Assembly (NCBI GenBank): GCA_017306015.1
Contig: JAFKJK010000019.1
Span: 1-64,000 of the forward strand
Direction of reading: 5' to 3'
Origin: Propionibacteriaceae bacterium
Lineage (GTDB): Bacteria; Actinomycetota; Actinomycetes; Propionibacteriales; Propionibacteriaceae
Length of the DNA stretch: 64,000 nucleotides
This document shows positions 1 through 64,000 of this stretch, one piece after another (the stretch's first letter is position 1; each line of letters starts with the position of its first letter). The notes under the pieces are model-generated. The model searched no databases. It worked only from the letters and a program-made list of their open reading frames with translations, and had not been told where the DNA came from. A program made the position numbers and the translations under genes.

Positions 1-1662
1 TCAGGCCAGGGCCAGCGGCAGGACCGACAGCGGCACCGAGCCCAGGTTCAACGCCCGGGTGTGCCAGCGCTTCAGGTCGAACGAGGCCCCCTCGCGAGCC
101 TCGGCGTCGGCGCGGGCCTGCTCCCACAGCCGCTGCCCGATCTTGTACGACGGCGCCTGTCCCGGCCAGCCGAGGTAGCGATTCAGCTCGAACCGCAGGA
201 ATTTGTCATCCATGTTCACGTTGGCCTTCAGCAGCTCCCAGGCCTTGTCCGCGTCCCAGGTGCCGCCGCCCCACTTCGCCGGCGCCGGCAGCCCCAGGTG
301 GACGCCGATGTCGACGACCACGCGGGCGGCCCGCATCCGCTGCCCGTCCACCATGCCCAGCCGCTCGCCGGGCGTGGTCAGGAAGCCGAACTCGTCCATC
401 AGCCGCTCGGCATACAGCGCCCAGCCCTCGCCGTGCCCGGAGCTCCAGCTGATCAGCCGCCGCCAGGAGTTGAGCTGCTCGCGGTTCACCACGGCCTGCG
501 CGATCTGCAGGTGATGACCGGGCACGCCCTCGTGGTAGACGGTGGTCAGCTCCCGCCACGGCGAGAACTCGGTCACGCCCGGCGGCACCGACCACCACAT
601 CCGTCCCGGACGGCTGAAGTCGTCGCTCGGCCCGGTGTAGTAGATGCCGCCGTTCTCGGTCGGTGCGATCATGCACTCCAGCCGGCGTACCGGCTCGGGG
701 ATGTCGAAGTGGACGCCGTTCAGCGCCTCGACCGCCGCGTCCGCCTTGGACTGCATCCACTCCTGCAATGCCTGCTTGCCGTGGAGCAGCCCGGCCGGGT
801 CGTGGTCGAGCTTCTCGATCGCCTCGACGACGCTCGCTCCCGGCCCGGCGATCTGCTCGGCGATGGCCTCCTGCTCGCGGGCCATCCGGTCGAGCTCGGC
901 CAGCCCCCACTCATAGGTCTCGTCGAGGTCGACGGCAGCGCCCACGAACTCGCGCGACCACAAGGCGTAACGCTCCCGTCCGACGGCATCGGACGCCGGC
1001 GCCTGCGCGGCCAGCTCACCGGTGAGGAAGCCGACCAGCTCCGCGTACGCGTCCGCCGCCTCCCGGGCTCCGACCGCCAGGTCACGCTGCAGGGACTCAG
1101 GGACGCCGGACGCCCCGGCCGCGAACGTGACGAAGAACGAGTCCTTCGCGTCCGCCAGCTCCTCGGCCTGCTTGACGCCCTCGTCCACCTGCAGCCGGGC
1201 CGGCACCAGGCCGCGCCGGGCACCCTCCCGCAGGGACGCGACGTAACCGCGGACGGCGTCCGGGATCAGCCGGAGTCGGGACGCGACATTGCCCCAGTCC
1301 TCCTCGCTGGTCGTCGGCATCACGTCGAACACGTCCCGCAGGCCCTGCAGCGGCGAGGCGATCACGTTCAGGTCGGGCAGCAGGGCGCCGGCCTCGTCGA
1401 GCTCGACGGCGAGCCCCAGCCGGTCGGTCATCGCGGCGACGGTGACCCGGTCGACGTCGTCGACCGGTGTCGTGGCCGCCAGCGCTGCGAGCGTGTCCCG
1501 CTCGAGTTGGGTGCGAGCTGCGATGCCGTCCGGGGACAGGTCGGGCAGCAGGTGGTCGTAGCCCTTGATTCCCGCGAAGGTGGCTTCGAGCGGGTTCAGT
1601 GCGGCGAGGCGGTCGGTGTAGGTGTTGGCGACGGCGTCGACGGGGGTTGGTTCACGAGTCAC
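1..1662 (-). CDS. DUF885 family protein, putative metallopeptidase
   Basis: A 553-residue protein that reads as a complete DUF885 family member. Near residue 380 it carries HEGVPGHH, the metal-binding-like motif of this family, which resembles the HExxH site of zinc peptidases. No signal peptide or membrane segment is visible, so a cytoplasmic location is likely. The start is GTG at 1662 and the stop sits exactly at the window edge. It is divergent from the phosphodiesterase at 1732. Peptidase activity is a family-level expectation and the substrate is unknown. Confidence 0.85.
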   Translation of the reverse strand: MTREPTPVDAVANTYTDRLAALNPLEATFAGIKGYDHLLPDLSPDGIAARTQLERDTLAALAATTPVDDVDRVTVAAMTDRLGLAVELDEAGALLPDLNVIASPLQGLRDVFDVMPTTSEEDWGNVASRLRLIPDAVRGYVASLREGARRGLVPARLQVDEGVKQAEELADAKDSFFVTFAAGASGVPESLQRDLAVGAREAADAYAELVGFLTGELAAQAPASDAVGRERYALWSREFVGAAVDLDETYEWGLAELDRMAREQEAIAEQIAGPGASVVEAIEKLDHDPAGLLHGKQALQEWMQSKADAAVEALNGVHFDIPEPVRRLECMIAPTENGGIYYTGPSDDFSRPGRMWWSVPPGVTEFSPWRELTTVYHEGVPGHHLQIAQAVVNREQLNSWRRLISWSSGHGEGWALYAERLMDEFGFLTTPGERLGMVDGQRMRAARVVVDIGVHLGLPAPAKWGGGTWDADKAWELLKANVNMDDKFLRFELNRYLGWPGQAPSYKIGQRLWEQARADAEAREGASFDLKRWHTRALNLGSVPLSVLPLALA

Positions 1663-1731
1663 GACATCGACCCTATCCGTTGCGCGCCGGCTTCGACCCA
1701 GCCCCTACCATCGCTGATGGAGGTGATCTGC

Positions 1732-2457
1732 GTGATCGAGATCTGGGCCCATCGAGGCGCGAGCAGGGCTGCGCCGGAGAACACCCTGCCCGCCTATCAG
1801 CTGGCGATCGAGGCCGGGGCGGACGGCGTCGAACTCGACGTCCAACTGAGCCGGGACGGCCAGATCGTCGTCATCCACGACGAGACCCTGTCGCGAACCA
1901 CGGACGGAGACGGCTGGGTCAAGGACCACACCCTGGCCGAGCTGAAGAAGCTCGACGCCTCCGCCGGCCGGGACGGTCACGCCGGCGTCCGCGTCCCGAC
2001 GCTGGCCGAGGCACTGGCGCTGCTGGCACCCACCACGCTGCGGCTGAACGTCGAGCTGAAGAACTCCGAGGTGCCCTACCCGGGGCTGGAGGAAGCCGTC
2101 CTGGCCGAGGTGGCGGCCGCCGGCATGGTTGAGCGGACCATGTACTCCTCGTTCAGCGGGGAGTCGGTCCGCCGGCTCGCCACCATGGCGCCCGCTGCCG
2201 AGGTCGCGCTGATCTACTCGCGTCCGCTGACCCGTCCGCTGCGGCTGGCGGCCGGCCTCGGCGCGTCCGCCGTGCACCCCGACCGGCGGCTGGTCGGCGG
2301 CCCGCACTGGGTGGCGCGTGCCCGCGCCAGGCATCTCGCGGTTCGACCGTGGGTGCTGAACACCCGCGAGCGGATCGAGCGCGCGATCCGGCTCGGCGTG
2401 GACGGCCTGTTCACCGACGTGCCCGACCTGGCGGTGGCCGTGAGGTCCGAGAACTGA
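1732..2457 (+). CDS. Glycerophosphodiester phosphodiesterase
   Basis: A 241-residue GDPD-family enzyme that hydrolyses glycerophosphodiesters to glycerol 3-phosphate and an alcohol. The family signature is clear: IWAHRGAS near the N-terminus, PENT, GADGVELDVQLSRDG with the metal-binding E-x-D, then VVIHDETLSRTTDG, and the closing GVDGLFTDVPD. The GTG at 1732 is preferred because GGAGGTGA lies 5 bases upstream; an in-frame ATG at 1717 would begin before this ribosome site. No signal peptide is seen. Its place beside a wall-polymer locus could mean recycling of glycerol phosphate, which is inference. Confidence 0.88.
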   Translation: MIEIWAHRGASRAAPENTLPAYQLAIEAGADGVELDVQLSRDGQIVVIHDETLSRTTDGDGWVKDHTLAELKKLDASAGRDGHAGVRVPTLAEALALLAPTTLRLNVELKNSEVPYPGLEEAVLAEVAAAGMVERTMYSSFSGESVRRLATMAPAAEVALIYSRPLTRPLRLAAGLGASAVHPDRRLVGGPHWVARARARHLAVRPWVLNTRERIERAIRLGVDGLFTDVPDLAVAVRSEN

Positions 2458-2579
2458 TCGCCCCCGGTCCGCCCGCGAAGCCGTCGCGAGAGCGGCATCG
2501 GTCGCGGCGGGCGAGCGGCGCAGACGAGGTCGGCCGGTCGCGCCGCTCCGGCCGTTAGGCTGTGCCCGGAGGAGGGAAA

Positions 2580-4823
2580 GTGCCCGGAGCCTGGCCCAGC
2601 TGGGGTCGTCTGTGGAAGCGGTTCACCTCGTCCGGGCACGACGTCCCGACCGAGCCGCTGGTCAGCGTGATCGTCCCCGTCCACGACGTCGCCGAGTACG
2701 TGGCCGACTGCCTCGACAGCGTCCTGGCCCAGGACCACCGACGCCTGCAGGTCCTGGTGATCGACGACGGGTCGAGCGACTCCTCGCCCGAGATCGTCCG
2801 GCGCTACGCGGGCGGTGACGACCGGATCGTCTTCCGCGCCCAGCCGAACGCAGGCCTCGGCGCCACCCGCAACCGTGCCGTGCAGCAGGCGACCGGCGAC
2901 TACCTGTTCTTCCTCGACTCGGACGACCGGCTGCCCAAGCGGGCGATCTCGACGCTGGTCGAAGCCGCCGAACGCACCAGCGCGGACGTGGCGATGGGAC
3001 CGTTGACCCGGTTCAACAGCACCCGTCGATGGCTGCCCGCCTGGGCGGCCGAGTTGCACCGCGCCCCCGAGTTCCACCAGCGGCTCACCGAGCGTCCCGA
3101 ACTGCTGCGGAACCACTACGCCTGCGCCAAGCTGTACCGGCGATCCTTCTGGGCCGGGCAGGACGCGCGGTTCCGCGAGGGGGTGGCCTACGAGGACCAG
3201 CCCCTGGTCACCCGGCTGCTGCTCGCGGCGGACGGCATCGCCGCGGTGTCCGATACCGTCTACGAGTACCGCGACCGCGACGACCAGTCGTCGATCAGCC
3301 AGCGGACGCACACCCTGGCCGACCTCCAGGCGCGCACCACGGCGTGGGGCCTGGCCAGGGACGTGCTCGCCGACCAGCCGGAGCCGATCCGGGCCGCGTG
3401 GCTGCAGACCATCCTCGGCACCCACGCGCACTGGTACCTCGACAACGACGCCATCTCTCGGCCCGACTACTGGCAGGCCCTTCGCGACGGCGTCCGTGCG
3501 CTGGACGCGCTGGGCCAGCCGTCCGGGCCGCTGCCGCCGGCGAGGGAACTCGCCCTGGAACTGCTGCGGGCCGACGACCACGCCGGCTACCTGGAGCTGC
3601 GGCGGCGGGGAGCTCTCCTCCCCGACCGGCAGCGGGTGGTGGTCGTCGGAGACCGCTTCTGGTGGCAGCCGCAGCTCGACGACCCGTCCGCCGACGATCC
3701 CCGGCGTCCGCTGAGCGAAGCCCAGGTGGGCTCCCGGGTGGTCTTCGACCGCGCCCGGTGGACCGCCGGCCCGGCGCTCCTGGTGGGTGGCAGCCACACG
3801 GTGTCCGGGCTGGACGCCGGTGGCCTTGACGTGCGTCACGAGCTCGTGGCGACCGGTCCGGGTGGCTCGAGGGTGTTCGCGGCGGAGACCGTCCCGAACC
3901 AGGAATGCTCGTTCGCCGCCGTCCTCGACGGGGAGGCCCTGGCGGCGCTGGCCGGGCAGCCCGGGGAGCTGTGCTTCTCGGTTCGCTCCCACTTCGGGGA
4001 GGCGGTCCTCGAACGGGCCCTGCCGCGTCCGGCCAAGTGGTTCGCCGCCCGCCGGCTCGGGCCGGCCGTCCACGCCGGACTCGTGCTGCTCCCCGACCTG
4101 GAGGCCGCCCGGTTCTCGCTGTCCGGGTCTCCGGTCGCGGTGTGGGCGGACCGGGTCGAGACCACACCCGCCGGGGTCGTCGTCGGCGTCCGCGCTGAGG
4201 GCGTACCGGTGACGGCACTGAAGTTGGGAAGCGGGACGACCCTACCCGTGGTCGACGGGGAGGCGCTGGTCAGGATGCCCGCGGAGCTCGCCGGCCGGGA
4301 CCGGGTGGCGGTGCCGGTGACCGCGCTCGGGGCGGACGGCGTCGAACGGCCCCTGTACGGCCAGGCTACGGTCGGCCTGCCCGGCGGACGCGTCCAGCTG
4401 CGGCCGGGTGCCGATGGCGCGCTGCAACTCGTGGCCCACCAGCGTCACGCCGAGCTCCAGGACTACGCGTTCGGTCAGGACCGACTCGAGCTGCGCATCG
4501 GCGCCTTCCTCGCGCCGGGCTGGGCGCTCTCCGGGGTGCGGCTGCGGTCCCGCGAGGAGACCCTCGCCGCTGTGCGTGCCGGGGACGGCCGCTGGCTGGC
4601 GGACATCTCCGCGCTGCCGGAGGGTGGGTACGACCTGGTCGCGGAATTCACCGGTGACAAGGGAGTTCGCGTCGCCCGGGTGGCGGCGACCCCGGCCTAC
4701 CTCGAGACCGTCGCGACGTCGGTGCGGGTCGGGGACCTGCTCTGGCGGGCGCTGGTGGCCCCCGACGGCGGCGTCCACTTCGACGCTCACCCGGAGGACC
4801 TGACACGTCTGCGGGGTCAGTGA
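2580..4823 (+). CDS. Family 2 glycosyltransferase with long C-terminal region
   Basis: A 747-residue protein with a GT-A fold domain at about residues 27-250: LVSVIVPVHD, the nucleotide-binding IDDGSSD (61-67) and the metal-binding FLDSDD (111-116). Together these define a GT2 inverting glycosyltransferase. The remaining ~450 residues are beta-rich and lack a second catalytic motif. Similar tails occur on glycosyltransferases of teichoic-acid-type loci, where they may bind polymer. GTG at 2580 is chosen because a GGAGGAGGG ribosome site precedes it; GTG at 2562 is the alternative. It converges on the polymer transferase at 4890, supporting a role in wall glycopolymer synthesis. Donor and acceptor are unknown. 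Confidence 0.85.
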   Translation: MPGAWPSWGRLWKRFTSSGHDVPTEPLVSVIVPVHDVAEYVADCLDSVLAQDHRRLQVLVIDDGSSDSSPEIVRRYAGGDDRIVFRAQPNAGLGATRNRAVQQATGDYLFFLDSDDRLPKRAISTLVEAAERTSADVAMGPLTRFNSTRRWLPAWAAELHRAPEFHQRLTERPELLRNHYACAKLYRRSFWAGQDARFREGVAYEDQPLVTRLLLAADGIAAVSDTVYEYRDRDDQSSISQRTHTLADLQARTTAWGLARDVLADQPEPIRAAWLQTILGTHAHWYLDNDAISRPDYWQALRDGVRALDALGQPSGPLPPARELALELLRADDHAGYLELRRRGALLPDRQRVVVVGDRFWWQPQLDDPSADDPRRPLSEAQVGSRVVFDRARWTAGPALLVGGSHTVSGLDAGGLDVRHELVATGPGGSRVFAAETVPNQECSFAAVLDGEALAALAGQPGELCFSVRSHFGEAVLERALPRPAKWFAARRLGPAVHAGLVLLPDLEAARFSLSGSPVAVWADRVETTPAGVVVGVRAEGVPVTALKLGSGTTLPVVDGEALVRMPAELAGRDRVAVPVTALGADGVERPLYGQATVGLPGGRVQLRPGADGALQLVAHQRHAELQDYAFGQDRLELRIGAFLAPGWALSGVRLRSREETLAAVRAGDGRWLADISALPEGGYDLVAEFTGDKGVRVARVAATPAYLETVATSVRVGDLLWRALVAPDGGVHFDAHPEDLTRLRGQ

Positions 4824-4889
4824 GGCCCAGGCCGCCGAGTCAGGGGTCAGGCGGGCACTGAGCCACCAGATAGGTCGCGGACCGGTCGA

Positions 4890-6623
4890 TCAGAGGTACC
4901 TGCGCACCTCGTCGAAGAACAGGTCGGCGTAGGGCCGCTCGCCGGGATCGCCGAGGTAGTAGGTGCGCAGCTTGCGGCGCTCCGCGGCCAGCGGGTCGGT
5001 CCGGAGCAGCTGGTCGAGGGTGGCGTCCACCTCGGTGAAGCCGGACGGCGTCGCCTCCAGGATGTAGGCGGCCTCGGCCAGCGGGAACTCGGCCACGAAC
5101 TCGTCGCGCGGGGCGTGCACGGCCACCATGGCCAGTGGCTTGCCGGAGTACAGGTAGTCGGCGACGACGCCCGAGACGTCGGAGATCATCGCGTCGGAGT
5201 TGTTGAAGCAGTCCGACAGGCTCCAGACCTTCTCGGCCTGCTCACCCCACGCGTGGGCGTGCTCGCCGTCCGCCTTCAGCATCGCGGCGATCTCGGCGCA
5301 CGCCTGGCTCAGCCGCGGCGACCGGTACGCGTAGGGGTGCGGACGGAAGACCACATCGCAGCCGCGGTCCAGCAGGGCCCGGACCAGGGCGGCGCCCCAC
5401 GGCAACGAGGAGTACGCCGCGTCCGCGGTGAAGCCGGCCCAGGTCGGCGCGTACAGCACCCGGGGACGGGCGAGGTCCCCGATCGGCACCGTGGCCCGTT
5501 CCACGTCCTCGATCTGCGGACGGCCGACGATCGCGAACTGCGACTCGGTGATCGCGACCCCGTGGCTGGTGAACCGGTCGATCGCCGCCTGCCCGGCCAC
5601 GAAGTTCTTGTCGTACATCCGCGAGACCGGGTTGTAGCTCGGCGCCTTGTCGGAGTCACCGTGGTTGAGCATGATGTGGGTCAGCCCGGGGTAGCGGACC
5701 ATCTGGGAGTTCGCGGCCGCGTTGTTCACGTAGAAGACCGTCTTCAGGCTCGGCACCACGACGGCATCGAGGTCAGCCATGGCGCGGCGCAGCAGCACCG
5801 GGGCGTCGGTCAGCGCGGTCGCCTCGGCGAAGTTGACCGCGGTCCGGACGACGACGACGAACGGCAGTCCGAGGCGCTCCAGGAACGGCAGCCACATCGC
5901 GATCTGGTAGTCGGTGCCCGGGTCGGCCTTCCAGTACAGGGCGAACACCGGTGCGTGGTCGCGGATCGCCCTGGTCAGCGCGCGGGAGTTGCGGTGGTCG
6001 AAGCGGAGCCGGTTCACCCGGTCGATCAGGTCTGCGGCAGCGAGGACGCCGATGCCGGCCGTGACGACCAGCGCCGGGATCCAGCTGAACCCGAACAGCA
6101 CGCTGACCCAGCCGAGTGCGAGCGCCAGTAGGGTGATCGGGTTCACCAGCGCGGCCGGGAACCGGTTCGTCCGCTGCTGCTGGCCGGGAAGGTTCGCGAC
6201 CCGGTTGGTGGTGTAGAGGTGCAGCCGCCGCAGTGCCGTCTCGCCGATGATCACCCCGGCCAGCAGCACGAGGGTGATCCAACCCATGGCGTCCAGCCGG
6301 AGCTGGTGAAGGCCGATGATGCCGATCGTGATCAGCGCCATCAGCCGGGTGTCGCTGTTCTGGCCGAGGCTGGAACTGGCGTCGATGAGGTCGACCGGGA
6401 GCGTCAACAGGGCCAGCGCAGCCAGCAGGATCGCCAGCAGGACGCCGGCCGACATCGTCCAGCCGGCCAGGGCAACGAGCGCGATCGCCAGCGACGCGAC
6501 GGCCAGGACGACGGCGAACACGCCACCGGCCCCGATCGAGCCGCGGCTGTAGAACAGGAGGTCGGCGAAGCTGTGGCCCCTCCGCCCGGCGTCCTCGCCG
6601 GCGTCCGTGGTGGCGTCGGTCAT
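4890..6623 (-). CDS. Membrane CDP-glycerol/CDP-ribitol glycerophosphotransferase-like protein (TagF/TarL type)
   Basis: A 577-residue protein. About 200 N-terminal residues form several hydrophobic helices, followed by a GT-B-like polyol-phosphate transferase domain. Family signs in the domain are the FRPHPY motif (a catalytic His region in TagF enzymes), NNSDAMISDVSGVVADYLYSGKP near the C-terminus and VVPSLKTVFY. It probably adds glycerol- or ribitol-phosphate units from the CDP-linked donor to a wall polymer at the inner membrane face. Its ATG overlaps the stop of the upstream cytidylyltransferase-reductase gene in ATGA, so donor synthesis and polymerisation are translationally coupled. This coupling favours CDP-ribitol as donor, by inference. 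Confidence 0.85.
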   Translation of the reverse strand: MTDATTDAGEDAGRRGHSFADLLFYSRGSIGAGGVFAVVLAVASLAIALVALAGWTMSAGVLLAILLAALALLTLPVDLIDASSSLGQNSDTRLMALITIGIIGLHQLRLDAMGWITLVLLAGVIIGETALRRLHLYTTNRVANLPGQQQRTNRFPAALVNPITLLALALGWVSVLFGFSWIPALVVTAGIGVLAAADLIDRVNRLRFDHRNSRALTRAIRDHAPVFALYWKADPGTDYQIAMWLPFLERLGLPFVVVVRTAVNFAEATALTDAPVLLRRAMADLDAVVVPSLKTVFYVNNAAANSQMVRYPGLTHIMLNHGDSDKAPSYNPVSRMYDKNFVAGQAAIDRFTSHGVAITESQFAIVGRPQIEDVERATVPIGDLARPRVLYAPTWAGFTADAAYSSLPWGAALVRALLDRGCDVVFRPHPYAYRSPRLSQACAEIAAMLKADGEHAHAWGEQAEKVWSLSDCFNNSDAMISDVSGVVADYLYSGKPLAMVAVHAPRDEFVAEFPLAEAAYILEATPSGFTEVDATLDQLLRTDPLAAERRKLRTYYLGDPGERPYADLFFDEVRRYL

Positions 6624-8047
6624 GAACCGGAGTCGTCGGCGAACGCGTTCTCGTTGAGGCCGTGGCTGAGGTCGCTGCCGCGCTCCTCGCGCCGGACGTC
6701 GATCACCAGCCCGGTCGCATCGGACGCGACCATCTCCAGTGCCGCGTGGGCCACCAGTTCGGCGGGCAGCAGCGTCTCGGGCGGCTCGTGCCCGAAGGCC
6801 TGCGTGCGCATCGGGGTGTTGGTGCGCTCGGGGTTGATCACGTTGACGTGGATGCCGTCCTCCGACCACTCCTCGCTCAGCGCCTGGGTCAGGTTCACCA
6901 GCGCGGCCTTGCTGGAGGAGTAGAGGGCGTAGTTCTCCCGTCCGCGGGTGTAGGAGGACGAGGTGAAGAACAGCAGGTGGCCCCGGGCGTCCTTCAGGTA
7001 GCGGTACGCCGCCCTGGCGACGTTCACGGCGGCGGTGTAGTTCACGGTGATCGACTCGTTGACCACCTCGTCGCTGGCCTCCGCGAGCGGTCCGACGTGC
7101 AGGACGCCCGCGGTCAACACGACGGCGTCCACCGAGCCGTACTGGGCCACCGCCGCAGCCAGGGCGTCGTTGAGGGACGCGGCGTCCTGGACGTGCAGCC
7201 CGGTGGTCGAGCGGCCGTGCGCGATCACGTGCATGCCGGCTCCGCGGGCCATCCGCGCCACCTCGGCCCCGATGCCGTACGAGCCGCCGAGCACGAGGAT
7301 CGTCTTGCCGGAGAGCGTCTCCCGCAGCTGTTCGAGGGTCATCTGGGTGGACGACTGGGACGCCAGCTGGAAGAGCTTGTCGGCGATGAACAGGTCGACG
7401 GGATAGGTCACCTTGATGTTGTGCTCGGCGCCGAGGACGCACTTGATCTTGACGTCCGGACGGTACTTGAGCACGACGCCGCAGTCGTCGGACGCGTTGA
7501 AGTACGGGTCCTCGACGGCCCGCTCGTAGGCGCTGCGCAGCACCGAGAGCCGGAAGGCCTGCGGAGTCTGGCCGCGGCGCAGCCGGGAGCGGTTGGGGAT
7601 GTGGGTGATCACGTCCTCGTCGTCGACGGTGACGATCGTGTCGGCGGACGGGATGACCACGTCGACGGCGCCGAAGTTGTCCAGGGCCTCGACGCATTCG
7701 CTGATGATCCGCTGGTCCAGCAGGGGCCGGACGGCGTCGTGCAGGAGGATCTTGCACTCGATGTCGCCGAGGGCGTCCACGACCCGGCGGGTGGTCTCGT
7801 TGCGGGTGGAGCCGCCCTCGAGGATCAGGCTGATCTTCTGGTAGTGGCTGTTCAGCAGGGTGGCCACGCGCTCGGTCCAGCCCGGGGTCACCATGACGAT
7901 GACCTCGTCCACCTCTGGAGCGTCGTTGAACGCGGCGACCGTGTGCTCGAGGATGGTCTTTCCGGCCACCTTGATCATCTGCTTGGGCACGCTCAACCCG
8001 AGTCGCGCGCCGACACCTCCGGCCAGCACAACGCCGTAAGTCCGCAT
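6620..8047 (-). CDS. Fused IspD-type cytidylyltransferase and SDR reductase (putative CDP-ribitol synthesis)
   Basis: A 475-residue two-domain enzyme. Residues 1-235 are an IspD/TarI-type cytidylyltransferase (VVLAGGVGARLG, the KQ after SVP, LLHDAVRPL). Residues 240-475 are a short-chain dehydrogenase (GGSYGIGAEVA cofactor loop, catalytic YALYSSSK, NVINPERTNTP). The same domain order occurs in the Haemophilus Acs1/Bcs1 enzymes, which reduce ribulose 5-phosphate and then make CDP-ribitol; that function is assigned here by architecture. The ATG at 8047 is chosen because it starts the canonical beta-strand and GGGAG lies just upstream. It is coupled by ATGA to the polymer transferase. Confidence 0.85.
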   Translation of the reverse strand: MRTYGVVLAGGVGARLGLSVPKQMIKVAGKTILEHTVAAFNDAPEVDEVIVMVTPGWTERVATLLNSHYQKISLILEGGSTRNETTRRVVDALGDIECKILLHDAVRPLLDQRIISECVEALDNFGAVDVVIPSADTIVTVDDEDVITHIPNRSRLRRGQTPQAFRLSVLRSAYERAVEDPYFNASDDCGVVLKYRPDVKIKCVLGAEHNIKVTYPVDLFIADKLFQLASQSSTQMTLEQLRETLSGKTILVLGGSYGIGAEVARMARGAGMHVIAHGRSTTGLHVQDAASLNDALAAAVAQYGSVDAVVLTAGVLHVGPLAEASDEVVNESITVNYTAAVNVARAAYRYLKDARGHLLFFTSSSYTRGRENYALYSSSKAALVNLTQALSEEWSEDGIHVNVINPERTNTPMRTQAFGHEPPETLLPAELVAHAALEMVASDATGLVIDVRREERGSDLSHGLNENAFADDSGS

Positions 8048-8156
8048 CCAGCTCCCGTCCTGATCCCGTCGCGACAATACCAGCGGTGCGCCCTGCCATC
8101 CGGGTGTGGAACGCCGTTCTCAGCCTTCGGCCCGCGCCACTACGGTGCGCCCGCCC

Positions 8157-8300
8157 TGAACCGTCGGGGACAGGTACTTCGGTTCAGGCGTGAGCCGTCG
8201 GGGACAGGTACGACGTGAACCGTCGGGGACAGGTACTTCGGTTCAGCTGACGGTCTGCACGAGCGGGACGTGAACCGTCGGGGACAGGTACTTCGGTTCA
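8157..8300 (+). repeat. Cluster of four REP-like hairpin repeats
   Basis: Three full 30-base copies lie at 8157-8186, 8216-8245 and 8271-8300, and a 21-base truncated copy at 8191-8211. Each full copy begins TGAACCG and ends CGGTTCA, a perfect 7-bp inverted repeat around a 16-base loop containing GGGGACAGGTAC. Spacing is irregular. The cluster fills the gap between the cytidylyltransferase gene start and the end of the UDP-glucose dehydrogenase gene. Further copies are at 8746 and 16215-16292. The pattern fits REP/bacterial interspersed repeats of the type moved by RAYT transposases, though none is encoded in this window. Confidence 0.9.
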
Positions 8301-8355
8301 GCTGAGGTGTCCGCGTCCCGACCAGCGGGACGCTGAGGCACGGCTCACTCCCCGC

Positions 8356-9704
8356 TCAGGGACGGCCGAGGCCGCGGTAGGTCCAGCCGGCGGCGCGCCA
8401 GGCGTCCGGGTCGAGGACGTTGCGGCCGTCCACGACGATCCGTCCGGACGCGACCGCGGCCACCGCAGCGGGATCGAGGTCGCGGTACTCGCGCCACTCG
8501 GTCAGCAGGACGACCGCCTCGGCCCCGGCCAGCGCCTCGGCCGTGCTGGCGTAGGCCAGCTGCGGGTGCTTGGCGCGCGCGTTCGGGATCGCCTTCGGGT
8601 CTGCGCAGACCACGTCCGCCCCGAGTCCCTTCAGCCGGACGGCGACGTCGAGCGCGGGCGAGTCGCGGATGTCGTCCGACTCAGGCTTGAACGCCAGCCC
8701 CAGGACGGCGATGCGCCGACCAACGAGACTTCCGGTGCTCGAATCTGAACCGAAGTACCTGTCCCCATCGTTCACGGACAGGGCCCCGGCGATGGCGTCC
8801 ACCACCCGGTCGCGCTGGCGGAGGTTGATCGCGTCCACCTCCCTGAGGAAGCCCAGGGTGTCGCCGATGCCGAGCTCCTCGGCCCGCGCCCGGAACGCCC
8901 GGATGTCCTTGGGCAGGCAACCACCCCCGAACCCGACCCCGGCATTGAGGAATTTCCGGCCGATCCTTGGATCGTGGCCGATCGCGTCGGCGAGGTGGGT
9001 GACGTCGGCGCCGACGGCGTCCGCCACCTCGCTCATCGCGTTGATGAAGCTGATCTTGGTCGCGAGGAAGGCGTTGGCCGCCACCTTCACCAGTTCTGCC
9101 GTCGCGTAGTCGGTGACCACCTGCGGGGTGCCGGACGCGAGCGCCTCCGCGTACACCTCGTCGAGGACGGCCCGCGCACGATCGCCCTCGTCCCCCGCCG
9201 GGACGCCGTAGACGATCCGGTCCGGATGCAGGGTGTCGGCGACGGCAACGCCCTCCCGCAGGAACTCGGGGTTCCAGACCAGGGAGGCGTCCGGCTGATC
9301 GGCGTGGATGCGCTCGGCGAGCAGCTGCGCCGTCCCGACCGGGACGGTGGACTTGCCGACCACCACGGCCCCCGGACGCAGGTGCGGGACGAGTGCCTCG
9401 ACCGCCGCGTGCACGTAGGTGAGGTCGGCCGCGCCCTCGCCGCGCCGCTGCGGCGTGCCGACGGCGATGAAATGGACGCGGGCCTCGGCGGCGTCGGCGT
9501 AGTCGGTGCTGAACCGCAGCCGACCGGCCTCCAGTTCCGCTGCCAGGGCGTCACCCAGCCCGGGTTCGAAGATCGAGGGGGTGGCCGCGTTCAGGGCGTC
9601 CACCTTGTCCGGGTCGACATCGATGCCGACGACCTGGTGGCCGAGCGCCGCCATGCACGCGGCGTGGACGGCGCCGAGGTAGCCGCAGCCGATCACGGAG
9701 ATTC

Positions 9705-9708
<4 letters not shown>
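8356..9708 (-). CDS. ugd: UDP-glucose 6-dehydrogenase with an in-frame repeat insertion
   Basis: A 450-residue UDP-glucose/GDP-mannose dehydrogenase family enzyme that oxidises UDP-glucose to UDP-glucuronate with NAD. It has the N-terminal Rossmann motif VIGCGYLG, WNPEFLREG, the active-site FGGGCLPKD with the catalytic Cys, and LGLAFKPESDDIRDSP in the C-terminal domain. GTG at 9708 overlaps the upstream stop (GTGA). About 16 residues containing VNDGDRYFGSD lie between the central helix and the C-terminal Rossmann strand and are encoded by a REP-like repeat. They sit in a surface linker, so activity is probably retained. It feeds the wall-polymer locus with an acidic sugar donor. Confidence 0.93.
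8746..8774 (-). repeat. REP-like repeat copy inside the UDP-glucose dehydrogenase gene
   Basis: A 29-base variant of the dispersed hairpin repeat, reading in the gene's direction. It keeps GGGGACAGGTACTTCGGTTCA but has a changed left arm. It is translated in frame within the dehydrogenase and adds residues absent from the usual family pattern. Confidence 0.85.
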
Positions 9709-13034
<3,326 letters not shown>

Positions 13035-13186
13035 TACGCAGCTCCAGGAGGTGGCCTCGTGGCCGCAACGGCTTCCCGTCCCGTCGAACGCCTCCGTTGC
13101 CGTCGAACGCCTCCCCCTGTGCGGTGGCGAATGACGCGAACGGCGGCTCTCGGCGTTCGGGTTCGAGGTAGCTTGCAGCGTCCGGC

Positions 13187-13663
13187 TCAGAGGAGGGTGC
13201 GGATGTCGTCCTCGATGTCCTCCGGGGGCGTGGTCGGCGGGTAGCGCTTGACGACCTTCCCGTCCCGGTTGATCAGGAACTTGGTGAAGTTCCACTTGAT
13301 CGCATCACCGAGGACGCCGCCCTTCTCGGTGCGGAGCCAGCCGTACAGCGGATGCGCGTGCTTGCCGTTGACGTCGATCTTGGCGAACATCGGGAAGTCG
13401 ACGCCGTAGTTGAGCTGGCAGAAGTCGGCGACCTCGGCGTTGTCGGCGAACTCCTGGTTGGCGAACTGGTCGCACGGGAAGCCGAGGACGACCAGGCCCT
13501 CGTCCTTCAGGTCGGTGTACAGCTTCTCCAGGCCGGCGAACTGCGGGGTGAAGCCGCACTTGGACGCGGTGTTGACGACCAGGACGACCTTGCCGACGTA
13601 CTCCGCAAGCTGTTGCGGCGCCCCGGTGATGGTGGTGGCTTCGAAATCGCCCAGCGTGGTCAT
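13187..13663 (-). CDS. Glutathione peroxidase-family thiol peroxidase
   Basis: A 158-residue GPx-family protein that reduces peroxides. It contains NTASKCGFTPQ with the peroxidatic Cys (not selenocysteine), GFPCDQFANQE and the WNFTKFLINRDG signature. Bacterial members of this length usually accept electrons from thioredoxin rather than glutathione, which is a family-level inference. A strong AGGAGGA ribosome site precedes the ATG at 13663. No signal peptide is visible, so it acts in the cytoplasm. It stands alone, separated by about 150 bases from rfbA. Confidence 0.92.
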   Translation of the reverse strand: MTTLGDFEATTITGAPQQLAEYVGKVVLVVNTASKCGFTPQFAGLEKLYTDLKDEGLVVLGFPCDQFANQEFADNAEVADFCQLNYGVDFPMFAKIDVNGKHAHPLYGWLRTEKGGVLGDAIKWNFTKFLINRDGKVVKRYPPTTPPEDIEDDIRTLL

Positions 13664-13750
13664 GGTTCCTCCTGCGTCCGAGGGTCGGTACCGGCACTCG
13701 TCAGCGAAAACCGACCTTGTGGGCGGCCTATTCCCCGGTCGCGTCGAGCG

Positions 13751-14314
13751 CTACTCCCCGGGCACGAGTGACGGCGAGATCAGGCCGAGGGCACGGGCGG
13801 CGACCGTCCGCGGGTCGCTGTCCGGCGGCGCGCTGACCAGGGCGCCGTTGAGCATCGCCAGCGACAGTTCGAGGTCGGGTTGGCTGAGGTGGCCGGGGAC
13901 GCTGCCGTCCTCCTGCGCCCGGGCGAGCGGGGCGGCCAGCACCGCACGGAGCCGGGGGACGCTGGCCGAGTCGGGCAGTTCGTCCCGCTCGGCGACGACC
14001 ATCTCGACGAAGGCGCCCGAGTCGATGACCATCCCGACGAGCCGCGTCCAGAGCGTGGCGAAATCGGCTCCGCCGGCGGCGAGTGATTCGAGTTCGTGCA
14101 GGTTGTCCTCGAAGACGGCGATGGCGAGGTCGAGGCGTCCGCGGAAGTGCCGGTAGAGGACGCCCTGGCTGACGCCCGCGGCGCGTCCGATCGCACTGAG
14201 GGGGACCTGAAAGCCCTGCTCGGCGAACAGTCGGCGGGCCGCGGCCAGGATCGCCTGCCGGTTGCCGGCGGCGGCAGCCGGCCCCCTATTGCCCGGGTTG
14301 GAGGGAGGCGGCAT
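13751..14314 (-). CDS. TetR family transcriptional regulator
   Basis: A 187-residue repressor. An N-terminal helix-turn-helix occupies residues ~18-65 (AILAAARRLFAEQGF, then AIGRAAGVSQGVLYRHF), the standard TetR pattern, followed by a variable ligand-binding domain. It is divergent from the KstD-like flavoprotein gene, with a perfect palindrome (14329-14346) between them. It therefore probably represses itself and the flavoprotein gene until a substrate-like ligand binds. The ligand is unknown; a steroid or other cyclic ketone would fit the neighbour, by inference. Confidence 0.9.
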   Translation of the reverse strand: MPPPSNPGNRGPAAAAGNRQAILAAARRLFAEQGFQVPLSAIGRAAGVSQGVLYRHFRGRLDLAIAVFEDNLHELESLAAGGADFATLWTRLVGMVIDSGAFVEMVVAERDELPDSASVPRLRAVLAAPLARAQEDGSVPGHLSQPDLELSLAMLNGALVSAPPDSDPRTVAARALGLISPSLVPGE

Positions 14315-14328
14315 GCTGGGAGTCTAGA

Positions 14329-14346
14329 CCGGACAGAGCTGTCCGG
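14329..14346. promoter_or_regulatory. Palindromic operator between tetR gene and flavoprotein gene
   Basis: CCGGACAG-AG-CTGTCCGG is a perfect inverted repeat with 8-base arms and a 2-base spacer. It lies 15 bases upstream of the TetR start and 17 bases upstream of the flavoprotein start. Size, symmetry and position are typical of a TetR-family operator controlling both divergent genes. Confidence 0.8.
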
Positions 14347-14363
14347 ATGGGACGGGAGTGACC

Positions 14364-16010
14364 ATGGCCGAGAAGTACGACCACAGCTACGACGTGGTGG
14401 TGGCCGGCACCGGGGCAGCCGCCTTCGCCGCCGCGATCACCGCAGCCGACGCCGGCTTGAAGGTGGTGATGCTGGAGAGCACCGAGCGGTGGGGCGGCAG
14501 CAGCTCGATGTCTGGGGGCGGCTTGTGGCTGCCGAACAACCCGCTGATGCAGCGCGCGGGGGCGCTCGACTCGCGGGAGGAGGCGCTGGAGTACCTGGAG
14601 CAGACGGTCGGAGACGCGGGGCCGGCGACGTCCAGGGCTCGGAAGGAGGCGTTCGTCGACAACGTCGCTCCGGTCGTCCAGCTGCTGGAGCGACACGGCG
14701 TCCGCTTCGCTCGGGCCGCCGACTACCCCGACTACTACCCGGAGCGTCTGGGCGGGAAGATCGGCCGGGCGATCGAGGTGCAGCCGTTCGACCGGAAGGC
14801 GATCGGCGACTGGTGGACGACGTCGCGGGGCCAGGACGGCGTCCCGCTGCCGGTGAAGACCGACGACTTCTGGCTGCTGTCGCGGGCGTGGTCGACGCCG
14901 GGCGGGTTGGCCCGCGGCGCGAAGGTGGTGTTCCGGTCGGTCGGGTCTGCCGTCCGGGGACGGCAGGGTGTCGGGATGGGCGCCGCGCTGGCCTGCTCGC
15001 TGCTGGACGTAGCGCTGAGGCTCGGGGTGACGATCTGGCTGTCGGCACCGGTGACTGAGTTGCTGGTCGACGGCGGCCGGGTGGTCGGCGTCCGGGCGTC
15101 CCGGGCGGGGCAGGACCTGCGGATCGAGGCGAAGCGGGGGGTCGTACTCGGCGCCGGCGGCTTCGACCACAACCGGGAGTGGCGGGAGCACTACCAGGGC
15201 GTGGACGGCGTGGCGTCGTCCGGGGCGTCCGGGAACGTGGGATCGGTGCACGAGGCGGCGATGGCGATCGGAGCGGCGGTCGATCTGATGGACGACGCGT
15301 GGTGGGGCGGGTCGATCCCGCCGGTGGGAGGGGCCGCGGCGGGCTTCCTGGTGAGCGAGCGGTCGATGCCGTTCTCGATCATCGTGGACGCGGCCGGTGC
15401 CCGGTTCGCCAACGAGTCGGAGTCGTACGTCGACCTCGGCCACCACATGCTGGAGCACAGCGCGTCCGTGCCGGGACGGTACTGGATGATCACTGACGCC
15501 CGGCACGCTCACCGCTATCTGCGCTCGTACGCGCTGGACCCGAAGGCGAACAAGGCCCGGGTGGAGGAGGGGATCGAGTTCCAGGCGCCGACGCTGGGGG
15601 AGCTGGCGCGCCGGCTGGGGATCGACCCGCTCGCGCTCAAGGAGACGGTCGACCGGTTCAACGGGTTCGCCCGCACCGGCATCGACCAGGACTTCGGACG
15701 CGGCAATTCGGCGTACGACCGGTACTACAGCGACCCGCTGGTGCGTCCGAACCCGAACCTGGGGACCTTGGAGAAGGGCCCGTTCACGGCGGTCGAGATC
15801 GTGCCCGGTGACCTGGGCACGAAGGGAGGGGTGTTGGCCGACGAGTTCGCGCGGGCGCTACGGGAGGACGGCTCGGTGATCGAGGGCCTGTACGCGGCCG
15901 GCAACGTCTCGGCCTCGGTGATGGGGCACACCTACCCGGGCCCGGGCTCGACGCTGGGCCCGGCGACGGTGTTCGGCTACATCGCGGCGAAGCACCTGGC
16001 CGGGAGGTAG
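14364..16010 (+). CDS. KstD-like FAD-dependent dehydrogenase (3-ketosteroid 1-dehydrogenase family)
   Basis: A 548-residue flavoprotein of the fumarate reductase/KstD family. The N-terminus holds a dinucleotide motif VVVAGTGAAAFAAA and the typical GSSSMSGGGLWLPNN. The C-terminus has YPGPGSTLGPATVFGYIAA, in which the Tyr and Gly match the catalytic positions of KstD. This suggests delta-1 dehydrogenation of a 3-ketosteroid-like compound, but many such proteins act on other substrates and no other steroid genes are nearby. The ATG at 14364 has a GGGAG site 5 bases upstream. Control by the divergent TetR is likely. Confidence 0.8.
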   Translation: MAEKYDHSYDVVVAGTGAAAFAAAITAADAGLKVVMLESTERWGGSSSMSGGGLWLPNNPLMQRAGALDSREEALEYLEQTVGDAGPATSRARKEAFVDNVAPVVQLLERHGVRFARAADYPDYYPERLGGKIGRAIEVQPFDRKAIGDWWTTSRGQDGVPLPVKTDDFWLLSRAWSTPGGLARGAKVVFRSVGSAVRGRQGVGMGAALACSLLDVALRLGVTIWLSAPVTELLVDGGRVVGVRASRAGQDLRIEAKRGVVLGAGGFDHNREWREHYQGVDGVASSGASGNVGSVHEAAMAIGAAVDLMDDAWWGGSIPPVGGAAAGFLVSERSMPFSIIVDAAGARFANESESYVDLGHHMLEHSASVPGRYWMITDARHAHRYLRSYALDPKANKARVEEGIEFQAPTLGELARRLGIDPLALKETVDRFNGFARTGIDQDFGRGNSAYDRYYSDPLVRPNPNLGTLEKGPFTAVEIVPGDLGTKGGVLADEFARALREDGSVIEGLYAAGNVSASVMGHTYPGPGSTLGPATVFGYIAAKHLAGR

Positions 16011-16214
16011 GACCCGGTCAACGCCGGGCGTTCCGCCGCTCCTGCACTTATGAGGACGCCCGGACCGGCTCACGCTGAGCGTTCCGCCGTTGCTGTCGTT
16101 ATCAGCCCGTTCTGGAGCCGCATTACGACAGTTGCGGCGGATCGCCCGTGCGACGGCCCTCCGCCAGCGCCCATAACTACAGTTCGTGCGGAATGGCCAG
16201 GCCGAACCGCCCGG

Positions 16215-16292
16215 TGAACCGTCGGGGACAGGTACTTTGGTTCAGCCGGACGCGGTGGGCGGTGAACCGTCGGGGACAGGTACTTCGGTTCA
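16215..16292 (+). repeat. Two tandem REP-like hairpin repeats
   Basis: Copies at 16215-16244 and 16263-16292 match the repeat family at 8157-8300. They lie 48 bases apart and share the flanking GGACGCGGTGGG, so the unit itself is tandemly duplicated. They sit in the 334-base gap between two convergent genes (16011-16344), where they may also act as a bidirectional transcript end. Nothing else recognisable is in that gap. Confidence 0.88.
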
Positions 16293-16344
16293 GTCCGGAC
16301 GCGGTGGGTGTTACCAACCGGGGACGGACCCCGGTCGCAAACGC

Positions 16345-17127
16345 TCAGAGCGCTCGGGCGTTCTGGAGGACGGGCAGCCTTCTCCGGACGTCGGCGACCG
16401 CATCAAGGTCGAGGTCGACCACCGCCAGCGCGGGCTGGTCGCCGAGTTCGAGCAGGACGGTGCCCGTCGGCCCGACGACGAGGGAATGGCCGATGCCGGT
16501 GGGGCTCGGGCCGGTGTCCGAGGCAGGCGGCACAGCCTGGTCGACGGCGACGACGTAGGTGGTCGCGTCCATGGCGCGGGCGGTGACGAGGGTGCGCCAC
16601 TGGTGAAGCTTTTCGTCCCCGGGGGCCCAGGACGACGGGACGAGGATGGCGTCCGCACCGGCGCGGGCCAAGTGGGCGAACAGGTTCGGGAAGCGGACGT
16701 CGTAGCAGGTGGCGAGACCGAATCGGTGCCCACCGAGGTCGAACGTGACGGGACGCTCGCCGGCGCGGATCTGGCGGGACTCGGCGTAGCCGAGCGCGTC
16801 GAAGAGGTGCAGCTTGTCGTAGCGGGCTTCGGTGTTTCCGGTTACCAGGAGCGTGTTGTGGACCTGCGGGGAGTCGGTGGTGGTGAACATCCCCACGACG
16901 ACAGTGAGGTTGTGTTCCCGGGCGACGGCGCGGACGGCGCTGGCCCAGGGCCCGTCGAAGGGCTCGGCGGCGTCGGCTCGGGGACGGGCGAAGGAGCACA
17001 TGGTGGCCTCGGGGAAGACGACCAGTTCGGCCCCCTGGTCGGCGGCGTCTGCGGTGTGGCGGCGGACGAGGTCGAGGTTGGCGTCCGGGTCGGTGGAGGC
17101 GAGAACCTGGGCGAGGGCGATGCGCAT
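16345..17127 (-). CDS. Carbon-nitrogen hydrolase (nitrilase superfamily amidase)
   Basis: A 260-residue C-N hydrolase with the complete catalytic triad: Glu in VVFPEATM, Lys in YDKLHLFDA and Cys in LATCYDVRFP. It hydrolyses an amide or a nitrile-derived bond; omega-amidase/YafV-like or deaminated-glutathione amidase-like roles are common for this length, but the substrate cannot be read from sequence. The ATG at 17127 starts MRIALAQ, the usual family N-terminus. It is cytoplasmic and divergent from the ECF sigma gene. Confidence 0.9.
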   Translation of the reverse strand: MRIALAQVLASTDPDANLDLVRRHTADAADQGAELVVFPEATMCSFARPRADAAEPFDGPWASAVRAVAREHNLTVVVGMFTTTDSPQVHNTLLVTGNTEARYDKLHLFDALGYAESRQIRAGERPVTFDLGGHRFGLATCYDVRFPNLFAHLARAGADAILVPSSWAPGDEKLHQWRTLVTARAMDATTYVVAVDQAVPPASDTGPSPTGIGHSLVVGPTGTVLLELGDQPALAVVDLDLDAVADVRRRLPVLQNARAL

Positions 17128-17210
17128 GCGTCCACTGTGCTGCCTGATGTGCGATCGGGCCAGCCCACGTCGAGACCGCGGACTGCCGGGGACGGCGGTG
17201 ACGCGCCCCG

Positions 17211-17238
17211 GGCAACCTTTCGGAGTCTTCGGACGTAG
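17211..17238 (+). promoter_or_regulatory. Possible ECF-type autoregulated promoter
   Basis: GGCAACC (17211-17217) and CGTAG (17234-17238) are separated by 16 bases and lie about 30 bases before the sigma factor ATG. The AAC-containing -35 and CGT-containing -10 resemble promoters read by ECF sigma factors, so the downstream gene may drive its own expression. Confidence 0.45.
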
Positions 17239-17267
17239 AGACTGGTGACGGCGTTGAAAGGAGATCG

Positions 17268-17774
17268 ATGTTCGCAGCGTCCGCGGCGTCGCGGGACTCG
17301 GAGTTCACGGAGTTCGTGGAGTCCGCGACATCGTCCCTTGGCCGGACGGCCTATCTGCTGACGGGCGACCGGGAGCTCGCCGCGGACCTCGTCCAGGAGG
17401 CGCTGGTGCGGACCTATGTCGCGTGGCGTCGGGTGCGGCGCGGGGAGGCGTTGGGCTATGCGCGCCGGACGCTGGTGAACCTCAACATCGACCGCTGGCG
17501 CCGCCGTCCTGCCGTCCCGGCCGAGTCGGTGGACGGGGTGGCGGAGAGCGGCGAGTCGAGCGTCGACGACCGGGACCAGGTCGTGCGGGCGCTGGCGGCG
17601 CTGCCCGCGCAGCAACGTCGGGTCATCGTGCTGCGCTACCTCGACGACCTGACCGAGGCGGGTGTGGCCGAACATCTCGGCATCAGCGTGGGTGCGGTGA
17701 AATCCGCGTGTTCGCGGGGCCTGGCGGCGATGCGCCGGGCCGCGGTCCTGACTGAAGAGGAGAGCGTCCGATGA
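17268..17774 (+). CDS. SigE-family ECF RNA polymerase sigma factor
   Basis: A 168-residue ECF sigma factor. Region 2 covers residues ~12-80 (LGRTAYLLTGDRELAADLVQEALVRTYVAW) and region 4 covers ~105-160, including the helix-turn-helix GVAEHLGISVGAVKSACSRGL. It matches the actinobacterial SigE-family type that lacks extra domains. AAAGGAG precedes the ATG. The next gene starts inside its stop (ATGA), marking that membrane protein as the likely anti-sigma or signalling partner. Confidence 0.92.
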   Translation: MFAASAASRDSEFTEFVESATSSLGRTAYLLTGDRELAADLVQEALVRTYVAWRRVRRGEALGYARRTLVNLNIDRWRRRPAVPAESVDGVAESGESSVDDRDQVVRALAALPAQQRRVIVLRYLDDLTEAGVAEHLGISVGAVKSACSRGLAAMRRAAVLTEEESVR

Positions 17775-18754
17775 CTGATGTGGAACAGAACCTGCGCAGC
17801 GAACTGCATATTGCTGCGGCCGAGTACGAACTCGAGTTGGACGCGGATCGGCTGCTGGAGGCTGGTCGGAGCGCGCGTCGGACGCGGTCAGCGCACAGGA
17901 TGGTCCTGGGGCTGATCCTGGCGCTTGCGATCTCGTTGACCGGCGTCGTCGCGGCTCCGCGGATCGTCGCGGCGATCCTGGAGAAGCAGACGGTGGAGTT
18001 CACCGAGGCGTTCAGCTGGAACGGCACCCGCGCCGAGTTCGACCAGTTCACCGCGCGGCTGGTCGATGAGGACGGGGTGAACCGGCTGACCGTGACGGCC
18101 TATCGCGATCAGAAGGAGGTCGCGGCCGTTACCCAGGAGCTCCCCGGCACGGGTGCCTCGCGGTTCAGGCTGGGAAGCCGGACGGTGGTCGCGGTGTTCC
18201 CCGGAGAGGTCGCCAGCCTCGACATCGTGAGCGATGCGTCCCATGGGACCCAGCTGAGTTGGGCCTCGGCCTTCGATCGGACGATCGCGATCGGGATGTT
18301 CTTCGAGCCCGTGAAGGCGCCCGAGGGCCTCGACTGGTTGTGGCTGGACGGGGCCGGGACGCTCCGGCATGCCGACGATGCTCCGGTGCCGAGCGCGACC
18401 ATCACTCTCAATGGGGTCGCCCACCTGGTGTACCGCAACGACCGCACCGATGAACTCGGTCTGTGGCAGTGGTCGCGCTTCTCGCTGAAGGACTACGCGG
18501 AGACCGATCTCCTGCACGGCGGCATGTCTCGGCAGAGCGACAGCGGGAGTGTGTCCTGGCAGGACGGGGTGCTTCCGGTCGGGGCGCACGACGTGCAGGT
18601 CACCGTCAGTCGTCCGGACGGCGCCTGGGGTTCGGCAGTGCTCCCGGACGGCACCGTCGTCGTGCTGGCGACCGTCCCTGTCGAGACCGACACGATCATC
18701 ACAGGCTTCAGCTACCTGCGTGCGGACGGTACCCGTGTGAGCCACGGCCGCTGA
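17771..18754 (+). CDS. Membrane-anchored partner of the ECF sigma factor, putative anti-sigma factor
   Basis: A 327-residue protein with a short cytoplasmic N-terminus (~45 residues), one membrane helix (about residues 46-66, MVLGLILALAISLTGVVAA) and a ~260-residue extracytoplasmic domain of unknown fold. The ATGA overlap with the sigma gene argues for a functional pair. The cytoplasmic part lacks the HxxxCxxC zinc anti-sigma motif, so an anti-sigma role rests on context and topology. The outer domain could sense a cell-envelope signal. No homologous family is recognised. Confidence 0.7.
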   Translation: MTDVEQNLRSELHIAAAEYELELDADRLLEAGRSARRTRSAHRMVLGLILALAISLTGVVAAPRIVAAILEKQTVEFTEAFSWNGTRAEFDQFTARLVDEDGVNRLTVTAYRDQKEVAAVTQELPGTGASRFRLGSRTVVAVFPGEVASLDIVSDASHGTQLSWASAFDRTIAIGMFFEPVKAPEGLDWLWLDGAGTLRHADDAPVPSATITLNGVAHLVYRNDRTDELGLWQWSRFSLKDYAETDLLHGGMSRQSDSGSVSWQDGVLPVGAHDVQVTVSRPDGAWGSAVLPDGTVVVLATVPVETDTIITGFSYLRADGTRVSHGR

Positions 18755-18824
18755 GATGCCTGCTCGCTCCCCCTCCGATCGTCCGGTTGGAGTTGCCGGC
18801 CGGGGTGCAGGTATCCTCTCCGAC

Positions 18825-18912
18825 GGAGGATTCGCCTAGAGGCCTATGGCGCTCGGTTGGAAACCGGGTTGGGTTCACGCCCTCACGAGTTCGAATCTCG
18901 TATCCTCCGCCA
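18825..18912 (+). tRNA. tRNA-Ser (anticodon GGA)
   Basis: The full cloverleaf is visible: acceptor stem GGAGGAT/ATCCTCC, anticodon stem CTCGG/CCGGG around loop TTGGAAA with anticodon GGA, a long class II variable arm, and T-arm ACGAG-TTCGAAT-CTCGT. CCA is encoded at 18910-18912. The 3' part (18890-18910) is the left attachment core of a genomic island. The duplicated core at the far end is not followed by CCA, so the island seems to have supplied the encoded CCA. Confidence 0.97.
18890..18910 (+). repeat. attL core (tRNA-Ser 3' end)
   Basis: This 21-base sequence, from the T-loop TTCGAATC to the discriminator-proximal CCTCCGC, is repeated exactly at 31803-31823. A TGACTAG heptamer follows at 18929-18935, as it does 16 bases beyond the right copy. 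Confidence 0.92.
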
Positions 18913-18985
18913 GCGTCGAAACTGCATCTGACTAGGTAATATGCATCGAAATCCGGCTCAGCTCGTGATCTCGGTTCCGATTGCG

Positions 18986-19007
18986 TGCCCCCAAACATGC
19001 CCCCAAT
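18986..19007 (+). repeat. Left pair of putative integrase arm-binding sites
   Basis: TGCCCCCAAAC (18986-18996) and TGCCCCCAAT (18998-19007) form a direct repeat with an 11-12 base period, about 75 bases inside attL. A nearly identical pair lies inside attR. Paired direct repeats of this kind are the usual arm sites of tyrosine integrases. The rest of 18913-19177 holds nothing recognisable. Confidence 0.7.
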
Positions 19008-19177
19008 TTCATCCTGTGGCCGTGGCCGCGAGTCCGTGCGAGCTCTCGTATCCGTTGAGGGCTTCGAGGGTGCCCGCACGAGGCCTCGCGAGACGGGGCG
19101 GTCGGGCTTGGAGGGGCTAGACACCTGGAAGATCCCGGGCGTGGGGTGATGCTGCTCTTGATGACTTTGTCAGCGCT

Positions 19178-19205
19178 TCTCTTGTAGCACGCAAAGAGAT
19201 ACAAT
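19178..19205 (+). promoter_or_regulatory. Promoter of the abiE pair with small inverted repeat
   Basis: TACAAT (19200-19205) ends 6 bases before the ATG at 19212 and there is no ribosome site, which suggests a leaderless transcript. Just upstream, TCTCTT (19178-19183) and AAGAGA (19194-19199) form an inverted repeat that could be an autoregulatory operator, as AbiEi-type antitoxins are known to bind inverted repeats in their own promoters. Confidence 0.5.
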
Positions 19206-19211
19206 CCAAGA

Positions 19212-19859
19212 ATGGATGCGCTGAGAGCGCTGCATGAGCTGAGCCAACTCACCGCTGTGCAGTGGGGCCTGGTCACCACCGCCCAAGCTGGTCGCTGCGG
19301 GGTGAGCAGGCTCTACCTGTCGCGTCTGGCCGAGGCTGGCCACCTCGAGCGGATGGGCCAGGGGGTGTACCGGGCAGCGGCCGTGCCGGCTGACCGGTAC
19401 GAGTCGCTGAAGGCTGCTTGGCTGTCGATCGACCCGAAGCTGACCGCTGCGGAGCGGCTGCGGCCGGCTGTGCCAGACGCGGTGGTGTCTGGTCCGGCGT
19501 CCGCGTTCCTCCATGGCGTCGGGGATCTCGTGCCCGAACCCTATGAGTTCACCGTCGCGAGCCGCCGCCAGACCCAGCGGAAGGAGCTCCGGTTCCGGGT
19601 CCGGCAGCTGCCGGCAGATTCGGTGACCCTGCGCGAGGGCCTGCCGGTAACCACGGTGGAGCAGACGATCACCGACCTGATCGAGGCGCACACGGACCTG
19701 AGCCTCGTTGCCGGAGTGCTCGCCGACGCACCTAGCGCTGATCGCGCACGTCTGGCCGAACTGCTCCAGGTCTCCGCGCCGCGAGACAGACTCGCTTCGG
19801 GCCGGGCCTTTCTGGACCACCTGGAAAGTCTCGCACGCCCCGTCCGGCAGGAAGCGTGA
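19212..19859 (+). CDS. AbiEi-type antitoxin of a type IV toxin-antitoxin system
   Basis: A 215-residue protein with the AbiEi architecture: an N-terminal winged helix (GLVTTAQAGRCGVSRLYLSRLAEAGHLERMGQGVYR, ~16-52), the usual VSGPASAFLHGVGD segment, and a C-terminal domain with VTTVEQTITDLIEAH. Such antitoxins repress their own promoter and counteract the AbiEii nucleotidyltransferase toxin. The toxin gene starts 3 bases downstream. As the first gene after attL it may stabilise the island and/or abort phage infection; both are known roles of AbiE pairs. Confidence 0.85.
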   Translation: MDALRALHELSQLTAVQWGLVTTAQAGRCGVSRLYLSRLAEAGHLERMGQGVYRAAAVPADRYESLKAAWLSIDPKLTAAERLRPAVPDAVVSGPASAFLHGVGDLVPEPYEFTVASRRQTQRKELRFRVRQLPADSVTLREGLPVTTVEQTITDLIEAHTDLSLVAGVLADAPSADRARLAELLQVSAPRDRLASGRAFLDHLESLARPVRQEA

Positions 19860-19862
19860 GCC

Positions 19863-20762
19863 ATGCCTGATCAGGGCTATCCCGACGCCCGCGCGGTCGA
19901 GTCCGCGATCAAAGACGCCGCGAAGACGGCGCACGCGGCCGACCCATCCCGGCAGACCGGCGACCTCATCCGACAGGCCTACTACGACCGGTTCCTGTGC
20001 CGGGTCTTCTCCGAGACCGAGGCCGGGGAGTGGGTACTCAAGGGCGGCGCCGGCATGCTCGCCCGCATCCCTACCGCCCGCAGGACCCTCGACGCTGACC
20101 TGTACCGGGCTGGATACGACAAGGACCAGGCCTTGTCGGACCTGCGCCGGCTCGCAGCGATCGACCTCGGCGACCACTTCCGGTTCATCTACCGCGAACA
20201 CCGCGACATCCTCGCTGGCGATGCCCAGCCCTACACCGACGGCTACCGCGTCACCTTCGACGCCTACCTCGGCGTCAAGCTCGTCGACACCATCAAGATC
20301 GACCTCTCGGCCGGCATAGGACCCACCGACAGCATTGAGGTCGAGGAACCAGCCAACCGGCTGCCACTGCCGCGCTTGGCGAGCTACCCGTACCGGCTCT
20401 ATCCGGTCGCCAACCAGGTCGCTGACAAGGTCTGCGCGACCATCGCCGAGTACGACGGACGACCATCCAGCCGGGAGAAGGACCTCGTCGACCTGGTCGT
20501 CATCGCGGCGACCCAGCGCGTCGGTGCCGACACCCTCGCGCGGGCGATACGAACTGAGTGCGCCGAGCGCCGATTGCAGGTTCCCGACAAATTCGCGATC
20601 CCCTCCCAGTGGGGTCGGGCGTACGCCAGGCTCGCCGTCAACACCCCCGCTGAACCACACCCGATTGCCGTAGCGCGACAACTCCTGCAGGCCTTCATCG
20701 ACCCTATCCTCAGAGGCAAGGCACGTGGAACCTGGGACCCCCGCGCCCGGGCATGGGGCTGA
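19863..20762 (+). CDS. AbiEii/AbiGii-type nucleotidyltransferase toxin
   Basis: A 299-residue toxin. The catalytic signature is WVLKGGAGMLAR (58-68), followed by RRTLDADL with the metal-binding D77 and D79, typical of the AbiEii nucleotidyltransferase family. A conserved VANQVADKVCA and DLVDLVVI region follows in the middle. Family members transfer nucleotides to RNA targets such as tRNA acceptor ends and so block growth. The antitoxin gene lies directly upstream. Both catalytic residues are intact, so the toxin is probably active. Confidence 0.87.
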   Translation: MPDQGYPDARAVESAIKDAAKTAHAADPSRQTGDLIRQAYYDRFLCRVFSETEAGEWVLKGGAGMLARIPTARRTLDADLYRAGYDKDQALSDLRRLAAIDLGDHFRFIYREHRDILAGDAQPYTDGYRVTFDAYLGVKLVDTIKIDLSAGIGPTDSIEVEEPANRLPLPRLASYPYRLYPVANQVADKVCATIAEYDGRPSSREKDLVDLVVIAATQRVGADTLARAIRTECAERRLQVPDKFAIPSQWGRAYARLAVNTPAEPHPIAVARQLLQAFIDPILRGKARGTWDPRARAWG

Positions 20763-20884
20763 GTCACAAGTCGCAGACCCTGGGACTCGAAGCGGCCTCG
20801 GGCCGCGCGACACCTCAGGATCGACCGGGATCCCTATCGATGACCGGTGTCGGAAGATCTGCATCTGAAGCGGCTAATCGCCCA

Positions 20885-21265
20885 CTACAGGTGTCGCTGT
20901 GCGGCCGGTTGTATGTGGGACCCGGACGGGTCAGAGCCTGCCAAGAGCTCCATTACGTGCCGGCGCCGGCGCGCTGCCACGTCTTCGGCGGCGATCCAGT
21001 CTCGCAACACCTTGGCCGTTCCTGGACGGGCGGTTTGGGTGATCACGGCCTCAAGCGCCGCAATCCGTTGCTCTACGTCGTTCCAGCTGGCCTTGCCGCG
21101 AGCACGACGAAGCTTCTCGACGCTCGCCTCGCTGCAGCGCCACACCGACCGCTTGCCGTGCACGATCAGCTTGCCGTCGAGGCTTCCGTTCTTGATCCAC
21201 GCGATGACTGTCGGAACGGAGATCCCCAAGCGATCGGCCGCCTGCTTCGTGCTGAGATCCGACAC
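20885..21265 (-). CDS. MerR/excisionase-type helix-turn-helix regulator
   Basis: A 126-residue protein with an N-terminal excisionase/MerR-like winged helix (STKQAADRLGISVPTVIAWIKNGSL, ~5-30, then a wing ending SVWRCSEASVEKL), a helical middle and a His/Arg-rich tail. The GTG at 21265 lies 6 bases from a TAAAGT box. It is divergent from the modification operon, and a 9-base-arm inverted repeat overlaps both promoters. It is probably that operon's regulator; an excisionase role for the island is the alternative, though it lies far from the integrase. Confidence 0.75.
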   Translation of the reverse strand: MSDLSTKQAADRLGISVPTVIAWIKNGSLDGKLIVHGKRSVWRCSEASVEKLRRARGKASWNDVEQRIAALEAVITQTARPGTAKVLRDWIAAEDVAARRRRHVMELLAGSDPSGSHIQPAAQRHL

Positions 21266-21271
21266 GTTAAC

Positions 21272-21314
21272 ACTTTATCAAATCAGATCCATGACAGCGC
21301 GAGTTTGATAAAAT
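21272..21314. promoter_or_regulatory. Divergent leaderless promoters with inverted-repeat operator
   Basis: TTTATCAAA (21274-21282) and TTTGATAAA (21304-21312) are perfect 9-base inverted arms, 21 bases apart. Each arm overlaps a -10-like box: TAAAGT on the minus strand (21272-21277), 6 bases from the regulator's GTG, and TAAAAT on the plus strand (21309-21314), 7 bases from ATG 21322. A regulator bound here would cover both promoters at once. Neither start has a ribosome site. Confidence 0.65.
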
Positions 21315-21321
21315 GCATCGC

Positions 21322-22377
21322 ATGAGTCTCGTTCTCCAAGACGTCCTCCCTGCAGCGTCGCCTGTGTCGGCCGAGTCGGAGGCCATACCGAACTGTGTGC
21401 GCATTGGTGGCCGGACGTTGTGGCTGTCCCCCGTGTTCGAGACGTACTGGCGTTTCGCCGCAGAGCGGCAGGCGACCTACTTGCGGAGGCTGGCAGGTGG
21501 GCGAGGCCCCTGGACAAGCGACCCCGTACTTCGGGCGCACCGCTTCACGAACTGCTACCGAGCGTCCGACCGCGTGAGCCAGTACCTGATCCGACGTGTG
21601 ATCTACGACGGTGAGTCGAGCGCGGAGGAGGTGGTCTTCCGCATCCTCTTGTTCAAGATTTTCAACAAGGTGGAGACGTGGCAGGCGCTTCGAGCGGCCC
21701 TGGGCGAGCTGCGTTGGCGGGACTTCGATGCCGAGCGATACGCGGGCGTGCTCAGGGATGTGGCGGCGAGTGGGCGAGCGGTCTACTCCGCGGCTTACGT
21801 CATGCCAAGCCCTCACCTGGGCTACGAGCGGAAGTACCGCAACCACCTCGCGCTGCTCGAGCGCATGATGCGAGACGGTGTCGTGCGCAAGCTCGGGCGC
21901 TCCGCCTCTATGCGCGAGGCGTTCGAGGTGCTTCGTGCTTACCAAGGACTGGGCGACTTCCTGGCCTTCCAGTACCTCATCGACATCAACTACTCGGAGG
22001 TTCTCGACTTCGACGAGATGAGCTTCGTCGTTGCCGGACCGGGCGCACGTTCCGGCCTGCGGAAGATCTTCGGAGCGTCCGCGGTCGGTGCGGAAGTGTC
22101 CCTGATCAGGCACATGGCGGACGAGCAGGACCGATACTTCGACGCTCTCGGTCTGCACTTCGATGGGTTGGTCGGGCGCCCTCTGCAGCTCATCGATTGC
22201 CAGAACCTCTTCTGCGAGGTGGACAAGTACGCCCGTGTCGTTCACCCGCTTGTGACAGGAGGCACCAGCCGTCACCGGATCAAGCAGCGTTACGCGCCGG
22301 CTCCGGCTCGGCCCGAACCGGCCTTCTTCCCTCCGAAGTGGAACACGCGTGTCCCAGTTCTTGACTTCGATGTCTGA
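21322..22377 (+). CDS. HMUDK_hel/aGPT-PPlase-like helical protein (thymine hypermodification-type)
   Basis: A 351-residue, mostly helical protein. The block FRPS-less core reads VFETYWRFAAERQ, PWTSDPVLRAHRFTN, then YRASDRVSQYLIRRV, followed by FRILLFKIFNKVETW. I recognise this as the helical domain of 5-hydroxymethyl-deoxyuridine DNA kinases and the related alpha-glutamyl/putrescinyl thymine pyrophosphorylases described from phage DNA hypermodification pathways. No P-loop is in this protein, so any kinase function must come from a partner; a P-loop kinase is encoded at 27050. ATG 21322 fits the leaderless promoter; ATG 21313 is an alternative. It heads a seven-gene coupled operon. Family call is from memory of motifs; function is inference. 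Confidence 0.7.
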   Translation: MSLVLQDVLPAASPVSAESEAIPNCVRIGGRTLWLSPVFETYWRFAAERQATYLRRLAGGRGPWTSDPVLRAHRFTNCYRASDRVSQYLIRRVIYDGESSAEEVVFRILLFKIFNKVETWQALRAALGELRWRDFDAERYAGVLRDVAASGRAVYSAAYVMPSPHLGYERKYRNHLALLERMMRDGVVRKLGRSASMREAFEVLRAYQGLGDFLAFQYLIDINYSEVLDFDEMSFVVAGPGARSGLRKIFGASAVGAEVSLIRHMADEQDRYFDALGLHFDGLVGRPLQLIDCQNLFCEVDKYARVVHPLVTGGTSRHRIKQRYAPAPARPEPAFFPPKWNTRVPVLDFDV

Positions 22378-22395
22378 TTTTCCGACACTGGAGTC

Positions 22396-22788
22396 GTGAC
22401 CCACAGCGAACTCGAGGACACCACGTTCGGAGGACTGTTCGATGCTCCCCGGTCTAGCCCTACGCAAACCGACCAGCCGCGCGTTGTGGTTCCCGACCAG
22501 CCGTCGTTGATCGCGATGAGCGTGGAAGCGCTGGAGCGGCTCTTGGCCCAGCTGATGGCCGAGCATGAAGCGGTCACACCCGAGGAGCTCCTTGAGCGCC
22601 CAATGCTGGACGGTTCGCTGCGAACCAGCAGCGTCTTCATGCTGGCACTGATCGTCCGAATCGGGAACAGCATCGGTCAGAAGCTCGTGAAGGCCTCGGA
22701 CCTAGATGACTCACGCCGCTTGCAGACGCTGCGCGGCACCGCTGAAGTCCTAAAGGAACTGCTCACACGAATGGAGGTGGCCCAGTGA
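22396..22788 (+). CDS. Small protein of unknown function in the modification operon
   Basis: A 130-residue acidic, helical protein that I do not recognise. It has a disordered, Pro/Ser-rich first third and two predicted helical stretches (SVEALERLLAQLMAEHEAV and LRTSSVFMLALIVRIGNSIG). The start is GTG, 18 bases after the upstream stop, and its stop overlaps the next start in GTGA, so it is made together with the HMUDK-like and thymidylate-synthase-fold proteins. It may be a subunit or adaptor. Confidence 0.65.
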   Translation: MTHSELEDTTFGGLFDAPRSSPTQTDQPRVVVPDQPSLIAMSVEALERLLAQLMAEHEAVTPEELLERPMLDGSLRTSSVFMLALIVRIGNSIGQKLVKASDLDDSRRLQTLRGTAEVLKELLTRMEVAQ

Positions 22789-23636
22789 AGGTGATCCCCG
22801 TCGCAGACACGATCGACGAGGCCTGGCTCAACACCATCGAGGAACTCCGCCACGAACCAGGCGGACGCGCCGCCCACGTTGTGACTACCGTGACCCGGCC
22901 CGTCCGACCAGACCTTTCGGGCATCTCGATCGACCCCATCTTCCAGGCGACGCTGGAGTCGACTCTCATCGCGCGGAATCCGAGGTGGAACCGGGTGGAG
23001 TCCGTGGCAGAAACCATCTTTCCAGGCTCGCTGTACCGCTGGCACATGGCCAGCTGGTCCCCAGAACTCAGTGAAGAAGAGCGGGCGGACATCGAAGGCA
23101 GATCGAGAGCCTTCTTCGACGAGTACTTCGAGATGCATCCGCTGATCAAACAGGCTCCTGCCAACAGTTGGGGGGACACGTACTTCGGCCGTCTCGTCGA
23201 CTGGAACGGGAACAACCAGCTCGACTACTGGATCTCCGCGCTGCGCGGAAAGCGCGAACTCAGAAAGAGGACCTTCGGTGAAGCCAACCTTGCCATCGCC
23301 GGCGAGGGAGAGATTGCTGTCGGTGGCCAGTTGCGGGCATCGACCGACCACCACCACCTGGGCGGGCCCTGCCTGGTTCACATCAACCTGAGTGTGGTTG
23401 AGTCGCGGCTGAACCTCCTCGCGAACTATCGGCACTGGTACCTTCAGGAGAGGGCCTACGGCAACCTCGCCGGACTTGCCAGCCTGCTTAGGTTCATGAG
23501 CCTGCAGACCGGCTATCCGCCGGGCGAGCTGATGGTTGTCAGTGGCATCGCGAAAGCGCAGACAGACGCCCGAGGAGGCGCCGGTGCGATCGACAGCCTC
23601 ACCGCACAGCTTCGCACCTTGGTCGGTCCGAAGTGA
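22785..23636 (+). CDS. Divergent thymidylate-synthase-fold protein
   Basis: A 283-residue protein with a thymidylate synthase-like core. VAETIFP (74-80), QLDYWISALRG and GGPCLVHINLSV with Cys196 align with the TS catalytic-Cys segment, and ANYRHWYLQERAYGNLAGLASLL aligns with the TS phosphate-binding Arg and Asn177 region (R216 and N227 here). TGYPPGELMVVS matches the following helix and strand. The TS Asp after the Arg-Ser pair and the C-terminal His-x-Tyr are not evident, so the substrate may differ from dUMP. It is coupled by GTGA at both ends. The assignment rests on visible motif order and is moderately sure. Confidence 0.65.
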   Translation: MKVIPVADTIDEAWLNTIEELRHEPGGRAAHVVTTVTRPVRPDLSGISIDPIFQATLESTLIARNPRWNRVESVAETIFPGSLYRWHMASWSPELSEEERADIEGRSRAFFDEYFEMHPLIKQAPANSWGDTYFGRLVDWNGNNQLDYWISALRGKRELRKRTFGEANLAIAGEGEIAVGGQLRASTDHHHLGGPCLVHINLSVVESRLNLLANYRHWYLQERAYGNLAGLASLLRFMSLQTGYPPGELMVVSGIAKAQTDARGGAGAIDSLTAQLRTLVGPK

Positions 23637-24019
23637 TCGTGCTGACAGGCATTGATCTCGCCAGCATCCACGAGGTCGACAAGCTGGCCGCAGAACCAGG
23701 CGCCAGCGACGGAGTCTGGACGGCGAGCGAACAACATGCGCACGAAGGCTACCCAGAGCGCCGCGCGGGCCAGTGGGCAGCCAAGGAGGCTGTCATGAAG
23801 ATCCTTGGCGAGGGCGTCGGCAAGATCGATCCCAGAGACATTGAGATCGAGTGCGCCGAAGGGCGCCGGCCGCAGGTTCGCCTTCACGGCAAGGCGGCGA
23901 TCCTCGGACGCGATCTTCGTATCACGTCCTTGTCAGTCTCGATCACTCACGAACACGGCGCTGCGGCAGCAGTTGCGGTAGCGCTCGCAGAGGAAGGAGG
24001 ATCCGATGGCGACCTCTGA
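23633..24019 (+). CDS. AcpS-type 4'-phosphopantetheinyl transferase
   Basis: A 128-residue protein of the length and pattern of holo-ACP synthase: LTGIDLASI with the metal-binding Asp, GQWAAKEAVMKILGEG with the conserved KEA motif, and SLSVSITHEHGAAAAVAVA at the end. These enzymes move phosphopantetheine from CoA to a carrier-protein Ser. No carrier protein is visible in the island. It overlaps the TS-fold gene upstream (GTGA) and the XRE gene downstream (14 bases). A role in loading an acyl or amino-acyl group for base modification is possible but unproven. Confidence 0.8.
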   Translation: MIVLTGIDLASIHEVDKLAAEPGASDGVWTASEQHAHEGYPERRAGQWAAKEAVMKILGEGVGKIDPRDIEIECAEGRRPQVRLHGKAAILGRDLRITSLSVSITHEHGAAAAVAVALAEEGGSDGDL

Positions 24020-24371
24020 CAGCCCGGCGGAGGCCCATGCGCGTGAACTCGGTGCCCGCCTGCGGGCGTCGCGAGAGTTTCTGCAGCTGACCCAAGCTGA
24101 TGTTGCCCAGGCCCTGGGTATCCAACGCACCGCCATCCCCGCAATGGAGACCGGCTCGCGGAAAGTCAGCGCTGTCGAACTGCAGCGGCTCGCAAGGCTC
24201 TACCGGCGACCGGTGAGCTGGCTCCTGGGTGACGAGGAGCCCGCTAGCGATGACGAAGTTCAAACGCTCTACCGCGTCGCGCAAGGCCTGACTGAGACCG
24301 ATCGAGCGCAGGTTCTCGACTTTGCCAGGTTTCTGGCGGGGCGGCCGCACACAGACCGCGGAGAATCGTGA
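24006..24371 (+). CDS. XRE-family helix-turn-helix regulator
   Basis: A 121-residue protein with an HTH_3 domain at residues ~12-66 (LGARLRASREFLQLTQADVAQALGIQRTAIPAMETGSRKVSAVELQRLARLY), followed by VSWLLGDEE and a short helical tail. It overlaps the next gene in GTGA. XRE regulator plus ImmA/IrrE protease is a well-known pair in mobile elements, where the protease cleaves or inactivates the repressor after a damage or infection signal. A GGAGG ribosome site lies within the end of the preceding gene. Confidence 0.88.
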   Translation: MATSDSPAEAHARELGARLRASREFLQLTQADVAQALGIQRTAIPAMETGSRKVSAVELQRLARLYRRPVSWLLGDEEPASDDEVQTLYRVAQGLTETDRAQVLDFARFLAGRPHTDRGES

Positions 24372-25393
24372 GCGGCGGGCTCAAGGCCATCCAGGCCGCG
24401 GCCGAGACGCTGGACCGGCTTGCTCTCGACCAGTCCCAACCGATCGACATCTACGACGCGATCGACAGATGCGGCCTCTTCCTCTCGTTCAGCGCCCTCG
24501 ACGGGATCCTCGGCGCGTCCTTGCCTCAGTTGCACGGCGTACTGGTCACAACGCGGCGCAGCCCTGCGATCCAGCGGTACACGGCCGCCCACGAGCTGGC
24601 TCACTGCGTGCTGCACGAGGACCTCATGATCTTGGACGAAGAGTCCCAGATTCTCGAGAGCTCACCGGCCGAGCAGGAGCAGCAAGCGCAGCTGTTCGCC
24701 AGCGCGTTCCTCATGCCTCCTGAGCTCGTGTTCAGGCTGGCGGACCAGTACCGCATCCATCCCGACAGCGTGACACCCGCTGCCGTGGGGCAGGCGGCGC
24801 GTGACATGCGCGTCAGCTTCGAAGCCGCTGCGCGCAGGCTGCAACAACTGGAGCGGATAACCTACGACGACCTCGATCGGGTGATGGCCGGAAGGTCGCG
24901 ATGGCGCCGAGAAGCGCTCTTCGGCGTGCCGCCGGTCAAGGGGGCGCACGATGTGTGGGGGGTGCGGGCGAGCAGTCGTCCAACCAAGCTCACGGTGACC
25001 GTGGGCGACCAGGTGACCATCCTGTTCCCTGAGAACCGCACGACTGGATACCAGTGGATCCCCAGTGACCCGAACGCCGGGGACGAAGCAGTCAGGACGG
25101 TGGGCGACGAGTTCCGGATCCCACGATCCTCGCAGACGGACGGTGATCAAGAGCCAGCCGTAGGTCAGCAAGGTGAACGGGTCATCTCCCTGATGCCCGT
25201 CCAGCCAGGGAAGACCACGAGAGCTTGGCGTCTTGTGCGGCCGTTCGACCCTGAGCAATCGATCGCAGAGTTCACGGCTGAACTCGATGCCCTCCCGGCC
25301 GCAGCCGAGCAGCGTCGTCTCCAGCTCCTCTCGACCGCTCTGGACTCACCCCAACCCTCGCCGGTCCAGTTCGCAAGTGGTGATGTCGAGTGA
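24368..25393 (+). CDS. ImmA/IrrE metallopeptidase fused to a chagasin-type (I42) cysteine-protease inhibitor
   Basis: A 341-residue fusion. Residues ~20-165 form an ImmA/IrrE zinc peptidase: HELAH at 75-79 supplies two zinc His and the catalytic Glu, and Glu104 before QQAQLFASAFLMPP is the likely third ligand. Residues ~198-300 match chagasin-family inhibitors of papain-like proteases: LTVTVGDQVTILF, the N-x-TTGY loop NRTTGY (223-228), a Gly loop near 265-271, and the RPF loop (291-293). The following gene encodes a papain-like protease, the natural target of such a domain. The protease and XRE genes are coupled by 4-base overlaps. I infer that cleavage or conformational change of this protein frees the papain-like enzyme. 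Confidence 0.8.
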   Translation: MSGGLKAIQAAAETLDRLALDQSQPIDIYDAIDRCGLFLSFSALDGILGASLPQLHGVLVTTRRSPAIQRYTAAHELAHCVLHEDLMILDEESQILESSPAEQEQQAQLFASAFLMPPELVFRLADQYRIHPDSVTPAAVGQAARDMRVSFEAAARRLQQLERITYDDLDRVMAGRSRWRREALFGVPPVKGAHDVWGVRASSRPTKLTVTVGDQVTILFPENRTTGYQWIPSDPNAGDEAVRTVGDEFRIPRSSQTDGDQEPAVGQQGERVISLMPVQPGKTTRAWRLVRPFDPEQSIAEFTAELDALPAAAEQRRLQLLSTALDSPQPSPVQFASGDVE

Positions 25394-26076
25394 CTCAGCC
25401 GGTACTTCCGGGCGCCGACATCAACCTCCGTGCGGAGTTCTCGTGGCCCGCGCCAGACCAAGGCGCACGACCGATATGTCTGGTGATGGCCACGACCGGA
25501 GCCCATGATTGGGATGCCGCTCGGCACGGTGAAGACCGCCGAGCCGCAGAAGCGTTGTGGTGGGCCGCCGCCGCCGTTCAGGGGCACACCCGCAGCTCCA
25601 ACTTCACATCCATTTCTGCCGCATTGATGCACTCTGGGCAGCCGTCCGAGGCCTCCTGGCCATATCCGCAAGGCAAAGTCGCTGCGGCCCCCGATGAGCC
25701 ACCCCTCGCCTGTGCCACGCCTCCGTGGCGCACCGCCTCTATCGCGAAGTTTGAGCTGAAACGAGACGACCACGAGGCCGCTATCGAGTCGGCGCTCGGT
25801 GCCGGCAGCCCAGTGATCTTGGTACTTCGGGTGACCGACGAGTTCGACCAACCTGACTCTGATGGCGTGATCGCTGCACCCGCAGCGAAGTCCTCGAGCA
25901 GAGGCAACCACGCCGTCCTAGCGGTCGGCGCGAGAGAGGTTGACGGCTACGGCCGTCACCTCCTGATCCGCAACTCATGGGGGCCAAAGTGGGCCGTGGA
26001 AGGCCACGCCCTTCTGCCTGTGCGCTACCTAGCGACGCACGGTCTCTGGGCCGCGACCGTTACGGGGACCGCTTGA
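25390..26076 (+). CDS. Papain-like (C1 family) cysteine protease
   Basis: A 228-residue protein with a papain-like triad in order: oxyanion Gln24 and Cys30 in PDQGARPICLVMATTGAHD, His174 in GNHAVLAVGA, and Asn195 in LLIRNSWGPKW. It has no signal peptide or propeptide, so it would act in the cytoplasm and needs another form of control. That control is probably the chagasin-like domain of the preceding protein, whose gene overlaps this start in GTGA. It is the last gene of the operon and runs 17 bases into the convergent gene. A host- or phage-protein-cleaving effector is the inferred role. Confidence 0.78.
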   Translation: MTQPVLPGADINLRAEFSWPAPDQGARPICLVMATTGAHDWDAARHGEDRRAAEALWWAAAAVQGHTRSSNFTSISAALMHSGQPSEASWPYPQGKVAAAPDEPPLACATPPWRTASIAKFELKRDDHEAAIESALGAGSPVILVLRVTDEFDQPDSDGVIAAPAAKSSSRGNHAVLAVGAREVDGYGRHLLIRNSWGPKWAVEGHALLPVRYLATHGLWAATVTGTA

Positions 26077-27046
26077 ACCACGCGGCCAAATGCGCAACGG
26101 CCGCGAAGTACTCCGTTCCCGAAAGCCACGCTAGACGATGATCGATAGGGCGTCCATTCTGCAGGTCCCAAAAGGCCGCCGAACAGACCGCAAAGGTGCA
26201 GATCAAGGCCTCAGGTACGCAGCGCTCCACCTCCGCGCACGGAAGGTCCGAACCTGACCGGAGTGCCATCTCGACATCGAAGAACGCAGCCAGGTCAGAC
26301 TCAAGACTTGACCACGTACCAGAGTACGTGGTCCGGCGAGTGGTCTCGTCCGGCTCGGTCGCGGTGGCGAGAATCTGCTCGACGCGCGAAAGATGGGTCT
26401 CGTACACGTGGCAGGACCCAACGAACCAGTGCTGGCGCCCGACCTCTAGTCCCGCCCAAGACGCCATCAATTCGTGCACGACGCTCCACAGGAACGAGTC
26501 CACGCCGGAGAACCCCCACATCAAATCCAGACTCCGCACAGCCACCGACAGGTCGAGGCGGTCGCCCACACGCAGGAAGTGCAGCCAGTTGTTGCACGGC
26601 ACGTCTTTGGTGTCCACATCCGCGTAGTCAGTGCCGGGATCAAACAGACTCATCGCCGCCCTACGAGTGTGACTGTCATGAAGAAGCAACCGCCTGGCCT
26701 CGTCAAGCTGGTCAACGCCGAAATGGCTCCGCAGCCGTGGGCCATACGCGCCACGCCACGTCACGCCGTCGTCGGAGTATGCCGTTGCGCGCGGCAGGTA
26801 CGGCTGGATGAAGGCGAGGTCGTCGCGCCCAGCGATGGTCCACAGCGCCTCGGCGATCGATGCTGCCACGTTGTTGTTGCGATGCGGCACCACGATGCAC
26901 CGACGGAGGGGATCCGTGATCGTGAACGACTCTCCGGCCAGCTCCCGTGTGGGATCTGTCCGTCTCGTGATCGCACGGCCGTCGTGAAGCACGCGAGCGA
27001 TCTCTCCGACGAACGCGCCGCGCGCCGTTCCGTACTCGATGCTCAT
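26060..27046 (-). CDS. Thymidylate synthase/dNMP hydroxymethylase-like enzyme
   Basis: A 328-residue TS-superfamily enzyme. It shows the catalytic Cys151 in VPCNNWLHF, the phosphate-binding VRSLDLMWGF (R171, D174), and SCHVYETH with H213 and Y215. The PCN in place of the TS PCH is common among deoxynucleotide hydroxymethylases. At the position of the TS base-recognising Asn (GVNAF-type pattern in relatives) this protein has Asp183 (SGVDSF). Asn-to-Asp at this site is known to shift TS towards dCMP, so dCMP hydroxymethylation is a reasoned guess. It starts 3 bases after the kinase gene stop, with which it forms an operon convergent to the HMUDK-like operon. Confidence 0.75.
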   Translation of the reverse strand: MSIEYGTARGAFVGEIARVLHDGRAITRRTDPTRELAGESFTITDPLRRCIVVPHRNNNVAASIAEALWTIAGRDDLAFIQPYLPRATAYSDDGVTWRGAYGPRLRSHFGVDQLDEARRLLLHDSHTRRAAMSLFDPGTDYADVDTKDVPCNNWLHFLRVGDRLDLSVAVRSLDLMWGFSGVDSFLWSVVHELMASWAGLEVGRQHWFVGSCHVYETHLSRVEQILATATEPDETTRRTTYSGTWSSLESDLAAFFDVEMALRSGSDLPCAEVERCVPEALICTFAVCSAAFWDLQNGRPIDHRLAWLSGTEYFAAVAHLAAWFKRSP

Positions 27047-27049
27047 CCT

Positions 27050-27634
27050 CTAGATCTCGACAATCGCTCTCGATTGAAGTTCGGCCACTATCCGCTCACT
27101 CAGCGAGTCGGGGCTTCCGGAGCCGACCCTGACGCAGAGCGCGCCAGCTGCTTGGGCGAGCCGTCGGTACGACGCCAACACGGTCGAGGTGTTCGCGGCA
27201 TCTGTGTCGAACGGCTGATCGAAGAGGAAGACCACGTCTGGCTTGAGTCGCGACCAGATCCCATTAACGAGATCTGTGAACGTCGACTCTGACACGCCGA
27301 CCGCCTCCATGCCGTGACCGAGCCCTCCGTAGGCGAGGGTCGACCAGCCGCACCGATCCAGGACGAGCCCGTAACGTTCACGGGCCTCGAGCAACTGCTG
27401 CATGTTGATGAGGTGCGCGGCGAGATGAAGGAGCTGCACGGCAAGGGGCTCGTCTAGCTTTCGCGCTTCGGTCACTTCGTAGATGTCATCGGTGCAATGT
27501 GCGACGCCGGATGGCATGTGGGCCTGTGCGGGGGCAGGATTCCACGGAAGCGCCAGTAGGCGGTCAATCTGGGTCGTCTTGCCGGCTCGGTCCAGACCCT
27601 CGAAGACCACGAGGGAACCAGGGACCCACCGCAT
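27050..27634 (-). CDS. Thymidylate kinase-like P-loop nucleotide kinase
   Basis: A 194-residue P-loop kinase: GLDRAGKT Walker A (13-20), LVLDRCGWSTLAYGG in the position of the dTMP-kinase DR(Y) motif, and DVVFLFDQPF as the following strand. The ATG at 27634 is preferred because it begins directly before the first strand and follows GGGGGAG; upstream extensions are unlike the family. It probably phosphorylates the nucleotide made by the TS-like enzyme next to it, or provides the P-loop activity missing from the HMUDK-like protein. The sequence is too diverged to be the housekeeping dTMP kinase. Confidence 0.75.
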   Translation of the reverse strand: MRWVPGSLVVFEGLDRAGKTTQIDRLLALPWNPAPAQAHMPSGVAHCTDDIYEVTEARKLDEPLAVQLLHLAAHLINMQQLLEARERYGLVLDRCGWSTLAYGGLGHGMEAVGVSESTFTDLVNGIWSRLKPDVVFLFDQPFDTDAANTSTVLASYRRLAQAAGALCVRVGSGSPDSLSERIVAELQSRAIVEI

Positions 27635-27913
27635 CTCTCCCCCAATGAACAACTGATTGATCGGATGCCCTACATCCTCTCGGCCCGGCGTGAGCGGCCA
27701 GCGGGGACACGCCGCCCGGAGCGTGTCGTAGTGCGCGAAACGGTGCGACGGTGGACACTGGGTCTGGCTGGGCACCCCCGCCGTTCTGGATCCGCACTCC
27801 GCTTCCCGGGTGGGCGCCGCCCGCCGGTGGCCGAGAACTCGACCGGTTCATCGCTGGACCCGACTCCGGCGCCAACTCGCGGCGACATCCCGTAGCCCCG
27901 GACACGGCTGACC

Positions 27914-27919
27914 TATGCT
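27914..27919 (+). promoter_or_regulatory. -10 box of a leaderless GNAT-gene transcript
   Basis: TATGCT ends 6 bases before the ATG at 27926 and no ribosome site is present. This is the same arrangement as at three other island promoters. The rest of the 27635-27925 divergent gap shows no other feature. Confidence 0.45.
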
Positions 27920-27925
27920 CGCCGC

Positions 27926-28408
27926 ATGAGCCAGGTGAGCATCCAGCGCCGCGGGACGGCGATCCTCGGTGCGCTCGAGCCGCGCAGCGTGGGGTCAGTC
28001 CGGTCGCTCCTCGCGGAGTTGCCGAGGGACTACCCCGGCGCCGAAGCTTGGCTTAGGAGGCGACTTGACGACGCACTTCACGGTCGAGCCGAGTGCTGGA
28101 CGCTCGCTGAGAGTGGGCGCGTCGCCGGGGTGGTGATCCTTACGCCGAAGGCGTCCGCGCTCAAGCTAAGCACGATCTATGTTGCGGATCGGGTGCGTGG
28201 ACGAGGCCTCGGTTCGTTGTTGATGGATCACGTAGTCGAGCGTGCGAGCGAGCTCGGGTTCGACGAGACGTATGTCACGGTCGCCGAGCACACCGTGCCT
28301 CTGTTGCGCCCACTTCTGGACTCGCGAGCCTTCACGCTGACGGCCCTCGAGAAGCATCGTTACGGCCGTGACCGACATGAGGCTGTCTTCTCTCGACTGG
28401 CTTCATGA
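27926..28408 (+). CDS. GNAT family N-acetyltransferase
   Basis: A 160-residue GNAT protein. The central strand SALKLSTIYVADRVRGRGLGSLLMDHVVERA carries the acetyl-CoA-binding R/Q-x-x-G-x-G/A loop as RGRGLG. The C-terminus has LDSRAFTLTALEKHRYG, the usual last GNAT strands. The ATGA overlap with the ASCH gene suggests joint function. Substrate is unknown; an RNA, nucleotide or small-molecule amine is possible. Confidence 0.85.
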   Translation: MSQVSIQRRGTAILGALEPRSVGSVRSLLAELPRDYPGAEAWLRRRLDDALHGRAECWTLAESGRVAGVVILTPKASALKLSTIYVADRVRGRGLGSLLMDHVVERASELGFDETYVTVAEHTVPLLRPLLDSRAFTLTALEKHRYGRDRHEAVFSRLAS

Positions 28409-28806
28409 ACCGCAAGTCCGTGGCGGTCATGTCGATCCGGCCTCGCCATGCCAGTCGCATCTTCGCAGGCACGAAGCCCTACGAGTTCCGGCGCCGAGCC
28501 TCCGGGATCGCGTCGGGAACGAGAATCCTCATATATGAAACCGCGCCAGTCTCAGCGGTGACAGGCGAGGCCGCTGTCGAAGTCGTTAGGGCTGGGTCAG
28601 CGAGCGAGCTGTCCTCACTCGAGCCTGAGGCCGCCGAGCGTGAAACGGTTCTGGCGTACCTCGGCGGCGCCCGAAGCCCGGTCGCGCTCGGGTTGTCGGG
28701 CGTCGTTCGGTACGAGAAGCCGAAGAGCCTGCTGGAGATTGGCGTCGCGCACGCCCCGCAGTCATATCAATTCGTGGAGGACCCATGGGATACTTCGCGG
28801 TCTTAG
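28405..28806 (+). CDS. ASCH-domain protein
   Basis: A 133-residue protein that matches the ASCH/PUA-like fold: VAVMSIRPRHASRIFAGTKPYEFRRR at the start, the strand GTRILIYETAP, then GEAAVEVV and VALGLSGVVRYEKPKSL. ASCH domains bind RNA or nucleosides, and the E. coli member YqfB hydrolyses N4-acetylcytidine. An acetyltransferase directly upstream makes an acetylated-base theme attractive, by inference. Its 3' end overlaps the next gene by 22 bases. Confidence 0.75.
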   Translation: MNRKSVAVMSIRPRHASRIFAGTKPYEFRRRASGIASGTRILIYETAPVSAVTGEAAVEVVRAGSASELSSLEPEAAERETVLAYLGGARSPVALGLSGVVRYEKPKSLLEIGVAHAPQSYQFVEDPWDTSRS

Positions 28807-29918
28807 CGCTGCCCGAGGACCAGTCGATAGCCCAGCACTTGCGGGCCAGTCGGCTGCACGTGAATATCTGGGCGTTGCGGGGTCTGTGGTTTGGTAGGCG
28901 CTTATTCTACTTCGACGTCGGCGTGGAACTTCGCCTTGACGAGGCGGCGCCAAACGGTAGCTCGATTCGAGCCGTCGACTTCTTACTTCCGTTTCGGGTG
29001 GAGGAGGGCCGGTGGCCAAACGGCGCCCCTGTGGCTCAGGATCTGTACGAAGCAGTGATCAGTGATCATTCCGGAGCCCTGATTTTCGGGTCTCCGATTC
29101 ACTCGTTGGACTCCTCTGAGGGCAAGTCAAGGATCGAGTTCGAAGATAATAAGCTCACCGTGGTGAGGGTCATGGAGAAAGGCGTTACTGCGAGGCTCGG
29201 CCAAGCAAGTGGTGGCTCATCCGTCTACTCGGTTCCCTTGTGGCACCCTCTCACACCGGGCGAATCGGCCTATTTTCGGCTGAGGTGGCGCATCTTCGGT
29301 TCCAGTTCTCTTTGGAAGTGGGCTCGTCCCGAGTCTGGCGCGCGGGTTGATTTTCGGGTATGCGATACGCGTCAGGGCGTTGCTTCTCAAAGGGATCCCT
29401 CGTTTGTCGGCAGGATTCTTCCGATTGACTCTGCCAATGTGTTCATTATGGCGCCCGGAAGATTGGCGCCGACGAATGTGAGCCCAGTCCCGAAGCACAT
29501 CAGGACGCTTGAACCTGGAGCGTGGACCGACTACCTTAAGGGGGCCGGCACGTGGCAGTGGATGGCCCGTGACCTGCTTGTGTATGGATGGCATCGCAGA
29601 GCAGCGGAGCGGCCGATCTCAGAGGACGACCCCTTCCGTGTCTTCTTGGCCCTCAATCGACCCGCAGGGCGCCCCGGATGGATGAACGTCGGCTTTGCTG
29701 CGATGGGTTTCGCGCTCGCGTCGTGGCTCCTACCGCTGGCGGGGCTCGTGTGGCGGCTGTCCGAACTCGGCTGGGGACCCGTCGTCGCTGCATTAGGCGT
29801 TGGCTCGTTGATGGGGATCTGGACGATGGGTCAGCGCGTGCGTCCTTACTTCGCCGATCGGGCTAGAAAGCCACGGGAGTTCTTCCGCCGAATCGAACGC
29901 TTGCTCCTGTGTCGGTGA
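28785..29918 (+). CDS. Unknown protein with two C-terminal membrane helices
   Basis: A 377-residue protein that I do not recognise. The first ~300 residues are soluble and beta-rich. Two hydrophobic helices follow near residues 310-355 (VGFAAMGFALASWLLPLAGLV and WGPVVAALGVGSLMGIWTMG), then a basic tail that would stay in the cytoplasm. GTGGAGG precedes the ATG. Base composition is less GC-rich than that of neighbours (many TTC/GAT/AAG-poor stretches with T-rich codons), consistent with transfer. Tail-anchored topology resembles effector proteins that act on membranes, but no function can be assigned. Confidence 0.7.
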   Translation: MGYFAVLALPEDQSIAQHLRASRLHVNIWALRGLWFGRRLFYFDVGVELRLDEAAPNGSSIRAVDFLLPFRVEEGRWPNGAPVAQDLYEAVISDHSGALIFGSPIHSLDSSEGKSRIEFEDNKLTVVRVMEKGVTARLGQASGGSSVYSVPLWHPLTPGESAYFRLRWRIFGSSSLWKWARPESGARVDFRVCDTRQGVASQRDPSFVGRILPIDSANVFIMAPGRLAPTNVSPVPKHIRTLEPGAWTDYLKGAGTWQWMARDLLVYGWHRRAAERPISEDDPFRVFLALNRPAGRPGWMNVGFAAMGFALASWLLPLAGLVWRLSELGWGPVVAALGVGSLMGIWTMGQRVRPYFADRARKPREFFRRIERLLLCR

Positions 29919-29919
29919 G

Positions 29920-29934
29920 GCGCCAAGTTGGCGC
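29920..29934 (+). terminator. Short GC-rich hairpin after the membrane-protein gene
   Basis: GCGCC-AAGTT-GGCGC forms a compact hairpin 2 bases after the stop codon. There is no T-run, as is common in high-GC actinobacteria, so termination is only likely. Confidence 0.45.
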
Positions 29935-30245
29935 GGGTCCGAGCCGGCAACCACCGGATCCCGATCGAGTGGGGCATGTACTTGACCCACACCGAGAGGT
30001 GTGAGTCTTGGCGGTGGGTAACAATCCTCGGTGCTGGCGCTGAGAGACGGCCATCCGGTTCCGGTCGACGCGCTGCGCCCGGGCTACTGACGTCTTGGTA
30101 GAACACGATCCCACCGACGCTGGCCTGGCGGACGGCGGCGACACGACACGACCGGGTTTTTCGGACGCGCAACCACGCGCCGCTCAATCACGCGGGGGCT
30201 TGGTGACCGGTGCCGGTCCCTCGTAGGGCTCTGCGCCAGTCGTCA
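29935..30245. other. Intergenic stretch before the integrase end
   Basis: These 311 bases lie between the membrane-protein gene and the 3' end of the integrase gene. No convincing gene, RNA or repeat is seen. Confidence 0.5.
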
Positions 30246-31604
30246 TCAGGGGTTGGCGCCGTTCTCGGTCATGGCGGACAAGCTCTCGGCGATGGCGGCG
30301 AGATAGTCGACGTCGGCGCGTTGGTAGCGCAGGGCGGTTTTGGAGGAGGTGTGGCCGCCGATGGCTTGGACTGCTTTGAGGTTGCCACCGGAGAGCCGGT
30401 AGCTCCAGGTGAGGCCCGTGACGCGGGTGCCGTGGAAGATGTAGCCCCCGTGATCGGTGAGGAGTTCCCGGACGCGCTGGGATTCGTCGGTCTCGGGTTC
30501 ACCGGCGGCGATCTGCATGGCCTCTTCAGCCTCGAGGTCGGTGGCGACTTGGTTGCAGGCTCTCTTGAAGGCCTTGAGCCAAGCTGCGGAGCGGACCGGG
30601 CCGCCGTCTGAGGCTCGCCAGAACAGCAGTCCGGAACGTCGGATCTGGGTGTGTTCGCGCAAGTGAGCCCTGATGGCGTCGACGAGTACAGCAGGGATCA
30701 CAAGGGTGCGAGTCGCGATGCCTCTGCGGGCGGTCTTCACCGGGCCGATCTCCAACTTGCCTTCGGCTTCCTTCACCGATCGGGACACAGTCACTGTCGG
30801 TGGGTTGGCGCTGAGCTGGAAGTCGCGCCGCTGTAGTGCGCGGACTTCGCCGGAGCGCATTCCGAGTACGCCGCCGAGGAGAACCCCGAGCCGCAGCCGT
30901 TCGGGCATCGCGTCGGCGACGAGATACAGCACCGGTATTGATAGTGGTGGGAGGTTCCGTTCCCGAGAGACTTGGGCTTGGGCCGCAGCCTTCACCTTGA
31001 CCGGGTTGACGTCGATGAGCTCGTCCTCGAGAGCCGCATTCATGATCGCTCGCAGTAGGTCGTAGGCCTGTCGGCAGGACGACTCTCGGGTCTTCACGGG
31101 GAGGCTCTGCCACCACGCCCGCACCTCGGCCCGGGTGAGTTCGGTGATCCGGATATCGCCGAGCCCATACGTGATGACCGGCTTGCCCTTGGTCATCCCG
31201 CGCCGGTTCGAGGTGGCGGGTTCGCCCAGGATGTAGTACTTCAAGATCTGCTTGTACCGCTCGCGAGAGGCGCCAGCGAGGTCGTCGCGGTCGACGTATT
31301 GCCGGCCGTAGCTCTCGACGGTCGGCATCGCTTCTGCGGCTCGTCTGGCCCGCTCGGCCTCTGCCCGTTCCTCCTCGAACTGCTGGTAGCGCTCGAACGG
31401 CGGAGTCCATGTACCTCGTTCGATCAGCTCACGCTCTCGGCCAAGCCATGCCCAGGCGTCGCCCCTGGTGTCGAAGGTCGACAGTGCGGTGAACCGGACG
31501 CCCTTCGTGACGCCCCAGACTCCGCCGTGGATGTACGAGGCCTGATACCGCCCGGACGGCTGTACCTGCCGGACCTTGCCCCAGCTCCGCTTGCTCTCAG
31601 TCAT
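30246..31604 (-). CDS. Tyrosine recombinase (island integrase)
   Basis: A 452-residue phage-type integrase. An N-terminal AP2-like/arm-binding part (1-90) precedes a SAM-like core-binding domain (~95-205) and the catalytic domain. Catalytic residues are R250 in GMRSGEVRAL, K290 in GPVKTARRG, H391 and R394 in FHGTRVTGLTW, H418 in GGHTSSKTA and the nucleophile Y427 in LRYQRAD, so the enzyme appears intact. ATG 31604 is chosen because it starts just before the arm-binding region; longer in-frame starts would overlap the arm repeats. It lies 200 bases inside attR and probably recombines the tRNA-Ser site. Confidence 0.93.
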   Translation of the reverse strand: MTESKRSWGKVRQVQPSGRYQASYIHGGVWGVTKGVRFTALSTFDTRGDAWAWLGRERELIERGTWTPPFERYQQFEEERAEAERARRAAEAMPTVESYGRQYVDRDDLAGASRERYKQILKYYILGEPATSNRRGMTKGKPVITYGLGDIRITELTRAEVRAWWQSLPVKTRESSCRQAYDLLRAIMNAALEDELIDVNPVKVKAAAQAQVSRERNLPPLSIPVLYLVADAMPERLRLGVLLGGVLGMRSGEVRALQRRDFQLSANPPTVTVSRSVKEAEGKLEIGPVKTARRGIATRTLVIPAVLVDAIRAHLREHTQIRRSGLLFWRASDGGPVRSAAWLKAFKRACNQVATDLEAEEAMQIAAGEPETDESQRVRELLTDHGGYIFHGTRVTGLTWSYRLSGGNLKAVQAIGGHTSSKTALRYQRADVDYLAAIAESLSAMTENGANP

Positions 31605-31664
31605 CAGTTCGGTCTCGCCGCGCGCATCGCGTATCTTGCTACTTCCGCTTGGATGCTCATTTCG

Positions 31665-31686
31665 TGCCCCCAAACTGCCCCCAAAG
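31665..31686 (+). repeat. Right pair of putative integrase arm-binding sites
   Basis: TGCCCCCAAAC (31665-31675) and TGCCCCCAAAG (31676-31686) form a direct repeat in the same orientation and near-identical to the pair at 18986-19007. They lie in the integrase promoter region, where bound integrase could also autoregulate. Confidence 0.75.
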
Positions 31687-31802
31687 TCCGAGAGCGTTCC
31701 TAGGAACAGCTGTGCAGTGGGGTGCATCTGGGATACAAAGCACCTAGTCAAACCGCTATTCTACCGCTCTGACTAGGGGGTGGCAACAGGTGCCATCGAG
31801 AC

Positions 31803-31823
31803 TTCGAATCTCGTATCCTCCGC
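31803..31823 (+). repeat. attR core
   Basis: An exact 21-base copy of the tRNA-Ser 3' end, displaced by the integration. Outside the core the chromosome reads TCTCGG and not CCA. TGACTAG heptamers flank it at 31770-31776 and 31840-31846, with an inverted copy at 31744-31750. Confidence 0.92.
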
Positions 31824-32146
31824 TCTCGGAAATCGGCTCTGACTAGGCTAATAGCCTGTCAGGGCCGCTTCTGTTCTGGGCTCGTTCCCATAGCGTCCCC
31901 TCAGCAGACGGGCATCTGGTGGCCGGGACCCGCGAGAAGAACTGCGGCGGGCGTCATCGATGCCAACCCGAAGGGGGTCACCGCGGCCATGCGCATCGAC
32001 GCTGCTGGTTCCCCAGCCACGCCGGCAGTACCACGCCTACTTCCAAGTGAACAGGGCCTTGACTCTGAAGTAGGGCCTCAACTTCCAGGTTCGGACTCCG
32101 CCTGACCTGGAGTTGCGCGTGGCCCGGAAGTCGACGTGCACCGTCG
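31824..32146. other. Non-coding stretch beyond attR
   Basis: About 320 bases between attR and the immunity-like gene. No intact reading frame with a recognisable product is seen. It may hold decayed remnants of older insertions at the same tRNA site. Confidence 0.45.
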
Positions 32147-32683
32147 TCAAGCGGGTTCGGCCAGCCCGGCCTGGAGCTTGCGGATGACGGACCCGAGGAC
32201 GCCGGAGGCGAGGAGTCCGGAGCCGAGTGGGCCGGACGGGTCCTCGCCAAGAAGCGGCAGACGTCGTAGGGCTTCGCGGACCGGTTGGGTCATGTGGCCC
32301 AACTGCCACGCGATCTCCGCATCGACGGCGTCGTCAGGGTTGGCGGCCAGCCCGGCAGCTTTCGCGGCATAGGCGGCCGCGCCCAGGGCGTGGGCTCCCA
32401 TGTGCGCGACCCCGGAGGCCTGCGCGGCCGACCGAGCCGCAGCGACGGCGGCCGGGTCGCTGACCACCCCGGCGGCGCGGCCAGCGACGAAGCGCTGGCG
32501 GATCTGGCCGGCGGCGTCCAACTCGCCGCGACCGAACGCCCGGGCGCGAACGATCGCGTCCGCCGGCCGTCCGTCCGACGGCGCCTCCGCTTCGAATAGG
32601 GGCAGTACCCGCTCGGCGCAGTCGGCTGCCCATAGGGCGACCGCGCGGCGATCGGCCTCACTGAGCGTCTGCGGTGAACCCAC
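32147..32683 (-). CDS. Imm-5-like immunity protein
   Basis: A 178-residue Ala-rich helical protein. Its blocks (RRAVALWAADCAERVLPLFE, RPADAIVRARAFGRGE, then AAQASGVAHMGAHALGAAAYAAKAAGLA) match the Imm-5 family of putative immunity proteins to polymorphic toxins. No cognate toxin gene is in the window, so it may be an orphan defence against kin toxins or a remnant. GTG 32683 is the preferred start with GAGGGT upstream; in-frame starts up to 32722 exist. Confidence 0.75.
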   Translation of the reverse strand: MGSPQTLSEADRRAVALWAADCAERVLPLFEAEAPSDGRPADAIVRARAFGRGELDAAGQIRQRFVAGRAAGVVSDPAAVAAARSAAQASGVAHMGAHALGAAAYAAKAAGLAANPDDAVDAEIAWQLGHMTQPVREALRRLPLLGEDPSGPLGSGLLASGVLGSVIRKLQAGLAEPA

Positions 32684-33036
32684 GACCCACACCCTCGCAC
32701 ATCTCCGCACCGCCGCCGACAACGGCGCTTGTCCGTATCAGCCCCTCCTCGTCGCGACGCCGTACACGCGATCCCGGCGCCGCGCGCCACGAGCGACTAC
32801 GCCGAGGCGACTGGAGCGCCGACGCGGGATCGTCCGATGGCCCTGTACAACTGCTGGGGGATCCCCTGACTGACGTCAGGTGAGGTCGACTCGGCCGAGG
32901 TCGAGCGCCCGGTCAGCGACTACCGAGGGTTGCGGGCGGTGTCGTGATGGCCGCGGAACCTGACCCGGCCCAGCTGGAGGCTGCCGGTCGAGGCCCGTCG
33001 CGGGACGGTCGAGGAGTCGCACGAGGCGTTGAGCAT
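32684..33036. other. Intergenic region upstream of the fructan operon
   Basis: This 353-base gap separates the immunity gene start from the fructan promoter. A small CCTGAC-TGAC-GTCAGG hairpin occurs near 32871-32886. Apart from that I see no gene or repeat. Confidence 0.45.
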
Positions 33037-33092
33037 GATTAAACGTTTGTGCATCCTCCGAGACCTGTGCTATCGTCCGATTAAACGTTTAG
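33037..33092 (+). promoter_or_regulatory. Promoter of the fructan operon with two LacI-type operators
   Basis: ATTAAACGTTTGT (centred 33044/33045) and ATTAAACGTTTAG (centred 33086/33087) share the palindrome AAACGTTT with a central CG, typical of LacI-family operators. Their centres are exactly 42 bp apart, about four helical turns. TTGTGC (33047-33052) and TATCGT (33071-33076), 18 bases apart, form a plausible promoter, so one operator covers the -35 box and the other the start region. The LacI gene at 37745 is the likely binder. Confidence 0.75.
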
Positions 33093-33110
33093 GCACCGAG
33101 AGGTGGCGCA

Positions 33111-34556
33111 GTGAGCAAACGAGTGTTCGCGAAGCCGGTCGATGCGTGGGTCGGTGACGTGATCCCCTTCGCCCACCAGGACCGAGCCGAGCTCTATTAC
33201 CTGCACGATCTGCGGGATCCAGCGCGTCCCGGTATGGCGTGGCATCTCTACGAGACATCGGATTTCGCCACGTTCACCTACGCTGGCGAGGCCATGCCGC
33301 AAGGCGGTGCGGACTCTCCCGACCTCAACGTCTACACAGGCAGCGTCGTCGAGGCCGACGGCGTCCTGCACGCCTTCTACACGGGGTTCAACGCGGAGTT
33401 TCACGAGACGGGGTGCAGCGCGCGACAACTCGTGATGCATGCCACCCGGGATGCCGGCCGGTCCCAGTGGGTCAAGCACGCCGAACACACCTTCGGTTCG
33501 CCGGCAGGTTACGAACCGCTGGACTTCCGCGACCCCTACGTCTACCGCCCTGAGCCCGCCGATCCCTGGCACATGCTCGTGATCGCCAGGCGCGCCGAGG
33601 GTGCCGATCGGCGTCGGGGCGTGATCCTGGACTACGCCTCCGACGACCTCGCCCAGTGGTCGTTCCAGGGCGAGTTCTGGGCGCCAAACCGGTACGTGGC
33701 GATCGAGTGCCCGGAAGTGTTCCGCTTCGATGACCGGTGGTACCTCGTGTACTCCGAGTTCTCCGACAGCTTCGCGACTCGATACCGGGTCGGGCCGACA
33801 GCTCACGGACCGTGGTCGGTCCCGGAGTTGGACACCGTGGACGGTCGGGCGTTCTACGCCGCGAAGTCACTCGAACTGCGTGGAAAGCGCTACTTCGCGG
33901 GTTGGATCCCCACCAAGTCCGGCGAGACCGACGACGGCGCTTGGGAATGGGCCGGATCACTCGCGGTCCACGAAGCCCGAGCACTGCCCGACGGCACCCT
34001 GGCCTTCCGCATGCCGTCCGGGGTCACAACTAGCTTCTCGACGCCCCTTTCGACGGACTGGCGCCCGATCGTGGGTCACTGGGACGAAACCACTGCTGGC
34101 TGGGCAGCATCCGCTCCGGACGACGTCGCGGCCTCAGCGACCGGGGTACTACCCGATCAGTACCTGCTCGAACTAACCGTCCACACGGCTCCCGGAACCG
34201 TCGAATGCGGGGTCATCCTGCGAGCATCCGCCGACGCGTCCGAGGGCTACCTGCTACGAATCGAGCCGCGGCGCAACCGGCTCGTCTTCGACCGGTGGCC
34301 ACGGCAGCGCACCGGTCCCGCGCAGTGGCAGATCTCCGGCGACGTCCCGTTCCTCCCCGAACTGGAGCGTCCCCTCCGTCCCGCCAAGGGCCGATACGAC
34401 CTGCGGGTCGTCGTGGACGGAACCATCTGCGTCGCCTACATCAACGACGAAGTCGCCCTGAGCACGCGCATCTACGACAGGCGAACCGGAGGCGTCGGCC
34501 TGTTCGTGGGTGATGGCGCCGCCGAATTCACCCGTCTCTCCATCGCAACCAGGTAG
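33111..34556 (+). CDS. GH32-family glycoside hydrolase (fructosidase-like)
   Basis: A 481-residue cytoplasmic enzyme with a five-bladed GH32-type catalytic domain (~1-300) and a C-terminal beta-sandwich (~330-481). The FRDPYVY and IECPEVF blocks match the conserved RDP transition-state and EC acid/base motifs of GH32. The nucleophile region is degenerate (VGDVIPF in place of WMNDPNG), so it belongs to a divergent subfamily and may act on a modified or short fructoside. GAGAGG lies 7 bases before the GTG start. It is the first gene of the operon, directly under the paired operators. Confidence 0.8.
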   Translation: MSKRVFAKPVDAWVGDVIPFAHQDRAELYYLHDLRDPARPGMAWHLYETSDFATFTYAGEAMPQGGADSPDLNVYTGSVVEADGVLHAFYTGFNAEFHETGCSARQLVMHATRDAGRSQWVKHAEHTFGSPAGYEPLDFRDPYVYRPEPADPWHMLVIARRAEGADRRRGVILDYASDDLAQWSFQGEFWAPNRYVAIECPEVFRFDDRWYLVYSEFSDSFATRYRVGPTAHGPWSVPELDTVDGRAFYAAKSLELRGKRYFAGWIPTKSGETDDGAWEWAGSLAVHEARALPDGTLAFRMPSGVTTSFSTPLSTDWRPIVGHWDETTAGWAASAPDDVAASATGVLPDQYLLELTVHTAPGTVECGVILRASADASEGYLLRIEPRRNRLVFDRWPRQRTGPAQWQISGDVPFLPELERPLRPAKGRYDLRVVVDGTICVAYINDEVALSTRIYDRRTGGVGLFVGDGAAEFTRLSIATR

Positions 34557-34585
34557 GAACAACAATTCTCGAGGAGGAGAACAAC

Positions 34586-35914
34586 ATGAAGAAGACCCTT
34601 GCCGCACTCGCCGGTGCGGTGACCGCTCTCTCGCTGGCGCTCACCGGCTGCTCAGGCTCAGCCGCCCAGCCGAGCCCCACAGCCACCGAGATCGTGCCGA
34701 GACAGATCTCCTGGCTCCTGTCCCGACCGGCGGACGGATCGGTCATCTCGATCGTGAAGAAGCTGGCTGACGAGTATGCCGCCAAGCATCCCGGCTTCTC
34801 CCTGAATCTGATCACAACGCCCGATCGGCCCTCGTACCTGCAGAAGCTGCAGACGCTGGCGGCGGCAAACCAGCTTCCAGAGCTCTTCGATACCGACGCG
34901 ACCCCGTTCACCCAGAAGCTCGTCAAGCAGGGCAAGCTGGTCGACGTCCAGAAGATGCTCACGGATCTCGGCCTCTACGACAAGTACCGTCCGCTCGCTC
35001 TCGCCTACCAGCGTTTCGATGACGGAGGGCTGTACATGGTGCCGTTCGAGTTCGAGCTGGAGTTCTTCTGGTACAACAAGGCACTCTTCCAGAAGGCTGG
35101 CGTGAGTGTGCCGAAGACGCTCGACGACATCGTCTCGCTGTGCAAGCCGCTGCGCGACTCCGGGGTGATCCCGATCTCGGTCGACGGGCAGGACGGCTGG
35201 CCATTGCTCCGCTACATGTCGTACCAGCCGTTCCGTGTCGCTGGCCCGGACTACATCGACAAGCTCAAGAAGGGCGAGGCCAAGATGGGCGACGAGGTCG
35301 GCTCCAAAGCCGTCCAGTGGATGGCGAATCTCGGCTCGAACAAGTGCTTCCAGGACGGGTTCTCGTCGCAGGGCTACACCGACGCTCGCGACCTGTTCAC
35401 CAGCGGGAAGTCGGCGATGTACCAGATCGGTACCTGGGAACTCGCGAGCCTGACGAGCAAGGACCTGCCCGCCAGCGTCAGGGACAACGTCGACTTCTTC
35501 ACCCTGCCTACCGTGGACGGCGCCGTCACCGCCGACAACGAGTACACCGTGGTGTCCGGCATCGGCATGGCGGTCAGCCAGCAGACCTACGATCCGCTGA
35601 TGAAGGACTTCCTCAAGTTCGTTCTCGACAACTACTCCGAGCGTCTCGCCGCCTCCGGCCACCTCACCCCGATGAAGGGCTACGAGCCCACCATCCCCGA
35701 CGGCTCCAGCGAGCTCTACAAGCGGGCGTTGGCGGAGGTGAACAACCTCGGCGAGAAGATCGCGTTCCCGTGGGACACCAAGCTCGACCCGACCACGAAC
35801 ACTCTGATGCAGCAGGAACTGACGCTGTTGGTGCAGGGCGACAGCACTCCGGAGTCGTTCGAGCAGAAGATCGACGCCTCCATCGCCGAGAACGCGCCGA
35901 AGTTCTTCGGCTGA
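34586..35914 (+). CDS. ABC transporter sugar-binding lipoprotein
   Basis: A 442-residue family 1 extracellular solute-binding protein. The signal peptide ends in the lipobox LTGC (about residue 20-23), so it is lipid-anchored outside the membrane. The mature part follows the MalE-like pattern, including AMYQIGTWELASL late in the C-terminal lobe. Neighbouring GH32 enzymes suggest a fructo-oligosaccharide or sucrose ligand. A strong GAGGAGG ribosome site precedes the ATG. Confidence 0.9.
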   Translation: MKKTLAALAGAVTALSLALTGCSGSAAQPSPTATEIVPRQISWLLSRPADGSVISIVKKLADEYAAKHPGFSLNLITTPDRPSYLQKLQTLAAANQLPELFDTDATPFTQKLVKQGKLVDVQKMLTDLGLYDKYRPLALAYQRFDDGGLYMVPFEFELEFFWYNKALFQKAGVSVPKTLDDIVSLCKPLRDSGVIPISVDGQDGWPLLRYMSYQPFRVAGPDYIDKLKKGEAKMGDEVGSKAVQWMANLGSNKCFQDGFSSQGYTDARDLFTSGKSAMYQIGTWELASLTSKDLPASVRDNVDFFTLPTVDGAVTADNEYTVVSGIGMAVSQQTYDPLMKDFLKFVLDNYSERLAASGHLTPMKGYEPTIPDGSSELYKRALAEVNNLGEKIAFPWDTKLDPTTNTLMQQELTLLVQGDSTPESFEQKIDASIAENAPKFFG

Positions 35915-35920
35915 CCTGCG

Positions 35921-35954
35921 CCGGGGTGCCGCCAGCCCCTCGGCGGCACCCCGG
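35921..35954 (+). terminator. Intercistronic hairpin after the binding-protein gene
   Basis: A perfect 13-bp stem (35921-35933 with 35942-35954) and an 8-base loop lie 7 bases after the stop codon. There is no T-run, and the permease genes follow in the same direction. It therefore probably protects the binding-protein message from 3' decay or attenuates read-through, giving more binding protein than permease, as known for malE-malF. Confidence 0.75.
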
Positions 35955-35974
35955 GCTCCACAGAAGGATCCGAG

Positions 35975-36859
35975 ATGCTCCCAGGACGCTCCCGCGCTTC
36001 GGTGCTGGTCTTCCTCGTCCCGCCGCTGCTGCTCTACCTCGTGGCAGTCGCGCTTCCCATCGTGCAGTCGCTCGTCCTCAGCTTCTTCTCCTGGGACGGC
36101 GTGACCGACCTCCAGGCGGTCGGATTCGCCAACTACGTGAAGATGTTCACCGCCGACCCGATCTTCTGGCGGGCGTTCGCGAACACGATGGTCTACCTGG
36201 CGGTGTGCCTGTTCTTCCAACTCGGCGTCTCGCTCTTCGTGGCGAATCTGGTCAGCTACGCGGGCCGCGGCAAGGAGGTCGCCAAGACCCTTTACCTGCT
36301 TCCGGCCATCATCTCCACGGTTGCGATCGCCTTCCTCTTCCAGCGCATCTACTCCTACGAACCCCCCGGTCTCATCAACCAGATCCTCAGCACCGTAGGG
36401 CTTGGGGACCTCGCCCGGCCGTGGCTGTCGGAGGTCAACACCGTGCTGGTGGCTGTGTCGGCGCCCGAGGGCTGGCGGTTCACCGGGCTCTACATGCTGA
36501 TCCTCTATGCCGCGATCCTCGCTGTGCCCAAGGAACTTGAGGAGGCAGCACGCTTGGACGGCGCGTCGACCTGGCAGGTCTTCGCCCACGTCCGGTTCCC
36601 CTACATCCGCCCGGTGTGGGTGACCACGATGATCATGGCCTCCACCTACAGTCTGCGCGGCTTCGACATCCCCTACCTGCTCACCAACGGCGGGCCCGGC
36701 CAAGCCTCCGAACTGCTGACCACCTACATGTTCAAGACGGCATTCCGTAGCACCGACTTCGGCTACGCCAGCACGATCGCGGTGTTCATCGTCATCGAGT
36801 GCATCATCGCCGTCGGCCTGATCCTGCTCGTGCTCAAGAGAGGAACGGACAACTCGTGA
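35975..36859 (+). CDS. ABC sugar transporter permease (MalF type)
   Basis: A 294-residue integral membrane protein with about six helices. The cytoplasmic EAA loop reads LEEAARLDGASTWQVFAHVRFPYIRP, which contacts the ATPase subunit. AAGGATC precedes the ATG. Its stop overlaps the next permease start in GTGA. No ATPase gene is in this operon, so a shared MsiK-type ATPase encoded elsewhere is likely, as in many actinobacteria. Confidence 0.92.
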   Translation: MLPGRSRASVLVFLVPPLLLYLVAVALPIVQSLVLSFFSWDGVTDLQAVGFANYVKMFTADPIFWRAFANTMVYLAVCLFFQLGVSLFVANLVSYAGRGKEVAKTLYLLPAIISTVAIAFLFQRIYSYEPPGLINQILSTVGLGDLARPWLSEVNTVLVAVSAPEGWRFTGLYMLILYAAILAVPKELEEAARLDGASTWQVFAHVRFPYIRPVWVTTMIMASTYSLRGFDIPYLLTNGGPGQASELLTTYMFKTAFRSTDFGYASTIAVFIVIECIIAVGLILLVLKRGTDNS

Positions 36860-37743
36860 CCACCGGACTGACAACACCTGTCGGCGGTCGCGTCTCGGCC
36901 CCTGAGCGAGGGCGCCGGCTCCACCTCGCACGCAACTTCGCCAGCCTGCTGGTGTTCCTGATCGTGATCGTCCAGGTCTACCCGCTGATCTGGCTGTTCG
37001 TGACCAGCCTGAGGCCGGCACAGGAGTTCGCCGGCGGCAACGCGTTCGGCATTCCGGCCGCTCTCACCTGGGACAACTACGCCAGGGCCTTCGCGTCCGC
37101 GGACCTCGGCCGCTACATCTTCAACAGCCTCGTCGTCACAGGCGCCTCCAGCGTCCTCATCGTGCTGCTGGGCATGATGGCTGCGTACGCAATCCAGGTG
37201 CTCGGATTCAGGGGCAGCAAGATCGTCATGGGCGCGTTTCTGCTCGGCATCATCGTCCCGGTCCAGATCGCCCTCGTGCCCTTGTTCATCAACTACTCGC
37301 GGGTCGGCCTGCTGAACACCTACCAGTCGATGGTCATCCCGCTGGTCGGGTTCGCCCTGCCCACCTCGGTGTACCTGTTCGTGTCGTTCTTCGAGTACAT
37401 CCCCAAGGAGACGTACGAGGCCGCCGCCCTCGACGGGGCCGGACCGTTCCGTGTCTTCTTCGAGATCACGATGCCGCTGTCAACGAACACCGTGATCACC
37501 GTGGTTTTCGTCAACGGCATCTTCATCTGGAACGACTTCATCTTCGCCAACACCTTCGTGTTCGAAGAGAACATGAAGACCATCCCGCTCGGTCTGCAGA
37601 ACTTCATCGGCGCCATGGGGTCGGTCGACTGGACCGCGACCTTCGCCGCCGTCTGCATCACAGTGACCCCGCTGCTGCTGGTGTTTCTCATCATGAACAA
37701 GGCCATCATCTACGGCCTCGAGAGCGGCGCGACCAAGGGCTAG
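36856..37743 (+). CDS. ABC sugar transporter permease (MalG type)
   Basis: A 295-residue integral membrane protein of the MalG type, with the EAA loop TYEAAALDGAGPFRVFFEITMPL and about six helices. The GTG at 36856 overlaps the preceding stop, marking a heteromeric permease with the MalF-type subunit. Longer in-frame starts lie inside the upstream gene and are rejected. Confidence 0.92.
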   Translation: MTTGLTTPVGGRVSAPERGRRLHLARNFASLLVFLIVIVQVYPLIWLFVTSLRPAQEFAGGNAFGIPAALTWDNYARAFASADLGRYIFNSLVVTGASSVLIVLLGMMAAYAIQVLGFRGSKIVMGAFLLGIIVPVQIALVPLFINYSRVGLLNTYQSMVIPLVGFALPTSVYLFVSFFEYIPKETYEAAALDGAGPFRVFFEITMPLSTNTVITVVFVNGIFIWNDFIFANTFVFEENMKTIPLGLQNFIGAMGSVDWTATFAAVCITVTPLLLVFLIMNKAIIYGLESGATKG

Positions 37744-37744
37744 G

Positions 37745-38785
37745 GTGACCACGATGCAGACCAAGGGTTCCGGCGCCCATCCCACACCGCCCGCTGCGGT
37801 GACGCTCCACGACGTTGCCCGAGTTGCGGGCGTCTCGGTCGCCACCGTGTCCTACGTGGCGAACGGACGGACCAACGTCCGGCTCTCCGACGCCACCCGG
37901 CTTCGCGTCCAGAAGGCGATCGACGATCTCGGCTACCGCCCCAACGCACTCGCCAAGAACCTGGTACAGGGAACGTCCAGGTTCATCGGGCTCGTCGCGG
38001 ACGGCGTCGCCACCACGCCCTTCGCCGGCCAGATCATCCATGGCGCCCAGGACGAAGCGTGGCGCCATGGCTTCGTGCTCCTCGTCGCGAACACCGAATC
38101 CGATCCGCAGGTGGAGAACGAAGCCATCGACATGATGCGCGAGCATCAGGTGCACGGAATCCTCTACTCGACCTGGTATCACCGCGAGATCGCCGTGCCG
38201 AGCGCCCCCAACTCCTCTGACATGGTGCTCGTCAACTGCTTCGCCCCGGGCTCCCGCGCGCGAGCCGTCGTTCCCGACGAACGCCAAGGAGGACGGGTCG
38301 CTACCGAACAACTCCTGAAGCAGGGGCACAGCCGGATCGCGTTCATCAACACCACCTGGGAATCACCCGCCCGCACCGGCCGGCTCGCCGGCTACCGGGA
38401 CGCGCTCGCCGCGGCCGGGATCGACTTCGAACCGGCAAACGTGATCGACGCGGAGCCCAACCAGGAGGGTGGGTACGGAGCCTTCGAGCAGATCCGGAGA
38501 CTGGACGTGACCGCGGCGTTCTGCCACAACGACCGCGTCGCCATGGGCCTCTACGACGCCGTCCGCGTCCGCGGGCTCAAAGTCCCGACCGACCTGGCCA
38601 TCGTCGGCTTCGACAACCAGGAAGTGATCGCAGCCCACCTTCGTCCCCCCCTCACCACCGTCCAGTTGCCGCACTACGAACTCGGCGCGGCAGGCGTTCG
38701 CATTCTGCTCGGGCTGGACCCCGTTCCCGCAGGGACCGTGACCCAACTGGCCTGCCCGGTGGTGCAGCGGGACTCAGACGGCTGA
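37745..38785 (+). CDS. LacI family transcriptional regulator of the fructan operon
   Basis: A 346-residue repressor: helix-turn-helix at about residues 20-65 (TLHDVARVAGVSVATVSYVANGR, then LSDATRLRVQKAIDDLGYRPNALAK) and a periplasmic-binding-like ligand domain with RIAFINTTWESPA and VAIVGFDNQEV-like closing motifs. It sits inside the operon it probably controls via the AAACGTTT operators. The GTG at 37745 and the ATG at 37754 are both possible starts. Confidence 0.9.
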   Translation: MTTMQTKGSGAHPTPPAAVTLHDVARVAGVSVATVSYVANGRTNVRLSDATRLRVQKAIDDLGYRPNALAKNLVQGTSRFIGLVADGVATTPFAGQIIHGAQDEAWRHGFVLLVANTESDPQVENEAIDMMREHQVHGILYSTWYHREIAVPSAPNSSDMVLVNCFAPGSRARAVVPDERQGGRVATEQLLKQGHSRIAFINTTWESPARTGRLAGYRDALAAAGIDFEPANVIDAEPNQEGGYGAFEQIRRLDVTAAFCHNDRVAMGLYDAVRVRGLKVPTDLAIVGFDNQEVIAAHLRPPLTTVQLPHYELGAAGVRILLGLDPVPAGTVTQLACPVVQRDSDG

Positions 38786-38803
38786 GAAGGGTAGCGAGCC
38801 GCC

Positions 38804-40285
38804 ATGACAGACACAGAGGCCACGCATCCGCGCGCCCGCATTGCACTGGACCCGCACGCACCCGCGTTCCACTTCATGGCCCCACAAGGGTGGTTGAACG
38901 ACGCCAACGGCCTGTGCCAGTGGGATGGGATCTTCCATCTCTTCTACCAACACAACCCGGCAGCACCCGTCCACAATCAGATCCAGTGGGGCCATGCAAC
39001 CAGCACCGACCTCGTCCACTGGCACGACGAGCCGCCCGCGCTGACACCCTCGGCCGGTCCGGACGCTGAAGGGTGCTGGAGCGGTGTCCTCGTCAACGAC
39101 AACGGCACACCGACGCTGATCTACTCGGGGCACGCACCCTCACAGCGACGCACCCAGGCCTGTTGCATTGCGACCGGCACCCCGGACCTGCATACGTGGA
39201 CGAAATGCTCCGAAAATCCCGTGATTGGCGGGCCGCCTGACGAGCTGGACGTGACCGAGTTCCGCGACCACAGTGTGTGGCGCGAGGACGGCCGCTGGCA
39301 CCAGGCAGTGGGCTCGGGTGTCGTCGGACACGGCGGCGCGCTGCTCCACTACAGCAGCGACGACCTGCGCCACTGGGATTACGAAGGACCGCTGCTCACC
39401 GCTGGACGGATGCCCTCGGGCGGCCCATTCGCCGGCACGACTTGGGAATGCCCGGACATCTTCACCCTTCAGGCGTCCGACGGTGCGCAGACCCATGTCG
39501 CGATCTTCTCCGCCTGGGACTATGGAGCCACCCTCTACCCCCTCTACACCACAGGTCAGATCGTCGACGGCAGGTTCGTGCCGGCAACGGCACCACGTCA
39601 CCTCGACCTCGGGCTGCGGCATTTCTACGCGCCCCAGAGCTTCACCTCCGCCGACGGGCGCCGCATCCAGTTCGGCTGGGCGCAGGAAGCCCGACCCGGG
39701 CCCGCCATCCTGCAGTCAGGCTGGTGCGGGGTGATGTCGCTCCCGCGACAGCTGGCCTTGGGTCCTGACGGCCATCTGTCGGCAGCGCCTGTCCGCGAAG
39801 TCGAGACTCTCCGTATCGGCGACGGCGAGCACCTGACCGTCGCTGACGGGACGGTGCGACCTCGAACATCGGGGGATCAACTGGACCTGGAGGCCTCGGT
39901 GATCCTGTCACCCGGGGGCATCCTCGAGGTGATGGTGCGCGCCACGCCCGGTCTGACCGAAGGAACCGCAGTACGGCTACACCGAACTACTGACGGCACG
40001 TGCCAACTCATCCTCGACCGCAGCCGCAGCCGCCGAGCATCTGACCTCACCGGCTACGACACGACTGAACTCGCCGGCGTGCTACCCACCGCCGCCGGCG
40101 CTCCGATCGATCTCCGGATCGTCGTGGACCATTCCATACTCGAGGTGTTCGCTTCCGGAGTGCCTCTCACCGCGCGCATCTATCCCGACAGCCCCGACGC
40201 CACTGGCGTGCACATCGCCACAAGCGGGGCGGGCACCAGCGCCACACTCAGCATCTGGCCCATGAGCGCCGTCGGGCGTATCTGA
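38804..40285 (+). CDS. GH32 beta-fructofuranosidase/levanase
   Basis: A 493-residue enzyme of typical GH32 length with all three acidic motifs: WLNDANG (nucleophile Asp), FRDHSVW (transition-state Asp) and TWECPDIF (acid/base Glu). A C-terminal beta-sandwich ends with LRIVVDHSILEVFASG, characteristic of sucrose-6-phosphate hydrolase and levanase proteins. No signal peptide is visible, so it cleaves imported sucrose or fructo-oligosaccharide in the cytoplasm. It is the last gene of the LacI operon, 18 bases after the regulator. Confidence 0.92.
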   Translation: MTDTEATHPRARIALDPHAPAFHFMAPQGWLNDANGLCQWDGIFHLFYQHNPAAPVHNQIQWGHATSTDLVHWHDEPPALTPSAGPDAEGCWSGVLVNDNGTPTLIYSGHAPSQRRTQACCIATGTPDLHTWTKCSENPVIGGPPDELDVTEFRDHSVWREDGRWHQAVGSGVVGHGGALLHYSSDDLRHWDYEGPLLTAGRMPSGGPFAGTTWECPDIFTLQASDGAQTHVAIFSAWDYGATLYPLYTTGQIVDGRFVPATAPRHLDLGLRHFYAPQSFTSADGRRIQFGWAQEARPGPAILQSGWCGVMSLPRQLALGPDGHLSAAPVREVETLRIGDGEHLTVADGTVRPRTSGDQLDLEASVILSPGGILEVMVRATPGLTEGTAVRLHRTTDGTCQLILDRSRSRRASDLTGYDTTELAGVLPTAAGAPIDLRIVVDHSILEVFASGVPLTARIYPDSPDATGVHIATSGAGTSATLSIWPMSAVGRI

Positions 40286-40294
40286 ACCCGATCC

Positions 40295-40737
40295 CTACGA
40301 GCGCCGACCACCCAGGCCGGCGTCCCGGGCGTGCGCGACGGCCTCGGCTCGGGTCGCCACCTGGAGCTTGGTGAACACGTTGTTGACGTGGTTGCGCACG
40401 GTCTTCGGCGACAGCACCCGGCGGCTGGCGATCTCGGTGTTGGTCAGGCCGCGCGCGACCAGGTCGAGGATCTCGCGCTCACGTTCGGTCAGTTCGGGGA
40501 ACGGGACGGCGGCCGTCGACGCTCCACCCCGGCGAAGTAGCCGAGCACCCGGCTGGCGATGCCCGAGCTGAACGCGATGCCGCCCCTGGAGACCGTGTCG
40601 AGTGCCTGCCTGATCTCCTCCCGATCGGCGCTCTTGAGCAGGTAGCCGCGGGCCCCGGCCCGCATCGCGGCGAACACCGAGTCGTCGCCGTCCAGCATCG
40701 TCAGCACCAGCACCGCCACGCCCGGTTGCTCCGCCAC
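40295..40737 (-). pseudogene. NarL/LuxR-type response regulator, truncated and frameshifted
   Basis: The minus strand encodes the end of a receiver domain (VLVLTMLDGDDSVFAAMRAGARGYLLKSADREEI, containing the conserved Thr-like and Lys positions) and, after a frameshift near 40510, an intact LuxR helix-turn-helix (LTEREREILDLVARGLTNTEIASRRVLSPKTVRNHV). The first ~55 receiver residues with the phosphorylated Asp are missing. The gene stops abruptly at 40737, where a second pseudogene begins. No cognate kinase remains, so it is a decayed two-component locus. Confidence 0.85.
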
Positions 40738-41328
40738 AACTGGTCCGGTTGTATCGGCAGGTGGGTCGGGTGCTCATCGAGCAGCCCGATCGGGCTCGGT
40801 GGGGCGACAGGGTTGTCGAACGGCTCTCTGCTGATCTGCGAGCCGAGCTCGACGGCGCTGGGCGGGTTCTCGGTTCGGCAACCTGAAGTACATGCGCTCC
40901 TTCGCTCGCGCGTGGGCGACGCTGGATCAGATCGGGCAACATCCTGTTGCCCAAGTGCCGTGGGGTTACATCACGGTCCTGCTCGACAAGCTGGATGACC
41001 CACCCTGGGCTGCGGGACTGGTACGCGTCCCAGTCGGTCACGCACGCTCCGCCATGTGGTGGTCGAACTGAAGGTCGGCAAGTTCAAGGAGGAGTACGCC
41101 GCCCAACTGGAGCTCTGTGTCCGTCTGGTCGAGGATCAGCTCCGCCGTCCCCGGCATCAAGCGACCGTGGGCCTGCTGTTGTGCACCGACAAGAACGACC
41201 GCGTCGTGCAGTACGTGCTGGCTACCAACTCCCAGCCGATCGCGGTCGCCAGCTACGACCTGCTCCCCGCCGCCGAGCGAGCAGCGCTACCGTCCGAGGC
41301 TGACCTTGGGCGGGCCCTCGACAGCTGA
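40738..41328 (+). pseudogene. YhcG/DUF1016-type PDDEXK nuclease, decayed
   Basis: Read across frames, the plus strand gives LVRLYRQVGRVLIEQ, VVERLSADLRAEL, then RFGNLKYMRSFARAW, VPWGYITVLLDKLDD and finally VVVELKVGKFKEEYAAQLE with the nuclease E-x-K. This is the DUF1016 N-terminal region and PDDEXK domain of YhcG-family proteins. At least one frameshift (near 40870), an internal deletion (near 41040) and a missing start show that it is dead. The last part is open from 41056 to 41328 but lacks the rest of the catalytic core. Confidence 0.85.
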
Positions 41329-41616
41329 GAGCCGATCGGTCTTCCTTCGAAAGCCTCGCTCGCCACCTCTGCGGCGCCTTGCGGAGTCGGGCCCTCGCGC
41401 CGATGTTGGCGCGCGGCCCGGGCGGAGGCGTTCGAGTTCGTTCGAATCGGTCGGGTGAACCTTCGCGACCCGCTCGTCGCAGGCAGGCTACGACGTGCTG
41501 CCAGTCGACTCCGTTGGTGGCGCGCGTGGAGGGGGAGGCCGGTGTCGCGACCCGTGCGGCCATTGGTGCGCGACGCCGCGCCTCCCGCCTCGCGTGTGTA
41601 TGGAGCGGCGCCGGCG

Positions 41617-42447
41617 ATGAGTGACGAGGCCGACACGCTCCCGTCACGACCCGGGGGCCTCATCCTGGAACACCACGTCACCGATCCCGAGCCGGTGGAC
41701 GACGGCGAGCTCATGTTCGCCAGCCGCCGACACAAGTACCTGGTCGCGATCCTCGCCAGGGAGGGTGAGGTCGTCTGGCCCTCGGCGTTCCTTGCCGCGA
41801 GGAGGCTCCGGTTCGAGACCTACCGGCGCTACCGCTGGCTCGACGCGTCCGATCAGGACGCCGACGGCGGCGAGAGCGACCAGTGGGACCCCAGGGCTAT
41901 CCAGGTCGGCGTCCTGCGCAGAACCGACAAGGTCGAGTTGATCGCCACCAGCCGACTGATCGTGCGCCGCACCTCGCGGGACCGGATTCCGGTGGAGTTC
42001 GAGTACCCCGAGGCGTTCCCGTCCGGGACCGCGAACGTAATGGACGCCGAGCTGTCCCGACTGGTCTCAGTGTCGCCCGACAAGCGTGAACGCGCGCTCG
42101 CGTCCATGGCGTGCCAACGGGCCATGCTCGGCTGGGCGCTCGCCAACGGCGTGAACCAGGCGTACGGCATCGTCGAGGACCATCTTGTGCGCCGGCTTGA
42201 GGCAACGGGGATTCCGCACCACGTCCTGACCGACCTCAAGCCTCTGCCGTCATTCGGGGACTCGATGAACCGTGTGATCCGGATCGATCCGCGTGAAATG
42301 GCTCGTGACGTGCTGCACATCAGAAGGGTTCCGTTCGCCACCTATCTGTTCTTCCGCGGGCTACAGAATCACCAAGGCAGTGGTGCGTCCGGACGCAGAC
42401 TCATGATTCGAACTGCTCAACGCGCCAACGCGATCGGCCTTGCATGA
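41617..42447 (+). CDS. LuxI/FeeM-like GNAT acyltransferase (putative signal synthase)
   Basis: A 276-residue protein with an acyl-homoserine-lactone-synthase-like core: RRLRFETYRRYRWLDA near the N-terminal helix, VELIATSRLIVRR in the place of the conserved substrate strand, and MDAELSRLVSVSP matching the LuxI E-x-SR motif. The later helix ACQRAMLGWALANGVNQAYGIVEDHLVRRLEATG is also family-like. Related N-acyl amino acid synthases share this fold, so the product may be an acylated amino acid or lactone. ATG 41617 has GGAG 11 bases upstream. The ThiF-like gene follows. The 288 bases before it hold nothing clear. Confidence 0.7.
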   Translation: MSDEADTLPSRPGGLILEHHVTDPEPVDDGELMFASRRHKYLVAILAREGEVVWPSAFLAARRLRFETYRRYRWLDASDQDADGGESDQWDPRAIQVGVLRRTDKVELIATSRLIVRRTSRDRIPVEFEYPEAFPSGTANVMDAELSRLVSVSPDKRERALASMACQRAMLGWALANGVNQAYGIVEDHLVRRLEATGIPHHVLTDLKPLPSFGDSMNRVIRIDPREMARDVLHIRRVPFATYLFFRGLQNHQGSGASGRRLMIRTAQRANAIGLA

Positions 42448-42553
42448 CTCGCTGGACCGCGACTAGTCACGAGTTCGATCGCGGGGCCGTTGAGGCGATC
42501 AAGGCGCCGATCAAAGAGCCTTTCGGCTCGCTTCGACCAGGAAGGGCATACGC

Positions 42554-43615
42554 ATGCTCGCGCCGCGACACACACTGAACCCGTTCACCTCAACTGACGA
42601 ATGGGAGCACTATGCCTCACTGGCACGGCGCGAGACGGTGGTGGGCGGAGTTCCGGACCTCTATGTCCGCAACTTGGGATTTCATAGTCTCCAGGAACAG
42701 CGACGACTTCAGGATGCGACTCTCGCGATCAGCGGTGGTGGAGGTGACGGCGGCGAGATCGCCCGCCTGGCCGTCCGTGCCGGAATCGGGTGTGGAAGGA
42801 GAGGTGAGATCAGGCTTGCCGACCCAGAGGCGTTCGCTCCGGAGAACATCAACCGACAGTCTGCATCGGCGGCGGACACGATCGGGGAGAACAAGGCCGT
42901 TGCGGTTGCCCGCCTGCTGCTCAGGATCAACCCTGCACTCAATGTCAAGGTCTATATGGATGGTGTGACACCTGAGAACATAGAAGACTTTGTGAAGGGA
43001 GCGGACGTCGTTCTCGATGAGGCCGCATTTGAAAGACACGAGCTGGCTGTCATGACCAATCGGGCTGCTCGACAGTACGAGGTCCCGGTTGTTCAGGGAA
43101 TGAATCTGGGATGGGCGGGAATCGTCACCACGATGCATCCCCACGGTGCCAAGTTTGAGCGGCAGTTGGGATTCGTCGATAGTGATGACCTCGCAAAGGT
43201 TGCTGAGTCAAGAGTTCCCCTTCGCCATTGGATTCCGTACATTCCGTTCAGGTACGGAGACTACGGCGTACTAGAGGCAACCTCGACGGGGATCAAGCCG
43301 GCACCCTCAATTGCTGAAGGCATGTCGGTGACCGCGGCCCGCACGGTGCTCGAAGTAAAACTGAATCTATGGAGCGGAGGCAATCGTCGCAAGTTGCCGA
43401 CCTACTTCAGGTGGGCGGAGGTGGTTGACCTCTACTCCGGACGCACCAAGCGGGTCCGTTATACCGACCTGAGCTACTACACCCATGGCGCACGAGCCTG
43501 GATCCGCGATCGGATGCTCCACCTGAACCCCGTGACAGACTTTGCGCTCCATCCGGACGTCGTCGGAACCGAGATCGACTGGCCGCCGTTCATGGAGGAA
43601 CCGCTAACCCCGTAG
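42554..43615 (+). CDS. ThiF/E1-like adenylyltransferase
   Basis: A 353-residue E1-superfamily protein. The nucleotide loop is ISGGGGDGGEIARLAVRAGIG and is followed by RLADPEAFAPENINRQ, which contains the conserved Arg finger and the N-x-NRQ motif, and by VKGADVVLDEA. E1-like enzymes adenylate a C-terminal carboxylate of a ubiquitin-like or peptide partner. No zinc CxxC pairs and no catalytic-Cys domain are evident, and no ubiquitin-like gene is adjacent. Codon usage (AGA/TAT/CTC mix) differs from neighbours, suggesting transfer. It probably works with the upstream acyltransferase. Confidence 0.78.
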   Translation: MLAPRHTLNPFTSTDEWEHYASLARRETVVGGVPDLYVRNLGFHSLQEQRRLQDATLAISGGGGDGGEIARLAVRAGIGCGRRGEIRLADPEAFAPENINRQSASAADTIGENKAVAVARLLLRINPALNVKVYMDGVTPENIEDFVKGADVVLDEAAFERHELAVMTNRAARQYEVPVVQGMNLGWAGIVTTMHPHGAKFERQLGFVDSDDLAKVAESRVPLRHWIPYIPFRYGDYGVLEATSTGIKPAPSIAEGMSVTAARTVLEVKLNLWSGGNRRKLPTYFRWAEVVDLYSGRTKRVRYTDLSYYTHGARAWIRDRMLHLNPVTDFALHPDVVGTEIDWPPFMEEPLTP

Positions 43616-43733
43616 AGGTTCGAGTCATCGCCCGACGGCTCAGGCATAGTTCGAACGAAGTCGAACGACTATCGCGCCGGAGTTGCCGTGCTACTGGCGT
43701 TCGAAACCGTTCGCATCTGACAGGATTCCGTCC

Positions 43734-46700
43734 ATGAGGGTGGGGGTAAGCCTCCGGTCGGAATGGGCGGCAAGGCTCGATGAGGCCCGGCGCCGGCGGC
43801 ACTTGTCGCTGAGTGTTGCGGCGAAACTGGCGGGGGTCGGAAAGACGACCGCGCACGGTTGGTTGACCGGTGATCACTTCCCGACGCCGGCACTGCGTCC
43901 GAGCTACCTGAAGCTGGTTGCTGCGCTCGGCCTTTCGGATGAGGTTCCGGACGGGATCTGGGACGAGAGTGCGGAACTCGGCGGCGGGGCGCGGACCGGC
44001 TCCGCGCCCTATGTCGGTTTGCGCGCGTTCGGAGTCGCTGACCGCGAGTTGTTCCACGGACGGCGAGACCAGGTGGCCGCGCTCACCGCAGCGGTGCAGG
44101 ACCTGCGCCGGACTGCCGGCGGCGGAGTACTGGCGTTGCTCGGGCCGTCCGGCAGCGGGAAGTCGTCGCTGCTGGCCGCTGGCCTCATCGCCCGGGAATG
44201 CGTGGACGGCGCCCTGGCCGGGTGGGGGATCGCGCAACTCTCGGCCGCGACCCTCGCCGACAGTTCACCGGTCGATGCTGAGCTGGCTGTGGTGGACCAG
44301 TTCGAGGAGGTCTTCCGGCTCGGCGAGCCAGCCTGCCAGGACGCGCTGAGCCGTCTGGTCGAGCTGTCGCGGACCATGGTCGTCCTGATCGCGATGGGCT
44401 CGGACGTCTTCGGCGTGGCCAGCGAGCATCCTGAACTGATCGACGCACTCTCCCGGCCCGTGCTGGTCGCCCCGATGACGCGCGAGGAGTTGGCGGAGGC
44501 GGTTACCGCACCGGCGGAACTGATGGGCACCCGCGTCGAACCTGAGTTGGTCGATCTCGTCCGCAACGAGTTGGCGCCGCGCTCGACCGACTCGATCCCG
44601 GTGGATGTGCTGCCGTTGCTGTCCACCGCACTGCTGCAGACCTGGGAATACGGACGCGGCCGGAACATGACCGTCGCCGACTATCTCGCCGCCGGTGGCG
44701 TCGCACACGCGCTCGACAGTCAGGCCGAGGGTGTCTACACCGGGCTGGACGCCGACGGCCAGGCGAGCGTCGCCAAAGTGTTCCTGCAGCTGGTCCGGGT
44801 CACCGAGTCGGGTGCGTTCACCCGTCCACTGTCGCTGTCGACCCTGAGCGAGGACGAGGCCCGGCTGCTGCGTCCTTTCGTGGACGCCCGGCTGCTGACC
44901 AGCGGCGACACCTGGGTGCGGATCAGCCACGAGTCCCTGCTCACCCACTGGAAGCGGCTGGACAGCTGGATCCAGGATCGCAGCGCCGACCTGCGCGACC
45001 TTGACCGACTCCGTACCGCCACCACGATCTGGCGGGACGCGTCCCGTAGCGACGACCTCTTGCTTCCCGTCGAGCGGCTCGGCACGTTCAGCGACTGGCC
45101 CGCCGACCCGGTGCGGGCACCGCTGCTCGGCCCCGGCGAACGCGACTACATCGAGGCGAGCCGTGCGCACTTCACCAACGCCGTCGCCAAGGAACGGCGG
45201 GGCCGTCGGATCGCGCTCGGGTTGCTCTCCGTCGCGGCCGCACTCGCGATTGTCGCGGGAGGGCTGTTCGTGCGCTCGGAGGGGTTCCGCACGGACGCGG
45301 TCGCGGCCAAGCTCGACGCCGAGTCGCGCCAGGTCGCGATCGCCGCCCGATCGGTGCGCGGCCAGGACGCCAACCAGGAAGCCCAGATGGCGCTGGTCGC
45401 GAACCGGCTCAGCAACACTCTCGAGGCTCGTTCGGCACTGTTGGACGCGGCCTCCGACGACGTCCCGATCCGGTGGCTCGGCAAGCCGTCGGCAGTAGTC
45501 GCGGTGAATCCCGCGCAGGACCTGGCCGTCCGCGCCGACGGAGCCGGCCAGGTCACGATGTGGCGTGGCGACGAGGTGGCGACGAGTCCGGGACGTACCT
45601 TCGCGGTCGCCGAGGCGACCAGTCCGCAGTACGGGGTCGCGGTGACTCGAGTAGCCGGACGCGACCTGCTCGCGGTCGGCGGTGCCAGTTCGGCCGGGCT
45701 GTGGGACGTCACCGGCGACCCGGTCAGGCTCGCCGACTTCTCCCGCGACCAGGTGACGACCTATGCCGCGGCGTTCGCCGCCGACGGCAACGCTCTCGCC
45801 TTCGGCTACTCCGACGGCGCGGTCAGGCTCATCAGGCTGGACGCCGCAGGCAGGCCCGCCGGATCCCAGGATCTCCAGGTCAACCCGTCCGGCACCTCGT
45901 CACCGGCGGCCGTCAGCGCTGTCGCGTTCGACCCGGCCGGCCGCCTGTGGGTCGGCGGCGTCCCGGACGTGATCAAGCGCTGGCAGACCGGGCCTCAGGC
46001 CGCGCGGTCGTTGCCCGATCTCGCCTTCCGCTACGGTTCAGCGCCGGTCCGCGCGGTCTCCCTCGCGATCTCGCCCGACGGCACCCAGCTCGCCGCGGCC
46101 ACGATCGCCAACGCGGTGCTGCGCTGGCACCTCCACGGCGAGGACGTGACCTCCGCGCCCCCGCTCACCGGCTTCGGCAGCTGGGTGAACGCGGTCTCGT
46201 GGTCCAGCGACGGCGCCCGGCTCCTGGCCGGGTCGTCCGACCAGACCGTCCAGGTGTTTGCGGCCGACTCCGACACGGCAGCCACCACCCTCCACACCCC
46301 GGCGCTGGTCACGGGTGCCGCTGCGTTCGGCAGTCGCACCCTTGCCGTCGGCTCGGACGGCACCCTTCGGGTCTGGACGTCCCCCAGCCCGATCGTCCGC
46401 GCCTCGGGCGCGTCGGTGTACAACCTCAGTACGGATGCGACCGGCGCGAAATGGCTTGCCGGCGGCACCCTCGCCGATGGCGCGATGCTGTGGCGGCTCA
46501 GCGGGCGCGACCGCGAGCCGGTGCCGCTGACCTACCCGAAGCTGTCCGGCGCCCGCTCTGCCGCTGTCGCGGTCGCTCCGGACGGCAGCTACCTGGTCGC
46601 GGCCAGCAAGGCTGGGGAAGTGGTCGTCTGGCCGCTCACCGGTTCCGGAGCAGGCGCGCCAACGGTGAGCGACTTCGGACTCGGCTACATCAGCTGCGTG

Positions 46701-47408
46701 ACCATCTCGCCGGACTCCGGGCTGGTCGCCGTCATGGGCTACGGCGGGAAGAAGGCCTCCATCCTGAGGGCCGGGCAGGCCGGCGCCCTCACCCCGCTCA
46801 GCCAGGTCGACGCTGTCGACGCTCAGATGGGGGTCTTCACCGCCGACTCCAAGGCACTGGTGATCGCCCTTGCCGCGAACAGTGTCGACGTGTGGAGCGG
46901 AGTCGACCAGGCCTCGCCGGCCAAGGCCTCCACGATCACCGGATTCGACACCGCCACGATCGCCATCACCGCGGCACCCGCCGCGCAGCAGATCGCGGTC
47001 GGTGAGGACAGTGGCCACGTCTCGGTCTGGACGCTCGACGACCCGGCCAAGCCGGCGAAGACTCACGACTTCGGCGACTCCCACGGCTCTGCCTACGCCG
47101 TCACCTTCAGCACGGACGGCAACACTCTCGCCATGGCCAGCGGCGACCAGAAGATCTGGGGCTGGAACCTCGCCACCTCGACCACCGCTTTCACCCTCGA
47201 TGGCGACCTCGACCGCCCGTGGGACGTCCGCTACCTCGCCGGCGGAGACACCCTCGTGGCCTCGGGCAACAACGGCCGCGTCCGGACCTGGCCCAGCTCC
47301 GTCGCCCAGGCCCACGACCAGCTCTGCGCACTCCGTGGCGACGAGCTCACCGACCGCGAGTGGGGCCAGTACCTGCCCGGCATCGACCGCACCGACCCCT
47401 GCGGCTGA
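43734..47408 (+). CDS. HTH-STAND NTPase with WD40-like propeller
   Basis: A 1224-residue signalling protein. Domains in order: XRE-like helix-turn-helix (~8-66), a STAND P-loop NTPase (~92-480) with Walker A GPSGSGKSS (137-145) and Walker B AVVDQFEEVF (185-194), one membrane helix (~488-508, IALGLLSVAAALAIVAGGLF), and ~650 residues of WD40-like repeats (GSWVNAVSWSSDGARLLAGSSDQ and similar). STAND proteins act as ATP-gated sensors, some in phage defence. The membrane helix places the propeller outside the membrane, if the helix truly spans. CAGGAT lies 7 bases before the ATG, again suggesting a leaderless start. Confidence 0.85.
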   Translation: MRVGVSLRSEWAARLDEARRRRHLSLSVAAKLAGVGKTTAHGWLTGDHFPTPALRPSYLKLVAALGLSDEVPDGIWDESAELGGGARTGSAPYVGLRAFGVADRELFHGRRDQVAALTAAVQDLRRTAGGGVLALLGPSGSGKSSLLAAGLIARECVDGALAGWGIAQLSAATLADSSPVDAELAVVDQFEEVFRLGEPACQDALSRLVELSRTMVVLIAMGSDVFGVASEHPELIDALSRPVLVAPMTREELAEAVTAPAELMGTRVEPELVDLVRNELAPRSTDSIPVDVLPLLSTALLQTWEYGRGRNMTVADYLAAGGVAHALDSQAEGVYTGLDADGQASVAKVFLQLVRVTESGAFTRPLSLSTLSEDEARLLRPFVDARLLTSGDTWVRISHESLLTHWKRLDSWIQDRSADLRDLDRLRTATTIWRDASRSDDLLLPVERLGTFSDWPADPVRAPLLGPGERDYIEASRAHFTNAVAKERRGRRIALGLLSVAAALAIVAGGLFVRSEGFRTDAVAAKLDAESRQVAIAARSVRGQDANQEAQMALVANRLSNTLEARSALLDAASDDVPIRWLGKPSAVVAVNPAQDLAVRADGAGQVTMWRGDEVATSPGRTFAVAEATSPQYGVAVTRVAGRDLLAVGGASSAGLWDVTGDPVRLADFSRDQVTTYAAAFAADGNALAFGYSDGAVRLIRLDAAGRPAGSQDLQVNPSGTSSPAAVSAVAFDPAGRLWVGGVPDVIKRWQTGPQAARSLPDLAFRYGSAPVRAVSLAISPDGTQLAAATIANAVLRWHLHGEDVTSAPPLTGFGSWVNAVSWSSDGARLLAGSSDQTVQVFAADSDTAATTLHTPALVTGAAAFGSRTLAVGSDGTLRVWTSPSPIVRASGASVYNLSTDATGAKWLAGGTLADGAMLWRLSGRDREPVPLTYPKLSGARSAAVAVAPDGSYLVAASKAGEVVVWPLTGSGAGAPTVSDFGLGYISCVTISPDSGLVAVMGYGGKKASILRAGQAGALTPLSQVDAVDAQMGVFTADSKALVIALAANSVDVWSGVDQASPAKASTITGFDTATIAITAAPAAQQIAVGEDSGHVSVWTLDDPAKPAKTHDFGDSHGSAYAVTFSTDGNTLAMASGDQKIWGWNLATSTTAFTLDGDLDRPWDVRYLAGGDTLVASGNNGRVRTWPSSVAQAHDQLCALRGDELTDREWGQYLPGIDRTDPCG

Positions 47409-47592
47409 CCCTCAGTGGCCGGGGTGCCCGGAGTTTGCTGGAGTGCGTCGAGTTGTCAGCCGGGGGTGCCCGCCGTCCCTGTCTGGGCACCGCTCGTGTC
47501 CCGACGGCCCCGGCTCGGGTTCCACGACCGGGGCAGCGTCGAGCCCGCAACGGCTCCACGGCGGATGACGCGTGCCGGTCTCGTGGGGCGCG

Positions 47593-48609
47593 TCAGCCGA
47601 CGGGAGGCGCCGTGCTCGAACGGACGACGAGACTGGTGGCGAGCTTGATCCTCGTCGACGTTGCGGGGTGCCCGGCCGACATGTCCTGGAGCGTCCTCAC
47701 CGCAAGTCGTCCCATGTCGCTCAGCGGCTGGGCGATGGTGGTGAGCGCCGGTGTCATGAGTTCGGCACCGGGCGAGTTGTCGAATCCGATGACCGAGATG
47801 TCGGCCGGAACCCGCACGCCATGGGTCTCGAACGCTCGGATGGCGCCGAGCGCCATCCGGTCACTGAGCGCGAAGACCGCGGTCGGGGGGTCGGGCAGCC
47901 GCATGATCTCCTCGGCCGCGTCGAACCCCGACCCAAAGGTGTAGCGGCCGTCGAAGATCAGGTTGTCGTTGCCAGCGCTCACGCCGGCTTCCTCGAGCGC
48001 TGCTCGGTAGCCGTGCATGCGTTCGATCCCTGGCAGGAACTCGGACAACCCGTTGATGAGCGCAATCCGGCGGTGACCGAGCTCGAGCAGGTGTTCGGTT
48101 GCGAGTTTTCCGCCCTCCCAGTTGGTCGCACTGATCGTGACGTCGGCGTCCTTGGAGACCACATACGGGTCGATGGCGATGACCGGGATGCCGCGACGTC
48201 GCGCCACCTCGAAGACCGGCCCGCGCGCCCGATAGACCATGGTCACGATGCCGATCGATCGGGGAGCCAGGTGTGTGGCCTCCCACTCGTTCGGCGACCG
48301 CGAGGGCTCGACGGTCTCCGATTCGATGTGGGGCACGATGTCGATGCCGCGGCGGTCGCCCTCCTCGACGAGGCCCCGAAGCACCTCCACCCCGTACGAC
48401 GGGTCGATCGCGTCGGTGATCGCCGTGATAGTCGATCGGGCAGTGACCGGGTCGAGGCGCTTGGCCGGGAAGTAGCCCAGCGCGGCAGCGGCGTCCAGGA
48501 CGGCGCTTCGCGTCGCGTCCGCGATGTCGCCGCGTCCGTTGACGGCCTTGGACGCGGTGGCTTCCGAGACTCCAGCGCGCGCGGCGACGTCCTTGAGTGT
48601 GACCTTCAC
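47593..48609 (-). CDS. LacI family transcriptional regulator of the polyol-type operon
   Basis: A 338-residue repressor: N-terminal TLKDVAARAGVSEATASKAVNGRGD helix-turn-helix, then RSAVLDAAAALGYFPAKRL, and a ligand-binding domain with RIALINGLSEFLPGIERMHGY and ISVIGFDNSPGAEL. GTG 48609 is the canonical N-terminus (M-K-V-T-L-K-D) with GGGAG upstream; an extended start at 48645 is unlikely. It is divergent from the dehydrogenase-transketolase-ABC operon, with two CGAAA...TTTCG palindromes between. Confidence 0.9.
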   Translation of the reverse strand: MKVTLKDVAARAGVSEATASKAVNGRGDIADATRSAVLDAAAALGYFPAKRLDPVTARSTITAITDAIDPSYGVEVLRGLVEEGDRRGIDIVPHIESETVEPSRSPNEWEATHLAPRSIGIVTMVYRARGPVFEVARRRGIPVIAIDPYVVSKDADVTISATNWEGGKLATEHLLELGHRRIALINGLSEFLPGIERMHGYRAALEEAGVSAGNDNLIFDGRYTFGSGFDAAEEIMRLPDPPTAVFALSDRMALGAIRAFETHGVRVPADISVIGFDNSPGAELMTPALTTIAQPLSDMGRLAVRTLQDMSAGHPATSTRIKLATSLVVRSSTAPPVG

Positions 48610-48629
48610 CTTGAACAGCTCCCTTCTCT

Positions 48630-48642
48630 CGAAATAGTTTCG
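48630..48642. promoter_or_regulatory. LacI-type operator near the regulator start
   Basis: CGAAATAGTTTCG has inverted arms CGAAA/TTTCG around a 3-base centre and lies about 20 bases upstream of the lacI-type start codon, so the regulator probably represses itself. Confidence 0.6.
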
Positions 48643-48803
48643 CACAGTCCTGCGGACGTCAAGGCCGCGATCCTCGACTCAATTGGCTAGCTGTCGGCCA
48701 TCCATCGCGCTCAGCGTGCAGAACCCGCGAAATCTCCTGCCAACAGACCGTTGACAACGCGCCGGACGACCCCTACTCTTTCGGCGCCTTCAGGGCAGGT
48801 CAA

Positions 48804-48817
48804 TCGAAAGATTTCGA
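48804..48817. promoter_or_regulatory. LacI-type operator upstream of the catabolic operon
   Basis: TCGAAA-GA-TTTCGA has 6-base inverted arms and shares the CGAAA/TTTCG arms with the site at 48630, 175 bp away. It lies about 104 bases before the first dehydrogenase start, a position suited to control of the operon. Confidence 0.65.
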
Positions 48818-48920
48818 CCACCCAAAGGTGTGAGGTACCGGTCTCCACTGTCGGGGCACCTGCGAACGGTGACACGGCCTCACGTACGGCTTTCAACGAT
48901 GAAGGAGCGCGAGTGACGCC

Positions 48921-49928
48921 ATGAGGTCACTGTATTTCGCCCGCGAGGGCACCATGGAACTCTGGGATGTCGACGTCCCCTCTCCCGGAGCAGGTCAGGT
49001 GAGGATCCGGACCGCGTTCGCCTCGCTGTGTGCCACGGACGTGCACCAGGTGACGATGGGCGTCCTGGGAGCCAAGCCGCCGATGGCGCTGGGTCACGAG
49101 ACGAGCGGCACTGTGGATGCCCTGGGTCCCGGCACGGAGAGCAGTGGGCTGCATGTCGGCGACAAGGTGACCGCCTTTCCCGTGTCGGTGTGCGGACAGT
49201 GCCTTCACTGCAAGCGCGGTCAGCCGCAGTACTGCGAGAACGCCGCCCCCTTCGGTGGCTTCAGCGAGTACTACGTCACCTCGGCGAACAACGTCTTCGC
49301 GCTCCCGGACGACGCCGACCTGAAGTCCTTCACCATCACCGAGCCGACCGTGTGTGCGATCCGGGCGATGGACCTGGCTCCGATCCAGCACGGCCAGACG
49401 GTGGCGATCTCGGGGATCGGAGGAATCGGCGCGATCCTGCTGAACGCAATCCTGCTCTCGGGTGCTGCGAAGGTGACCGTCATCGAGCCCGTGGCGGCGA
49501 AGCGGGCGCTCGCCCTGGAGCTTGGCGCCGCCTACGCGATCGATCCGGCCACGGAGGACGTGGTGGCACGAGCCGATGCGATCACTGCCGGCCTCGGCTT
49601 CGACGTGGTGTTCGAGGCTTCGGGCTCGCCTCGCGCGGCGAAGCCCGCGCTGGACATCGTCGGACGGTGTGGGCGCGTCGTCTACTTCGCCGTCTATCCG
49701 CCGGACTTCGAGCTGCCGGTCAACCTCTACGACCTGTACTCCAAGGAGGCCGCGATCCTGACGGTCTTCACCAATCCCGACCTCTTCCCGCGCGCGATCA
49801 ACCTGCTGCCGCGGCTGGCCCTCGATCGCATCATCGGGCCGGTCGTCCCCCTGAGCCGGGCGATGGAGGGCATCGAGCTGTTCCACTCGGGCGAGTACCC
49901 CAAGATCGTCCTCGACTGCACGGCCTAG
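48921..49928 (+). CDS. Zinc-dependent medium-chain alcohol dehydrogenase
   Basis: A 335-residue MDR enzyme. The catalytic zinc ligands lie in SLCATDVHQ (Cys) and ALGHETSG (His-Glu), the structural-zinc cysteines in VCGQCLHCKRGQPQYC, and the NAD loop is AISGIGGIGAILL. It most resembles polyol/sugar-alcohol or threonine dehydrogenase-type members. First gene of the LacI-controlled operon. The 229-base gap after it has no clear gene. Confidence 0.92.
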   Translation: MRSLYFAREGTMELWDVDVPSPGAGQVRIRTAFASLCATDVHQVTMGVLGAKPPMALGHETSGTVDALGPGTESSGLHVGDKVTAFPVSVCGQCLHCKRGQPQYCENAAPFGGFSEYYVTSANNVFALPDDADLKSFTITEPTVCAIRAMDLAPIQHGQTVAISGIGGIGAILLNAILLSGAAKVTVIEPVAAKRALALELGAAYAIDPATEDVVARADAITAGLGFDVVFEASGSPRAAKPALDIVGRCGRVVYFAVYPPDFELPVNLYDLYSKEAAILTVFTNPDLFPRAINLLPRLALDRIIGPVVPLSRAMEGIELFHSGEYPKIVLDCTA

Positions 49929-50157
49929 GCCCGGCGATGGAGGAGAAGCCCCAGGAGTCGGGCACGGCAGCCCGCTCCCACCGCATCACCGAAGAGTCCC
50001 GCTCGAGTCTCGTCGGAGAGCTGTGCGGCATCTATGGCCAGGTCAGCCCGGGCCTGGCCGGAATCCGCCCCGCCGTCGGCAGGGGAGGAGCTCTCGGGGC
50101 GAGGCAAGTGAGTTACGGGCCTTGCGGCCGCCCACCAACTAGACGAGGAGGAATTTC

Positions 50158-51033
50158 ATGACAACACAGACCGAGCCGGTCGCTGTCCGGCCGAGTGTTG
50201 CGGAGCTTGAGGAACTCGCATTCGAGTTGCGCAAGAAGCTGCTGCACCTGTGCGGCACCTACGAGGGCGCCGTGCACATCGGTGGGGATCTGTCCTCGGC
50301 GGACATCCTGACCGCACTGTTCAGCTATGGCATGAAGGTCGACCCGACCGACATCGCCAATCCGCAGCGCGACCGGTTCGTCCTGAGCAAGGGCCACGCG
50401 GCGGTGTGCATGTACATCGCGATGGCGATCCGCGGGTTCTTCTCCTACGACGAGATCGTCGCAACGTACGGGCAGCTCGACAGCGCCTACGGCATGCACC
50501 CGTGCAAGGTGCAGCTGCCGGGCGTCGAGTGCTCGTCGGGATCACTCGGCCACGGGCTTCCGATCGCAGTGGGAATGGCGCTCAGCGCCCGCCACCGTGG
50601 CGACGGCCACCGGGTGTTCTGCCTGCTCGGCGACGGTGAGACCGGAGAAGGATCGGTGTGGGAGGCCGTGATGGCTGCCCGCAGCAACGAACTCGGCAAC
50701 GTGGTCGCGTTCGTCGATCGCAATCGTCAGCTGATGACCAGCTTCGCCGAGGACCGCATCGTCTTCGAGCCCTACCCGGACAAGTGGCGGGCCTTCGGCT
50801 GGAACGTGGTGGAGATCGACGGCCACTCCATGGGCGAGCTGGTCGCGGCGATCGACGCGCTGCCGGCCTCCGACAGCGACCGTCCCACTGTCGTCATCTG
50901 CGAGACCGTGAAGGGCAAGGGAGTCGACTTCATGGAACGCAATCTCGCCTGGCACGCCGGATCCCTCGGCGCAGCCGATCTCGAGCGCGCGATGGCCGCC
51001 CTCGACGCGTCCCGTGAGAAGGAGGAGAACTGA
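50158..51033 (+). CDS. Transketolase, N-terminal (thiamine diphosphate-binding) subunit
   Basis: A 291-residue split transketolase subunit. It has the ThDP/Mg motif GDGETGEGSVWEAVMAARSNELGN, the conserved His-rich HIGGDLSSADIL and SKGHAA segments, and GMHPCKVQLPGVECSSGSLGHGL. Together with the next gene it forms one heteromeric transketolase. GAGGAGGAA precedes the ATG. Split transketolases often work in specialised sugar pathways and not the core pentose phosphate route. Confidence 0.93.
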   Translation: MTTQTEPVAVRPSVAELEELAFELRKKLLHLCGTYEGAVHIGGDLSSADILTALFSYGMKVDPTDIANPQRDRFVLSKGHAAVCMYIAMAIRGFFSYDEIVATYGQLDSAYGMHPCKVQLPGVECSSGSLGHGLPIAVGMALSARHRGDGHRVFCLLGDGETGEGSVWEAVMAARSNELGNVVAFVDRNRQLMTSFAEDRIVFEPYPDKWRAFGWNVVEIDGHSMGELVAAIDALPASDSDRPTVVICETVKGKGVDFMERNLAWHAGSLGAADLERAMAALDASREKEEN

Positions 51034-51992
51034 TGCCCGTTACGTTCACTTTCGGGGAGATGCTGTCTGCCCGGTCCGTCATCGGCGCCACGCTCGCCGA
51101 GCTCGGCGACGACTACGAGAACCTGTGGGTGCTCACTCCGGACATCGGCGCGACCCTCGTCGAGTTCCGCGACAAGTTCCCTGACCGCTTCCTCGACGTC
51201 GGCCTGGCCGAACAGGCCTGCGTGGGTGTCGCCGCCGGCCTCGCCTACGACGGCAACATCCCCGTCGTCTCCGGAATGCTGCCCTTCCTGAGCATGCGTG
51301 CCCTGGAACAGGTCCGCACCGATGCCTGCTACCCCAACCTCCCGGTCAAGATCATCGGCACCCACGGTGGTTTGGTCGGCAACGGCGGGTCCACCCACTA
51401 CGCGGTCGAAGACCTCGCCCTGATGTGCGCTCTGACGAACATGACCGTCACCTCGATCGGCGACCCCCTCATGGTGGGTGAGATCCTCCGGCAGTCCATG
51501 ACGATGCAGGGCCCGCTCTACATCCGGCTGGCAGTCGGGAAGAAGGACAAGGTGCTCTACCAGCCAGGTGAGCACGAGATCCGCATCGGCAAGGGCATCG
51601 TCGCAGCCGACGGCACGGACGCCACGATCTTCACTCACGGGACGACCGTCGCGCAGGCGCTGGACGCCGCCGAGGAGCTCGCGAAGGAGGGACGCTCGGT
51701 ACGCGTCGTCGACATGTTCACGCTGAAGCCCATCGACGAGGAGCTCGTCCTCCGCTGCGCGAACGAGACCGACGGACGGTTCGTGGTCCTCGAGGATCAC
51801 CTTGCCTACGGCGGACTCGCGACTCGAATCGCTGACGTCCTCGCCGACCACGGCGTCCGCCTGACCGCCTTCGAGCGCCTGGGCATTCCGCAGGTGTATG
51901 CAGGGTTCGGCAACGACGAAGAGCTGCGTGACAAGCACGGCTACGGACTGGAAGCGACGATCGCGGCGACGCGGCGGGTCATCGCCGGCTGA
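51033..51992 (+). CDS. Transketolase, C-terminal subunit
   Basis: A 319-residue subunit with the pyrimidine-binding and C-terminal transketolase domains: FLDVGLAEQACVGVAAGLAYDGN carries the Glu that activates the thiamine cofactor, and GGSTHYAVEDLALM and VVDMFTLKPIDEE are also typical. The ATG overlaps the preceding stop by one base (TGATG), so the two subunits are translationally coupled. Confidence 0.93.
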   Translation: MPVTFTFGEMLSARSVIGATLAELGDDYENLWVLTPDIGATLVEFRDKFPDRFLDVGLAEQACVGVAAGLAYDGNIPVVSGMLPFLSMRALEQVRTDACYPNLPVKIIGTHGGLVGNGGSTHYAVEDLALMCALTNMTVTSIGDPLMVGEILRQSMTMQGPLYIRLAVGKKDKVLYQPGEHEIRIGKGIVAADGTDATIFTHGTTVAQALDAAEELAKEGRSVRVVDMFTLKPIDEELVLRCANETDGRFVVLEDHLAYGGLATRIADVLADHGVRLTAFERLGIPQVYAGFGNDEELRDKHGYGLEATIAATRRVIAG

Positions 51993-52033
51993 GCCCGACT
52001 TCCTACACTAGAGAACGCTCAACGGAGAGATGC

Positions 52034-53092
52034 ATGAGAACAGTCGCTGTTACCAGAGTCGGTAGCCTGCGGGATCCCAACGAGAACACGCGAGGCCGGA
52101 TCGGCGTCGTGGACTTCCCGGAGCAGCCGCTCGGGCCCGAGGACGTGCGCATCCGGGTCGCCTACGCCGCCATCTGCGGATCCGATCCGCACCTGGCCGA
52201 AGGCTTCTTCGGGACGGAGGTGCCCATCGGCCTCGGCCACGAGCTCTCCGGCGTGGTCGAGGCGCTCGGCGAGCGCGCCCACCGCAACGGATTGCGGGTG
52301 GGGGACCGAGTCGCGGGCAACTTCCTTCGCTTCTGCGGCACCTGTCCGCCGTGCCGTGAAGGCAGGCAGCAGTTCTGTGAGCACATCCAGGAGTACAACC
52401 GGCCGGGCATGTCCGAGACCATCACCTGGCACGAGTCCCAGGTCTACCGGCTGCCCGCCTCGGTCTCTCTCCTGCAGGGCTGCCTGCTCGAGCCGACGTC
52501 CGTCGCGGTGCGGATCGCAGACAAGACGCACGTCAAAGTTGGAGACCGGGTCGTGATCTGCGGCGGTGGCCCGATCGGTCAGCTGTGCCTGCAGGTGCTC
52601 AAGATGTACGGCGCGACCTCGCTCACGATGATCGAGCCGATCCCTGAGCGTCGCCAGATGGCGTTGCGCCACGGGGCGGACTACGTCATCGACCCGCTCT
52701 CCGAGGATCAGGACGCGCGCGCGTCCGAGATCACCGGCGGTGCCGGCTACGACGTGGTCGTTGACGCCTCCGGGTCTCCCCGCGCGGTGAAGGGCCTGCT
52801 CGACATCGCGGCCAGCGGCGCCACCGTGGTCTACGGCGCGATGTACCCACAGGAGTTCGAGATGCCCCTGAACCTCTCGGACTATCTCTATCTCAAGGAG
52901 CTGACCCTCACGGGTGTCTTCGTCTCGCCCTACGCCTTCCCGCGTGCGCTGCGGATCCTGCCGCTCCTCCAGCTCGACGAGCTGACCAGGGCCGTCTTCG
53001 ATCTGGACGACGCGTCCGAAGCGTTCGCCGTCCACGTCAGCGGCAAGTACCCCAAGGTCGTCATCCGCTGCAATCACATCGTGAACGAGTAG
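52034..53092 (+). CDS. Zinc-dependent alcohol dehydrogenase, second copy
   Basis: A 352-residue MDR enzyme with catalytic zinc sites in AICGSDPHLAEG and GLGHELSG, structural-zinc cysteines in FCGTCPPCREGRQQFC, and VICGGGPIGQLCLQV as NAD loop. Its C-terminus (AMYPQEFEMPLNLSDYLYLKELTLTGV) is like that of the first dehydrogenase in this operon, so the two are paralogues that may act on consecutive hydroxyl groups. Confidence 0.92.
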   Translation: MRTVAVTRVGSLRDPNENTRGRIGVVDFPEQPLGPEDVRIRVAYAAICGSDPHLAEGFFGTEVPIGLGHELSGVVEALGERAHRNGLRVGDRVAGNFLRFCGTCPPCREGRQQFCEHIQEYNRPGMSETITWHESQVYRLPASVSLLQGCLLEPTSVAVRIADKTHVKVGDRVVICGGGPIGQLCLQVLKMYGATSLTMIEPIPERRQMALRHGADYVIDPLSEDQDARASEITGGAGYDVVVDASGSPRAVKGLLDIAASGATVVYGAMYPQEFEMPLNLSDYLYLKELTLTGVFVSPYAFPRALRILPLLQLDELTRAVFDLDDASEAFAVHVSGKYPKVVIRCNHIVNE

Positions 53093-53094
53093 CC

Positions 53095-54627
<1,533 letters not shown>

Positions 54628-54628
54628 G

Positions 54629-55642
54629 ATGACCATGGACCAGCGGGCGAAGACAACCAGCGCCGGGCCGGCCGCGATCGTCGCGGCGCCTCCCCGGGCT
54701 CACCAGCTCGACATCGGACGGATCCTCCGGCTGAGCGGCACAGGCATTGGCCTGATCCTGCTCATCGCCATCTTCGGAACCCTGCGACCCTCGGTCTTCC
54801 TCACCGTGGGGAACTTCGTCAACATCCTCGAACAGATCTCGATCCTCGCCATCATCGCCGCGGTGCAGACCGTCGTCATGGTGGTCGGAGACCTGGACAT
54901 GTCCGTCGGATCGACCGCCTCCCTGGGTGGGGCGCTGACCGCCGTGCTGCTGATGTCCGGATGGAGCATTCCGTCGGCGGTGCTGCTGGCGCTCTGTGTC
55001 GGCGCTGGAATCGGAGCCATGAACGGCGCGCTCGTGGCGTACGTGAAATTGTCGGCCTTCATCGCGACCCTGGCTTCGATGACCAGCGTCACCGGCCTGG
55101 CGTTCATCGTGACGAATGGCGCCAATATCTTCGGATTCACGAAAGACTTCCTGCCCCTGGGTCAGGGCCGATTCCTCGGCGTACCGATACCGGTGTACAT
55201 CGCCAGCGCCGTCTCGCTGCTCATCTGGGCGCTTCTCCGGTTCACCACGATCGGACGGCGCTGGCGGGCGGTCGGTGGAAATGCCGAAGTCGCCCGCCTC
55301 AGCGGGATCCGCGTCGACCGCGTCCGGTTCATCGCCTTCGTGATCGCCGGGCTGGGTGCGTCGCTGGCGGGGATCATGCTGGTCAGCCGCCTCGCCAGCG
55401 CGACCGCTCAAGCCGGTGACTCCCAGATGATGCTCTCCATCGCCGCCGTCTTCCTCGGGATGACCATGTCGAGCCACGGCGGGGCGAACATCGGCGGCAC
55501 GATCGTCGGAGTCGCCATTCTCGGAGTCCTCACGAACGGTCTCAACATCGTCGGGGTCAACACCTACGTACAGCAGTTGCTCACCGGCGCCATCATCGTC
55601 GCCGCAGTTGCACTATCGCGGCTCGGAAAAAACCGCCGCTGA
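54629..55642 (+). CDS. Sugar ABC transporter permease (RbsC type)
   Basis: A 337-residue permease with about eight to ten helices. Family signature DLDMSVGSTASLGG lies in the second-third helix region and IGGTIVGVAILGVLTNGLNIVG near the end. The ATG follows the ATPase stop by one base. Earlier in-frame starts lie inside the ATPase gene and are rejected. Confidence 0.94.
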   Translation: MTMDQRAKTTSAGPAAIVAAPPRAHQLDIGRILRLSGTGIGLILLIAIFGTLRPSVFLTVGNFVNILEQISILAIIAAVQTVVMVVGDLDMSVGSTASLGGALTAVLLMSGWSIPSAVLLALCVGAGIGAMNGALVAYVKLSAFIATLASMTSVTGLAFIVTNGANIFGFTKDFLPLGQGRFLGVPIPVYIASAVSLLIWALLRFTTIGRRWRAVGGNAEVARLSGIRVDRVRFIAFVIAGLGASLAGIMLVSRLASATAQAGDSQMMLSIAAVFLGMTMSSHGGANIGGTIVGVAILGVLTNGLNIVGVNTYVQQLLTGAIIVAAVALSRLGKNRR

Positions 55643-55706
55643 CAGCACAGGAATACACATCACCGTCGGCGAGTGGCCGACACACTTCAAGGAAGAGGTA
55701 CATGGT

Positions 55707-56687
55707 ATGGCAAAGAATCGGATCCTCGGCCTCGCTATGACTGGCCTGGCCGTGGCACTGGCTCTGGGCGGCTGTTCGAACCCCGGGCAGGGTGCCGGTG
55801 CCGCCCCGAGCGGGGGCGGCGGGACGAAGAACATCGCGCTGATCACCGGCTCGTACGGAACGCCGGCCGCGAAGGCGGCCATGGACATGCTGATCAAGAA
55901 GGGCGCTGCCGAGGGCTGGACGATCAAGCTCCAGGACACAGCCTTCGACTACAACAAGATCAACTCGCTCATGCAGGACGCAGCTGCGCAGAAGGTCGAC
56001 GCGATCATCGTGGGCTACACGACGCCGGAGCTCATCACCCTCGGCATGCAGTCCGCGACGGACGCGGGGGTGCCGGTCTTCGGACTCGACGCCGGCGTCC
56101 AGCCGGTCGACCAGGTCACGCTCAACGTCACCAGCGACAATCCGTGGTTCGGGAAGACCAGCGCGCAGGCTCTGATCACCCTCATGGGCGGTAACGGCAA
56201 GGGCAAGCGCGTCCTCATGCTCGAGCACGATCCCCACCCGGGCGTGAAGCTTCGCACCGAGGCCGCCCGCGAGGCGTTCCAGGCAGCCGGCGTCGACATG
56301 GTGAACCAGGTCCAGATCAAGGACCCCACCTCGGGACGCCAGGAGGCGATGAACGACGTTGCCGACTACGTGACGGCACATCCCGGTGGCCTCGACGGCA
56401 TCTGGGCCGGCTGGGACGACGTGGCGATGGGTGCTGCGCTCGCCCTGAAGAACGCCAACTCGGACATCCCTGTGACCGGTGTCGACGGCACCGACGAGGG
56501 GATCGCAGCGATCAAGTCCGGCACGAACAGCCTGAAGGCGACCGTGTGGCAGGACTGGGGCACCATCACCGACAAGCTCGTCGCCGGAATGGGCGACTAC
56601 TTCGCCGGCAAGAAGCTGCCCGCCAACCTCGAGAAGGTCGAGGGCAAGCTCATCACTGCGGAGAACGTCTCCCAGTTCAGCAAGTGA
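55707..56687 (+). CDS. Sugar-binding lipoprotein (RbsB type)
   Basis: A 326-residue periplasmic-binding-protein-like lipoprotein. Signal peptide ends at LALGGCSNPG with the lipobox Cys near residue 23. The mature part has the type I fold pattern NIALITGSYGTPAAKAAMDM, VDAIIVGYTTPELI and TGVDGTDEGIAAIKSG. It supplies ligand to the RbsA/RbsC importer. The ligand is probably a pentose, tetrose or polyol that feeds the dehydrogenases and transketolase. Confidence 0.93.
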   Translation: MAKNRILGLAMTGLAVALALGGCSNPGQGAGAAPSGGGGTKNIALITGSYGTPAAKAAMDMLIKKGAAEGWTIKLQDTAFDYNKINSLMQDAAAQKVDAIIVGYTTPELITLGMQSATDAGVPVFGLDAGVQPVDQVTLNVTSDNPWFGKTSAQALITLMGGNGKGKRVLMLEHDPHPGVKLRTEAAREAFQAAGVDMVNQVQIKDPTSGRQEAMNDVADYVTAHPGGLDGIWAGWDDVAMGAALALKNANSDIPVTGVDGTDEGIAAIKSGTNSLKATVWQDWGTITDKLVAGMGDYFAGKKLPANLEKVEGKLITAENVSQFSK

Positions 56688-56705
56688 CCAGCGTCTGACG
56701 AGGAC

Positions 56706-56741
56706 GCCCGGTGCGGGCGGGGTTGCCGTCCCGTGCCGGGC
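56706..56741 (+). terminator. Imperfect GC-rich hairpin after the binding-protein gene
   Basis: GCCCGG (56706-56711) pairs with CCGGGC (56736-56741), and inner CGGG/CCCG segments extend the stem. It lies 18 bases after the stop and may end or attenuate the operon. The following 280 bases up to the next gene contain nothing recognisable. Confidence 0.5.
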
Positions 56742-57020
56742 TCCACGAACCAGCAGAGGGTGCTTGGCACCCTCCTCAACGCGAACACCGGGAAGCTCCG
56801 ACCCGGCATCCGGTCGGGCGGCCCGAGAGATCCAGTGCATCCCCGGCCGTCGCCGGTGCACAGCTGCGCGATCTGTGGGCGAACGGCGTTCCCGGACGTC
56901 CTGATCGCCCATGCCCAGCCGCACCATGCGGCTCCGTACCCCACGCCGTCCTGGCGTCGCCATGCCGTCATCCCTGCCGTCGGGCAGGTCAGCGAGAGAT
57001 TGGAGCTCAGTCCAACCGCC

Positions 57021-58115
57021 ATGAAGACAACAGCAGCAGTCGTCGATGCCCCTGGTGGGGCACATCGGATCAGCGAGATCGACCTGACCGGTCCCCGGGC
57101 CGGTGAGGTGCTCGTCCGGATCGTCGCGTCCGGTGTCTGCCACACCGACCAGATCGCTCAGGAGCAGGTGATTCCCGTTCCCTTGCCCGCAGTGCTCGGC
57201 CATGAGGGCGCGGGCGTCGTCGTAGAGGTCGGCGCAGGCGTGGACGACCTGCGACCCGGCGACGGGGTGTGCCTGAGCTTCGCCTCGTGCGGTCAGTGCC
57301 TGGAATGCCTGAAGGCCAGGCCGTTCCTGTGCCGGGACTTCAACCGGCTCAACTTCAGTGGCCGGATGCGGGACGGTTCCACGCGGCTCAGCCGGGACGG
57401 CGCGCCGGTCTCGGTGTTCTTCGGCCAGTCCTCGTTCGCCGGCCATGCCGTGGTGGATCGACGAGGCCTGGTGAAGCTGCCGGCTGGCACCGACCTGAGG
57501 CAGGTCGCGCCACTGGGGTGCGGCATCCAGACCGGCGCCGGCGCCGTGCTGAACCGGCTGCGACCCGAGTTCGGTTCGTCCATCGCGATCATCGGGTGCG
57601 GCACCGTCGGGCTGAGCGCGGTGATGGCTGCCGCCCTCGCGGGCTGCGAACGGGTGGTGGCCATCGGCGGCAAGCCGCAGAGTCTGGAACTCGCTCTGGA
57701 ACTGGGGGCCACCCACGTGGTGAACCGCCACGAACACGGCGACATCGCTGACGCCGTCAAGCATGTCGGAGGAGGGCTGGTGGACTACGCGATCGACACC
57801 AGCGGCGTCCCGATGCTGGTCCGCGCCGCGCTGGCCAGCTGCCGTCCGGGTGGTGCTGCCGTCGTCCTCGGGGTCACCGGAGAGCTGGCGATCAACGTGC
57901 AGCAGGAGTTGATGGGTGAGAGCAAGTCGTTGATCGGCGTGGTCGAGGGCGACTCGGTTCCCGCGGTCTTCCTGCCCCAACTCATCGAGTACCAGCAGCT
58001 GGGGCGATTCCCGTTCGAGCGGTTGATCACCTACTACCCGTTCGACGAGATCAACCGTGCGGTCGCCGACTCAGCTGCCGGCCGGACGATCAAGGCCGTG
58101 CTCACGACCGAGTGA
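57021..58115 (+). CDS. Zinc-dependent alcohol dehydrogenase (aryl-alcohol/AdhC type)
   Basis: A 364-residue MDR enzyme of the class III/benzyl-alcohol type: catalytic zinc motif ASGVCHTDQI, VLGHEGAGVV, structural cysteines in SCGQCLECLKARPFLC, then APLGCGIQTGAGAVLN and the NAD loop IIGCGTVGLSAVMAA. It differs from the two polyol-type dehydrogenases upstream. It may oxidise an aromatic or allylic alcohol, or process the product of the ABC-imported compound. The ATG at 57021 starts the canonical N-terminus. Confidence 0.92.
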   Translation: MKTTAAVVDAPGGAHRISEIDLTGPRAGEVLVRIVASGVCHTDQIAQEQVIPVPLPAVLGHEGAGVVVEVGAGVDDLRPGDGVCLSFASCGQCLECLKARPFLCRDFNRLNFSGRMRDGSTRLSRDGAPVSVFFGQSSFAGHAVVDRRGLVKLPAGTDLRQVAPLGCGIQTGAGAVLNRLRPEFGSSIAIIGCGTVGLSAVMAAALAGCERVVAIGGKPQSLELALELGATHVVNRHEHGDIADAVKHVGGGLVDYAIDTSGVPMLVRAALASCRPGGAAVVLGVTGELAINVQQELMGESKSLIGVVEGDSVPAVFLPQLIEYQQLGRFPFERLITYYPFDEINRAVADSAAGRTIKAVLTTE

Positions 58116-58124
58116 GCCTCCTTC

Positions 58125-58152
58125 GATCCGGCGGGCCGAGCCCGGACGGATC
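58125..58152. promoter_or_regulatory. Inverted repeat between the dehydrogenase and flavoprotein genes
   Basis: GATCCG (58125-58130) and CGGATC (58147-58152) are inverted arms enclosing an inner CGGGC/GCCCG stem. The structure could end the upstream transcript or serve as a regulator site for the flavoprotein operon; sequence alone does not decide. Confidence 0.4.
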
Positions 58153-58215
58153 TCATCCATCACCCACAGTCGCGTGTCGCGCGGCTGCGCGATCCACAGA
58201 GAAAGGGAAGTCGAA

Positions 58216-59679
58216 ATGAACATGCAGTTCGATGCCGAGTACGACATCGTCATCGTCGGTGCCGGAGCCTCCGGGCTGTCGGCAGCCGTTGAGGCAGTGA
58301 AGAACGGCAGCTCCGTCGCCGTCCTGGAGAAGCTGGACAGTGTCGGCGGACGTGGCCAGTTCGTCGAGGGCTCGACGGCGTTCGAGTCCGACGAGCAGAA
58401 GAAGCGCGGGATCGAGGTGACTCGCGCCCAGGGCTTCAAGGCACTGATGGACGAGTCCCAGTGGCGGGCCAACGCCGAAGTCGTCTCGGCCTTCGTCCAC
58501 AACGCCGCGACGACGATCCGCAAGCTGTCCGACATCGGTGCGGTGTGGGAGGACGTCACCATCTACGCCTACGAGCAGGAGAGCGAGCTCAAGACCATGC
58601 ACTGGGCCGAGGGCGAGGGCGCCCGGATCATCGAGCTGATGGAGAAGGCGGCCCGTGACGGCGGCGCCGAGATCTACCTGAACACGGCGGCGTCGAGGCT
58701 TCTCACCGAGGATGGCCGAGTCGTCGGGCTGGAGGCCAGGGATGCCGACGGGCAGGAGCTCCAGCTCGGTGCCAAGGCCGTGATCCTGGCCGGCGGCGGC
58801 TACGCCTCCTCGCCGGAGATGATGGAGAAGCACTCCTGGTACGGCAAGAACGCCCGCTACCTCGTAGACCTGGGCACCCCCGGCAACACCGGCGATGGCC
58901 TCAACATGGCCGTGGCCGCTGGCGGGGCGACCGCAGAGACCGGGTCGGTGCTGCTGATGCCGGTCGCCAAGGACAAGACCATCACCTCGCATGTCTCCGG
59001 CGCCGGCTCCCAGCCCTACCTGTGGGTCAACACCTCGGGGCGCCGTTTCACCGATGAGGTGGTGGCGATGAACTTCTCCGACGCCGCGAACGTGATCGCA
59101 CAGGGAGACCAGGGCACCTCGTTCACCATCTTCGACGAGGCCACCAAGAAGCATCTCGAGACCGCCGGCTCCGACATCGGTCTGGGGACCTTCATCCCGT
59201 ACCACGCCCAGCTGGACAGGATGGACGCAGAACTCGAGCAGGATCTCGTCACCGGGACGGCGGCCAAGGCCGACACGATCGAGGAGCTTGCAGCCGCGAT
59301 CGGTGCACCTCCCGAGACCCTGGTGGCGACGGTCGACCGCTACAACCAGCTGGTGGCCGCAGGCGCGGACGACGACTTCTACAAGCCGGCGAAGTACCTG
59401 CGGGCGATCGAGCGGGCCCCGTTCTACGCCGTCCGGATGGTCGCGGGGACGCTCGTCTCGGTCGGCGGGATCAAGGTCAACGGCAACCTCCAGGTGATCG
59501 CCGAAGGCACGACCGACCCGATCCCCGGCCTGTACGCAGTGGGCGCGGAGGCCTCCGGCATCTACGGAGACACCTATCCGCTGACAGTCCCGGGGAACAT
59601 CAGTGGCTTCTCCTACACCTCGGGTTGGCTGGCTGCCGACCACGCCGCCAGCCAGATCGCCGAATCCGTGGCGGTCTGA
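58216..59679 (+). CDS. FAD-dependent oxidoreductase (fumarate/urocanate reductase-like flavoprotein)
   Basis: A 487-residue soluble flavoprotein: FAD loop IVIVGAGASGLSAAVEA (9-25), VLEKLDSVGGRGQF, capping domain, LWVNTSGRRFTDE with the Arg typical of this superfamily's substrate site, and GLYAVGAEASGIYGDTYP at the C-terminus. It has no heme or flavin-transfer domain. Its stop overlaps the electron-transfer flavoprotein gene (TGATG), so I infer that it works as a dehydrogenase passing electrons to that ETF. Substrate unknown. Confidence 0.85.
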   Translation: MNMQFDAEYDIVIVGAGASGLSAAVEAVKNGSSVAVLEKLDSVGGRGQFVEGSTAFESDEQKKRGIEVTRAQGFKALMDESQWRANAEVVSAFVHNAATTIRKLSDIGAVWEDVTIYAYEQESELKTMHWAEGEGARIIELMEKAARDGGAEIYLNTAASRLLTEDGRVVGLEARDADGQELQLGAKAVILAGGGYASSPEMMEKHSWYGKNARYLVDLGTPGNTGDGLNMAVAAGGATAETGSVLLMPVAKDKTITSHVSGAGSQPYLWVNTSGRRFTDEVVAMNFSDAANVIAQGDQGTSFTIFDEATKKHLETAGSDIGLGTFIPYHAQLDRMDAELEQDLVTGTAAKADTIEELAAAIGAPPETLVATVDRYNQLVAAGADDDFYKPAKYLRAIERAPFYAVRMVAGTLVSVGGIKVNGNLQVIAEGTTDPIPGLYAVGAEASGIYGDTYPLTVPGNISGFSYTSGWLAADHAASQIAESVAV

Positions 59680-60407
59680 TGACCACCGTCGTCGTCTTCA
59701 ACGTCGCTCGCGAACCCGCCGCTGCCCAGGTGCTGGCCGATGGCCGTCTGGTCTGGCCGGCAAGGAAACTCCCGGCCGGCGAGGACGACCACGCGGCACT
59801 GGCCGTCGCGGTTGGCCTGGCTGCGAGTGACCTGGTCGGGATCACCCTTGGGCAGGGTGATCCCGGCTGGGCCGCGGCTCGGGGAACGAGCGAGGTGGTG
59901 AGGGTCGCTGACGTCACCGTGGGCGACGACGACGGGGCCACCGCTGCCGCACTGGCGGCAGCGGTGGCCGAAGTGGACGGCGCGGAGCTGGTGGTGATCG
60001 GCGACTCCGAGCACCATCCCGGGCTGGCCCCGGCACTCGCGGGCTACCTCGGCTGGCCGGTCGTCCTGGCCGCGACGAGCGCCGTCCGCATCGGGAGCGA
60101 CGTCGAGGCCACGCGGCGGGCCGGAAGGGTGGAGGAGACCGTCTCCGTCCCGATCCCGGCCGTGATCGCGGTGGCTGCGGCCACGGAGGAGAGCTCGCCG
60201 CCGGGGATGAAGGCGATGCTGGCAGCTCGGCGGCTCCCGGTTCGCGACGTGACGGCTGCCGATCTCGGCATCGCGGCCGTACCGGCCTTCGAGCCCACGC
60301 TGACGAGTCTCCCCTCGAGCACCACCGCTCGACTGATCGGGGGAGACCCGCTGCAGGCGGCCACCGAGCTGGTCAAGGCCCTCCGCGCCGAGGGAGTCCT
60401 GGAATGA
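59679..60407 (+). CDS. Electron transfer flavoprotein beta subunit (FixA-like)
   Basis: A 242-residue EtfB-family protein, somewhat diverged and short. It retains the AMP/flavin-binding pattern ELVVIGDSEHHPGLAPALAGYLGWPVV and the C-terminal PPGMKAMLAARRLPVRDVTAADLG segment. It is coupled at both ends (TGATG and ATGA), fixing it as partner of the next gene. It carries electrons from a flavoprotein dehydrogenase to the ETF:quinone oxidoreductase. Confidence 0.87.
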   Translation: MTTVVVFNVAREPAAAQVLADGRLVWPARKLPAGEDDHAALAVAVGLAASDLVGITLGQGDPGWAAARGTSEVVRVADVTVGDDDGATAAALAAAVAEVDGAELVVIGDSEHHPGLAPALAGYLGWPVVLAATSAVRIGSDVEATRRAGRVEETVSVPIPAVIAVAAATEESSPPGMKAMLAARRLPVRDVTAADLGIAAVPAFEPTLTSLPSSTTARLIGGDPLQAATELVKALRAEGVLE

Positions 60408-61312
60408 CGACGACCTGGCTGGTGGTGACCGACCCCCTGGATCTCTGCGCGCTCGGACGCCTCGTGCCGGGACTCCCGGTGGACAGCATCGTCATCGGCG
60501 ATCGTGCCCTCGCAGACTCGTCGGCCCGCACCGGAGTCCGCAGCGTCCACTGGATCGAGCCGGTGGAGGGAGTCCCGGCCGACGCCTACGCTGCCGCTGC
60601 CGCCGACATCGTCCTGGGCGCGGCTCCCGGACTGGTCGCGACGACCGCGACGGCCCCGGCCTCACGCGCCGTCGTGGGGGTGGTCGCTGCGCGCTGCCGG
60701 GCGTCCGTTCTGTCGGGGGTCACCGGTGTCAGCGAGGCCGGCGACGCACTGGAGGTCACCGGAGGCGCCGCTGGGAACGCCGTGGTCGCCACCTGGGAGG
60801 TGTCCGGCCCGCTGTGCGCGTTCATCGCTCCTGCGGACGAGGCTCCCGCTCCCGGCGTCGCCGTGGGCCTGACCCCGCACCCCGACGCTGCTCCCCGCCC
60901 GTCCCGGGTCACCGTGTCGGCCGCTGCCGTCGCGTCCGGGCTGGCCGATGCGGCGAGAGTCGTGGGGGTCGGACGCGGGCTGCGGTCCCGGGCCGACCTC
61001 GCGATGGTCGAGGCGTTGGCCGGGAGCCTCGACGCTGAGCTGGCCTGCTCGATGCCGCTGGCCGAGGACCTCGGCTGGCTTCCCAAAGACCGGTTCGTCG
61101 GCCGGTCGGGCCAGCAGGTCTCGCCACGCCTCTATCTCGCCGTCGGGCTGTCGGGAGCACCCCAGCACCTCCAGGGGGTCCGTGGAGCGAAGGTCATCGT
61201 CGCCGTCAACTCCGACCCGGAGGCTGCGATCTTCCGTGCCGCCGACTACGGGATCGTGGGCGACCTGTACGAGGTCGTCCCCGCGCTCACGGCGGTGCTG
61301 GCCAGTGACTGA
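60404..61312 (+). CDS. Electron transfer flavoprotein alpha subunit (FixB-like)
   Basis: A 302-residue EtfA. The C-terminal FAD domain is clear: ARVVGVGRGLRSRADLAMVEALA, FVGRSGQQVSPRLYLAVGLSG, QHLQGVRGAKVIVAVNSD and EAAIFRAADYGIVGDLYEVVPAL. The N-terminal half is less conserved. The ATG overlaps the EtfB stop in ATGA. Loss of the usual N-terminal residues is not evident. Confidence 0.92.
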   Translation: MTTTWLVVTDPLDLCALGRLVPGLPVDSIVIGDRALADSSARTGVRSVHWIEPVEGVPADAYAAAAADIVLGAAPGLVATTATAPASRAVVGVVAARCRASVLSGVTGVSEAGDALEVTGGAAGNAVVATWEVSGPLCAFIAPADEAPAPGVAVGLTPHPDAAPRPSRVTVSAAAVASGLADAARVVGVGRGLRSRADLAMVEALAGSLDAELACSMPLAEDLGWLPKDRFVGRSGQQVSPRLYLAVGLSGAPQHLQGVRGAKVIVAVNSDPEAAIFRAADYGIVGDLYEVVPALTAVLASD

Positions 61313-61381
61313 CCTCGTCCGCTCGCGTGTCCGGGCCCCCGGGCACGACGTGGACGGAGTGTCTGGAGAGGAGGAGTCCGG

Positions 61382-62677
61382 ATGGAAGACGACGTCTTCG
61401 ACGTGATCGTCGTCGGCGGCGGGGTGGCCGGCTGCGTCACTGCCTATCAGTTGGCCCGGGCGGGCCGCTCCGTTGCGCTGCTGGAACGGGCCGCCACGCC
61501 AGGTTCGAAGAACCTCTCCGGAGGCGTCTTCTACTGCCGGGTCATGGACCAGGTGTTCCCGGGCTTCGTCGAGGAGGCGCCGGTCGAACGGCGGATCACC
61601 CGCAACTGCGTGTCGCTGCTGAACGAGTCGTCCGGCGTCACCGTCGACTACTGGGACGCGCGGCTCGCCGAGCCGGTGAACGCTGTCAGCGTGCTGCGCG
61701 GCCGGCTGGACGCCTGGCTGGCGGAACAGTGCGAGGCGGTCGGTGTCGCCGTCCTGCCCGGGGTCCGGGTGGACGCTCTGCTCCGTGACGCCGATCAGGT
61801 GGTCGGCGTCCGGGCCGACGAGGAGGAGCTGCGCGGCCGCGTGGTGATCCTGGCCGACGGGGTGAACTCGTTCCTCGCCCGGGAGGCCGGCTTGAGGGCC
61901 AAAGAGCCGCCGAAACACCTTGCCGTCGGGATCAAGTCGGTGATCGGACTGCCTGCGCAGCGGCTGGAGGAGCGATTCGGGCTCGCCCAAGGTGAGGGCG
62001 TGGCGTACGCGGTGGTCGGCGACTGCACCCAGGGCGTGGCTGGCGGAGGGTTCCTGTACACCAACGCCGATTCGGTCTCGGTCGGCGTCGTCCTACGGCT
62101 GGATGACCTGGCCGCGAGCGGCAGGACGGCCTCCGACATCCACGATCACTTCCTGGATCATCCGGCGATCTCGAGGCAACTCGCCGGCGGCACGCCCCTG
62201 GAGTACGGCTGCCACCTCACCATCGAGGCCGGGCCGCAAGCCGTCCGCCAGGACCTCACCGCACCGGGCCTCCTGGTGGTCGGTGACGCCGCCGGCTTCA
62301 CGCTCAACACCGGCTTCACGATCCGTGGAATGGACCTGGCGGCGGCGTCGGGGATGGCCGCTGCCCGGGCGGCGAACGCTGCCCTCGACGCGGGCGACCT
62401 CTCCCAGCGATCGATGGATCGCTATCGGGCCGAACTCGCGGCGACCTTCGCGGGACGCGACATGAGGACGTACGCTCACGCCCCCGCGTTCTTCGAGAAC
62501 AGGCTGCTCTACCGCGACGTCGGGCTGTTGGCCGCTGACGTCATGCACGGTGTCTACAGCCTGGACACGTCACCCCGCAGCCACCTGAGGGATGTCGCGC
62601 GGCACGCCGTCGCCGGGTCCCACGTCGGTTGGCGAAGGCTTGCCGGCCTCGTGTTCGCAGCGGTGAGGAGTCTGTGA
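61382..62677 (+). CDS. fixC: ETF:quinone oxidoreductase flavoprotein (FixC-like)
   Basis: A 431-residue FAD protein that passes electrons from ETF to the quinone pool. It shows the dinucleotide loop VIVVGGGVAGCVTAYQLA, GSKNLSGGVFY, ADGVNSFLA, and GLLVVGDAAGFTLNTGFTIRGMDLA, which is diagnostic of FixC/ETF-QO proteins. GGAGAGGAGGA precedes the ATG. The FixX-like ferredoxin gene overlaps its stop by one base. Confidence 0.92.
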   Translation: MEDDVFDVIVVGGGVAGCVTAYQLARAGRSVALLERAATPGSKNLSGGVFYCRVMDQVFPGFVEEAPVERRITRNCVSLLNESSGVTVDYWDARLAEPVNAVSVLRGRLDAWLAEQCEAVGVAVLPGVRVDALLRDADQVVGVRADEEELRGRVVILADGVNSFLAREAGLRAKEPPKHLAVGIKSVIGLPAQRLEERFGLAQGEGVAYAVVGDCTQGVAGGGFLYTNADSVSVGVVLRLDDLAASGRTASDIHDHFLDHPAISRQLAGGTPLEYGCHLTIEAGPQAVRQDLTAPGLLVVGDAAGFTLNTGFTIRGMDLAAASGMAAARAANAALDAGDLSQRSMDRYRAELAATFAGRDMRTYAHAPAFFENRLLYRDVGLLAADVMHGVYSLDTSPRSHLRDVARHAVAGSHVGWRRLAGLVFAAVRSL

Positions 62678-62967
62678 TGGACGACCTGGGCAACCTCGCG
62701 GAGCGACTCGCCCGCAACTCCTATCTCGTGGACGAGGCGCAACCCCACATCCAGGTCGACCAGGAGGCCGTCCGCCGCACCGGCGCGGGTCCGCTCCTGG
62801 TGAGGATCTGTCCGGCGCACGTCTACAGCCAGGGGGTGGACGGGCGCATCGAGGTCGCCTGGGCCGGCTGCCTCGAGTGCGGCACGTGTCTGGCGGTCGC
62901 TCCTGAGGGCACCCTCACCTGGCACTACCCGCGGGGTGGCTTCGGCGTCGGCTACCGGTACGGCTGA
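62677..62967 (+). CDS. fixX: FixX-like ferredoxin
   Basis: A 96-residue ferredoxin-like partner of FixC. ARICPAHVY-type CP motif and GCLECGTCLAVAPEG supply the iron-sulfur cysteines, and the end YPRGGFGVGYRYG is the FixX family signature. As in E. coli FixX, fewer than eight cysteines are present, consistent with a single cluster. The ATG sits in TGATG with the FixC stop. It completes the route flavoprotein to ETF to FixCX to quinone. Confidence 0.92.
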   Translation: MDDLGNLAERLARNSYLVDEAQPHIQVDQEAVRRTGAGPLLVRICPAHVYSQGVDGRIEVAWAGCLECGTCLAVAPEGTLTWHYPRGGFGVGYRYG

Positions 62968-63026
62968 TCCGAGGCTGTGGCGTGGCTGGCCGGTACCTGG
63001 ACCTCCGGACTGGGTGACCCGCCGAC

Positions 63027-64000
63027 TCACCCGTCCAACAGGCCCAACAGGCTGCGGACGAAGCTGTGGTGATCGCCGGACTGCTCCAGCAGCGTCGCGA
63101 TGTGGGACGGGTTGTTCAGGACCTCGATCAGCTCGTCCAGGACGTCGCGGAACACCGGACGGCCGTCCCGGCTGACCGCGAACATCAGCACCAGTCGCAC
63201 CTGAGAGCCGCTCCAGTCGATCGGGACGTCGCTCACCAGGACGGAGATGCCGGTCTTGCGGGCGTCGGGGTGCAGCGCGTGCGGAATGGCGAACTGGCCG
63301 CCGAACGCGGTCGGCGAGCGCTGCTCGCGGTCCAGGACCTCGGCCAGGAAGCCGTCGCTGGTGTAGCCCTCGCGCTCCAGCGTGTCGCTCATCAGCGTGA
63401 GCACGTCCGCCTTGTCCATCGGGTCGTCCACCCGGTGGAACAGGCTCACGTCCAGCAGCGAGACCAGGTTGGCGCGGAGCTTCGCCCGGGCCGCCCGGAC
63501 TCGCTCCGCGCGCACCGCCTCGGCGACCCGGTCGATGTCCTCGCGGGTGAGGAACGGGCTGATCCGGACCACCGGAACCTCGGTCTCGGCCTCCAGCTCG
63601 ATCACCGACACGACCAGGTCGCTGGTGAGTTCGCGCCAGTCGTAGCTGAGGCTGGTGACCGTGTCCTGCACCACCGCCTGCTCCCGGAGGGCCTCGGCGA
63701 GCCGGCGGGCGAGGTCGTCGTGCAGGTCGGAGTACCGCGGTGCGACACAGGTGATCGTCACCGGGGGCCCCTGGTTCATCTGTCGCTGCACCTGGTTGCC
63801 GATGTGGAAGGCGAGGAAGTCGACCTCGCCGCTGTGCACCTCGATGCCGGCGTAGGTCTCGATCTCGCGGGAGAACAGCAGGGCCAGTTCATGGATCAGC
63901 GGGTGCAACTGGCGGAACTCCGGCCCCAGCGGGGCGTCCAGGCTCCGTCCCGAATGAGCGCGGGCGATCAGGTTCTGGACGTGCAGGGCGAGCGCTGACA
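63027..64000 (-). CDS. PTS-regulated PRD activator/antiterminator, C-terminal part (5' end outside window)
   Basis: 324 codons including the stop, continuing in frame to the window edge, so the start is outside. The visible order is a PRD (ALALHVQNLIARAH, then LHPLIHELALLFSREIE), a GAT-type EIIB-like domain (VTITCVAPRYSDLHDDLARRL) and a C-terminal EIIA(Fru)-like domain with the phosphorylatable His in FAIPHALHPD. This is the architecture of LicR/MtlR-type regulators controlled by sugar PTS phosphorylation. The target operon is not in the window. Confidence 0.87.
   Translation of the reverse strand, partial: SALALHVQNLIARAHSGRSLDAPLGPEFRQLHPLIHELALLFSREIETYAGIEVHSGEVDFLAFHIGNQVQRQMNQGPPVTITCVAPRYSDLHDDLARRLAEALREQAVVQDTVTSLSYDWRELTSDLVVSVIELEAETEVPVVRISPFLTREDIDRVAEAVRAERVRAARAKLRANLVSLLDVSLFHRVDDPMDKADVLTLMSDTLEREGYTSDGFLAEVLDREQRSPTAFGGQFAIPHALHPDARKTGISVLVSDVPIDWSGSQVRLVLMFAVSRDGRPVFRDVLDELIEVLNNPSHIATLLEQSGDHHSFVRSLLGLLDG

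Follow-up and report, generated by a model that had tools for sequence, protein, structure and literature searches.

Gene content and surroundings of the locus

Within the window analysed here, a stretch of 64,000 nucleotides, three intact genes follow one another on the plus strand (41617-42447, 42554-43615 and 43737-47408). The original prediction had described them as a LuxI-like acyltransferase, an E1-like enzyme and an HTH-STAND-WD40 protein in a row, and a check of the open reading frames confirmed both their coordinates and their families. The host genome is actinobacterial, measures 4.24 Mb and carries the locus on its contig 16. A GH32 gene and remnants of dead genes lie 5' of the trio; a LacI regulator gene followed by a sugar operon lies 3' of it. 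Two broken genes were seen on the 5' side: a NarL-type response regulator on the minus strand (40295-41041), its receiver (40492-40737) and GerE parts being in separate frames, and, on the plus strand (41056-41328), a YhcG_C PDDEXK nuclease remnant of 90 aa (Pfam, E=1e-17) that lacks the N-terminal half. A relative genome, G437, matches positions 47610-56107 at 80-83% DNA identity. Synteny ends at 47610, and the DNA to the left in G437 has no match to the window between 41 and 47.6 kb; the trio therefore sits in a variable region.

The first gene (41617-42447, plus strand; an alternative GTG start is found at 41455) encodes a LuxI/FeeM-type acyltransferase resembling N-acyl amino acid synthases. 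As a single sequence, the protein matches Pfam weakly (Autoind_synth, E=0.094), and its NCBIfam match is exosort_acyl (8e-6). A single-protein search recovered no relatives and was redone via the E1 profile A2. A profile built from 31 members of the family matches the AHL synthases TofI, BjaI, RpaI, LasI and EsaI as well as the N-acyl-amino-acid synthase FeeM, with E values from 3e-13 (TofI) to 3e-8. The AlphaFold2 model (pLDDT 79) aligns over 172-189 residues with LasI (Z 18.1), FeeM (Z 17.7) and TofI (Z 17.6); RpaI likewise scores 17-18, against 15 at most for ordinary GNATs. Profile and model scores thus place the protein inside the LuxI/FeeM fold, not outside it as the original prediction had allowed for. 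It is divergent (at most about 30% identical to the relatives found) and keeps the charged residues of the family (Arg, E-x-D-x-x-D, Arg, E-x-S-R) as R65, E86, D88, D91, R113, E145, S147 and R148.

The second gene (42554-43615, plus strand) starts after an intergenic gap of 106 bp and encodes a ThiF/E1-like adenylating enzyme, a candidate cyclase of the TyzB/OxzB/TrzS type by its ThiF match, fold and ATP-site residues. It consists of a single ThiF domain (Pfam, E=2e-27), and the folds closest to its model are AclA (9egb), MoeB and ThiF (Z 26-28). The ATP-site residues G61, G63, G64, D90, N98, N100, R101, K114 and D155 are kept, among them the Asp of the ThiF motif. Residues 79-83 (42788-42802) form a CGRRG insertion before the second Rossmann strand that is absent from all aligned relatives. 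None of the relatives found exceeds 41% identity to the enzyme. No close relative was found in 197 genomes of the family, where only ordinary ThiF/MoeB proteins were detected, and a plasmid search returned only distant ThiF proteins. The base use of this gene had been said to differ from that of its neighbours, and its GC3 of 0.67 indeed lies below the 0.79-0.90 measured for eight genes around it, which suggests a recent arrival.

The third gene (43737-47408, plus strand) encodes an HTH_31-nSTAND1 NTPase-TM-WD40 protein, a candidate local regulator or sensor. Pfam assigns nSTAND1 (E=4e-78), WD40 repeats and HTH_31, and one strong hydrophobic segment spans residues 494-512 of the ATG form, in agreement with the predicted membrane-bound STAND protein with its own DNA-binding domain. 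The HTH domain is encoded by 43737-44080. The ATG at 43737, preceded by AGGA, is a likelier start than the TTG at 43683. Homologues occur in 13 other genomes of the genus (14 of 30 including the host) independently of the acyltransferase-E1 pair, and a paralogue of 45% identity is encoded on contig 12 of the same genome. The STAND gene is therefore not inherited as a unit with the pair. A conserved three-gene unit was likewise rejected: other pairs have no STAND homologue in their vicinity, and the pair is missing from the rest of the genus.

The upstream regions of the acyltransferase and STAND genes share a motif, GTTCGA-N3-CGTTCG, a direct repeat of GTTCGA with a 10-bp period. Three putative operator copies match it exactly: GTTCGAGTTCGTTCG upstream of the acyltransferase gene (41430-41444, plus strand), GTTCGACTTCGTTCG upstream of the STAND gene (43652-43666, minus strand) and GTTCGAAACCGTTCG 24-38 bp before the STAND ATG (43699-43713, plus strand). 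In a pattern search of the 4.24-Mb genome, in which a control pattern gave one match, the exact motif was found four times; three matches flank the trio, and the fourth lies inside open reading frames. Within one mismatch, the window holds seven matches against 0.74 expected. The region of the first copy recurs as a 90% inverted copy at 43650-43670 and as a 76% direct copy at 43696-43724. In a motif-free test, between 3 of 1476 and 11 of 1480 random segment pairs were as similar as the two upstream regions (about the top 0.2-0.7%). As these three sites also served to define the motif, its sharing is suggestive rather than conclusive. An actinobacterial LexA box was rejected on reading the sites, the GTTCGA half-sites being direct and not inverted. 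HTH_31/XRE proteins usually bind palindromes rather than direct repeats of 10-bp period. Upstream of the STAND homologues of the genus the motif is absent. Given this absence and the frequency of STAND genes in a genus without the pair, the STAND protein could be a chance neighbour.

Conservation of the acyltransferase-E1 pair and its relation to acyl-oxazolone enzymes

The original prediction named conservation of the acyltransferase-E1 pair across genomes among its checks. The 83 nearest E1 relatives, 80 from the E1-profile search and three fetched separately, were examined. An acyltransferase gene without a nitroreductase gene lies close to 42 of them, usually directly upstream of E1; the others have both an acyltransferase and a nitroreductase (13), a nitroreductase only (21) or neither (7). 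Rather than occurring independently elsewhere, the two genes thus co-occur in other genomes, and their pairing is conserved across phyla. Within the phylum, the three closest relatives (L003-L005) have an acyltransferase gene beside or near E1, and such an open reading frame adjoins E1 in most of the loci L065-L096. None of the tree set's 41 other ThiF loci matched the acyltransferase profile within flanks of 1.5 kb. The desaturase-less group includes Leucobacter, Herbiconiux, Saccharibacteria, Acetobacterium and others. A quick version of the E1 tree places the window E1, on a long branch, inside a set of 32 desaturase-less E1s (SH-aLRT 96). No close relative of the pair was found among the 197 family genomes surveyed, those of the host genus included. 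In Acetobacterium dehalogenans (L065, 4181-9902), two pairs stand in tandem, the first acyltransferase region being split over several open reading frames.

Among characterised systems, the pair is closest to the acyl-oxazolone enzymes OxzAB, TyzA/TyzB and TrzAS and to the thalassotalic-acid locus of Thalassotalea. As such pairs are known from oxazolone biosynthesis, the combination is less unusual than had been claimed. The nearest characterised relatives N-acylate an amino acid, which is then adenylated and cyclised (PMC10404671, PMC12856293, PMC12479983). In the tyrazolone system of M. tuberculosis (Rv2336, Rv2338c and Rv2337c), TyzA N-acylates L-amino acids, the ThiF homologue TyzB uses ATP to form the oxazolone ring, and desaturation by TyzC follows (PMC10404671). 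As in the window, an N-acyltransferase of the FeeM/AHL-synthase fold and a ThiF-type cyclase are encoded together in this system; compared by gene content, however, the flavin-dependent desaturase TyzC has no counterpart in the window, and no STAND neighbour is described at the tyz locus (PMC10404671). The tryptazolone enzymes TrzA and TrzS (Rv1356c and Rv1355c) also combine an acyltransferase with a ThiF-type cyclase, lie next to signalling (c-di-GMP) genes and share the conserved ATP-site Asp with the window, but TrzS is a cyclase-desaturase fusion (PMC12856293) while the window E1 has a single domain. Against the NCBIfam TrzS model (Rv1355c family, PRK07877), the window E1 scores 59 bits, under the cut-off of 476 bits. 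The NasY-ThiF-nitroreductase clusters for thalassotalic acids and stieleriacines have the acyltransferase directly upstream of ThiF, as in the window, yet carry a nitroreductase that the window pair lacks (PMC12479983). One of the loci recovered here in the order acyltransferase, E1, nitroreductase (L134) belongs to Thalassotalea sp. PP2-459, a published thalassotalic-acid producer (PMC12479983).

No desaturase of the nitroreductase family lies beside, or is fused to, the window pair. A desaturase encoded elsewhere in the genome was rejected, as its only two nitroreductases are short and on other contigs. Related loci of Gram-positive bacteria and Saccharibacteria also have no nitroreductase gene within about 6 kb. 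TrzS cyclises before it desaturates, a D217A substitution abolishes cyclisation, and a cyclised, non-oxidised product accumulates under limiting O2 (PMC12856293); a saturated ring is therefore chemically attainable. Oxazolones do not survive acid or alcohol (PMC12856293). By analogy, the window pair, which has no gene for an FDO-type desaturase in its vicinity, probably makes a saturated ring.

Signalling genes beside desaturase-less pairs

The neighbourhoods of pairs with and without a linked desaturase differ. A signal-transduction gene (histidine kinase, response regulator, LuxR, GGDEF/EAL/HD-GYP or MCP) lies within 2 kb of 28 of the 42 desaturase-less pairs, against none of the 34 desaturase-linked loci (Fisher 1e-10, with related loci counted individually, the signal-gene models having been seeded from the desaturase-less loci, which are mutually related). 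Among 121 neighbours of desaturase-less pairs, Pfam identified GGDEF (12), HATPase_c (9), Response_reg (7), EAL (5) and GerE (4), none of which is among the top 25 families of 128 desaturase-linked neighbours. The pairs of the Herbiconiux type and of Acetobacterium have no signalling gene close by. The split between desaturase and signalling is not absolute either, since the trz locus of M. tuberculosis has a desaturase and c-di-GMP genes together (PMC12856293). Around desaturase-linked E1 genes (L093-L144), PEP-CTERM, polysaccharide-export and MacB/FtsX-type genes are often seen. In two Gammaproteobacteria, a gene for a methyl-accepting chemotaxis protein adjoins the pair (L096, 3176-5173; L109, 3182-5050).

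In Saccharibacteria, the order is acyltransferase, E1 and histidine kinase, with response regulators on the opposite side. The kinase gene was observed directly 3' of the pair in L067 (6998-9238), L078 (6987-9095), L082 (6946-9144) and L091 (6949-9135). LuxI homologues adjoining sensory kinases were reported in CPR genomes, where AHL synthesis was proposed and the main text does not mention ThiF (PMC7567580). The Saccharibacteria pairs found here precede a histidine kinase as well, but, in contrast to that account, have an E1 gene between synthase and kinase. In the window, the signalling-gene position next to the pair, held in Saccharibacteria by the kinase, is occupied by the STAND gene. The LuxI fold and signature residues of the window acyltransferase are also common to the LuxI-type AHL synthases of Actinomycetota; those luxI genes were described as solitary, with no partner regulator and no mention of ThiF (PMC13136126), whereas the window gene has an E1 partner. 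Because the E1 partner is conserved, chemistry other than SAM-dependent homoserine lactone formation is more likely.

Proposed function and alternative readings

We consider it somewhat probable that the two enzymes jointly synthesise an N-acyl-amino-acid oxazolone, or a ring like it, and that this synthase is linked to the local STAND regulator or sensor. The acyltransferase would move an acyl group from acyl-CoA or acyl-ACP onto the amino group of an amino acid, and E1 would use ATP to adenylate the carboxylate left free. The acyl-amide oxygen would then attack, giving an oxazolone (azlactone) derived from the N-acyl amino acid, or a similar ring, which may be a signal or effector under local regulation. 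The membrane-anchored HTH-STAND-WD40 protein would bind the GTTCGA tandem sites before its own gene and the acyltransferase gene and adjust their expression, possibly triggered by sensing the product. The original idea that the genes make and sense a small molecule is thus supported in part: the making is well supported by the conservation of the pair across phyla and its oxazolone homology; the evidence for sensing is circumstantial, namely the shared motif and the receptor-type neighbours elsewhere.

Alternatively, the N-acyl-amino-acid oxazolone or lipid made by the pair could be a secondary metabolite of the ordinary kind or a lipid of the membrane, with the STAND gene an unrelated neighbour in a variable region. 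We regard this as unlikely but deserving serious consideration. The characterised relatives Oxz, Tyz and Trz all belong to metabolite pathways, the STAND family is spread through the genus regardless of the pair and has a paralogue in the host, and the locus borders the region in which G437 differs. On the other hand, a rare tandem motif is common to the upstream regions of the acyltransferase and STAND genes, and receptor genes adjoin desaturase-less pairs in several lineages. It is less probable still that E1 activates the N-acyl amino acid for a bond or ring of another type (lactam, thiolactone, phosphoramidate or ester), or that its substrate is a small peptide, as with the ThiF-like enzymes of RiPP pathways. 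ThiF-like enzymes do form varied bonds (PMC12150305, PMC12250964), and the solved fold closest to E1 is AclA of Tenacibaculum; the conserved partner, however, is a LuxI/FeeM acyltransferase, as in oxazolone systems, and, small open reading frames lying outside any systematic search, no precursor-peptide gene was noticed.

An E1 fold might also belong to a ubiquitin-like or phage-defence conjugation system, and STAND proteins can act as defence sensors. We judge such a role very improbable. PADLOC matches of the E1-E2 kind are weak (E ~1e-11) and do not extend beyond the generic ThiF core. For the acyltransferase PADLOC finds nothing, and its match to the STAND protein is weak and limited to 20 residues of the nucleotide-binding stretch. 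The conserved partner of E1 is an acyltransferase and not an E2, and genes for an E2, a JAB or a ubiquitin-like protein were not seen next to E1, which speaks against the conjugate originally suggested as a product. Phage defence was accordingly rejected, its matches being generic to the E1 fold and partner genes being absent.

If the two-enzyme synthase reading is extended beyond the window, the desaturase-less LuxI/FeeM-E1 pair might make cyclised N-acyl amino acids that constitute a hitherto overlooked class of signals between cells, across Actinomycetota, Saccharibacteria, Bacillota and Gammaproteobacteria. We put this forward tentatively, as a possibility about which doubt prevails. Its receptors would be interchangeable: histidine kinases, LuxR proteins, c-di-GMP enzymes, chemoreceptors and, here, a one-component HTH-STAND-WD40 sensor binding GTTCGA tandem sites. 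A LuxI-type signal with a STAND protein as its receptor or regulator has, to our knowledge, no precedent.

What acyl-oxazolones do physiologically has been called a major unresolved question (PMC12856293), and the locus ties this chemistry to signalling genes. Pairs split into those that have a desaturase but no neighbouring signalling gene and those that have no desaturase but often adjoin a receptor gene, which provides a direct and testable link between chemistry and signalling. Moreover, given the E1 gene between synthase and kinase in the Saccharibacteria loci, the CPR LuxI homologues beside sensory kinases, for which AHL synthesis was proposed (PMC7567580), may produce another molecule.
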